DNA of 35,865 nucleotides from Lachnospiraceae bacterium. GTDB lineage: Bacteria > Bacillota > Clostridia > Lachnospirales > Lachnospiraceae. The notes beneath the pieces were generated by a model. That model saw nothing but the letters and a program-made list of their open reading frames with translations. It was not told the origin of the DNA and ran no database searches. Made by a program: the position numbers and the translations under genes. Of this stretch, positions 1-35,865 are shown piece after piece. The first letter of the stretch is position 1, and each line of letters starts with the position of its first letter. The stretch spans positions 1 to 35,865 of the forward strand of contig JAQXFO010000057.1 in assembly GCA_029005135.1 (NCBI GenBank), written 5' to 3'.

Positions 1-2
1 AC

Positions 3-131
3 GAAGCCGGGTACGGCTTCGTGGCGACCGGCGATAACAGCCATATGGCCTTGTGGCTGGCTCTTCTCTTTGTGAGCGGAGCCGGCGTGATCGGAACAAC
101 CGTTTACGGCAGGAAGAAAAGAGCGAAATAA
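3..131 (+). CDS. C-terminal end of a cell-wall-anchored surface protein (5' end outside window)
   Basis: The only open frame entering from the left edge ends at TAA 129-131 and gives 42 residues. They contain a TGDNS motif, a hydrophobic stretch (about residues 16-34) and a basic tail ending RKKRAK. This is the usual plan of a Gram-positive sorting signal: a sortase-type TG motif followed by a membrane segment and positive residues. The motif is VATGDNS rather than LPXTG; TGDN-type variants are common in Clostridia surface proteins. A plain membrane anchor is the alternative. The body of the protein lies outside the window, so its function cannot be named. Confidence 0.7.
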   Translation, partial: EAGYGFVATGDNSHMALWLALLFVSGAGVIGTTVYGRKKRAK

Positions 132-257
132 TTTTTATTAGCCGAACAGATGAAAGGGCGCATTTCTATACGGGAGTAATCCCGCAGCTGCGTTTTGCGT
201 CACGGCGTTCTGAACAAGGGTCGGCATTCTTAGCAACGATTGACGTCTATCCTCTTA

Positions 258-296
258 AGGCAAAAGGCATGATCTCTGTCGTCACGCCTTTTGCCT
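258..296 (+). terminator. 11-bp hairpin downstream of the surface-protein gene, possible terminator
   Basis: AGGCAAAAGGC (258-268) is perfectly complementary to GCCTTTTGCCT (286-296) across a 17-nt loop. No clean U-tract follows (TGTTCTGCGTTTT), so termination is uncertain. No gene is seen in 132-459. That stretch holds this hairpin, a smaller one (CGGGA/TCCCG, 171-184), a promoter and a second hairpin. Confidence 0.4.
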
Positions 297-337
297 GTTC
301 TGCGTTTTATAAATACCGCTCAGAGCATGAGGACAGT

Positions 338-365
338 TTGATTTTTTGAAAATACTGTATATAAT
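338..365 (+). promoter_or_regulatory. Promoter for the COG0523 GTPase operon
   Basis: TTGATT (338-343), a 16-nt spacer and a consensus TATAAT (360-365). Transcription would start near 372 and the leader would be about 88 nt. The -35 matches 4 of 6 consensus positions. Confidence 0.6.
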
Positions 366-380
366 AGCACTCGTAAGCTA

Positions 381-405
381 AAGAGCTGTGAACACAGCTC
401 TTTTC
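381..405 (+). terminator. Hairpin in the leader of the GTPase operon, possible attenuator
   Basis: AAGAGCTGT (381-389) and ACAGCTCTT (394-402) form a perfect 9-bp stem with a GAAC loop, followed by a short T run. It lies about 10 nt after the predicted transcription start and about 55 nt before the start codon. It could be a leader attenuator, an mRNA 5' stabiliser, or a late terminator for the upstream gene. Confidence 0.45.
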
Positions 406-459
406 ATATTATTGTCACACATCATCTATAACAAGTTTATATACAGGAGGTTGCATACT

Positions 460-1668
460 ATGACAAAGATTGACATTGTCTCCGGCTTTCTCGGAGCAGG
501 CAAGACAACACTGATTAAAAAGCTTCTGGCCGGTCCCCTCAAGGGCCAGCAGATCGTCCTTATTGAAAATGAATTCGGCGAGATCGGTATCGACGGCGGC
601 TTTATGAAGGATGCCGGCATCGAGATCCGGGAAATGAATTCCGGCTGCATCTGCTGCTCCCTGGTGGGCGATTTCGCCACAGCCCTGAAAGAAGTGATCG
701 ATACCTATCATCCGCAGCGTATTGTGATCGAGCCATCCGGCGTCGGCAAACTGTCTGACGTCATCAAGGCCGTTCAGGACCTGGGCATTGACGGCGTGGA
801 GCTGAGCAGCTTCACCACCGTGGCCGATGTCAACAAGCTGAAGATGTATATTCAGAACTTCGGTGAATTCTACAACAATCAGATCCAGTATGCCCGGACC
901 ATCGTGCTCAGCCGTACCGATACACCGGAGGCCACTGACGAGAAGGTCAAGGCGGCTGTCGAACTTATTCGCAGCATTAACCCGGAATCGGTCATCATCA
1001 CCACTCCGATCGAGAAGCTGGATGCCGGCGTCATCATGCACGCCATCGAAAACGGCCGCTCCGATGAGGACGAACTCTTCGAGCAGATCAAGGAAGAAGT
1101 AGCCCACCACCATCACCATCATCACCACGATCACGACGGCGAGTGCTGCTGCGGCCATGACCACGACCACGATCACGAGCATCATCACCATGATCATGAC
1201 GGCGAATGCTGCTGCGGCCATGACCACGATCACGACCACGAGCATCATCATCACCATCACGATCACGACGGCGAGTGCTGCTGCGGCCATGACCACGATC
1301 ACGACCATGATCATGACCACGAGCAGCACCATCACGATCACGACGGCGAATGCTGCAGCGGCCATCATCACGATCACGACCATGATCATGATGCCGACGA
1401 GGTCTTCACCAGCTGGGGCAGTGAGACAGCCAGAAAGTACAGCCGCGATGAGATCGAAGGCATCATGAAGGCGCTGTCCGCCGACAAGGCTTACGGTACA
1501 GTCCTTCGCGCCAAGGGTATGGTCGACGGCAAGGACGGCTCATGGATCTATTTCGATATGGTGCCGGAAGAATACGAGGTCAGAAACGGTATGCCGCAGA
1601 TCACCGGTAAGTTCTGCGTGATCGGTGCTGATCTTGATGAGAAGAAGCTGGCAGAACTCTTTGCCTGA
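460..1668 (+). CDS. COG0523 (CobW/P47K family) GTPase with a His/Cys-rich metal-binding repeat array
   Basis: A 402-aa member of the G3E/COG0523 family of metallochaperone-like GTPases. The P-loop is GFLGAGKTT (residues 9-17), the metal-binding GCICC motif is at 62-66 (Cys63, Cys65, Cys66), and an IEPSG segment follows where the family has its switch region. Residues about 216-311 are an insertion of four near-identical HDHDGECC[CS]GH units separated by DH/H runs, with about 45 His and 11 Cys. The C-terminal ~90 residues look like the CobW C-terminal domain. AGGAGG at 445-450 lies 9 nt before this ATG; an upstream GTG at 388 sits inside the leader hairpin and was rejected. The next COG0523 gene starts 11 nt downstream. 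Zn, Ni or Co as cargo fits the ligands, but the metal and the client protein cannot be read from sequence. Confidence 0.93.
   Translation: MTKIDIVSGFLGAGKTTLIKKLLAGPLKGQQIVLIENEFGEIGIDGGFMKDAGIEIREMNSGCICCSLVGDFATALKEVIDTYHPQRIVIEPSGVGKLSDVIKAVQDLGIDGVELSSFTTVADVNKLKMYIQNFGEFYNNQIQYARTIVLSRTDTPEATDEKVKAAVELIRSINPESVIITTPIEKLDAGVIMHAIENGRSDEDELFEQIKEEVAHHHHHHHHDHDGECCCGHDHDHDHEHHHHDHDGECCCGHDHDHDHEHHHHHHDHDGECCCGHDHDHDHDHDHEQHHHDHDGECCSGHHHDHDHDHDADEVFTSWGSETARKYSRDEIEGIMKALSADKAYGTVLRAKGMVDGKDGSWIYFDMVPEEYEVRNGMPQITGKFCVIGADLDEKKLAELFA
1105..1395 (+). repeat. In-frame His/Cys-coding tandem repeats
   Basis: Four copies of a ~30-nt core (GATCAC/TGACGGCGA.., encoding DHDGECC[CS]GH) start at 1129, 1192, 1261 and 1336. 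The spacings are 63, 69 and 75 nt, each 6 nt longer than the last, so frame is kept and each interval gains two residues. The cores are near-identical at DNA level, including synonymous sites, which suggests recent duplication or gene conversion. The last core has a serine codon in place of the third cysteine. Confidence 0.9.
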
Positions 1669-1679
1669 AGGAGAGGACT

Positions 1680-2633
1680 ATGTTTGACTGCGATATTCCC
1701 GTTTACCTGATCACGGGATTTCTGGAAAGCGGCAAAACGACCTTTATGAACAATACCCTGACGCAGCCGTATTTTGCTATCCGCGGCCGTACGCTGGTGA
1801 TTGCCGGCGAACAGGGCGAAGTGGGCTACGATCTGAAGACGCTGAAGCGTCGTCACAACACGGATGTGGTTTTCATCGACAAGCCGGAGGATTTCACAGA
1901 GTCGGCCCTGAAGAATCTTGACAAGAAGTACAAGCCGGACCGTGTTATCATCGAATTCAACCCCCTCTGGAGTGTGAAAAAACTTTATGACATGAAGCTG
2001 CCGAGCTACTGGGATATGGCTCAGCACATCGTGATCATCGACGCGTCCTCCTTCCGGATCTACAGCCAGAATATGATGCCCCTGATCACGGAAATGATCG
2101 GCGGTGCCGATATGGTGGTGTTCAACCGCGCCGACGAAAAGCAGCCGCTGGCGAATTTCCGCCGCAGCATCAAGGTCTCCAACGGTGCGGCCCAGATCAT
2201 TTTCGAAGGCAGGGACGGTGAGCAGATCAACATTTTCCAGGACAGCATGCCTTTTGACCTCGAGGCACCGGTCATCGACATTGCCGATGAGGATTTCGGC
2301 ATCTGGTATGTGGATATGATGGATAATCTTGAACGTTATCTGGGAAAGACAGTCCATTTCCGCGGTCAGGTGCTGAAGAGCCGCAACAGGGATGCCGATT
2401 TCTTTGTGCCGGGCCGTCAGGCCATGACCTGCTGCGCCGAGGATATGCAGTTTATCGGATATGTCTGCCAATGGCCTCAGACGCCGCAGCTTGCGGAAGG
2501 CGAGTGGGTCGAGATCACCGGCACCATCCACGAGGAATTTTCGGTGGTCTACAAGGATAAGGGCCCTGTCATCACGGTGGAATCTTTGACAAAGGCAGAC
2601 AAACCCCAGTCGGAACTGGTATACTTTACTTGA
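1680..2633 (+). CDS. CobW-like GTPase lacking CxCC, with a C-terminal DUF1980-like domain
   Basis: A 317-aa protein whose N-terminal ~190 residues are COG0523-like. The P-loop is GFLESGKTTF (residues 13-22) and an IIEFNPLW segment replaces the usual E-P/T-S-G stretch. The CxCC motif is absent. From about residue 210 the protein changes to a domain with FFVPGRQAMTCCAED (Cys251-Cys252) and a W-VEITGTI segment. This resembles the C-terminal domain of the TIGR03943/DUF1980 (YcgQ-like) family; that is recognition by eye, not a search. It begins 11 nt after the first GTPase gene with a good AGGAGAGG site, so the two are almost certainly co-transcribed. A short GAGCC/GGCTC hairpin (2635-2653) follows the stop. 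The pair may work together in metal delivery, with the cysteine pair of the tail as a candidate site. Confidence 0.85.
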   Translation: MFDCDIPVYLITGFLESGKTTFMNNTLTQPYFAIRGRTLVIAGEQGEVGYDLKTLKRRHNTDVVFIDKPEDFTESALKNLDKKYKPDRVIIEFNPLWSVKKLYDMKLPSYWDMAQHIVIIDASSFRIYSQNMMPLITEMIGGADMVVFNRADEKQPLANFRRSIKVSNGAAQIIFEGRDGEQINIFQDSMPFDLEAPVIDIADEDFGIWYVDMMDNLERYLGKTVHFRGQVLKSRNRDADFFVPGRQAMTCCAEDMQFIGYVCQWPQTPQLAEGEWVEITGTIHEEFSVVYKDKGPVITVESLTKADKPQSELVYFT

Positions 2634-2689
2634 CGAGCCTCCTGAAAAGGCTCATCACCCGGATATTGTCAGGAATAAGGAGAAGACCT

Positions 2690-3637
2690 ATGAAAATTGC
2701 GGTTATGGAATCCCTGGCCGTCAGCGAAGAGAAGCTGAACGCCCTGAAGGCTCCCTTTGAGGCAGCCGGCCACACCTTTGTGTCCTATGAGAGAACGACG
2801 GATGTCGACACCCTGATCAGCGAGGCTGAAGGGGCAGAAGCCATGATTCTGGCTAATATGCCCATGCCGGCTGCTGTCATTGAAAAATGCCCCGATCTCA
2901 AGTTTATCGATGTGGCCTTTACAGGCGTGGATCATGTGGGCCTTGACGCCTGCAGAAAGGCCGGCATCAAGGTCAGCAACGCTTCCGGCTATTCCAATGA
3001 AGCCGTGCCGGAACTGGTGCTGGGTATGGTGCTGTCTCTTCTTCGCAATATGCGCGAGGTCGAAGAGCGCTGCCGCAGCCTGGGCACCAAGGCCGGCCTT
3101 GTGGGCAGTGAGCTGAAGGGCAAGACAGTCGGTATCGTCGGTCTCGGCAATATCGGAACCCGTTCCGCCGAGCTGTTCCATGCCTTTGACGCCGCCGTGC
3201 TGGCCAGCAGCCGGACGGTCCATGCCAATGTGCCGGATTATGTGACGCAGGTGTCTCTGGATACCCTGCTTCAGAGGTCCGATATCGTTGTACTGCACTG
3301 CCCGCTGACGCCGGAGACCCGCGGCCTTATCAATAAGGAAAAGCTGGCACTCATGAAGCCGTCGGCCATGCTGATCAATGTAGCCAGAGGCCCGGTGGTC
3401 GTCGCTGCCGATCTGGCGGAAGCTCTCCGCGACGGTGTGATCGCCTGTGCCGGCATCGATGTCTTTGACAAGGAACCGGCTCTGGATGCGGATGAACCGC
3501 TTCTTTCGGCACCGCACACCCTGCTGACACCTCATGTGGCTTTCGCGACGAAGGAATCCATGGATATCCGCGCAGAGATCGTTTTCGAGAATCTGAAGGC
3601 TTATATGGAAGGCCGTCAGATCAATACAATCCTGTAA
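2690..3637 (+). CDS. D-isomer-specific 2-hydroxyacid dehydrogenase
   Basis: A 315-aa NAD(P)-dependent dehydrogenase of the D-2-hydroxyacid family (glycerate/phosphoglycerate/D-lactate dehydrogenase fold). The nucleotide-binding GLGNIG is at residues 151-156. The catalytic Arg sits in NVARGPVV, the acidic residue in DVFDKEP and the His in TPHVAF. The length is typical for the single-domain-pair members without a regulatory ACT domain. This ATG is chosen over an in-frame upstream start because AAGGAG lies 8-9 nt before it and the family N-terminus begins with MKIAV. It lies 56 nt after the second GTPase gene and is probably in the same transcription unit. The substrate (hydroxypyruvate, glyoxylate or another 2-oxoacid) cannot be assigned. 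Confidence 0.9.
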   Translation: MKIAVMESLAVSEEKLNALKAPFEAAGHTFVSYERTTDVDTLISEAEGAEAMILANMPMPAAVIEKCPDLKFIDVAFTGVDHVGLDACRKAGIKVSNASGYSNEAVPELVLGMVLSLLRNMREVEERCRSLGTKAGLVGSELKGKTVGIVGLGNIGTRSAELFHAFDAAVLASSRTVHANVPDYVTQVSLDTLLQRSDIVVLHCPLTPETRGLINKEKLALMKPSAMLINVARGPVVVAADLAEALRDGVIACAGIDVFDKEPALDADEPLLSAPHTLLTPHVAFATKESMDIRAEIVFENLKAYMEGRQINTIL

Positions 3638-3744
3638 AGACTTCAGCGGCATCATTTTTATGGATTATTTGTGAAAAAATGTCAGACAATGCCGGCGTGT
3701 GATAAGATGATGACATACTAAACTGATGTCACGGAGGAGACTCT

Positions 3745-4371
3745 ATGTTTTGCAGTAATTGCGGTAAAGAACTGGCGGAAGGGACGCGCTTCTGTCCCAA
3801 CTGCGGTACACCGGTGACAAGGCCGGAGGGCAGTGCCTCGAATGCGCAGGCGAATCCCTTTGAACAGAACGATTATACCAGTGCGGGCGAGGCCGGCCGG
3901 AATTCCGGCAGTAATCCGTCGGGCGGCGGCTATCAGTCCGGCGACAGCTATCAGTCCGGTGACGGCTATCAGTCAGGCGGCTATCAGTATGACAACAGCT
4001 GGCAGAACGACAACCCGGTGATTCCGAACCGCAGCGTTGCGCTCTATATCGTCCTGACGATCATTACCTGCGGCCTCTTCGGTATCTACTGGCTGGTGGT
4101 GTTGGTCAACGATCTCAATACGGTCACGAATGAGCCGGGCGAGACAAGCGGTATCGCTGTCCTTCTTCTGGGCTGGGTTACCTGCAATATCTACAACATT
4201 TACTGGCTGTACAAGGCCGGCAACCGTCTGGATGCGCTGAAAGCCGCCAACGGGGAAGCCAGGGAGAACCGCGGTATCATTTATCTGATTCTCAGCCTCT
4301 TCGGTCTGAATCTGGTGGCCTGGGCCATGATCCAGAATGATCTCAACAAGCTGGCCGACGTGTCCTATTGA
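3745..4371 (+). CDS. Zinc-ribbon membrane protein with DUF4234 domain
   Basis: A 208-aa protein. The N-terminus is a zinc ribbon, CSNCGKELAEGTRFCPNCG, with two CxxC pairs. A low-complexity Gly/Ser/Gln/Tyr linker with YQSGD-type repeats covers about residues 45-90. It is followed by hydrophobic segments (about 95-115 and 130-150, and a third near 175-195) matching the DUF4234 layout, including the CGLFGIYW and CNIYNIYWLYK motifs. GGAGGAG precedes the ATG. The stop overlaps the next gene's ATG (ATGA), so the two are translationally coupled. The function is unknown. Such proteins are frequent in Lachnospiraceae, often beside a DUF2752 gene as here. Confidence 0.88.
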   Translation: MFCSNCGKELAEGTRFCPNCGTPVTRPEGSASNAQANPFEQNDYTSAGEAGRNSGSNPSGGGYQSGDSYQSGDGYQSGGYQYDNSWQNDNPVIPNRSVALYIVLTIITCGLFGIYWLVVLVNDLNTVTNEPGETSGIAVLLLGWVTCNIYNIYWLYKAGNRLDALKAANGEARENRGIIYLILSLFGLNLVAWAMIQNDLNKLADVSY

Positions 4372-4775
4372 TGACGGCGCGGGACAGACATAACACAACA
4401 ACGATGAAAAACCGGCTGCGGCGATGTTTTGCGGCCGGTTTTTTTATCATGGCGGTCGTGGCGGGACAGCTGATCCTGCATCACTTTGGGATGGGTATTC
4501 CCTGCTTCTTCCGCGCGGTGACGGGACTTCAGTGTCCGGGCTGCGGCGTGACGCACATGGCCGCGGCCCTGCTGCGGGGAGATGTCCGCGGCGCTTTCGA
4601 GGCCAATGCCGGCGTGATGGTGATCCTGGTGCCCCTGGGAGTGGTCCTTTTGAAGCAGTGCGTCGGCTATATCCGGCACGGGCGAACACGCATGAGCCGG
4701 ACCGAGAACGGGATACTGGCGGTAATGGCCGTGATACTGTTTGCCTTCGCCGTGCTGCGCAACATAGGCAGGTAA
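4371..4775 (+). CDS. DUF2752 family small membrane protein
   Basis: 134 residues with hydrophobic segments near 20-40, 78-95 and 113-130, and the hallmark CPGCGVTHMAAALLRGD motif of DUF2752 in the middle. The ATG overlaps the stop of the zinc-ribbon gene (ATGA), and no separate Shine-Dalgarno is visible, so translation is probably by reinitiation. The alternative start at residue 12 also lacks a ribosome site. The biochemical role of DUF2752 is unknown. Confidence 0.82.
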   Translation: MTARDRHNTTTMKNRLRRCFAAGFFIMAVVAGQLILHHFGMGIPCFFRAVTGLQCPGCGVTHMAAALLRGDVRGAFEANAGVMVILVPLGVVLLKQCVGYIRHGRTRMSRTENGILAVMAVILFAFAVLRNIGR

Positions 4776-4794
4776 TATCGGAGCGATAAGACGG

Positions 4795-6786
4795 ATGATC
4801 AGAAAAAAACGAGTAGAAAAAGTCCTAATCAGCGGTCTTCTGGCCGTCACGCTGATCCTGGGATCGGCGGTGACGGCTGCGGCGGAGCCGGAGGATAACG
4901 GTGAAAGCGGCGGCACCGGCTCAGAGGCCGGGACGGTGCTCTATTTTGTGCCTCATCAGGACGATGAGATCCTGACCTTTGCCGGCGGCATTTTGGAAGA
5001 TCTGGCGGCGGGGTTTGATGTGCAGGTGGTTCTGTGCACGGACGGCCGCAGCTCGACCGCTTTCCAGAAGCTGAGGGAGGAGGATATTGCCCTGTCTCTG
5101 CCGGGTTTTATCGAGGAGAGAGATAAGGAATTTCGCGACAGCCTGAAGGCCCTGGGAGTGCCGGATGAGAATATCCATATTCCGGAGGACCGTCTGGTGG
5201 ACAGAACCGTTTCCTACCATGAAGACAGGCTGCGGGAAATGATGCTGCGATATATCCGGGCGTATCCGGAGGCCCGGGTCTGTACGGAGACGATGCTGGC
5301 GGATCATCCGGACCATGCGGCGATAGGGCAGGCTGCGGCCAACCTGTACCGGGAGGGGGAGATCACGTCACTGCGGCTCTATGCCGACAGCTATGACTAC
5401 ACCCATGACCGGAGCCTGCCGACACTGCACACGGTGATGGCAGAGCCGGACGAGGAGGCACTGGCCAGGGTGGCGGCAGCCTGTGATGTGTATCAGATCT
5501 ACGATCCGACAAATGGCCGGTATGCCATTGGTTCCTACTCGGTGGAGGAACGTTTTTTCGCGGTACGGGAGGATCCCACCGGTTACTGTTATGATTTGGA
5601 CGGCATCACCACGGTCCGTTACGGCGGCAGTCAGCGCTACGAGACGGCGGCCTATGCCGCCGACGGTACCGCGGTGGGGACGGCCGATGAGGACCGGGTG
5701 CCGAATTTCAAGGGTGTTGACGTCGAGATTGCGGACGGGGAGACAGTGCCGGATTCCGATAAAGTCATCGTGACAGCGACAGCTATCACGGCACCCCATA
5801 ACGGCCGCGGCACCGCGCCGGACAGCCATGGGAGCCGGGAGTCGGCAGGCGGCACGCTGGTCATTGCCTGCGGCACCAACTTTCCGGATGCGCTTTCCGC
5901 CAGCTCCCTGGGATGCGAAATTATGTTAACCAAAAAAGACCGGCTTTCGCCGGAAGCTAAGGCGGAGATATTAAGGACGCTGCCTGGACGTGTTATCGTC
6001 ATCGGTGCGTCGGCCGCGGTGTCGGAGGATGTCTTCCGGGCGATCCGGAATATCGCCGCTTCGGTGACGGCGGATGAGAAGGCGGCCATGACAGGGCTGT
6101 CAGCAGAAGAAGCCGCGGAACGGACTTTTGTCTATCAGCCGACGGTTCTTCGCTGCGGCGGACGCAATCGCTACGAGACGGCGGCCGCGGTGGCAGTGCT
6201 GAAAGAGACCCTCGGCATCACCTCGGCCACCCAGACTGCCATCGTGACAACGGGACTCAATTTTGCCGATGCCGTGTCCATCGCCCCCTATGCGGCGGCG
6301 ACGGGAAGCCCCATCCTTTTGACGGGCAAGGGCGAGCTCAACGCGGCGTCGCTTTCTGCGATCCTGGCCCTCGGCGACAACTGCCGCACGGTTCTGATCA
6401 TCGGGGCCGAGGCTGTCGTGCCGGACTGTGTCCGGGTCACTCTTGAGGAGGCCGGCAAGACGGTGATCCGCCTGGCCGGCAGCAACCGATATGAGACCTC
6501 GGCGGCGGTGGCCTCCTATTGTGTGGAGGAGGCCGGCATGGCGATAAACGGCTTTTATGCGGCTGTCGGTTCGAATTTCCCGGATGCGCTGATCGCCGGA
6601 CCCATTGCCGGCAACGACAACAGTGTTGTGCTGCTGTGCAGCGCAGGGGCTGCGTCCCTGTGTACCGCGGATCTGGCGGCGTCCTATCGTCATACGATGG
6701 CCGGTGAGCGGCATTTTACCATCATGGGGCACTATAATGTCGTCACAGCCGCGACGGAGGAACGTTTTATCGCTGCTCTGGGCTGA
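4795..6786 (+). CDS. Exported PIG-L family deacetylase with three CWB2 cell-wall-binding repeats
   Basis: 663 aa. A signal peptide (basic start, hydrophobic core, cleavage near AAAEP, residue ~30) leads into a PIG-L/LmbE domain. Zn-site motifs are PHQDDE (53-58) and HPDH (171-174). The domain ends near residue 265. The rest contains three units of the cell wall binding repeat 2 family, each with an R-(Y/C/L)-(G/A)-G-x-x-RYET segment followed by (T/S)-x-NF(P/A)DA: near 282/360, 457/487 and 561/600. The first unit is stretched by an insertion. CWB2 modules bind anionic wall polymers in clostridia, so the enzyme should be wall-associated and deacetylate an N-acetyl sugar in the envelope. The substrate is unknown. 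It lies 19 nt after the DUF2752 gene; the ribosome site is weak (GGAG). Confidence 0.9.
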   Translation: MIRKKRVEKVLISGLLAVTLILGSAVTAAAEPEDNGESGGTGSEAGTVLYFVPHQDDEILTFAGGILEDLAAGFDVQVVLCTDGRSSTAFQKLREEDIALSLPGFIEERDKEFRDSLKALGVPDENIHIPEDRLVDRTVSYHEDRLREMMLRYIRAYPEARVCTETMLADHPDHAAIGQAAANLYREGEITSLRLYADSYDYTHDRSLPTLHTVMAEPDEEALARVAAACDVYQIYDPTNGRYAIGSYSVEERFFAVREDPTGYCYDLDGITTVRYGGSQRYETAAYAADGTAVGTADEDRVPNFKGVDVEIADGETVPDSDKVIVTATAITAPHNGRGTAPDSHGSRESAGGTLVIACGTNFPDALSASSLGCEIMLTKKDRLSPEAKAEILRTLPGRVIVIGASAAVSEDVFRAIRNIAASVTADEKAAMTGLSAEEAAERTFVYQPTVLRCGGRNRYETAAAVAVLKETLGITSATQTAIVTTGLNFADAVSIAPYAAATGSPILLTGKGELNAASLSAILALGDNCRTVLIIGAEAVVPDCVRVTLEEAGKTVIRLAGSNRYETSAAVASYCVEEAGMAINGFYAAVGSNFPDALIAGPIAGNDNSVVLLCSAGAASLCTADLAASYRHTMAGERHFTIMGHYNVVTAATEERFIAALG

Positions 6787-6789
6787 GGT

Positions 6790-7662
6790 TCAGAAGGGTG
6801 TGATAACAAAAGCCCAGGTGGCGCTCTTGCCGGAAGGAAGGGAGACCAGACCGGTCTTGTGCTCAAAACGGTCGTCATCGCCCAGGACGGAGCTGTGGGC
6901 GATCCAGGGCTCCAGCGCGGCAAAGGGGGCATTTCCGGCGGACCAGAGGCCGAGATAATCGAAGCCGTCGAAGGTCAGGGTGACGCCGCGGCCGCTTTTA
7001 AGTCCGGTGAGGGTGATGGTGTTGTCCGGCACCTCGGTGAGCATGAGGGCGTCCCGGGCAAAGAGGTCGTGAGAAAGCGTCAGGGTGTCGCGGCCGTCGA
7101 AGACAGCCACGGTATCGGCTGGGTCAAAGAGCCCTTCGGCATTCAGCCTCATGGACGAGAAACAGCAGGGCCGCGTCAGGCGCAGCTCATAATCCTCGAA
7201 GGTTTCTTCTTCCGTCAGAGGCACACGGAAGGCGGGGTGACCGCCGACGGCGAAGGGAAGCGGCACCGTGCCGGGATTGGTGACGGTAAAGAGCGTCATC
7301 ACGCCGCCCTCACCCGTGATGCCGTAGGTCATATTCAGGCGGAAGCGGAAGGGATACTGACAGCGGGTTTCCTCGCTGTCTGTCAGCTCATAAGTGACGG
7401 AGAAGTCAGAGGTACTGCGGCAGCGATGCTCGCAGAGGCGCGCCAGGCCGTGGCGTTTCATGCGGCAGAGGCCCTCGGCGGACATCAGCCCTTCGGAAGG
7501 CAGGCATCCGACGATGGGGAAGAGCACCGGCGCCCGGCCGGCCCAGTAGGCGGGATCCCCCTGCCAGAGGTATTCGAGACCGTTTTTGCGGATGGAACGG
7601 AGCTCGCCTCCCCGGGTGTCGCAGCAGATCGTGATATCGCCGCGGGTTAATTCGGTTAACAT
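6790..7662 (-). CDS. Aldose 1-epimerase (mutarotase) family protein, LacX-like
   Basis: 290 aa with the galactose mutarotase-like beta-sandwich features: R-x-G segment KRHGLAR, VGGHPAFRVP with the conserved His, and EPWIAHSS near the C-terminus carrying the expected catalytic Glu. The short N-terminus (MLTELTRGDITICCDTRGGEL) resembles the LacX/COG2017 subgroup acting on hexoses or their derivatives. The start at 7662 is preferred because AAGGAG lies just upstream on this strand; a further upstream ATG at 7692 lacks one. It ends 3 nt from the convergent deacetylase gene and is transcribed divergently from the AICAR transformylase gene. The actual sugar is not predictable. Confidence 0.88.
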   Translation of the reverse strand: MLTELTRGDITICCDTRGGELRSIRKNGLEYLWQGDPAYWAGRAPVLFPIVGCLPSEGLMSAEGLCRMKRHGLARLCEHRCRSTSDFSVTYELTDSEETRCQYPFRFRLNMTYGITGEGGVMTLFTVTNPGTVPLPFAVGGHPAFRVPLTEEETFEDYELRLTRPCCFSSMRLNAEGLFDPADTVAVFDGRDTLTLSHDLFARDALMLTEVPDNTITLTGLKSGRGVTLTFDGFDYLGLWSAGNAPFAALEPWIAHSSVLGDDDRFEHKTGLVSLPSGKSATWAFVITPF

Positions 7663-7681
7663 AATAATCTCCTTTTGCCGT

Positions 7682-7708
7682 CTTCCTGACATTTCCCCTG
7701 TCAGGAAG
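7682..7708. promoter_or_regulatory. Perfect 10-bp inverted repeat in the divergent promoter region
   Basis: CTTCCTGACA (7682-7691) and TGTCAGGAAG (7699-7708) are exact reverse complements across a 7-nt gap. The right arm overlaps the -35 of the + strand promoter. On the - strand the repeat falls in the 5' leader of the mutarotase-like gene, where it would form a hairpin in RNA. It may be an operator or an mRNA structure. Confidence 0.55.
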
Positions 7709-7726
7709 CTTTTGTTTTGTTATAAT
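7699..7726 (+). promoter_or_regulatory. Promoter for the AICAR transformylase operon
   Basis: Consensus TATAAT at 7721-7726 with a poor -35 (TGTCAG, 7699-7704) at 16 nt. The predicted start is near 7733, within the GTTATCATAAC palindrome (7729-7739). The weak -35 suggests a need for an activator. Confidence 0.55.
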
Positions 7727-7748
7727 AGGTTATCATAACGCTTGTCAA
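7719..7748 (-). promoter_or_regulatory. Promoter for the mutarotase-like gene, overlapping the divergent promoter
   Basis: On the - strand, a perfect TTGACA (7743-7748) and TATAAC (7719-7724) are separated by 18 nt. The 11-bp palindrome GTTATCATAAC (7729-7739) lies in the spacer. The -10 overlaps the -10 of the opposite promoter, so the two polymerases should exclude each other. Confidence 0.65.
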
Positions 7749-7794
7749 GCTGTCCTCCTGCGAGTTCACGGAGGAAGGAAGGAAAGACTTTTTT

Positions 7795-8982
7795 ATGAAT
7801 TCTCTGGAACTGAAATACGGCTGCAATCCGGATCAGAAACCCTCCCGGATCTACATGGCCGATGGCTCAGATCTGCCGGTGACGGTGCTCAACGGCAGAC
7901 CCGGATATATCAATTTTCTGGATGCCCTCAATGCCTGGCAGCTCGTCAGCGAACTGAAGGCTGCGGTGGGCCTGCCGGCGGCGGCCTCCTTCAAGCATGT
8001 CAGCCCTGCCGGAGCGGCGGTGGGGATTCCCCTGAACGAGGCCCTTCGGAAGGCCTGCTTTGTGGATGACATCACCGGTCTTGACGACAGCCCCCTGGCC
8101 TGCGCTTATGCCCGGGCCCGCGGCGCCGACCGCATGTCCTCCTTCGGCGATTTCATCGCTCTGTCGGATGTCTGCGATGAGACGACGGCCCGCCTGATCA
8201 GCCGCGAGGTCTCGGATGGGGTCATCGCCCCGGGGTATGACGCGGCGGCGCTGGAGATTCTGATGAAGAAGAAAAAGGGTGCTTATCCGATTCTTCAGAT
8301 GGATGAGGCCTATGTGCCGGATCCGGTGGAACGCCGCCAGGTCTTCGGCATCACCTTCGAGCAGGGCCGTCACGAAGCACCGGTCACCCGGGACAGGCTT
8401 TCGAATATCGTGACAGAGAAGAAAGACCTGCCTGATGAGGCCGTCAGGGATATGCTGATCGCCCTCATCACGCTGAAATACACCCAGTCCAATTCCGTCT
8501 GCTTTGCCGTTGACGGGCAGAGCATCGGCGTCGGCGCCGGTCAGCAGTCCCGCATTCACTGTACGCGGCTGGCGGCCTCCAAAGCGGATCTGTGGTGGCT
8601 TCGTCAGAGCGACAAGGTCCTTTCTCTGGATTTTGCCGACGGCGTCAAGCGCCCGGACAAGAACAATGCCATCGATATGTATCTGGGAGAGGACGCCGAT
8701 GACCTGCTGGCAGACGGCGTCTGGCAGCAGTATTTCAGAACACGTCCCGAGCCCTTCACGGCGGAAGAAAAGAAAGCCTATCTGGCCTGTCATGCCCACG
8801 GGGTGACGCTGGCTTCTGACGCCTTCTTTCCCTTCTCGGACAACACCGAGCGCGGCGCCCGCAGCGGGGCGGCCTATGTGGTCCAGCCGGGCGGCTCTAT
8901 CCGCGATGATGCGGTGATCGATTCCTGCAACCGCCACGGCATGGTCATGTGTTTCACCGGCCTTCGCCTGTTCCATCATTGA
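7795..8982 (+). CDS. AICAR transformylase (PurH C-terminal-domain type), stand-alone
   Basis: 395 aa corresponding to the AICARFT domain of bifunctional PurH, which transfers a formyl group from 10-formyl-THF to AICAR to give FAICAR in purine synthesis. The catalytic Lys-His pair is in SFKHVSPAGAA (Lys67-His68). Other family motifs are SFGDFIALS, QSNSVCFA, DAFFPFSDN, GGSIRDDAVID and the C-terminal CFTGLRLFHH. The N-terminal IMP cyclohydrolase domain is absent; the protein starts directly with MNSLELKYGCNPDQ, a typical beginning of this short clostridial form. A purine-rich GGAGGAAGGAAGG region precedes the ATG. It opens a + strand run; the next gene starts 2 nt after its stop. A separate cyclohydrolase must exist elsewhere if the pathway is complete. 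Confidence 0.92.
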   Translation: MNSLELKYGCNPDQKPSRIYMADGSDLPVTVLNGRPGYINFLDALNAWQLVSELKAAVGLPAAASFKHVSPAGAAVGIPLNEALRKACFVDDITGLDDSPLACAYARARGADRMSSFGDFIALSDVCDETTARLISREVSDGVIAPGYDAAALEILMKKKKGAYPILQMDEAYVPDPVERRQVFGITFEQGRHEAPVTRDRLSNIVTEKKDLPDEAVRDMLIALITLKYTQSNSVCFAVDGQSIGVGAGQQSRIHCTRLAASKADLWWLRQSDKVLSLDFADGVKRPDKNNAIDMYLGEDADDLLADGVWQQYFRTRPEPFTAEEKKAYLACHAHGVTLASDAFFPFSDNTERGARSGAAYVVQPGGSIRDDAVIDSCNRHGMVMCFTGLRLFHH

Positions 8983-8984
8983 CG

Positions 8985-9947
8985 ATGACCTGCCGGGAGA
9001 TCCTTTACCGCGTGGCCCCGGGCGAAGGCGGCCGGACGGTGCGCGACATTATGAAACATGAACTGGGGCTGGTGAACCATGATATCAGCCGGGCAAAATA
9101 CCGAAAGGACGGCATTCGTCTGAACGGAGAGCGGGTCTATGTGACGGCGGTGACGGCGGATGGCGACGTGCTGATGATCCGCCTGGAGGATGATACCGTC
9201 TCATCCACCGTGCCGACACCGGGACCTCTGGCGATCCTCTATGAGGATGAGGACCTGCTGGCGGTGAACAAACCCGCCGGGCTTGTGGTGCATCCTTCCC
9301 ATGGCCATTATCGTGATACCCTGGGCAACTATGCGGCGGCCTATTATGCTCACAAGGGCGAGAGGCACGATATACGCACCATAGGGCGGTTGGACAAGGA
9401 TACCTCGGGGATCCTTATCTACGGCAAGACGCGAACCGCTGTCCACCACCTGAACAGGCAGACAGCTCTGGGACGGCACAGCAAGACGTATCTGGCCCTG
9501 GCGGAGGGACATTTTCAGGAAAAATGCGGCCGGTTTGATGGTCCCATCGGCCGGGTGCCGGGGGCCAGGCTTCTGCGGGAGGTCAGGGCCGACGGCGACG
9601 AAGCCCATACCTTCTACGAGGTGCTGGCAGAGGCCGACAGCTTTTCCCTCGTCCGGGTCCGCATCACCACGGGACGCACCCATCAGATCCGCGTCCATAT
9701 GGCTGCCGCCGGGCATCCCCTTCTTGGGGATCCTCTCTACGGCGGCGATCAGACTGTTTTGAACCGGGCGGCGCTGCATTGTCATGAGGCGGTCTTTGAT
9801 ACGGTCTTTTCAGGCCGGAAGACAGCGCTTCGTGCCGCTCTGCCGCCGGATATGGCCGCCTGCCTGCCGCCTTCTCTGGCAGCGTCGCTGGGCGAGCCGA
9901 CAAGGGAGTACGTTTATGAACCGGAAGATCTGTCAGCATCTGAGTGA
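8985..9947 (+). CDS. RluA-family pseudouridine synthase
   Basis: 320 aa. Residues ~10-70 look like an S4-type RNA-binding domain and the rest is the RluA catalytic fold. Key motifs are AVNKPAGLVVHPS, the catalytic GRLDKDTSGI (Asp137), a TYLAL segment and GRTHQIRVHMAAAGHPLLGDPLYGG. It isomerises uridine in rRNA or tRNA; the exact site (RluD/RluC type) is not predictable. The ATG is 2 nt after the preceding stop, so the genes are coupled; an upstream in-frame GTG would overlap the neighbour and is less likely. The 3' end overlaps the next gene by 32 nt in another frame. Confidence 0.93.
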   Translation: MTCREILYRVAPGEGGRTVRDIMKHELGLVNHDISRAKYRKDGIRLNGERVYVTAVTADGDVLMIRLEDDTVSSTVPTPGPLAILYEDEDLLAVNKPAGLVVHPSHGHYRDTLGNYAAAYYAHKGERHDIRTIGRLDKDTSGILIYGKTRTAVHHLNRQTALGRHSKTYLALAEGHFQEKCGRFDGPIGRVPGARLLREVRADGDEAHTFYEVLAEADSFSLVRVRITTGRTHQIRVHMAAAGHPLLGDPLYGGDQTVLNRAALHCHEAVFDTVFSGRKTALRAALPPDMAACLPPSLAASLGEPTREYVYEPEDLSASE

Positions 9948-11229
9948 AGCTGTCCGTATTCCGACAGTTTCCTTTTTTGATCCCGACCGGGAGGATGAGG
10001 CAGCCTTTGAGCGCTTTGACGCCTTCCTGCGCCGGGCGTATCCGGCTGTTTTTGAAAAGGGCACCTGCGAGAGAGTCGGCCGCCGGGGGTATCTCATCAC
10101 CCTCACCGGCGGTGACGGTCCGACCGCGGTGCTGATGGCCCACTACGATGTGGTACCGGCCGATCCCGCCAAGTGGACGGAGGATCCCTTCTCCGGCAGG
10201 ATCACCGATACCGGCGTGTGGGGCCGGGGCACTCTCGATACCAAGGGGACACTGATCGCCATTCTGGAGGCGGCGGAAGAACGCCTTGAAAGCGGCCGAA
10301 GGCCGAAGGGCACGCTGTATCTGGCCTTTTCCGGCGAGGAGGAGGTGGAGGGTGAATCAGCCCATGATATCGCCCGTCTCCTGAAGGCACGCGGTATCCG
10401 GCCGGCCTTTGTTCTGGATGAGGGCGGCGCCGTCATCCCGGAGGGCCTGCCGGGGGTTCCCGGCGAAGCGGCCATGATCGGCATTGCCGAGAAGGGTGTC
10501 ATCAATGTCCGCCTGACCCTGACGGGACAGGGCGGTCATGCCTCGACACCGCCGCAGCATACCCTGGCGGGCCGCATGGCCAAAGCAGCCTGTGCCATTG
10601 AAAAACATCGCTTCAGACCGCGTCTGACACCGCCCGTCATTGCCATGTTTGAGGATATCGGGCGGCGCCGCGGCGGCCTGACAGGTTTTCTTTTCCGCCA
10701 TGTGCGCCTGTATGCGCGTCCGGTGGCTTTGCTGGCGGTCCGTCTGGGCGGGACCTTCCGGGCTATGGTCAGTACGACGGCGGCCGTGACGATGATGAGC
10801 GGCTCGCCTTCCTACAATGTGCTGCCGGATACGGCGGCTTTGGGGCTGAACCTGAGACTGCTGCCCGGGGATGACCTGGAGGCGGTTATCGGTGAACTCC
10901 GGAAGGCCGTCGATGACCCGGCGATCCGTTTTGATGTGATCTCGGGCAGTCTTCCGTCACCGGTCTCGGTGATCGGTGATGAGGCCTGGCAGCTGCTGAC
11001 ACAGGTGACGTCGGAGGTGTGGCCGGGGGCCATGACCGCTCCCTATACGCTGAACGGCGGCACCGATTCACGTTTCTATCATGAGATCTCGGATCATGTC
11101 TACAAATTCACGCCGATCCGGGAAACAAAAGCCGATCGGGAAACGATCCACGGGATCGACGAACACATTCGTCTGGAGGATCTTGACAGGCTGGTTGATT
11201 TTTACCGACGCCTGATCAGCCGCCTCTGA
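9916..11229 (+). CDS. M20 family metallopeptidase (carboxypeptidase/aminoacylase-like)
   Basis: 437 aa, no signal peptide. The expected di-zinc ligands are visible: His76 (MAHYDVVP), Asp108 (GRGTLDTKG), Glu141-142 (SGEEEVEG; catalytic Glu plus ligand), an Asp in VLDEGG and His412 (IHGIDEH). The GQGGHASTPP segment in the middle is the dimerisation-domain His loop of the family. The layout is closest to the M20 Gly-Xaa carboxypeptidase/succinyl-diaminopimelate desuccinylase group. The ATG has AGGGAG 7 nt upstream and lies inside the end of the pseudouridine synthase gene. The substrate (dipeptides or N-acyl amino acids) is unknown. Confidence 0.9.
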   Translation: MNRKICQHLSEAVRIPTVSFFDPDREDEAAFERFDAFLRRAYPAVFEKGTCERVGRRGYLITLTGGDGPTAVLMAHYDVVPADPAKWTEDPFSGRITDTGVWGRGTLDTKGTLIAILEAAEERLESGRRPKGTLYLAFSGEEEVEGESAHDIARLLKARGIRPAFVLDEGGAVIPEGLPGVPGEAAMIGIAEKGVINVRLTLTGQGGHASTPPQHTLAGRMAKAACAIEKHRFRPRLTPPVIAMFEDIGRRRGGLTGFLFRHVRLYARPVALLAVRLGGTFRAMVSTTAAVTMMSGSPSYNVLPDTAALGLNLRLLPGDDLEAVIGELRKAVDDPAIRFDVISGSLPSPVSVIGDEAWQLLTQVTSEVWPGAMTAPYTLNGGTDSRFYHEISDHVYKFTPIRETKADRETIHGIDEHIRLEDLDRLVDFYRRLISRL

Positions 11230-11274
11230 CTCAGGAGGCACGGCATTGTTAAAGGACTGTTTAAGGAGATAGCT

Positions 11275-13350
11275 ATGAAAAAACGCATGCTGGCAGCTCT
11301 GCTGGCCCTATTCATGGTTCTTGGCCTGTTCAACGCCGGCGTTCTTGCCGAACCGCTGATGAACGCCGCGGAGGATGCCGCCCTGGAGGCCGGCATCTAC
11401 ACGATCCGCTCTGTCAAGGCACCGTCGATTGTCTGGTCGGTGCCCGACGGCGTCACGGCGGATACCGAGCTTGTTCTGGAGGAAGAGGACGGCAGCCGGG
11501 AACAGAAATTTGTCGTCACCCCGCTGGGGGGAGGCCTCTATGCGATCACGAATTATGCTACGGGAATGTCGCTGGATATTCCGGGGCAGAGTACGGCTAA
11601 GCGGACGCTGATCCATCAGCACCGCTGCAACCAGACTGTCGCTCAGCAGTTCCGCATCCTCAGGGCGGAGGACGGCAGCCTGCAGATCCTGCCCGCTTAT
11701 ACGGATCTGGTGTTTGATGTTAAGGACGGCCTTGCGGAAGCCGGCGGCCGTCTTCAGATCTATAAGGCCAACGGCACCGAGGCACAGTACTTTATCTTCG
11801 AAAAGGCAGAGCCGGAAGCCATGGCGGCCGGCTATTATCTGCTGCGGAGTGCGTCTTCACCGGCTTATGTGCTGACGATCGGCGGCACTGTGACCGCTTC
11901 CCGGGCCGATGTGCGTCTGGAGACCTACCGCTCCTCGGCGGCGCAGAAATTCGTGGTGTCGGAATCCCGCGAGGGTTTTCTGATCTCACCGGCCGCTTCC
12001 TGGCTGGCCCTTGATGTCCGCGGCGGCACCATGGCTTCCGGCACGGCGGTGCAGCAGTATGTCTATAATGATACCATCGCTCAGAAATGGCAGTTTATCG
12101 CCAATGACGACGGAACCTTCAGCATCATCTCTTCCAAGGATACGTCTTACTATCTGACGATGGGACAGGCCGGCGCTTCTTCGGCGGTGACCATCGAGAA
12201 GAAGCTTGACGGCAGCGGCGCGGCACGACAGAAGTTCCGTCCGGAGCTGTTTGACGGCGGCCGCACGATGCCGGACGGCGCCTTTTCCCTGGCGTCCTAT
12301 GATAACACCGGCCTCGTTCTGGATGTGGCCGGCGGCTCCTATGACAACCGGGCCAACATTCAGCTCTACAAGTCGAACGACACCAATGCCCAGAAATTCT
12401 ACTGTGTCTACCAGGGCGACGGTCTCTACAGTCTGAAAAATGCCAAATCCGGGAAGGTTCTCGACGTGAGCGGCGGCAGTACGGCTGACAGGACCAACGT
12501 GCAGCAGTATAAGCCGAACGGCACCCCGGCACAGAAATGGCGCTTTGTCAGTGCCGGCGGCGGTGCCTATTATCTGACATCGGCTCTGAATGACGCATCC
12601 CGGCTGGATATTGCCCATGGTCAGGCGGTCAGCAAGGCCAATATTCAGCTCTATCATGCCAACAGTGATTCCAATGCTCAGCTTTTTGTGCCGATACCCG
12701 TGAAAGTGGTGCCGGAGAAGGTCCGCCACAAGGTGGCCATTGATGCCGGCCATCAGGGTATCCTCAACACAGGAACCGAGCCCATCGGCCCGGGCTCAAC
12801 GACGATGAAGCGGAAGGTGACGACCGGTACCCACGGCAATTGGTCGGGCCTTGATGAATCGGTTCTCAATCTTCAGGTGGCACTGAAGCTGAAGGCAGAG
12901 CTCATCGCCCGGGGCTATGACGTCTATATGATCCGTGAGTCCCAGAACGTGAACATCAGCAATGCCGAGAGGGCTCAGCTGGCCACACAGGCCGGTGCCG
13001 AGATCCTGGTGCGGATTCATGCCAATTCTTCAACCAACGCCTCGGTCAGAGGGGCGATGGCTTACCAGCCCTCTTCCGCCAATCCCTTCCTGAGCGCATC
13101 GGTTATAGCCGGGAGCCAGAGGCTCACATCGCTGCTGCTGCAGGGCGAATGCGCCGTGACAGGTCTGCCGAATCGCGGTATACTGACAGGCGATGATATG
13201 ACAGGCATCAATTGGTCGACGATGCCGGTCTCGATTATTGAGATGGGCTTCATGAGCAACCGGGAGGATGACCTCTATATGGCCTCCGAGGCCGGACAGA
13301 ATGCCATTGTGAAGGGACTGGCCAACGGCATTGATGCTTATTTCGGTTAA
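11275..13350 (+). CDS. Exported N-acetylmuramoyl-L-alanine amidase with ricin-type lectin repeats
   Basis: 691 aa. A signal peptide (residues 1-25, cleavage near GVLAEP) is followed by about 450 residues of ricin-B/beta-trefoil repeats, recognisable from repeated Q-x-F/W endings (AQQFRI, AQYFIF, AQKFVV, AQKWQF, AQKFYC, AQKWRF) and DV/DI-x-GG turns. These make about three trefoil domains. The C-terminus is an Amidase_3 domain: His493 in AIDAGHQG, Glu in LDESVLNL, His in RIHANSS and Glu in IIEMGFMSN, the zinc and catalytic set. It should cleave the MurNAc-L-Ala bond, with the trefoils binding glycan. AAGGAG precedes the ATG. A GCCTC/GAGGC hairpin overlaps the upstream stop codon. Confidence 0.92.
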   Translation: MKKRMLAALLALFMVLGLFNAGVLAEPLMNAAEDAALEAGIYTIRSVKAPSIVWSVPDGVTADTELVLEEEDGSREQKFVVTPLGGGLYAITNYATGMSLDIPGQSTAKRTLIHQHRCNQTVAQQFRILRAEDGSLQILPAYTDLVFDVKDGLAEAGGRLQIYKANGTEAQYFIFEKAEPEAMAAGYYLLRSASSPAYVLTIGGTVTASRADVRLETYRSSAAQKFVVSESREGFLISPAASWLALDVRGGTMASGTAVQQYVYNDTIAQKWQFIANDDGTFSIISSKDTSYYLTMGQAGASSAVTIEKKLDGSGAARQKFRPELFDGGRTMPDGAFSLASYDNTGLVLDVAGGSYDNRANIQLYKSNDTNAQKFYCVYQGDGLYSLKNAKSGKVLDVSGGSTADRTNVQQYKPNGTPAQKWRFVSAGGGAYYLTSALNDASRLDIAHGQAVSKANIQLYHANSDSNAQLFVPIPVKVVPEKVRHKVAIDAGHQGILNTGTEPIGPGSTTMKRKVTTGTHGNWSGLDESVLNLQVALKLKAELIARGYDVYMIRESQNVNISNAERAQLATQAGAEILVRIHANSSTNASVRGAMAYQPSSANPFLSASVIAGSQRLTSLLLQGECAVTGLPNRGILTGDDMTGINWSTMPVSIIEMGFMSNREDDLYMASEAGQNAIVKGLANGIDAYFG

Positions 13351-13395
13351 CGAGGATAAGACAGCGGCCTTGTGCCGCCGGGACAGGAGACAGTT

Positions 13396-14193
13396 ATGTT
13401 GGATATAACCATACGGGAAGCTATTGAGAGGACGGTACGGGATGCCAGCCGCATCATTACGGAAGCGGCCAGGACCCGGGAGGTCTTTATGGCAAAGGAG
13501 GGCCATGCCAATTACGTGACGGTCTATGACCGGCGCGTTCAGGAATATCTGTTTGATAAGCTGCATCGGATCATGCCGGAAGCCGCTTTCTTCGGTGAAG
13601 AGGAAGGGCACGATGTGTTCCGCGAGGAATACCGCCGGGGATGGCTGTTCGTCATCGATCCCATTGACGGCACCAGCAATTTTATCAACGGGTATTTTCC
13701 GTCTGTGATATCCTGCGGCCTGTTTCTTGACGGGAAACCATATCTCGGGATCGTCTACAACCCCTTCAATGATGAACTGTTCCGGGCGGAGAGAGGACAG
13801 GGCGCCTTCCTGAACGACCGTCCGATACGTGTTTCGGACAAGCATCTCCGGGACGGTCTGGTGGGCTTCGGGACATCGCCTTATTATGAAGAACTCCATG
13901 AGAAGACCTGGAAGCTCTGCGCCGGTTATCTGGAACGTTGTGTGGACTTGCGCCGTTCCGGTTCCGCAGCCTGGGATCTCTGCCAGGTGGCCGCGGGCAA
14001 ACTGACGCTGTTTTTTGAAATGAAGCTGGGCCTCTATGATTTTGCCGCCGGTGCGGTCATCGTCGAAGAAGCCGGCGGTACCTTTGTCAACATGGATGGA
14101 GAGCCGGTCAGTTTTGACGGCCAATCGTCGGTGCTGGCCTATGGCAGCGGCGTGCTGCCGGAAGAAATACTTGATAACAGGAGTGTATTATGA
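13396..14193 (+). CDS. Inositol monophosphatase family protein
   Basis: 265 aa with the metal-binding signatures of the FIG superfamily: GEEEG (metal-ligand Glu), DPIDGTSNFINGYFPSVIS (Asp88, Asp91 and the following G-T-S-N) and the C-terminal AAWDLCQVAAGK plus FAAGAVIVEEAGGTF region. Members dephosphorylate inositol phosphates, fructose-1,6-bisphosphate or PAP; which one is not clear. AGGAG lies 7-8 nt before this ATG. The stop overlaps the ATG of the DegV gene (ATGA), so the two are coupled. Confidence 0.9.
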   Translation: MLDITIREAIERTVRDASRIITEAARTREVFMAKEGHANYVTVYDRRVQEYLFDKLHRIMPEAAFFGEEEGHDVFREEYRRGWLFVIDPIDGTSNFINGYFPSVISCGLFLDGKPYLGIVYNPFNDELFRAERGQGAFLNDRPIRVSDKHLRDGLVGFGTSPYYEELHEKTWKLCAGYLERCVDLRRSGSAAWDLCQVAAGKLTLFFEMKLGLYDFAAGAVIVEEAGGTFVNMDGEPVSFDGQSSVLAYGSGVLPEEILDNRSVL

Positions 14194-15077
14194 ATCCCTA
14201 TGTACTTAGCTGCTGTTCGACAGCCGATCTGACAAAAGACAAGTTGGAAGAGAGACAGATCCGTTACGTCTGCTTCCATTTCATCCTCGACGGCGAGGAA
14301 TTTGAAGACAATATGGGAGAGTCATTGCCGACGGAGGAACTGTACCGCCGCATGGTGGCCGGCGCTGATGCCAAGACCTCCCAGGTAACGGTGGAGGCGT
14401 ATCGGTCGCATTTCGAAAGACTGCTGGCGGCGGGTAACGATGTGCTGCACATCGCCTTCTCCAGCGGCCTTTCCGGCTCTTACAATTCCGCCAGACTGGC
14501 GGCAGAGGAGCTGCGATCCCGTTATCCCGAACGCAAGCTGTATGTGGTCGATTCTCTGGCCGCCTCCAGCGGCTACGGTCTGATCATGGAAACCCTGGCT
14601 GATATGCGCGATGCGGGCAGGTCCATCGACGAGCTGCGTGACTGGATCGAAGAGAATCGTCTGAGACTGCATCACTGGTTCTTCTCAACGGATCTTTCCT
14701 TCTATATTAAAGGCGGCCGAATCTCGAAGACCGCCGGCATGGTGGGCACCCTGCTCAATATCTGCCCGCTTCTCAATATGGACAATCTGGGCAGACTTCA
14801 GCCCAGGGAAAAGATCCGTACCAAGAAAAAGGTCATCCGCCGCATCGTCGAGAAGATGACCGAACACGCCGAAAACGGCACGGACTACAGCGGCAAATGC
14901 TTCCTCAGCCATTCGGTCTGCCCGGAGGATGCCAAAGCCGTGGCCGCCCTTGTTGAGGCTCAGTTCCCCAACCTCGACGGTCCCGTCAGGGTCTTCCCCA
15001 TCGGCGCCACCATCGGCAGCCACACCGGTCCCGGCACCGTGGCCCTGTTCTTCTGGGGCGATGTCAGAAAGGATTAA
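14190..15077 (+). CDS. DegV family fatty-acid-binding protein
   Basis: 295 aa with the DegV/EDD fold signatures: N-terminal STADL (usually STSDL), TSQVT at about residue 65, AFSSGLSGSYNSA around 90-102, VVDSLAASSGYG and FYIKGGRISKTAG. The C-terminal IGSHTGPGTVALFFWG is the other ligand-contacting motif. DegV/FakB-type proteins bind a fatty acid and may present it to a fatty acid kinase (FakA); no FakA is in this window. It is coupled to the inositol-phosphatase gene by a 4-nt overlap and ends the long + strand run at a terminator. Confidence 0.92.
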   Translation: MNPYVLSCCSTADLTKDKLEERQIRYVCFHFILDGEEFEDNMGESLPTEELYRRMVAGADAKTSQVTVEAYRSHFERLLAAGNDVLHIAFSSGLSGSYNSARLAAEELRSRYPERKLYVVDSLAASSGYGLIMETLADMRDAGRSIDELRDWIEENRLRLHHWFFSTDLSFYIKGGRISKTAGMVGTLLNICPLLNMDNLGRLQPREKIRTKKKVIRRIVEKMTEHAENGTDYSGKCFLSHSVCPEDAKAVAALVEAQFPNLDGPVRVFPIGATIGSHTGPGTVALFFWGDVRKD

Positions 15078-15120
15078 GCCGGTACGCGGCGTCAGGTTCG
15101 TTATATAAGCATGAAAGCAC

Positions 15121-15157
15121 AAAAAAAGATCGCTGCCCGTCAAGGGACAGCGATCTC
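15121..15157 (-). terminator. Intrinsic terminator of asnA, shared with the convergent DegV gene
   Basis: AGATCGCTG and ACAGCGATCT, with inner CCC/GGG pairs, form a long stem around a GTCAA loop. On the - strand it is followed by seven or more U residues, so it terminates asnA. On the + strand the tail is only weakly T-rich, but the hairpin lies 44 nt after the DegV stop and may serve both. Confidence 0.85.
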
Positions 15158-15172
15158 TGCTTCTCACAGGTT

Positions 15173-16180
15173 TTACAGAAGACGAATGTTCTGTTCGGCA
15201 CACTCACGGCGCATCTCCTCGGGCCAGATCGAGGCCTGAACCTCGCCCACATGGACGCGGCCCAGAAGCAGCATGCAGATACGGGACTGGCCGATGCCGC
15301 CGCCGATCGAATAGGGCAGTTCCCCGTTCAAAAGGGCCTTGTGGAAGGGCAGGATAGCCCGATCTGTACAGTTGGCATGCTTCAGCTGAGCCTTCAGCGC
15401 CTCCTCGTCGACGCGGATACCCATGGAAGAGACCTCGAGGGCGCAGTTAAGCGGCTCGAACCAGAAGATGATATCGCCGTTCAGGTTCCAGTCATCATAG
15501 TCCGGGGCACGGCCGTCATGGGGCTCACCGTCGGCCAGGGGCCAGCCGATCTTCTGAAGGAAGATGGCGCCGTATTCTTTAGCGGCAGCATTTTCACGCT
15601 CCTTGCGTGTCATATCCGGATAGCGTTTTTCCAGCTCCTCCGTTGTCAGGAAGGTGATCTCCTCCGGCAATTTATAGACGGCTTCCGGATAGCGGTACCA
15701 GACCTCGTGCTCCATATGCTTGATGACCTGGAAAATGTCGCGGACGACAGCTTTGAGCTTCTCTTCGGTGCGGTCTTCGCGGCTGATGGCCATCTCCCAG
15801 TCCCACTGATCGACGTAGACGGAGTGGAGATTATCCAGGTCCTCGTCGCGGCGGATAGCATTCATGTTGGTGTAAAGGCCTTCGTTCGGACGGAAGCCGT
15901 ACATCTTCAGCGCAAGGCGCTTCCATTTGGCCAGGGACTGGACGACCTCGACGGTCTTGCCCGGGATGGCCTTGATATCGAATTCGACAGGCCGCTCGAC
16001 ACCGTTCAGATTGTCGTTGAGACCGGTGGTCTTCTCGACAAAGAGCGGGGCGGAGATCCGTTCGAGATTCATTTTTTTACTGAATTCCTTGTCAAACAGG
16101 TCGTGGATAAATTTGATGGCAGCCTGGGTGGTGCGTACGTCCATATGAGGATCGTAGTTCTCCGGCACTTTGAATGTCAT
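15173..16180 (-). CDS. asnA: Aspartate-ammonia ligase (asparagine synthetase A)
   Basis: 335 aa, close to the usual ~330 of AsnA. It makes asparagine from aspartate, ammonia and ATP and has a class-II aminoacyl-tRNA-synthetase-like fold. Recognised segments are [53 protein letters not shown] and the C-terminal [28 protein letters not shown]. The start at 16180 ([13 protein letters not shown]) is preferred over one 57 nt upstream, which would fall in the promoter; GAGGG precedes it. It is a monocistronic gene facing the DegV operon and divergent from the ABC exporter operon. I found no T-box leader. Confidence 0.95.
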
Positions 16181-16237
16181 AGATAAGCCCTCATTTCCGA
16201 AAATATAGTCATCCATAATTGAAAAACAGATATTCAA

Positions 16238-16267
16238 ATCTTACGACGGCGACAGGGCGAAAGCAAC
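16238..16267 (-). promoter_or_regulatory. Candidate asnA promoter
   Basis: On the - strand, TTGCTT (16262-16267) and TAAGAT (16238-16243) with 18-nt spacing, giving a leader of about 50 nt. Both boxes are only partial matches. Confidence 0.4.
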
Positions 16268-16311
16268 TCTTTTTTGTCGGTTTTTTAGAAAAAGTTCACA
16301 GCCGGTTCTCT

Positions 16312-16338
16312 TGTAATCCGGCGGAGATGTTCTATAAT
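16312..16338 (+). promoter_or_regulatory. Promoter of the ABC exporter operon
   Basis: Consensus TATAAT at 16333-16338; the best -35 is TTGTAA (16312-16317) at 15 nt. The start codon ATG follows only 7 nt after the -10 box, so the transcript probably begins at or next to the ATG. Confidence 0.6.
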
Positions 16339-16345
16339 ACGTCAC

Positions 16346-18109
16346 ATGGAAAATATAAAATTACTTTCAAAATTTATAAAAGAATTCAAAAAAGATGCTG
16401 TTGTGACGCCGGTATTCATGATCGTCGAGGTTCTGATGGAGACGCTTCTGCCGTTTCTGATGGCGATGATCGTGGACGACGGCGTCAATGCCGGTGACAT
16501 GGGGGCGATCCTCAGGGCCGGTCTCCTTATGGTGCTCTGCGCCTTTGTCGGTCTTCTTTGCGGTATCGGCGGCGGTATCTACGGCGCGAAGGCATCCGCC
16601 GGCTTTGCCCGTAATCTGCGGAGTGCCATGTTTGCCCGTATCCAGGATTTCTCCTTTGCCGAGATCGACAAGTACAACACCTCAGGCCTGGTAACGCGTC
16701 TGACCACGGATGTCACGAATGTGCAGAACGCCTTTCAGATGATCCTGCGCATCGCCGTGAGGGCTCCCATCAGCCTGGTGTGTGCCATGGTCATGACCTT
16801 CATCATCAGCCCGCGCATTGCCTCGATCTACCTGATCGCGGCCCTTATGCTGTCGGTGATACTGTATTTCCTGATGAGTCGGGCGACACGGTATTTCCGT
16901 CAGGTCTTTGCTCACTACGACAATCTTAATGAGAGCGTGGAGGAGAACCTGACCGGCATCCGCCTCGTCAAGGTCAGTGTCCGTGAAGAATATGAGAACA
17001 ACAAGTTTGTTCGGGCCGTTACGAAGCTCTATGAGCTCTTCTGCAAAGCGGAGAGTCATGTGGTTCTGGTGATGCCGATCATGAATCTGACCGTCTACGG
17101 CTGTATCATCCTGATCTCCTGGCTGGGGGCTCATATGGTGGTCGGCGGCAGCCTGACCACGGGCAATCTGATGTCGGTGCTGACCTATTGCATGAACATT
17201 CTCATGAGCCTCATGATGGTTGCCATGGTCTTTGTCATGATCACGATGTCGATCGCGTCGATCAACCGCATCGCCGAGATCCTGAGACAGGAGACTTCCA
17301 TCGCCGAGCCCGCCGCGCCTGTTATGACGGTGGCAGACGGCAGCGTTGATTTCGAGGATGTGGACTTCAGCTATCGCCGCGACAGCCGCACGGCCGTTCT
17401 CAAGGATGTCACACTCCATATCCGCAGCGGTGAGTTCGTCGGCATCATCGGCGGCACCGGCTCGGCCAAATCCTCGCTGGTCAACCTGATCAGCCGCCTT
17501 TACGACGCCACCCAGGGCTATGTCCGGGTCGGCGGCGTCGACGTCAGCGAATACGACATCAAGACACTGCGCGACAATGTGGCGGTGGTTCTTCAGAAAA
17601 ATGTCCTTTTTGCCGGCACAATCCTCGATAATCTCCGCTGGGGCAATCCCGACGCAACGGAGGAGGCATGCCGGGAGGCCTGCCGCATCGCCTGTGCCGA
17701 TGAGTTTATCAGCCGGATGCCCGACGGGTATCTGACGCACATCGAGCAGGGCGGCTCCAATGTCTCCGGCGGACAGAAACAGCGCCTCTGTATCGCCAGA
17801 GCCCTGCTGAAGAAGCCGAAGATCCTGATCCTTGATGACAGCACCTCGGCCGTGGATACCGCTACCGAAAATCGTATCCGCGAGGGCATGGAGGCCTATA
17901 TCCCGGGAACAACCAAGATCGTGATAACCCAGCGCGTCAGCGCAGTCCGTAATGCCGACCGCGTCATTGTCATGAATGACGGCCGGGTCGACGCTTTCGA
18001 TACGCCCGACAATCTGATGAAGACCAACCGGATCTTCCGGGAGGTCTGGGAAGCCCAGATGTCCGCGGGTGGTGATTTTGACGAGAAGGGAGATGAGACG
18101 GATGGCTGA
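16346..18109 (+). CDS. ABC exporter subunit (permease-ATPase) with a degenerate nucleotide site
   Basis: 587 aa: a six-helix ABC exporter membrane domain (residues ~1-310) and an ATPase domain. The ATPase has unusual residues: Walker A GGTGSAKSS (369-377) has Ala for the Gly before Lys. The Walker B end LDDSTSAVD has Asp for the catalytic Glu. The switch position ITQRVS has Gln where His is normal. The signature VSGGQKQR is canonical. This is the pattern of the degenerate partner in heterodimeric exporters such as TM287/288. The complementary canonical subunit follows, overlapping by 8 nt. No Shine-Dalgarno precedes the ATG, which lies 7 nt after TATAAT. The substrate is unknown; drugs, lipids or peptides are possible. 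Confidence 0.93.
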   Translation: MENIKLLSKFIKEFKKDAVVTPVFMIVEVLMETLLPFLMAMIVDDGVNAGDMGAILRAGLLMVLCAFVGLLCGIGGGIYGAKASAGFARNLRSAMFARIQDFSFAEIDKYNTSGLVTRLTTDVTNVQNAFQMILRIAVRAPISLVCAMVMTFIISPRIASIYLIAALMLSVILYFLMSRATRYFRQVFAHYDNLNESVEENLTGIRLVKVSVREEYENNKFVRAVTKLYELFCKAESHVVLVMPIMNLTVYGCIILISWLGAHMVVGGSLTTGNLMSVLTYCMNILMSLMMVAMVFVMITMSIASINRIAEILRQETSIAEPAAPVMTVADGSVDFEDVDFSYRRDSRTAVLKDVTLHIRSGEFVGIIGGTGSAKSSLVNLISRLYDATQGYVRVGGVDVSEYDIKTLRDNVAVVLQKNVLFAGTILDNLRWGNPDATEEACREACRIACADEFISRMPDGYLTHIEQGGSNVSGGQKQRLCIARALLKKPKILILDDSTSAVDTATENRIREGMEAYIPGTTKIVITQRVSAVRNADRVIVMNDGRVDAFDTPDNLMKTNRIFREVWEAQMSAGGDFDEKGDETDG

Positions 18110-20033
18110 AAACCGAAGTATGCGCGGTCCCATGGGACCCGGTCACGGCCGCCGTGTCAGCGGCGGTGTCAAGGTGGAGAATCCCGGCCGTATCCTGAAG
18201 AGGATCGCCGGATATCTGTTCCGCTATTACCCGGTACAGCTGATCCTGGTGGCCCTGTGCATCGTTATCAATGTGGCCGCCTCGATTCAGGGTACGCTCT
18301 TTATCAAGACACTCATCGATGATTACATCGCCCCGATGATCGGGCAGACCACGCCGGATTACGGTCCTCTGCTGGGCGCCATCACCCGGGTGGCGGTCTT
18401 CTATGCCGCCGGCGCCGCCGCGGCCTATTGTCAGAACAAGCTGATGATCTATGTGGCCCAGGGGACGCTCCTGAGAATCCGCAAGGAGCTTTTCGCGAAA
18501 ATGGAATCGCTGCCGATCCGGTATTTTGATACTCATCCCCGCGGTGACATCATGTCGATCTACACCAATGACGTGGATACCCTGCGTCAGATGATCAGCC
18601 AGTCCATGACCCAGTTCCTCTCCAGCGGCATCACCATCATCAGCGTGACGGTCAGTATGCTGACGCTGAGCCTGCCGCTGACCCTGGTCACCTTCGCGAT
18701 GGTGGGCCTGATGCTCCTGTCGACGGCCAGGGTTGCCGGCCAGTCCAGCCGGAATTTTGTTCGCCAGCAGAAGAGTCTGGGAGAGCTGAACGGCTATATC
18801 GAAGAAATGATGGCCGGCCAGAAGGTGGTCAAGGTTTTCACCCGCGAAGAAGCGGTGCGGGAGCATTTTGAAAATCTCAACAATGAACTCTACGATGCCG
18901 CTGCCAGAGCAAACGGCTTTGCCAATATTCTGGGGCCGATCAATGCTCAGCTGGGCAACTTAAGCTATGTGGTCTGTGCCATCGTCGGCGGCGCCATGGC
19001 CCTGTTATCCGGCGGTTCGCTTCTGACCGTCGGGGCTCTGGCCAGTTTCCTGACCTTCAACAAGAGCTTCAATATGCCCATCAACCAGGTCAGCCAGCAG
19101 CTGAATGCCATCGTCATGGCCCTGGCGGGCGCCGACAGGATCTTCCGCCTGATGGACGAAGATCCGGAGACGGATGACGGGTATGTGACACTGGTGCCCT
19201 GCGCTGAGGAAAACGGCACGCTCGCGGAGAAAAGCACACGTACCGGCAGCTGGGCCTGGAAACATGTTCACAAGGACGGGACACTGGAATACAAACCTCT
19301 TCGCGGTGAGATCGTCATGGATCATGTGGACTTCGGTTATAACCCCGATAAGACGATTCTGCACGACATTGAGCTGTACGCCAAGCCGGGGCAGAAGATC
19401 GCCTTTGTCGGCTCCACCGGCGCCGGCAAGACGACGATCATGAATCTCATCACACGTTTCTATGACATCCAGGACGGCAAGATCCGTTACGACGGCATTA
19501 ACATCAATAAGATCAAAAAGGCCGACCTGCGGCGTTCTCTCGGTATGGTTCTTCAGGATACCCACCTCTTCACGGGAACTGTCCGGGAAAATATCCGCTT
19601 CGGCAATCTGGAGGCCTCTGACGAGGATATCATCCGGGCTGCCAAACTGGCCAATGCCGACAGCTTCATCAATCGTCTGCCGGACGGCTACGACACGATG
19701 CTGACCGAGGGCGGTACCAACCTGTCCCAGGGTCAGCGCCAGCTTCTGGCCATTGCCCGGGCGGCCATCGCCGATGCGCCGGTCCTTATCCTGGACGAGG
19801 CCACCTCCTCCATCGATTCCCGTACCGAGAAGATCGTCCAGGACGGCATGGACAAGCTGATGAAGGGCCGCACCACCTTTGTTATTGCCCACCGCCTGTC
19901 CACGATCCAGAACTCGGACTGCATCATGGTAATGGAAAACGGCCGCATCATCGAGCGGGGCACCCATGACAGCCTGCTGGCCCAGAAGGGCAAATACTAT
20001 GAACTGTACACCGGCAAAAGCGTGGTCGCCTGA
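18102..20033 (+). CDS. ABC exporter subunit (permease-ATPase), catalytically canonical partner
   Basis: 643 aa. A Gly/Met/Arg-rich N-terminal tail (~25 residues) precedes the six-helix exporter domain. About 45 residues between the domains (near 365-415) hold an ENGTLAEKS..SWAWKHVHKDG insertion. The ATPase has Walker A GSTGAGKTT, signature LSQGQRQ, Walker B VLILDEATSSID with the catalytic Glu, and AHRLST with the switch His. LSQGQ in place of LSGGQ matches the TM288-like half of heterodimers. AAGGGAG lies 10 nt before this ATG, inside the end of the partner gene. The two proteins should form one exporter with one active and one degenerate ATP site. Confidence 0.94.
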   Translation: MAENRSMRGPMGPGHGRRVSGGVKVENPGRILKRIAGYLFRYYPVQLILVALCIVINVAASIQGTLFIKTLIDDYIAPMIGQTTPDYGPLLGAITRVAVFYAAGAAAAYCQNKLMIYVAQGTLLRIRKELFAKMESLPIRYFDTHPRGDIMSIYTNDVDTLRQMISQSMTQFLSSGITIISVTVSMLTLSLPLTLVTFAMVGLMLLSTARVAGQSSRNFVRQQKSLGELNGYIEEMMAGQKVVKVFTREEAVREHFENLNNELYDAAARANGFANILGPINAQLGNLSYVVCAIVGGAMALLSGGSLLTVGALASFLTFNKSFNMPINQVSQQLNAIVMALAGADRIFRLMDEDPETDDGYVTLVPCAEENGTLAEKSTRTGSWAWKHVHKDGTLEYKPLRGEIVMDHVDFGYNPDKTILHDIELYAKPGQKIAFVGSTGAGKTTIMNLITRFYDIQDGKIRYDGININKIKKADLRRSLGMVLQDTHLFTGTVRENIRFGNLEASDEDIIRAAKLANADSFINRLPDGYDTMLTEGGTNLSQGQRQLLAIARAAIADAPVLILDEATSSIDSRTEKIVQDGMDKLMKGRTTFVIAHRLSTIQNSDCIMVMENGRIIERGTHDSLLAQKGKYYELYTGKSVVA

Positions 20034-20065
20034 TAACGGCAGACGGAACAGGCAGGGAGAAAAGC

Positions 20066-20533
20066 ATGAAGAATACGAATTTACGAACAGTCTCCGGAAG
20101 ACGGCATAAAGCCGTCATGCCGGCCGTTCTGGTTCTGGTCCTGGGCCTTGTGGTCCTGACGGCAGCCGGCTGCGGGAAAAAAACAAGAAGTGAGGGTTAT
20201 ACCATCAGCAAGGATACCCTGTCCGTCGTGCTTCAGGGGAATCCGACGACCGGGTACTCCTGGGGCTGTCAGATATCCGATGAAAATGTCATCGCCTTTG
20301 ACAGTGACATCTACGAGACAGCCGCCGTCGGCGACAGCGTCACCGGGGCCGGCGGCTTCGACACCCTGACCTTCAGAACCGTCGGCGAAGGTACAGCCGA
20401 GATCACGCTGACCTACGGTCGCCAGTGGGAGGGAGGCGAGACCCAGCGCGTGGAGACGATTGCGGTCGCGGTGGATGCTGATAGGAGAATCACGGCGGTG
20501 ACGGCTCTGACGCTGACAGAGCTGGCCTCCTGA
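20066..20533 (+). CDS. Chagasin-like (MEROPS I42) cysteine-protease inhibitor lipoprotein
   Basis: 155 aa. A lipoprotein signal ends in LTAAGC with the lipidated Cys36, then a small all-beta domain. The domain has the hallmark NPTTGYSW loop (residues 59-66), a GAGGFDTLTF segment and YGRQWEGG where chagasins have the RPWE loop. Together these are the three loops that contact papain-like enzymes in the I42 family. It begins 32 nt after the ABC exporter gene with AGGGAG upstream and is likely in the same transcript. It should sit on the outer face of the membrane. The target protease is not in this window; a role against a host or competitor papain-like enzyme, or regulation of the cell's own protease, is inference. 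Confidence 0.85.
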   Translation: MKNTNLRTVSGRRHKAVMPAVLVLVLGLVVLTAAGCGKKTRSEGYTISKDTLSVVLQGNPTTGYSWGCQISDENVIAFDSDIYETAAVGDSVTGAGGFDTLTFRTVGEGTAEITLTYGRQWEGGETQRVETIAVAVDADRRITAVTALTLTELAS

Positions 20534-20610
20534 TTAACGCCTTGAGTTATGTCTTGATGCGGTGTCTGAAGCGGCGAAAAATGACGCAGGATACTCAAAA
20601 AAACCAAGAA

Positions 20611-20627
20611 TGTTACGTAAATGTTAC
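20611..20627 (+). promoter_or_regulatory. WalR-type box upstream of a cell-wall hydrolase gene
   Basis: TGTTAC (20611-20616), five bases (GTAAA), TGTTAC (20622-20627). This matches the TGTWAH-N5-TGTWAH consensus of the WalR/YycF response regulator exactly. It lies 18 nt upstream of the -35, a position suited to activation. Confidence 0.6.
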
Positions 20628-20645
20628 TAAAAATTACAAAAAGAC

Positions 20646-20674
20646 TTTAATATATTAAATATATGTGTTATAAT
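20646..20674 (+). promoter_or_regulatory. Extended -10 promoter of the SleB-like hydrolase gene
   Basis: TGT immediately before a consensus TATAAT (20669-20674), an extended -10. The best -35 at 17 nt is a weak TTTAAT (20646-20651). The start is near 20681. Confidence 0.65.
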
Positions 20675-20682
20675 CCCTGCAT

Positions 20683-20695
20683 CTCGTGTACCACG
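20683..20695 (+). other. Hairpin at the predicted mRNA 5' end
   Basis: TCGTG-TAC-CACGA forms a 5-bp stem with a 3-nt loop, 1-2 nt after the predicted transcription start. It is nested in a longer palindrome (AATCCCTGC 20672-20680 and GCAGGGATT 20700-20708) whose left arm overlaps the -10 box. Such a 5' hairpin could protect the mRNA. Confidence 0.45.
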
Positions 20696-20710
20696 AAAGG
20701 CAGGGATTTT

Positions 20711-22009
20711 ATGTTTTTTGATAAGAAGAAAATGGCGGTGACAGCGCTGATCATGGCGGCTGTTATGGCCTGTCCTGTTCTGGCCGATACACAGACCGAT
20801 CTCGATAATGCCAGGGCCGTGAAGGCACAGCAGGAACAGTCACTGAACGACATGAACGCCGTCATCGCGCAGCTCCGGAAGGAAAAGGATGACAAAGAAG
20901 CTTACCTTGAGGATCTCAACGAGCAGATCGCTGCTCTTGATGCCCGTCTGAATGAGCTGAGTGCGGCCATCGAGGAGACAGAAGCCTCAATCGCCGAGAC
21001 CGATGAGGCGGTGCGGGAGGCCCGCGGAGACGAAGAGGACCAGTATGACAACATGAAGGTCCGCATCCGGTATATGTACGAGAACAGCCAGACAAGTCTT
21101 CTGTCGGCCATCATCGGCTCCCGGAATCTGCCCGAGCTTCTCAACAGCATCGAAGAAGTCCGGGCGATTGAAGCCTATGACAGGGAAAGTCTGGCCGCCT
21201 TCAAGGAAGCGCGGATGGCAGTCGAAGAAAAGGAACTGCAGCTTCTTGAGAAGAAGGCCTCCCTGGAGGATCTGAAAGCGGAACAGGAAGAGCAGCAGGC
21301 TGCCGTCAGGCTTCTGGCCGACGAGACAGCCTCTCAGGTCAGTGCCTATCTTGCCCAGATCGATGAGCAGGCTGCCGGAGCCGAGGCTATGAAGGCCGAG
21401 ATCCTGGCGACTCAGTCTCAGATCGAGACTCTGGTGGCCAGAAAGGCCGCCGAGGAAGAGGCAGCCCGAAAAGCCGCTGAAGCTGAGGCCGCCCGCATCG
21501 CGGCGGAGAAAAAGGCGGCTGAAGAAGCGGCCAGAAAAGCTGCCGAGGCAGAAGAGGCCCGGCGGGCCGCCGAAGAAGCGGCGGCGAAGGAAGCCGTCTC
21601 CCAGACACCGGCCGCCTCAGAGGACAGGGAAGAGACGCTGTCCGGCAGTTATCAGTATTCCCAGAGTGATCTGGAACTTCTGTGGGCCATCGTGGCCCAG
21701 GAAGATGACAAGAGCTACACCGGTGCCCTGGCGGTCGTGACCTGTGCCGTTAACCGGGCCGCCCGCAATTACGGCGGGCACGGCAGCGATCCCTTAAGCC
21801 AGCTGAAGGCCCCGGGACAATTCTGTTATTCTCCCTCGATCTCAAGCAGCGCTTACTGGCAGCGGCGTCTCAACGGCAATGTGCCGTCTTATGTCAAACA
21901 GGCCGTAGCCGACTGCCTGCAAAACGGCATCCGCAATCACAACTTCATCTATTTCCGGAGCCGCGGAGCCGCCGGCCGGACTCAGATCGGTGCGAACTGG
22001 TACTTCTGA
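20711..22009 (+). CDS. Exported coiled-coil protein with a SleB-like cell wall hydrolase domain
   Basis: 432 aa. A signal peptide (cleavage near VLADTQ, residue ~25) leads into a long coiled coil of PcsB/CwlO type (residues ~27-240). It contains the RIRYMYENSQTS segment typical of these scaffolds. An Ala/Glu/Lys-rich helical stretch (about 255-305) links to a C-terminal ~110-residue domain with LLWAIVAQED (Glu331), VNRA, PGQFCYS and a final FRSR-GG/A-Q-x-G-x-W motif. These resemble the Hydrolase_2 (SleB/CwlJ) family. ATG 20711 follows an AGGCAGGG site; an upstream in-frame start would precede the -10 box. In the PcsB/CwlO system the coiled coil is held inactive by FtsEX; that applies here only by analogy. 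A catalytic role for Glu331 is also by analogy. Confidence 0.87.
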   Translation: MFFDKKKMAVTALIMAAVMACPVLADTQTDLDNARAVKAQQEQSLNDMNAVIAQLRKEKDDKEAYLEDLNEQIAALDARLNELSAAIEETEASIAETDEAVREARGDEEDQYDNMKVRIRYMYENSQTSLLSAIIGSRNLPELLNSIEEVRAIEAYDRESLAAFKEARMAVEEKELQLLEKKASLEDLKAEQEEQQAAVRLLADETASQVSAYLAQIDEQAAGAEAMKAEILATQSQIETLVARKAAEEEAARKAAEAEAARIAAEKKAAEEAARKAAEAEEARRAAEEAAAKEAVSQTPAASEDREETLSGSYQYSQSDLELLWAIVAQEDDKSYTGALAVVTCAVNRAARNYGGHGSDPLSQLKAPGQFCYSPSISSSAYWQRRLNGNVPSYVKQAVADCLQNGIRNHNFIYFRSRGAAGRTQIGANWYF

Positions 22010-22054
22010 GAAAGCGCTGAGAAAAAAGTTTTTTCAAAAAATCAAAAAAAGCGC

Positions 22055-22083
22055 TTTACAAGCGAAAATCTTTCTGGTAATAT
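22055..22083 (+). promoter_or_regulatory. Promoter of tRNA-Val(GAC)
   Basis: TTTACA (22055-22060), 17-nt spacer, TAATAT (22078-22083). The mature tRNA begins 18 nt after the -10 box. Confidence 0.7.
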
Positions 22084-22101
22084 ATTCCTTGCTTGAGACA
22101 T

Positions 22102-22174
22102 GGAAGGTTAGCTCAGCTGGGAGAGCATTCGCTTGACGTGTGAAAGGTCACAGGTTCGAATCCTGCACCTTCCA
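22102..22174 (+). tRNA. tRNA-Val (anticodon GAC)
   Basis: A complete cloverleaf of 73 nt: acceptor GGAAGGT/ACCTTCC, D stem GCTC/GAGC, anticodon stem TTCGC/GTGAA with loop TTGACGT, and T loop TTCGAAT. The anticodon at positions 34-36 is GAC, reading GUC and GUU. Position 37 is G. The first T-stem pair is A-C. The CCA end is not encoded. Confidence 0.95.
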
Positions 22175-22182
22175 TTAAGCAG

Positions 22183-22216
22183 AACCCGGCAGTCATGATG
22201 ACTGCCGGGTTTTTTC
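22183..22216 (+). terminator. Terminator of tRNA-Val(GAC)
   Basis: A perfect 14-bp stem (AACCCGGCAGTCAT and its complement) around a single-G centre, followed by TTTTTT. From here to 22426 (about 210 nt, AT-rich towards the end) I see no gene. Confidence 0.93.
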
Positions 22217-22426
22217 TATTACTCAGAACGGCGCCGCACCGGGAGTTTCTCCCCTCAAGTCATTGATTCCGGATGTGTCAGAAAACGCCTTGCCGCATTT
22301 TCTGTATACCATTGAGAAACATTGGAACCATTATAAAGAACGCTTAATACTAACGTCAATAATAATCATAGCAAAATAATAGGAAAAAGGCGCGCTGAAA
22401 AAAACAGTGAAAAATGAAAAAAAGTT

Positions 22427-22454
22427 TTGCATTTTTAACGGAAGGTGCTATAAT
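22427..22454 (+). promoter_or_regulatory. Promoter of tRNA-Val(CAC)
   Basis: TTGCAT (22427-22432), 16-nt spacer, consensus TATAAT (22449-22454). The tRNA starts 8 nt after the -10, so the transcript begins at about the mature 5' end. Confidence 0.8.
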
Positions 22455-22461
22455 AGCCAGT

Positions 22462-22533
22462 GGAAGATTAGCTCAGCGGGAGAGCACTCGCTTCACGTGT
22501 GAGGGGTCGCAGGTTCAAACCCTGTATCTTCCA
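22462..22533 (+). tRNA. tRNA-Val (anticodon CAC)
   Basis: A 72-nt cloverleaf: acceptor GGAAGAT/ATCTTCC, D stem GCTC/GAGC, anticodon stem CTCGC/GTGAG with loop TTCACGT, and T loop TTCAAAC. The anticodon CAC reads GUG. Position 37 is G. CCA is not encoded; a T run follows immediately. Its sequence is close to the GAC gene 290 nt upstream, suggesting duplication and anticodon change. Confidence 0.95.
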
Positions 22534-22579
22534 TTTTTTTATGCCTTTTTTGGCAGCCTGGCGACTGATGGCGCATCCT

Positions 22580-22611
22580 AAGGGGATCCTGACAAAGGGT
22601 CTCCTTTTTTT
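22580..22611 (+). terminator. Terminator downstream of tRNA-Val(CAC)
   Basis: AAGGGGATCC and GGGTCTCCTT pair with two G-U wobbles around a 7-nt loop, followed by seven T. Confidence 0.8.
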
Positions 22612-22623
22612 CTGCTATTGCGC

Positions 22624-22688
22624 TATAATGAAATCATAGTGGTAATCATGGCTGTCAAATAACGCAGAATCCCGGCGTCAGGCCGGGA
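22624..22688 (+). promoter_or_regulatory. Candidate -10 box and leader hairpin of the 559-aa membrane protein gene
   Basis: Consensus TATAAT at 22624-22629 without a convincing -35. About 40 nt downstream, CCCGGC-GTCAG-GCCGGG (22671-22687) forms a short GC-rich hairpin in the predicted leader. Confidence 0.4.
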
Positions 22689-22716
22689 CAGTGAAAGGAA
22701 AGGATCTCATTAACCT

Positions 22717-24396
22717 ATGAAACCTGCGAAAAAGATCGTGCTGACAGGCATCATTTTTGTCGTCATCGCGGCAGTGCTGTTCTGGGTCATGCTGCCGCCC
22801 ATCAATCTTCAGGCTCAGAGCTTCTATATGTGGCTGTTTTTCTCGCTGCTTCTGACGGCGCTTCTGACCGGGCCCTTCATGCGGCGGGATCGTCAGAGCC
22901 GTTTCGACACGCAGTTTGACCCCCGCAATCCGGCTTCCTTCTTTGCCTCTGTGTTCGGTTCCAGGCAGGAGACGATGGGAAAGGGCCGCTTCCGCCTGTC
23001 CCTGATGACTCTGGCCGGTGCGGTCATCCTTATCATGCTGCTGTGCCACGTCCTGTCGCTGGATATTTTCCACGCAAAAACCTACGCTAACCGTATCGTG
23101 CCGGTGGACGGCGAGGCGGCCGACCTGCCGACCTCGGAGGATGTGGATCATATCTCCCTGATGGATACCGACAGCGCCCGTATCCTGGGCAACCGTGTGA
23201 TCGGCTCTCTGTCGGATGTGGTTTCGCAGTTTGAAGTCTCAGAGGATTACAACACCCTGGTCTGCCAGGACAAGGTGATCAAGGTGGTACCCCTCGATTA
23301 CGGCGGTTTCTTCAAATTCGTCAACAATTACAGAAACGGTACGCCGGGTTATGTCAAGGTGGATACCCAGTCCTTCGATGCCACCTTCGTGCGTCTTGAG
23401 AAGGGACTCCGCTACACGCCGAACGGCTATTTCTTCAAAAATCTGGCCCGCCACGTTCGTTTGATGCACCCGACAGCCATTATCGACAGCGCCCGTTTCG
23501 AGATCGACGAGGACGGCAACCCCTACTGGGTCAACACCGTCTACGGCCGCAAGTTCCTCTTTGGCGGCGATGTCGTCAAGGGCGCCATCGTGACGGATCC
23601 CTACACGGGTCAGAGCGATTATTATAAGCTGGCCGATATTCCGGACTGGGTGGACATCGTCTTCACCGGCAATTTCACCACCACGCTGTACGATTCTTAC
23701 GGCATGCTCCGCAACGGCTGGCTCAACTCGGTGATCAGCCAGAAGGGCTGCCTCAAAACGACCGATGATTTTGGTTATCTGGCTAAAGGCAAGGATATCT
23801 ATATCTACACCGGCATCACCTCGGTGGCCGCCGATCAGTCCAACCTGGGCTTCATCATGGTCAATGCCCGCACCGGTGACTGTACCTACGTGGCCTGCGC
23901 CGGTGCCGAGGAGTATTCGGCGATGTCGGCAGCCCAGGGTGCGCTGCAGAATTACGGCTATCGCGCCTCCTTCCCGTCCCTGGTCACCGTCGACGGCGTG
24001 CCGACCTACGTGATGGTGCTGAAGGATACCGCCGGTCTTATTAAGGACTATGCCGCCGTCAATGTGACGAATTACACGATCGTTTCGACCGGTGCCAGCC
24101 TGGATGCGGCTCTGGCGGATTACAGAACCCTTTTGAAGCGGGATAATATCGCGGTGGAAGAGGATGAGGAAAATGCTGTCACGGCAGATATTGTGGTGGA
24201 TCGCCTGAGCCTTGCCTCCACCGGCGGCGATACCTGGGCTTACCTCATCACCGCCGATGATACCATCTACAAGATCGCGGTGGCCGCTGATGAGAGAGTT
24301 GTGGCTCTGGAGGCCGGGGATAAGGTCACGGTGACCTACGCGGCCGTCAGGGCAGAGGATGAGGTGATACCGCTCATGTCGCTGACGATCCGATAA
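22717..24396 (+). CDS. Uncharacterised membrane-anchored protein
   Basis: 559 aa. I cannot assign it to a named family. Hydrophobic segments lie near residues 7-26, 38-56 and 92-114. Between the second and third is a basic loop (MRRDRQSRFDTQFDPRN). After about residue 115 the protein is soluble and, by the positive-inside rule, probably extracytoplasmic. It contains SLMDTDSARILGNRVIGSLSD, a VSQFEVSEDYN segment and many Tyr/Asp/Gly-rich beta-like stretches (PYTGQSDYY, TGITSVAADQSNLGF). The last ~80 residues (VTADIVVDRLSLASTGG to the end) look like a small separate beta domain. The purine-rich AAAGGAAAGG lies rather far (~13 nt) before the ATG. It stands alone between two terminators. Confidence 0.88.
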   Translation: MKPAKKIVLTGIIFVVIAAVLFWVMLPPINLQAQSFYMWLFFSLLLTALLTGPFMRRDRQSRFDTQFDPRNPASFFASVFGSRQETMGKGRFRLSLMTLAGAVILIMLLCHVLSLDIFHAKTYANRIVPVDGEAADLPTSEDVDHISLMDTDSARILGNRVIGSLSDVVSQFEVSEDYNTLVCQDKVIKVVPLDYGGFFKFVNNYRNGTPGYVKVDTQSFDATFVRLEKGLRYTPNGYFFKNLARHVRLMHPTAIIDSARFEIDEDGNPYWVNTVYGRKFLFGGDVVKGAIVTDPYTGQSDYYKLADIPDWVDIVFTGNFTTTLYDSYGMLRNGWLNSVISQKGCLKTTDDFGYLAKGKDIYIYTGITSVAADQSNLGFIMVNARTGDCTYVACAGAEEYSAMSAAQGALQNYGYRASFPSLVTVDGVPTYVMVLKDTAGLIKDYAAVNVTNYTIVSTGASLDAALADYRTLLKRDNIAVEEDEENAVTADIVVDRLSLASTGGDTWAYLITADDTIYKIAVAADERVVALEAGDKVTVTYAAVRAEDEVIPLMSLTIR

Positions 24397-24404
24397 AAAA
24401 GACA

Positions 24405-24439
24405 TAGAAAAAAGAGACCGGTGAGGTCTCTTTTTTCTA
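24405..24439 (+). terminator. Strong intrinsic terminator after the 559-aa protein gene
   Basis: A 15-bp perfect stem (arms 24405-24419 and 24425-24439, core GAGACC/GGTCTC) with loop GGTGA. The right arm holds six T, and the A-rich left arm makes it potentially bidirectional. Confidence 0.92.
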
Positions 24440-24461
24440 TTGTATTATGAGGAAGGAGTCA

Positions 24462-24521
24462 ATGAAAAAGAAGAAGTTGTTTTTCTTTTGTCTATGGTTA
24501 CATCATAAAGGGAGACTGTGA
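24462..24521 (+). CDS. Candidate 19-aa leader peptide
   Basis: ATG to TGA gives 19 residues, with the run KKKK, then FFF, C, W and HH. AGGAAGGAG sits just upstream (24450-24458). An in-frame ATG at 24447 is an alternative start. An intrinsic terminator (24582-24614) lies 60 nt downstream and just before the DUF4317 gene, which fits a leader-peptide attenuator. No clear promoter was found between 24440 and 24460. A chance open frame cannot be excluded. Confidence 0.35.
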   Translation: MKKKKLFFFCLWLHHKGRL

Positions 24522-24581
24522 GAACAGTATGGAGAGGGTAAGAAATTTTCGTAAATAAAAAATGGACAGAGTGTGAACGAC

Positions 24582-24614
24582 AGCCGGTGTTTGACTTCAC
24601 CGGTTTTTGCTTTT
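24582..24614 (+). terminator. Terminator 22 nt before the DUF4317 gene, possible attenuator
   Basis: CCGGTG (24584-24589) and CACCGG (24598-24603) form a GC-rich stem, extended by A-U and G-U pairs to 8 bp, with loop TTTGACTT. TTTTTGCTTTT follows. It lies in the leader of the next operon rather than after a conventional gene. Confidence 0.8.
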
Positions 24615-24636
24615 ATGATGGACAGGAGGTGACGCT

Positions 24637-25257
24637 ATGATCGATCGTGATGCTATGCTCGAGCTGACACGCCGGATGACGCCGGAGCGCACCTGCCTGA
24701 GACGGATGGCGGGGGCTTATTTTGACGAAAACGGTGAGCTTGACAACACATTTAACATATTTGTCCGCGGTCTGAAGCCGGCGGAACTGGCAAAGAACCT
24801 GGCCATCGCCAAGGCGATCCCCTTCGGAAGGACCAATGACCAGCTGAAGGAATACCGTTTTCGTGAGGGCGCGAAGGCAGGGGACAGCTTCGCCAGACTC
24901 CTGATGGGGATCCGTTCCTGTGCCCTGGAGAATGATCTTCTGCTGGAGGTTCTCTATGAACAGATCGGTCTTCACTACGTGGCCTTCGGGCCCTTTGCCT
25001 TCAGTCTGTTTCACGGTGTCTTCGATATCCCGGGCAAGGCGAAGGACAAGAGCTATCTCTATGACGGCGACCGGGTGTATGAATTCCTGATCGGCGGCAT
25101 TTGTCCGCTGACAGACCGTTATGAGATGGGGGAGCCCGACTATGGGTTTCTCTATCCGGCCTACGCGGAGAGGAGTGCGATCCTCAACGCCATCGACATA
25201 TTTGAAAAGGATCCGAAGAATCCGCAGCAGGATATGACACAGACCCTTCTGGGATAG
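24637..25257 (+). CDS. DUF4317 family protein, short form
   Basis: 206 aa. It resembles the N-terminal half of DUF4317 proteins: it begins with an L-T-R-R-x-TPE segment, followed by MAGAYFDENGEL, then LLLEVLYEQI, YLYDGDRVYEFLIGGICPL and YGFLYPAYAERSAILN. Full-length members that I recall are about twice as long, so this copy lacks the C-terminal half. The stop is clean and a new operon gene follows, with no sign of a frameshifted remainder. AGGAGG is 8 nt before the ATG. The function of the family is unknown. Confidence 0.8.
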   Translation: MIDRDAMLELTRRMTPERTCLRRMAGAYFDENGELDNTFNIFVRGLKPAELAKNLAIAKAIPFGRTNDQLKEYRFREGAKAGDSFARLLMGIRSCALENDLLLEVLYEQIGLHYVAFGPFAFSLFHGVFDIPGKAKDKSYLYDGDRVYEFLIGGICPLTDRYEMGEPDYGFLYPAYAERSAILNAIDIFEKDPKNPQQDMTQTLLG

Positions 25258-25265
25258 AGGACTCG

Positions 25266-25285
25266 CTTCCGGCCGGGACCGGAAG
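25266..25285 (+). other. Intercistronic hairpin
   Basis: CTTCCGG and CCGGAAG form a perfect 7-bp stem around CCGGGA, starting 9 nt after the DUF4317 stop. There is no U-tract, so it is more likely an mRNA processing or stability element than a terminator. Confidence 0.5.
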
Positions 25286-25313
25286 ATAAAGGATGATAAG
25301 GAGGAGCGATATT

Positions 25314-26222
25314 ATGGCAGCACTGACACTGGTGATCATGGCCGCGGGCATGGGCAGCCGCTACGGCGGACTCAAGCAGATCGACCCCGTCGACGGGGAC
25401 GGCCACATCATTATGGACTTTTCGGCCTATGACGCGATGGCAGCCGGCTTTGACCGCATCGTGTTTGTCATTAAGAAAGAAAATGAAGATGACTTCCGCC
25501 GGGTGATCGGCGACCGTCTGGCGGAAAAGATTGAGGTCCGGTACGCGTATCAGGATATCCGGGATCTGCCGGCGGGCTTTTCCGTGCCGGAAGGGCGGGT
25601 GAAGCCCTGGGGTACCGGACAGGCCCTCCTGTGCTGTGCCGATCTCGTGGACGGCCCCTGTGCCGTCATCAATGCCGACGATTATTACGGCCCCGCGGCT
25701 TTTCGTCTGGTAGCCGACTATCTGAGAAGCCATCGGGATGACGACAAATACCGCTACGTGATGGCGGGCTTTCGTCTCGACAGGACCCTCACGGACAACG
25801 GCTCCGTCTCCCGGGGCGTCTGCACCGTGGACGAGGCGGGCTGCCTGACGGATGTGACTGAGCGAACCCGCATCGAGAAGAGGCCTGACGGGCCGGCATT
25901 TTCGGAAGACGGCGGCCGGACCTGGCAGAGCCTGCCGGGGGAAATGCCGGTTTCGATGAATATGTGGGGCTTCGGGGCGAGCATTTTCCCGGAACTTCGG
26001 GCGCGCTTTGCGGCTTTCCTGACGGAGACGCTGTCGGTCAATCCGCTGAAGGGCGAATACTATCTGCCCTTTGTCGTCAATGAGCTTCTCAAGGAGGGCA
26101 AGGCCTCGGTCCGGGTCCTTCGAACGCCCGATCAGTGGTACGGCGTGACCTACCGCGAGGATAAGGCGGTCGTCACGGCGGCGCTGACGGCGATGGAGGC
26201 GGAGGGCCTCTACCGTTTCTGA
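25314..26222 (+). CDS. Sugar-nucleotide-type nucleotidyltransferase
   Basis: 302 aa of the NTP-transferase (GT-A-like) fold. The N-terminal VIMAAGMGSRYGGLKQIDPV is the nucleotide-binding G-x-G-x-R-x-x-x-L-K signature. VINADDYYGPAA carries the metal-binding Asp. The C-terminal part has MNMWGFGASIFPEL and KGEYYLPFVVNEL. Family members couple a sugar phosphate to an NTP; the substrate is not identifiable. AAGGAGGAG sits 6 nt before this ATG; an earlier in-frame start overlaps that site. The genes that follow (oxidoreductase, HAD phosphatase) suggest a small sugar-metabolism operon. Confidence 0.88.
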   Translation: MAALTLVIMAAGMGSRYGGLKQIDPVDGDGHIIMDFSAYDAMAAGFDRIVFVIKKENEDDFRRVIGDRLAEKIEVRYAYQDIRDLPAGFSVPEGRVKPWGTGQALLCCADLVDGPCAVINADDYYGPAAFRLVADYLRSHRDDDKYRYVMAGFRLDRTLTDNGSVSRGVCTVDEAGCLTDVTERTRIEKRPDGPAFSEDGGRTWQSLPGEMPVSMNMWGFGASIFPELRARFAAFLTETLSVNPLKGEYYLPFVVNELLKEGKASVRVLRTPDQWYGVTYREDKAVVTAALTAMEAEGLYRF

Positions 26223-26265
26223 CTAAAAATAGAAGAAACAGCTGTACAGAAGAGAGGATAATACC

Positions 26266-27225
26266 ATGCTGAAAGTACTGACCATCGGCAGCAGCACGAT
26301 AACCGATACGATGCGGGAGGCCATTGCCATGACACCCGGCATCGTCCATACCGCCGTTTATTCCCGGGATCCGGCCCGGGCGGCAGCCTATGCGGCCCGC
26401 TGCGGCGTCTCAATCTATGGGACGGACAAGGCGGCGCTGATGGCGGATGACAATGTGAACACCGTCTATGTGGCCTCGCCGAACAGCTGCCACTATGCGG
26501 ATGCGCGTCTGGCACTGCTGTCGGGGTGCCACGTTATTGTGGAGAAGCCCTTCACCGATACGCCGGAGGAGGCAGCCGAGCTTTTTGCCCTGGCGGAGGA
26601 GAGGGGACTGTTTCTCATGGAAGCCATCAGTACGATCCATATGCCGGTCTTCGCGGCGGTCAGAAGCTGGCTTGGCCGCATCGGCACGGTGACGCTGGCC
26701 TCCTTCAATTACAGTCAGTATTCCAGCCGCTATACGGCTTATCAGGAGGGACATGTCACCAATGTCTTCGATACGGCCTTCCGGGGCGGGGCGCTCCGGG
26801 ACATCAATATCTATAATCTTCATGTGATGACGGCCCTTTTCGGCCGTCCGCTGACCGCCTCCTACGGCGCCAACCGGGGCTTTAACGGGGTGGACACCTC
26901 CGGCATCGTGACGGCGGACTACGGCTCTATGAAGGCAGTCTGCCTGGGGTCCAAGGACTGCAACGGCGACGACCGGGTCTCAATCCAGGGAACACTGGGC
27001 CGTATCGCGGTGACGGATGCCGGCAATCGCTGGCACAGCGCCGAGCTGATTCTCCGGGACGGCACACGGGAAAGTGTCTCCTCCGATCCGACGGTCAACC
27101 GCCTGACCTATGAAACGGCAGATTTTACGGGGATGACGGAGAAGGAAGACAGGGCTGCCTATGAGGCCCTGAAGAAGGAAACCCTGGATGTGATGGCACT
27201 TCTGGCCATGGCGGAGGCATCATGA
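26266..27225 (+). CDS. Gfo/Idh/MocA family oxidoreductase
   Basis: 319 aa. The N-terminal Rossmann domain contains VYVASPNSCHYADAR and the hallmark VEKPFTDT with catalytic Lys. The second domain has GGALRDINIYNLHV, the usual GG-x-x-x-D-x-x-x-Y/H signature. The first glycine motif is unusual (TIGSSTITD instead of GxGxxG). Members reduce or oxidise sugars or their derivatives with NAD(P). AGAGAGG precedes the ATG; the gene lies 43 nt after the nucleotidyltransferase. It ends with an ATGA overlap with the HAD gene. Confidence 0.9.
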   Translation: MLKVLTIGSSTITDTMREAIAMTPGIVHTAVYSRDPARAAAYAARCGVSIYGTDKAALMADDNVNTVYVASPNSCHYADARLALLSGCHVIVEKPFTDTPEEAAELFALAEERGLFLMEAISTIHMPVFAAVRSWLGRIGTVTLASFNYSQYSSRYTAYQEGHVTNVFDTAFRGGALRDINIYNLHVMTALFGRPLTASYGANRGFNGVDTSGIVTADYGSMKAVCLGSKDCNGDDRVSIQGTLGRIAVTDAGNRWHSAELILRDGTRESVSSDPTVNRLTYETADFTGMTEKEDRAAYEALKKETLDVMALLAMAEAS

Positions 27226-28100
27226 TCCGGCTCATCGGCTTTGACCTGGACGGCACTCTGCTGACCGATGATAAGCGGGTTACACCCAGGACCCGGGCGG
27301 TGCTGGCCTCCTGCGCGGCTCGGGGCATCGCTCTTGTGCCGGTGACGGGACGTCCCTTCAGCGCGATACCCGGGGAAGTGCTGGCGCTTCCCGGTGTTCG
27401 CTATGCTGCCGCGGCCTCGGGAGCGGATATCCGGGATCTTCTGACGGGGGAAATCCTTAACCGGGATGTGATCCCGACGGCAACGGCACTGACGATCCTC
27501 CGGGCGCTGGAGGAGGCCGGCTTTCTCGATATGGCCTTCATTGACGGTGTCGGCTATGCCGAAAGCGCCAATCTCGAAAAGGCGATCGCCTGGGCTCCCG
27601 ATGAGGGAACCCGGCAGTATCTGAAGCATAACCGCACGCCGGTAGCGGATCTGAGGGAATACGTGGCTGATCAGGCGTGCGGTATCGAGAAATTTACTGT
27701 GACCTTTCCCCGTGACTGCCGGGGCGAGCAGATCGGGGTGGAACGGGCCCTTGAGGTTCTGAAGCCCTATGCGGATCTCATCCATGTGGTCTGCGGCAGA
27801 AATATCAGCCTTGAGGCGGGGAGCGCAACGGCGGACAAGGGACGGGCACTGACGCTCCTCGGCGAAAGACTCGGCATCCCGCAGGCCGAAATCATGGCCA
27901 TCGGTGACAGCGGCAATGACATCGATATGCGCCGAAGCGCCGGGATCTTCGCGGCCATGGGCAATGCGGAGGCAGCGCTAAAGGCTGCGGCTGATTTTGT
28001 GACCCTGACCAATGAGGAAGACGGCGCGGCGGCAGCCATCCTGCGGGCGGTGCCGGAGCTGAACCTGAGCCCAAAAGCACAAAATGAAACAAAATTGTAA
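27222..28100 (+). CDS. HAD superfamily phosphatase, Cof type
   Basis: 292 aa. HAD motif I is FDLDGTLL (Asp8, Asp10), motif II PVTGRP, the motif III Lys in ATADKGRAL, and motif IV GDSGNDIDM. The large middle cap and the Cof-like layout point to a sugar-phosphate or FMN-type phosphatase. The ATG overlaps the stop of the oxidoreductase gene, giving translational coupling. Its TAA stop overlaps a WalR-like box used by the next promoter. Confidence 0.93.
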   Translation: MIRLIGFDLDGTLLTDDKRVTPRTRAVLASCAARGIALVPVTGRPFSAIPGEVLALPGVRYAAAASGADIRDLLTGEILNRDVIPTATALTILRALEEAGFLDMAFIDGVGYAESANLEKAIAWAPDEGTRQYLKHNRTPVADLREYVADQACGIEKFTVTFPRDCRGEQIGVERALEVLKPYADLIHVVCGRNISLEAGSATADKGRALTLLGERLGIPQAEIMAIGDSGNDIDMRRSAGIFAAMGNAEAALKAAADFVTLTNEEDGAAAAILRAVPELNLSPKAQNETKL

Positions 28101-28112
28101 CAAATAGGTTAA
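28096..28112 (+). promoter_or_regulatory. WalR-like box upstream of the NlpC/P60 gene
   Basis: TGTAAC (28096-28101), five bases (AAATA), GGTTAA (28107-28112). This is 11 of 12 positions of TGTWAH-N5-TGTWAH. It lies 6 nt upstream of the -35 and overlaps the stop codon of the HAD gene. Confidence 0.5.
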
Positions 28113-28118
28113 TAAAAC

Positions 28119-28147
28119 TTGATTTCTGGAAATAATAATGATAAAAT
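28119..28147 (+). promoter_or_regulatory. Promoter of the NlpC/P60 hydrolase gene
   Basis: TTGATT (28119-28124), 17-nt spacer, TAAAAT (28142-28147). The predicted leader is about 58 nt. Confidence 0.7.
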
Positions 28148-28211
28148 TCCTCTTGTGTTAATCTACATTTTCGCCAATTGAGTGAAAAGGTAAGTAATAA
28201 GGGGATTTTTC

Positions 28212-29474
28212 ATGAGAAAAAAACTGATCTGTATGATGCTGGCAGGAGCGATGGTTGTGGGGATGACCGTGAGCGCTTTTGCCGATCAGGAAGAGGATAT
28301 CCGCAATCAGAAGGCAGCCGCGGAAGCGCAGCTGGGGGATACCTACAGCAGTCTCGACGCATTGGCAGCCAAACAGAAGGAACTGCAGGATCAGATCTCG
28401 GCCGTGAACGCCGACCTGGTGGACCTGCTGGTTCAGATCAGCCAGGCCGAGCAGGACATCGAGTCGACCAAGGGCCTGATCTCGACGACCGAAGGCCAGA
28501 TCGATTATACACAGGAATCGCTTGAGGCCGAGAATGACAAGAAGGATCAGCAGTACCGCGATATGGTCAACCGTATCCAGTACATTTACGAAAAAGGCGG
28601 TACCGCCGGCTGGACGACCATCCTTCTGAAGGCCGATTCCCTGGCGAACTTCCTGAACCGTGCCGAGTATACGACACAGTTGGAAAATGCCGACCGCAAC
28701 GCGCTGAATGCCTATGAAGCGACCATCGCCCAGATCGAGCAGACGGAAGCGGAGCTTCAGGTTCAGAAGACCATGCTGGAAGAGCAGCAGAGAAGCCTGG
28801 AAGCCCAGGAGGCCATGCTGGAAGAGCAGAAGGCCAATCTGGAGACCGAGCTGGCCAACAAGCAGGCTCAGGACGCCGATTACGCCAATCAGATCGAAGA
28901 AGCCAAGGCTCAGGCCAGAGCTATCGAATCGCTGATTGCTCAGCAGCAGGCCGAGCTGGAACGCATCGAAGCCGAGAAGGAAGCGGCCCGCCGAGCGGCC
29001 GAGGAAGAAGCCGCCCGTCAGGAAGCGGCCCGTAAGGCCGCGGAGGAAGAGGCAGCCCGTCAGGCCGCCATCAGCGGCGCCGGTTCATCCTCCGGCAGCA
29101 GCGGCACCGTCTCCGGCGGCTCCTCCGGCGATCAGATCGTGGCCTATGCCTGCCAGTTCATCGGCAATCCCTACGTCTGGGGCGGCAACTCCCTGACACA
29201 CGGCATCGACTGCAGCCACTTCGTCTGGCAGGTCCTCAGGAACTGCGGCGTCTACAGCGGCGGCTACATGACCTCAGGCTACTGGGCCACAGCCGGCAGA
29301 CCGGTCGGCTCCCTGGCGGAAGCCCAGGCCGGCGACGTCATCGTTTATTCCGGTCATGTTGCGATTTACGACGGAAATGGTATGATTGTGGAAGCTAAAG
29401 GTGCTGCCTGGGGAATCACACATGATCGCCGGGCAGATTGCAGAGGCATCGTGGCCATTCGTCGATTCACATGA
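28212..29474 (+). CDS. Exported coiled-coil NlpC/P60 peptidoglycan endopeptidase (CwlO/PcsB-like)
   Basis: 420 aa. A signal peptide (residues 1-25, VSAFADQ) is followed by a long coiled coil (about 26-290) with RIQYIYEKGG, the segment shared with the SleB-like protein at 20711-22009. A Ser/Gly linker (about 295-310) leads into an NlpC/P60 domain with the catalytic GIDCSHFV (Cys334) and GHVAIYDG (His382). The third position falls in EAKGAAWGITHDR. It should cut D-Glu-(m)DAP-type peptide links. AAGGGGA precedes the ATG. A strong terminator closes this single-gene unit. A WalR-like box at the promoter fits regulation of this gene class in Bacillus. Confidence 0.94.
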   Translation: MRKKLICMMLAGAMVVGMTVSAFADQEEDIRNQKAAAEAQLGDTYSSLDALAAKQKELQDQISAVNADLVDLLVQISQAEQDIESTKGLISTTEGQIDYTQESLEAENDKKDQQYRDMVNRIQYIYEKGGTAGWTTILLKADSLANFLNRAEYTTQLENADRNALNAYEATIAQIEQTEAELQVQKTMLEEQQRSLEAQEAMLEEQKANLETELANKQAQDADYANQIEEAKAQARAIESLIAQQQAELERIEAEKEAARRAAEEEAARQEAARKAAEEEAARQAAISGAGSSSGSSGTVSGGSSGDQIVAYACQFIGNPYVWGGNSLTHGIDCSHFVWQVLRNCGVYSGGYMTSGYWATAGRPVGSLAEAQAGDVIVYSGHVAIYDGNGMIVEAKGAAWGITHDRRADCRGIVAIRRFT

Positions 29475-29506
29475 TAATGACATTTTGACTCATACACGCA
29501 CCGAAG

Positions 29507-29534
29507 AACCTTTCGCTTACGGCGAAAGGTTTTT
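29507..29534 (+). terminator. Terminator of the NlpC/P60 gene
   Basis: AACCTTTCGC and GCGAAAGGTT form a perfect 10-bp stem with loop TTACG, followed by TTT within a longer T run. Confidence 0.92.
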
Positions 29535-29567
29535 CGCATGAGAACAGCTTTTTTCCGGAGGTATGTC

Positions 29568-30473
29568 ATGACACTTCAGCAGCTGATCTATGCCGTCACT
29601 GTTGCCGAGGAGGGATCTATCAATAAGGCGGCCCAGAACCTGTTCATTTCCCAGTCCTCACTTTCCCAGAGTCTGATGAAGCTGGAGGAGGAGATTTCCC
29701 TGACCATTTTCCGGCGGACGAACCGCGGTATCGAGAAGACGCCGGAGGGTGAGGAGTTCCTGACCTACGCCCGTCAGATCGTGGACCAGTACCGGCTGGC
29801 CGAGGCACGTTATGTGGATAAAAAGGAGACGCGGCGCAGCTTCTCCGTCTCCTGTCAGCACTATACCTTTGCGGTGAAGGCTTTTGTTGAAATGGCGCGG
29901 CGCTTCCGGCCGGATGAGTATGCCTTCGGTATCTATGAGGGAAGAACCTCTGAGGTCATCGATAATGTCCGCCATGCCAAAAGCGAGCTGGGCATTCTGT
30001 ATATCGACGATTTCAACGAATCCATCATCCGGCGGCTTCTTGCCGGCAACGAGCTGGAGTTCACCGAGCTTTTCCCGTGCCGCACCTACGTCTATATGGC
30101 GGCGGCCAATCCCCTGTCGGAACGGGAGGTGCTGACGCTGGAGGATCTGAAGCCCTATCCCTGCCTGGCCTTTGATCAGGGCAGCAATACTCCCTTTGCC
30201 ATGGCGGAGGAGGTGTTCAGCACGTATCATTACCGCCAGATCATCAAGGTCTCAGACCGGGCTACCATGCTCAACCTGATGATCGGTCTCAATGGCTACA
30301 CCCTCTGTTCCGGCATTATCTGTGAAGAACTGAACGGTTCGGATTATGTGGCGGTGCCCCTGGCTTCTGACAGTGTGATGCATATCGGCTATATCAGCCG
30401 GTCCGGTGTGCGGCTGAGCCATCTGGGGCTTATGTATCTGGAGGAACTTAAGAAGTTCCGTCCTCTGGCCTGA
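29568..30473 (+). CDS. LysR family transcriptional regulator
   Basis: 301 aa. The N-terminal winged helix has the LysR signature (AVTVAEEGSINKAAQNLFISQSSLSQSL, given here only as a landmark, about residues 9-34), then a co-inducer-binding domain of two Rossmann-like halves. ATG 29568 has GGAGG 7 nt upstream; an earlier in-frame ATG does not. The gene lies between two strong terminators and 235 nt upstream of the sulfhydrylase gene, in the same direction. Control of that sulfur-assimilation gene is likely by position, but the inducer is unknown. Confidence 0.92.
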   Translation: MTLQQLIYAVTVAEEGSINKAAQNLFISQSSLSQSLMKLEEEISLTIFRRTNRGIEKTPEGEEFLTYARQIVDQYRLAEARYVDKKETRRSFSVSCQHYTFAVKAFVEMARRFRPDEYAFGIYEGRTSEVIDNVRHAKSELGILYIDDFNESIIRRLLAGNELEFTELFPCRTYVYMAAANPLSEREVLTLEDLKPYPCLAFDQGSNTPFAMAEEVFSTYHYRQIIKVSDRATMLNLMIGLNGYTLCSGIICEELNGSDYVAVPLASDSVMHIGYISRSGVRLSHLGLMYLEELKKFRPLA

Positions 30474-30552
30474 GACGCCGCAGGGAACACCGGTTCATTG
30501 ATGGGCAAAGTGAAATCATAGAAAAACACCTGATATTAATGGGGACGATTTA

Positions 30553-30595
30553 AAAGGCCTGTTATCGGTAATTCCGATAACAGGCCTTTGTTTTT
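30553..30595 (+). terminator. Terminator of the LysR gene
   Basis: A 16-bp perfect stem (AAAGGCCTGTTATCGG with its complement) and loop TAATT, followed by GTTTTT. Confidence 0.95.
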
Positions 30596-30623
30596 ATGAA
30601 TTAACACCTTTTATCAAATTCAT
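30596..30623. promoter_or_regulatory. Inverted repeat upstream of the sulfhydrylase gene, possible LysR operator
   Basis: ATGAATT (30596-30602) and AATTCAT (30617-30623) are exact complements with 14 nt between. The repeat spans the candidate -35 of the metY promoter. The spacing is longer than the usual LysR T-N11-A box, so the link to the neighbouring regulator is only positional. Confidence 0.4.
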
Positions 30624-30639
30624 ACTAATATACTATACA
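30611..30639 (+). promoter_or_regulatory. Candidate promoter of metY
   Basis: TTATCA (30611-30616), 17 nt, TATACA (30634-30639). Both boxes match 4 of 6; an overlapping TATACT (30629-30634) is a better -10 but lacks a well-spaced -35. Confidence 0.4.
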
Positions 30640-30707
30640 TAAGGAACGCACCTTAACGACTCAGAATCACCATTTAAGACTATGATAACCACAAGGGGGT
30701 AATTACT

Positions 30708-32009
30708 ATGGCAACCGTGACAAAAGAATTCAGAGACGCATGGCAGTTTGAAACCAAGGCTCTTCATATCGGTCAGGAATCACCGGATCCGGCATCCGAT
30801 GCCAGAGCCGTTCCGATCTATCAGACCACCTCATATGTTTTCAGAAACTCTCAGCATGCTGCCGATCGTTTCGGTCTGGCGGATGCCGGCAATATCTACG
30901 GCCGTCTGACCAACTCCACACAGGGCGTCTTCGAAGACCGCATCGCGGCCCTGGAAGGCGGTGTGGGCGGTCTGGCTCTGGCCTCCGGCGCGGCAGCCGT
31001 CACCTATACGATCCAGGCCCTGGCAACCGCCGGTGAGCACATTGTCGCTCAGAAGACCATCTACGGCGGTTCCTCCAACCTGCTGGCACACACACTGCCG
31101 CTCTACGGCGTCAGCACCACCTTCGTTAATATTCACGACGAAGCTGAAGTGGAAGCGGCGATTCAGGATAATACCAAGGCCATCTACATCGAGACACTGG
31201 GCAATCCGAATTCGGATATTCCGGATATCGACGCCATCGCGGCCATTGCTCATCGCCACGGTCTTCCGCTGGTCATCGACAACACTTTCGGCACGCCGTT
31301 CCTGATCCGCCCGATCGAACACGGTGCTGATATCGTTATCCACTCGGCGACGAAGTTCATCGGCGGTCACGGTACCACACTTGGCGGCGTTATCGTCGAC
31401 AGCGGAAACTTCGACTGGGCCGCTTCGGGCCGTTACCCGTGGATCTCCGAGCCGAATCCGAGCTATCACGGCGTCCGCTTCACCGCAGCCGCCGGCAAGG
31501 CTGCCTTCGTGACGTATGTCCGGGCTATTCTCCTGCGTGACACCGGCGCGACGATATCACCCTTCAATGCCTTCCTGCTGCTGCAGGGCACCGAGACACT
31601 GTCCCTCCGTCTGGAAAGACATGCCGAGAATACGAAGAAGGTCGTCGAATATCTGGCCAATCATCCGAAGGTTGACAGTGTCAATCATCCGTCTCTGCCG
31701 GATCATCCGGATCATGCTCTCTATGAGAAATACTTCCCGAACGGCGGTGCTTCCATCTTCACCTTCGAGATCAAGGGCGGCAAGGAAGAGGCTTACCGTT
31801 TCATCGACAACCTGCAGATCTTCTCCCTGCTGGCCAACGTGGCCGACGTCAAGTCCCTGGTTATCCACCCGGCAACCACGACCCACAGCCAGTGCACCGA
31901 GGAAGAACTGGCCGAGCAGAACATCAAGCCGAATACCATCCGCCTGTCCATCGGTACCGAGAATATTAAGGACATCCTGGCGGATCTGGATCAGGCCTTC
32001 AATGCCTGA
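30708..32009 (+). CDS. metY: O-acetylhomoserine sulfhydrylase (aminocarboxypropyltransferase)
   Basis: 433 aa, a full-length PLP enzyme of the Cys/Met metabolism family. It makes homocysteine from O-acetyl-L-homoserine and sulfide (or a related thiol). The PLP lysine is Lys216 in [11 protein letters not shown]. Other family landmarks are [30 protein letters not shown], the [20 protein letters not shown] region and the C-terminal [12 protein letters not shown]. The N-terminal [10 protein letters not shown] is typical of OAH rather than cystathionine enzymes. AAGGGGGT precedes the ATG. A LysR regulator gene lies just upstream. A role with O-acetylserine (cysteine synthase side activity) cannot be excluded. 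Confidence 0.95.
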
Positions 32010-32065
32010 GAAAACGGTTCAGGGGGGCAGCCTTTATGCAACCCTCACAAAAAATAGTTTTGACC

Positions 32066-32095
32066 TTGTCGGAACGGTCCCTGAGAGTTTATAGT
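32066..32095 (+). promoter_or_regulatory. Candidate promoter of the polysaccharide deacetylase gene
   Basis: TTGTCG (32066-32071), 18 nt, TATAGT (32090-32095). No terminator was found between metY and this point. Confidence 0.45.
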
Positions 32096-32108
32096 ATAAG
32101 TACTCACT

Positions 32109-32146
32109 GATGCCGGAGGGCATCCGGGAGGGAGTCTGGGGAGACT
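32109..32146 (+). other. Two tandem small hairpins in the deacetylase leader
   Basis: GATGCC-GGAG-GGCATC (32109-32124) and AGTCT-GGGG-AGACT (32133-32146) are perfect stems with purine tetraloops, followed by AAGGGA and the ATG. They may affect translation or mRNA stability; no known riboswitch is recognised. Confidence 0.4.
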
Positions 32147-32165
32147 TAATAAGGGATCATCATCA

Positions 32166-33221
32166 ATGACAAGACAGGAATTGTATGCCCGGCGGCAGCG
32201 TAAGAAGAAGGCCGCCGGCAGGAAAAAGATAATCATGGCCGGGATCAGCCTTCTGCTGATCCTGGCTGTTGTGCTTGTGGTCAAAGCCGGCATTGCCGCC
32301 GGCCGGCGCGATGCCGCCGAGGAACCGGCGCCGACGGCGCTGCCCGAAGAGGTACGGGAAGCGGGCGATACGGCATCCCTCCTGTCTGTGGAGACCGAGA
32401 CGGGCAATACCGGCTGGAATATGGACGGCGGCCGCTGGTGGTACAAAACCGCGGATAATGCCCGCTACGTCAGCGGTTGGAAGACCATCGACGGCGACCG
32501 CTACTATTTTGACGAGGAAGGCTATACGCTGACAGGCTGGCATATCCTTGACGACGGCAGCTACTGCTGCTTCAGCGACAGCGGGATCTACAAGCCCGAC
32601 GAGCCGGTGAAATACGTGGCCCTGACCTTTGACGACGGGCCCTCCCGGGAGACGGCGGGCGTGCTGGATGTGCTGGAGGCCAACAAGGTGAAGGCCACCT
32701 TCTTCGTGGTCTGCAAGATGGCGGCCCAGGACGAGGAGACGAAGAATAACCTGATCCGGGCCTACAACCTGGGCATGGAACTGGGCAGTCATACCTGGGA
32801 TCACACCACCCTGGTCAATCAGCCGGCGGAGGTCATCAGCAGCGTGATGCAGCAGAACGACGCCTATCTGCAGCAGCTCTTCGGTTATACGCCGGCGCTG
32901 ATGCGCCCCACGGGCGGCGGCATCGATGACACCGTCTCCGCCACAGTAGGCAAGCCCATGATCCTCTGGAACGTGGACACGCTGGACTGGGATACCCGGG
33001 ATCCGGCGCAGACGATTGCCGCGGCGACGACGAACATCAAGGACGGCTCCATTATCCTGATGCATGATATTTACAGCGAGACTGTGGAGGCCGTGCAGAC
33101 GATCGTGCCGACGCTCCTGTCGGAGGGCTATATGCTGGTGACCGTCAGCGAACTGGCGGCCATCAAAGGTGTGACGATGCAGCCCGGTGTGGCCTACGGC
33201 AGCTTTACGGCAGAATCCTGA
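32166..33221 (+). CDS. Membrane-anchored polysaccharide deacetylase with choline-binding-like repeats
   Basis: 351 aa. A basic N-terminus and one hydrophobic segment (residues ~21-42) make a signal anchor. Residues ~83-140 hold CW_binding-type repeats (GGRWWYKTADNARYVSGW, DGDRYYFDEEGY, TGWHIL). The NodB deacetylase domain follows: TFDDGPS (Asp156-Asp157), SHTWDH (His209, His213), RPTGGG, NVDTLDWDTRD and ILMHDIYSE, which gives all five NodB motifs. It should remove acetyl groups from peptidoglycan or a related glycan outside the cell. AAGGGA lies upstream of the ATG. A terminator follows. Confidence 0.93.
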   Translation: MTRQELYARRQRKKKAAGRKKIIMAGISLLLILAVVLVVKAGIAAGRRDAAEEPAPTALPEEVREAGDTASLLSVETETGNTGWNMDGGRWWYKTADNARYVSGWKTIDGDRYYFDEEGYTLTGWHILDDGSYCCFSDSGIYKPDEPVKYVALTFDDGPSRETAGVLDVLEANKVKATFFVVCKMAAQDEETKNNLIRAYNLGMELGSHTWDHTTLVNQPAEVISSVMQQNDAYLQQLFGYTPALMRPTGGGIDDTVSATVGKPMILWNVDTLDWDTRDPAQTIAAATTNIKDGSIILMHDIYSETVEAVQTIVPTLLSEGYMLVTVSELAAIKGVTMQPGVAYGSFTAES

Positions 33222-33267
33222 GAGACAGCTGTGGGACAATTTCTATAAGATTCCTGAGTATTTCTAT

Positions 33268-33303
33268 CCCCCGGGGTGGCTTGTGCCGCCGCCGGGGGTT
33301 TTA
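33268..33303 (+). terminator. Terminator of the deacetylase gene
   Basis: CCCCCGG (33268-33274) and CCGGGGG (33292-33298), with an inner GTGGC/GCCGC-type stem, followed by TTTTAT. Confidence 0.8.
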
Positions 33304-33309
33304 TACAAT
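33281..33309 (+). promoter_or_regulatory. Candidate promoter of the Co/Ni transporter operon, inside the upstream terminator
   Basis: TTGTGC (33281-33286, weak) and TACAAT (33304-33309, 5 of 6) at 17 nt. Just upstream, TATCCCCCGGGGTGG (33266-33280) is a GC-rich pseudo-palindrome that recalls CsoR-type operators. The same bases form the left arm of the terminator, so the resemblance could be incidental. Confidence 0.3.
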
Positions 33310-33352
33310 GAGAGCCGGTTACAAGACAAAAACATGTCAGGAGGACAGCGTT

Positions 33353-34471
33353 ATGCATATGGCGGATGCGCTTCTGTCACCGCCGGTAGCTGGGGCGATG
33401 GCGGTGCTGTCAGCCGGAGCGGCCGCAGCGGCTCTCCGGGAATACCGGCGAGAGGACGGCACCGGCAGTCTGACGCCGGGAAGAAGGCTGCCGGAGATGG
33501 CGATTATGTCGGCACTGGTCTTTGCCGGTCAGATGATCAATTATACGATACCGGGGACGGGCTCCTCGGGCCATATCGGCGGCGGCTTCCTGCTGGCGGC
33601 GATACTCGGCCCGTCGGCGGGCTTTCTCAGTATGATCGCGGTGCTGACGATCCAGTGCCTTTTCTTCGCGGACGGCGGCCTGATGGCCCTGGGCGCGAAT
33701 ATCTGGAATATGGGCTTTTACGGCTGTTTTGCCGGTTATTACCTGATCTACCGGCCGCTGATGCGGCGGCGTTTTCCCGAGGGGTTAAAGCCGGAAGAGG
33801 CCGTTCACCGTGTGCGGCGGCGTCTGATGGCGGCCTCGGTCCTGGGCTGCGTGGTCTCGCTCCAGCTCGGTGCCTTTTCGGTGGTGCTGGAGACATCCCT
33901 TTCCGGGATCACGGCTCTGCCCTTCGGCGCCTTTGCGGCTCTGATGCAGCCGATCCATCTGGCCATCGGCCTGGTGGAGGGGGTGATCACCGGCACCGTG
34001 CTGGGCTTCCTCTACAGTGCCCGGCCCGAGCTGATCCGGGAGGATCCTCTGGCGTGCAGAGAACCGGGGCAGGCACAGGGAAAGACGCAGGGGCAGGCAC
34101 AGGTGCAGGGACAGCAGGCGCGGCATTCAAGACGCGCGGTGCTGGCGGTCCTTCTGTTTTCGGCCCTGGTGATCGGCGGCGGATTGTCCCTTGTGGCAAG
34201 CTCAGCGCCCGACGGTCTGGAATGGTCCCTCTTCGGCAGTGAGGAACGGGACAATATGGCCCTTGACGAGGATAACTTCGGCATCGACAGCGCCGCAGCC
34301 GACCGGGCGGCGGCACTGCAGGAGAAGACGGCCCTCATGCCGGATTACGCCTTTGCCTCGGATCCGGATAATCCGCTGGGCACGACGGCGGCGGGCCTTC
34401 TGGGCGTCCTTCTGGCCGCGGCAGCCGTCACCGGCATCGGCACCCTTGTCCGGCGCCGGCACAGGGTTTGA
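33353..34471 (+). CDS. cbiM: Cobalt/nickel ECF transporter substrate-binding component CbiM with fused PDGLE domain
   Basis: 372 aa. The mature start MHMADALL is the hallmark of CbiM/NikM, in which the N-terminal amine and His2 take part in metal coordination. AGGAGG is 8 nt upstream of ATG 33353. Hydrophobic helices run from about residue 10 to 225. A Gln/Gly-rich linker (about 232-258) then joins a C-terminal PDGLE domain (PDGLEWSLFG, near residue 285) flanked by two membrane helices. This is the CbiN/NikN-like part, so M and N functions are on one chain. The neighbours (metal-sensing regulator, CbiQ) support Co2+/Ni2+ import. The choice of metal is not decided by sequence. No cobalamin riboswitch was seen. 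Confidence 0.93.
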   Translation: MHMADALLSPPVAGAMAVLSAGAAAAALREYRREDGTGSLTPGRRLPEMAIMSALVFAGQMINYTIPGTGSSGHIGGGFLLAAILGPSAGFLSMIAVLTIQCLFFADGGLMALGANIWNMGFYGCFAGYYLIYRPLMRRRFPEGLKPEEAVHRVRRRLMAASVLGCVVSLQLGAFSVVLETSLSGITALPFGAFAALMQPIHLAIGLVEGVITGTVLGFLYSARPELIREDPLACREPGQAQGKTQGQAQVQGQQARHSRRAVLAVLLFSALVIGGGLSLVASSAPDGLEWSLFGSEERDNMALDEDNFGIDSAAADRAAALQEKTALMPDYAFASDPDNPLGTTAAGLLGVLLAAAAVTGIGTLVRRRHRV

Positions 34472-34497
34472 TTTCTCAGTCCCCGATGCTTTATAAT
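34468..34497 (+). promoter_or_regulatory. Internal promoter ahead of the CsoR-like regulator
   Basis: TTGATT (34468-34473, overlapping the cbiM stop), 18 nt, consensus TATAAT (34492-34497). It would express the regulator and cbiQ separately from cbiM. Confidence 0.6.
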
Positions 34498-34534
34498 AAG
34501 CTGTCGGAAGCAGAAAGACAGACGGAGAAAAGCG

Positions 34535-34972
34535 ATGCCGGATAACAGGACATTGAGCGGCGGCGAAGCGCCGGCGCAGGAGCACGAATATCGTCACGAG
34601 CGGATGCAGGCGCCTGGCAGCGGCCATGGGCACGGTCACGATCACAGTCATGATCAGAGTCACGATCATGAGGGTGGTCACGGCCATGATGGCGGCCACG
34701 GCCACGTTCACAGCCATACCCAGACACAGGCGGTGAAGAATCGCCTCGCCCGGGCAGCGGGCCACCTGGAAAAGGTACGCCGTATGGTGGACGAGGGAGC
34801 CGACTGTGCCGAGGTGCTGGTGCAGCTGGCGGCGGTGAGGGCGGCCCTCAACAACACGGCCAAGGTGATCCTTAAGGATCATATCGAGCACTGCGTCGTG
34901 GACGCGGCGGTCCATGGCGATCAGGCCGTCATCGACGATCTGAACAAAGCGATAGAGAGATTTCTGGAATGA
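34535..34972 (+). CDS. CsoR/RcnR-type metal-sensing repressor with a His-rich N-terminal tail
   Basis: 145 aa. The last ~80 residues are the all-helical DUF156 (CsoR/FrmR/RcnR) domain, starting KNRLARAAGHLEKV. Its metal ligands follow CsoR spacing: Cys91, His116 and Cys120 (C-x24-H-x3-C), with the segment KDHIEHC. The first ~65 residues are a Gly/His/Asp-rich tail with about 15 His, an extension beyond the usual ~90-aa family length. The C-H-C set is typical of Cu(I)-CsoR, but the gene sits inside a Co/Ni transporter operon, which favours Ni/Co sensing or metal buffering by the tail. AAAGCG precedes the ATG; GGAG is 9-12 nt upstream. Confidence 0.9.
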   Translation: MPDNRTLSGGEAPAQEHEYRHERMQAPGSGHGHGHDHSHDQSHDHEGGHGHDGGHGHVHSHTQTQAVKNRLARAAGHLEKVRRMVDEGADCAEVLVQLAAVRAALNNTAKVILKDHIEHCVVDAAVHGDQAVIDDLNKAIERFLE

Positions 34973-34980
34973 GAAAGACA

Positions 34981-35011
34981 GGGCAGGCGGCAGACATCCG
35001 GCTGCCCTTTT
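34981..35011 (+). terminator. Terminator-like hairpin between the regulator and cbiQ
   Basis: GGGCAG (34981-34986) and CTGCCC (35002-35007) with TTTT behind. It lies between two genes of one operon and could lower cbiQ expression relative to the upstream genes. Confidence 0.6.
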
Positions 35012-35021
35012 GACAGGTGAG

Positions 35022-35798
35022 ATGGATAAGACACGACGTGCCCAGAGGGATATGCGCACAATTGAAGACCTTCACCGGATCGCGTCGCCCGTCAAGGCGA
35101 TAGCGCCGGGACTTCGTCTCCTGATGGGCCTTTCCGTCATCCTGACGGCGGTGTCATTTCCGGCGTACGACCTGCTGGGACCGGCGGCGATGCTGCTGTT
35201 TCCCCTGACGGGCTTTGCGGTCTCGCTGATTCCGCCGGGGCTGTGCTTCTACCGCCTGAGGTATGTGATGCCTTTTGTGCTGGCGGTGGGGCTTTTCAAT
35301 CCGCTCTTTGACCGGCAGATCATCGCTGTTGTCGGTGGTATCGGCCTCAGCGGCGGCGTCATTTCCATGATCACCCTGATCCTCAAGGGCCTGGTGTGCC
35401 TGATGACGGGCTTCTGGATGAGCGCGGCAGTGAGCTGCGAGGAAATGGCCCGGGCCCTCACGGCGATCCGCTGTCCGCGAATTCTTGTCACGCTGTTGGT
35501 GCTGACGCGGCGGTACATCAGCGTGCTGGCGGAGGAGGCGTCGATCATGCAGGAGGCATATCGGCTCAGGGCCCCGGCACACAAGGGGATACATGTGAGC
35601 GCCTGGGGGTCATTTTTAGGACAGCTCATCCTACGCAGTCTTGACCGGGCGGAACGGCTCTACGAAAGCCTGCAGCTGCGGGGCTTTGACGGCAGCTTCC
35701 CGCCCCTTGATACGGACGGCAGGAAACGGTCTTTTTCGGCTCAGGCAGCGGGGATCGGCGTCATCGCGGCAGCGGCGGCGGTGAGATGGCTGTTCTGA
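35022..35798 (+). CDS. cbiQ: Cobalt/nickel ECF transporter transmembrane component CbiQ
   Basis: 258 aa. Hydrophobic segments lie near residues 30-45, 50-75, 80-100, 105-135 and at the C-terminus. The second half has the coupling-helix region of ECF T-components: an Ala-Leu-x-x-Ile-x-x-Pro segment (ALTAIRCPRIL) with TRRYISVLAEEASIMQEAYRLRA, and the C-terminal SLDRAERLYESLQLRGFDGSF, which resembles the second A-R/Q-R-G motif. The start is uncertain: 35022 has AGGTGA just upstream, and 35052 is also possible. With CbiM and an expected CbiO ATPase it would make the import complex. Confidence 0.85.
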   Translation: MDKTRRAQRDMRTIEDLHRIASPVKAIAPGLRLLMGLSVILTAVSFPAYDLLGPAAMLLFPLTGFAVSLIPPGLCFYRLRYVMPFVLAVGLFNPLFDRQIIAVVGGIGLSGGVISMITLILKGLVCLMTGFWMSAAVSCEEMARALTAIRCPRILVTLLVLTRRYISVLAEEASIMQEAYRLRAPAHKGIHVSAWGSFLGQLILRSLDRAERLYESLQLRGFDGSFPPLDTDGRKRSFSAQAAGIGVIAAAAAVRWLF

Positions 35799-35840
35799 CA
35801 GCGTGCGGTATAAGACAGGGAAAAATGGAGAAAAGATACG

Positions 35841-35865
35841 ATGATAAGACAGATGAGGGCTTCCG
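35841..35865 (+). CDS. Start of the next gene, probably the CbiO ATPase (3' end outside window)
   Basis: ATG 35841 gives MIRQMRAS before the window ends. Position after cbiQ suggests the ATP-binding subunit of the transporter. An alternative ATG at 35825 in another frame cannot be excluded. Eight residues are too few to identify a family. Confidence 0.35.

Follow-up and report, generated by a model that had tools for sequence, protein, structure and literature searches.

What does a long, repetitive stretch of histidine and cysteine do inside a GTPase of the COG0523 group, and which metal does it serve? This question is raised by a gene near the start of the window, by which is meant the whole stretch of DNA analysed, 35,865 nucleotides of contig JAQXFO010000057.1 from a Lachnospiraceae bacterium (assembly GCA_029005135.1). 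The reason for His-rich regions on COG0523 chaperones is only partly understood. The features of the gene are the following.

460..1668, plus strand: array-bearing COG0523 (G3E) GTPase, 402 aa (PF02492 and PF07683 matches; fold nearest to YjiA, 4ixm/1nij)
475..996, plus strand: G domain, residues 6-179, with Walker A GFLGAGKTT (PF02492 match)
646..657, plus strand: CxCC metal motif, C63, C65 and C66 (sequence; 14/14 aligned orthologs)
1105..1389, plus strand: His/Asp/Glu/Cys array, residues 216-310, 95 aa (sequence, TRF, low pLDDT)
1408..1662, plus strand: CobW_C C-terminal domain, residues 317-401 (PF07683; folded lobe 3' of the array in the model)

Domain organization and family membership

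The G domain is of the CobW/HypB/UreG P-loop type and matches cobW (PF02492) with 124.2 bits against a cut-off of 20.7, while CobW_C (PF07683) passes narrowly, with 23.3 bits against 22. The sequence GCICC stands at residues 62-66, and the motif is invariant in the 14 aligned orthologs. At the guanine motif, where NKxD is expected, residues 151-154 read SRTD (SRTQ in one relative, L013). E. coli YjiA has TKTD at the aligned place, so that SRTD is no bar to membership. Membership in COG0523 rests on the G domain, GCxCC and CobW_C, in line with the sequence-only reading, which placed four HDHDGECC[CS]GH cores inside a COG0523 GTPase frame. The cut-offs of the named NCBIfam subfamilies were not reached (CobW, 81.9 of 332.1 bits; ZigA, 65.7 of 600; CobW_rel_Se, 79 of 180; HypB, 26.0 of 121.2).

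E. coli YjiA (4ixm, 1nij) comes out first among solved structures in both the sequence and the fold comparison. Whole-chain TM-scores in the fold search are low, 0.35 to 0.46, as expected for an arm plus two movable lobes. In the predicted structure a disordered segment separates two folded lobes, residues 217-315 having pLDDT below 50 and block means mostly around 29-36. An open reading frame opposite the array (415-1389, minus strand) was considered as a gene and is taken to be a mirror of the CAC/GAC codons.

The tandem array

The insert at 1105-1389 holds 45 His and 11 Cys, the numbers first estimated for it, out of 47 His and 15 Cys in the entire protein. The four cores start at 1126, 1189, 1258 and 1333, each 3 nt earlier than originally placed (1129, 1192, 1261 and 1336); the spacings of 63, 69 and 75 nt, or 21, 23 and 25 residues, are as reported. 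TRF detects the array with periods of 63 and 75. Four separate 11-mers at 10/11 identity occurred in none of 2000 shuffles of the insert, and the repeats are therefore no by-product of composition.

The regular growth of the spacings had been read as a ladder in which every interval gains 6 nt, one DH or HH. This was rejected, since the net gain of two residues comes from unlike changes. Compared with unit 1, unit 2 has an extra HH in its His run, whereas unit 3 gained DHDH and lost HH (HHH to QHH), again a net change of two. The identity of the cores at synonymous sites, also claimed before, holds in part: cores 1 and 3 agree at all 33 nt, but core 2 differs from core 1 in three codons and core 4 in GAG to GAA and TGC to AGC. 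Codon agreement at matched array positions is 0.70 against 0.59 in synonymous-codon shuffles, with a z of 2.9 (2.87 on repeat) that is a description and no test, because matched pairs overlap. The codons of CCC cores agree at 0.84 within the window's genome and at 0.50 against other genomes, a gap to which genome codon usage contributes.

The commonest exactly repeated 10-mer of the array, HHHDHDGECC, has four copies and is found as well in Candidatus Blautia equi (L034), whose unit is nearly the same. Collapse of this array during assembly seems unlikely, as its longest exact repeat is 41 nt and the units have distinguishing codons.

Occurrence of the array gene

Two sets of relatives were assembled. 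The genus set comprises 42 same-genus genomes, including the window's own, and was searched with the whole protein. The patterns of a wide scan of named genomes included HHHHHHHH and HDHDHDHD, which biases it to His-rich genes; the scan is also incomplete. Together they gave at least 84 loci with a G domain at least 50% identical or a C domain, and at least 67 with both. Orthologs occur in 22 of the 42 genus genomes, and all 22 have an array or part of one. The named hosts, among the matches listed, belong to Lachnospiraceae, Oscillospiraceae, Erysipelotrichaceae, Selenomonadaceae and other Bacillota; the highest identity among the named-genome matches listed, 74% over residues 1-206, is to Candidatus Pullilachnospira (L036), which points to a Lachnospiraceae genus as the probable source of the window.

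A second GTPase fused to DUF1980

The array gene is followed at a distance of 11 nt past its stop codon by a partner gene with these features.

1680..2633, plus strand: partner, G3E GTPase without CxCC fused to DUF1980_C (cobW 50.8 bits, DUF1980_C 92.7 bits)
2262..2624, plus strand: DUF1980_C domain of the partner, residues 195-315 (PF21537; probable OB-like beta barrel)
2430..2444, plus strand: CCxxD of the partner, C251, C252 and D255 (72/72 partner proteins; 46/46 in A4)

The DUF1980_C match is well above its cut-off of 25.9. TIGR03943 is matched with 89.0 bits against a cut-off of 88.8, and over model positions 108-219 of 221 only. The partner thus shares the C-terminal domain of the TIGR03943/DUF1980 family (YcgQ) and clears the family cut-off by 0.2 bits; unlike that family, its front is a G3E GTPase. 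The usual neighbour of DUF1980 is a membrane permease of the ArsP_1 family. No match to ArsP_1 (PF03773) was obtained in the window's genome, and in the genus set ArsP_1 has no association with the array gene (4/22 genomes with it, 5/20 without).

A relative of the partner lies 3' of the array gene at 73 of the 84 listed loci, a count that excludes L023, L025 and L058, where the partner query matched only the array gene's own G domain. At the other 11 the last domain is at most 192 nt from a contig edge. In the genus set, 19 of the 42 genomes have a DUF1980_C match above the cut-off, and each of them belongs to the 22 with the array gene; of the remaining three, two have contigs that end in the array (G002, G027) and one has a partial partner at a contig edge (G040). 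Besides the partner, no other common neighbour family was found among the 25 commonest Pfam families shown per side.

Across 72 partner proteins, CxCC is absent from the first 120 residues, and the P-loop residues G13, G18 and K19 are present in every one. The partner model is confident (mean pLDDT 90). Using Foldseek, its front was matched to G3E and SRP-type GTPases, with weaker matches of the protein to MCM, CST, aspartyl-tRNA synthetase and a single-stranded-DNA-binding protein. These four share the OB fold, and by these matches DUF1980_C would be an OB-like barrel. A second DUF1980_C match in the window's genome (G000:C46:34038-34388) has 20.3 bits, below the cut-off, and lies in a 496-residue open frame.

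A putative metal store and the choice of metal

The closest functional precedent is CobW2 of Cupriavidus metallidurans, a protein with an internal His-rich region. As far as the available text of that study describes it, CobW2 takes up about 7 Zn(II) in one of its two conformations, and a role as zinc store is assumed for it (PMC11340326). Like the window's protein, CobW2 is a COG0523 GTPase with a large internal region that is His-rich and predicted to be disordered, a likeness drawn by description rather than alignment. The internal position and predicted disorder match this precedent and make the metal store first suggested for the array plausible. The reading we favour, with moderate confidence, is a metal-buffering arm on a COG0523 chaperone that has a dedicated partner; Zn(II) is the likeliest metal. 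The differences from CobW2 as described are that the window's region consists of tandem His/Cys units that vary between species, that a gene for a CxCC-less GTPase-DUF1980 protein accompanies it, and that the storage role is putative here.

Other His-rich GTPases place the array in context. Haas et al. reported a His-rich region in about 40% of 887 COG0523 proteins, commonly near the C-terminus, and the longest stretch named in the portion of the paper available has 29 His (Haas et al., 2009, PMC2770081), against 45 His and 11 Cys here. Tandem His/Cys units do not appear in that portion, and the terms DUF1980 and TIGR03943 are absent from its main text. According to the same source, the His stretch of HypB is N-terminal and binds 18 Ni per dimer (PMC2770081). 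HypB and UreG with their poly-His resemble the window's protein as G3E GTPases with a His-rich putative metal store, but the window's array is internal and its protein far under the HypB cut-off. SlyD, with its His/Cys-rich tail, is counted with them among the known systems closest to it. Compared with the known His-rich COG0523 proteins, the interesting parts are the fast-changing tandem His/Cys arm and the dedicated partner. Among the literature matches listed, none deals with a pairing of DUF1980 and COG0523 or with COG0523 arrays of repeated His/Cys units; the main family review lies outside this coverage, and the pair may be described there.

Zn(II) is the most likely metal, at about even confidence, and Co or Ni comes next with an appreciable chance. 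The preference for Zn follows from the measured precedent in CobW2, as far as that source goes, and from His/Cys chemistry. What speaks against it is the distribution of transport genes in the genus set. Among the 22 genomes that have the array gene, 15 carry CbiM, a component of Co/Ni ECF transporters, whereas 5 of the 20 lacking the gene do so; the p of 0.007 belongs to one test out of six and is uncorrected for kinship or genome completeness. ZnuA has no association (3/22 and 5/20).

The association with CbiM is weak and the sole one found for a metal gene. It is an argument for a Co or Ni delivery factor, in which the arm would select and concentrate Co or Ni for a client enzyme and form no general Zn store. 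The presence of CbiM and of a CsoR/RcnR-family repressor with a His-rich N-terminus on the window's contig fits such a factor, as does the binding of Ni by the poly-His stretches of HypB (PMC2770081, as far as available). But HypB itself is unassociated (12/22 genomes with the array gene, 11/20 without), the CbiM figures bear the limits given above, and Co/Ni genes are no common neighbours of the pair among the 25 commonest families per side. We consider a dedicated Co or Ni delivery factor possible but unlikely. The CsoR family likewise has no association with the array gene when the 22 and 20 genus genomes are compared.

On either side, the 25 commonest families (out of 112 upstream and 153 downstream) include no metal gene that recurs next to the pair; the commonest family has four members in each set. 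These tallies come from Pfam on 95 upstream ORFs (of 109; 14 short or overlapping ones left out by hand) and 101 downstream ORFs (of 117; 16 left out likewise). The ORFs were chosen by length, which may miss real genes: in L049 a repressor gene was hidden by a spurious ORF on the opposite strand.

Several metal-related genes were observed nearby or elsewhere. At 33353-35798 of the window, CbiM (with a PDGLE domain), the CsoR/RcnR-family repressor and CbiQ stand in a row, and the His-rich N-terminal extension of the repressor has 15 His in the stretch shown. Proteins of this repressor family were found by motif at 8 of 30 loci, and four of the eight have a His-rich extension (L136, L137, L140, L142). 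In G002 (contig C394; L136/L017) a repressor gene of this family precedes the array gene by about 1.3 kb in the same orientation, with an apparent tyrosyl-tRNA synthetase end between them, judged by eye; in L049 one precedes it by at most 0.3 kb, again in the same orientation. The window's genome has tandem HypB-type genes at G000:C85:31366-32666 (L003, L004), both above the HypB cut-off, and such tandem pairs are seen in G007, G011, G030 and others as well.

The leader of the array gene was considered as a regulatory RNA or attenuator on account of a hairpin and T run at about 380-403. This was rejected, as such a hairpin is found in 11 of 73 upstream regions, and in differing places. At gathering cut-offs, Rfam gave two tRNAs only in the whole window, and inspection of seven upstream regions by eye revealed no common operator. 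Downstream, the protein encoded at 3745-4371 starts with a double-CxxC zinc-ribbon-like motif, and its gene contains an 18-nt tandem repeat of the GGYQSGDSYQSG type at 3914-3988.

Variation of the array among relatives

Between relatives the array differs in repeats and length. Most residues of the arrays are His, Asp, Glu or Cys, each of which could be a metal ligand. Among the 67 listed orthologs with both domains, the insert region has 18 or more His in 66 and contains Cys in 51 (at least 8 Cys in 16); the arrays reach up to 69 His and 12 Cys, in L055. The exception is L045, with 8 His and 4 Cys; this vestigial array may reflect loss or assembly collapse. All 67 are in frame and stop-free. 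The repeated units differ, being HDHEEHEHH in G028, DHDDDEDEEHGHEHHHH in G033, ECCCGHHHH in L041, and built on CDDPxCxC in L055 and L069.

An exactly repeated 10-mer is present in 57 of 82 listed arrays (L056 and L081 dropped). Strictly species-specific repeats were rejected: the commonest repeated 10-mer is private in 20 of the 57 and is found elsewhere in 37, and G028 and G032 have one repeated 10-mer in common. From their sequences, the arrays look like rearrangements drawn from a shared vocabulary. The CCC cluster, which the sequence-only reading had singled out as an addition of this array, is indeed there but is not peculiar to this genome, as the Cys counts above indicate, and CCCGH is found in two genus relatives, G002 and G015. 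Both group with the window's gene in the G-domain tree (84% SH-aLRT), and the motif is therefore older than the present copies. The array design is more widespread and more orderly than had been supposed.

Change can be quick. In G021 and G025, the G domains are 98% identical, while the arrays have 58 and 48 aa and differing repeats; in L069 and L072, the G domains are identical and the arrays, of 112 and 110 aa, differ in their poly-Asp and poly-His runs. Codon matches between units reach a z of at least 2 in 31 of the 57 listed arrays tested (highest 10.3, in L055), stay below 2 in 26, and are below shuffles in 8. Such near-identical proteins with different arrays, together with the codon matches above shuffles in the window's own array, bear out the earlier suggestion of a fast-changing array, and the proposed comparison of close relatives revealed differing lengths and repeats among the 22 genus orthologs in place of one fixed four-unit array.

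The ligand class is nonetheless partly inherited, since the Cys class of the array changes 23 times on a tree built without the array, compared with 36.0 times in shuffles (as low in 0 of 200). This tree has 63 rows, one of them a distant proteobacterial row (L081), and omits genes without a C domain, including G002 and G015. The CCC label, which lumps CCC of differing contexts, falls on 7 rows with 7 changes in this tree and on 9 rows with 7 changes in the G-domain tree, where truncated genes are included.

Assembly limits bear on array size. Where a contig of a relative ends inside the gene, the end falls within the array in 14 of 16 cases (7/8 in the genus set, 7/8 in the wider set; counted by hand, without L056, a repeat of the G010 contig, and without the distant L081). 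If the array is taken as 25% of the gene, the probability of this is about 3e-7. These arrays thus also break assemblies, array sizes of relatives are biased to resolvable ones, and long ones are probably too few in the sample. In G003 a run of N stands inside the array, and in L017 (G002) the array frame shifts ahead of the contig end, through either faulty assembly of the contig edge or a genuine change.

Fast change is also what would be seen in a largely neutral, low-complexity linker, whose CAC/CAT-GAC/GAT runs slip and where any such flexible spacer is tolerated. The rapid change of repeats and length, the altered poly-Asp and poly-His runs between near-identical proteins and the 23 changes of ligand class, though fewer than in shuffles, are consistent with such a linker. 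Against it stand the intact reading frame, the dominance of possible metal ligands and the 18 or more His in 66 of 67 orthologs. The wide scan favours His-rich genes, but the genus set comes from a whole-protein search and has an array in 22 of 22. A neutral linker is on balance improbable.

A working model for the arm and its partner

The arm resembles a metal store that evolves rapidly, and the metal-buffering reading can be extended to a mechanism. The gene would encode a COG0523 metallochaperone driven by GTP, whose flexible tandem arm may load several metal ions loosely, as a store, buffer or antenna, and hold them close to the CxCC of the G domain, feeding a high-affinity site that is switched by GTP. 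In CobW, according to the text available, GTP makes a tight metal site, likely at CxCC (PMC7689651, PMC7895991). The metal would probably be handed on with or through the partner, a GTPase minus CxCC with an invariant CCxxD in DUF1980, which may receive the metal or help its release. The arm is seemingly selected for composition and presence and not for its exact sequence, so that slippage and unequal exchange may keep altering its length, repeats and ligand set. An interaction or sensing element, in which metal orders the arm and switches docking to the partner or clients, would suit the disordered arm of the model, the two conformations described for Cupriavidus CobW2 in the available text (PMC11340326) and the regular pairing with the partner, but the unconserved sequence and length of the array are unexpected of a docking surface and make it very improbable.

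Implications

A bolder reading, to which we give only a small chance, is that of an evolvable dial. A fixed two-GTPase machine would carry a tandem arm that is repeatedly rebuilt across gut Firmicutes from a small vocabulary of ligand words, resetting metal capacity and choice, and the two GTPases would form a GTP-locked donor-acceptor heterodimer. If this were true, the CxCC GTPase would be the donor and CCxxD in the OB-like domain the acceptor, the catalytic parts being kept while capacity and choice are reset by repeat turnover and not by point mutation. The arm classes on such a dial would be pure His/Asp/Glu and His/Cys with CCC, CDDPxCxC or CxCGC. Transfer from donor to acceptor would then be of a kind not described for COG0523 in the portion of the literature covered.

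For the metal-buffering arm on its chaperone, the clade offers a natural comparison. It varies the arm and leaves the chaperone nearly constant, so that capacity, metal choice and the need for an arm can be compared between close relatives, as in the pairs G021/G025 and L069/L072, the latter with its identical G domains. The pairing with a CxCC-less GTPase, in turn, gives the little-studied DUF1980 a concrete, putative role in metal hand-over.
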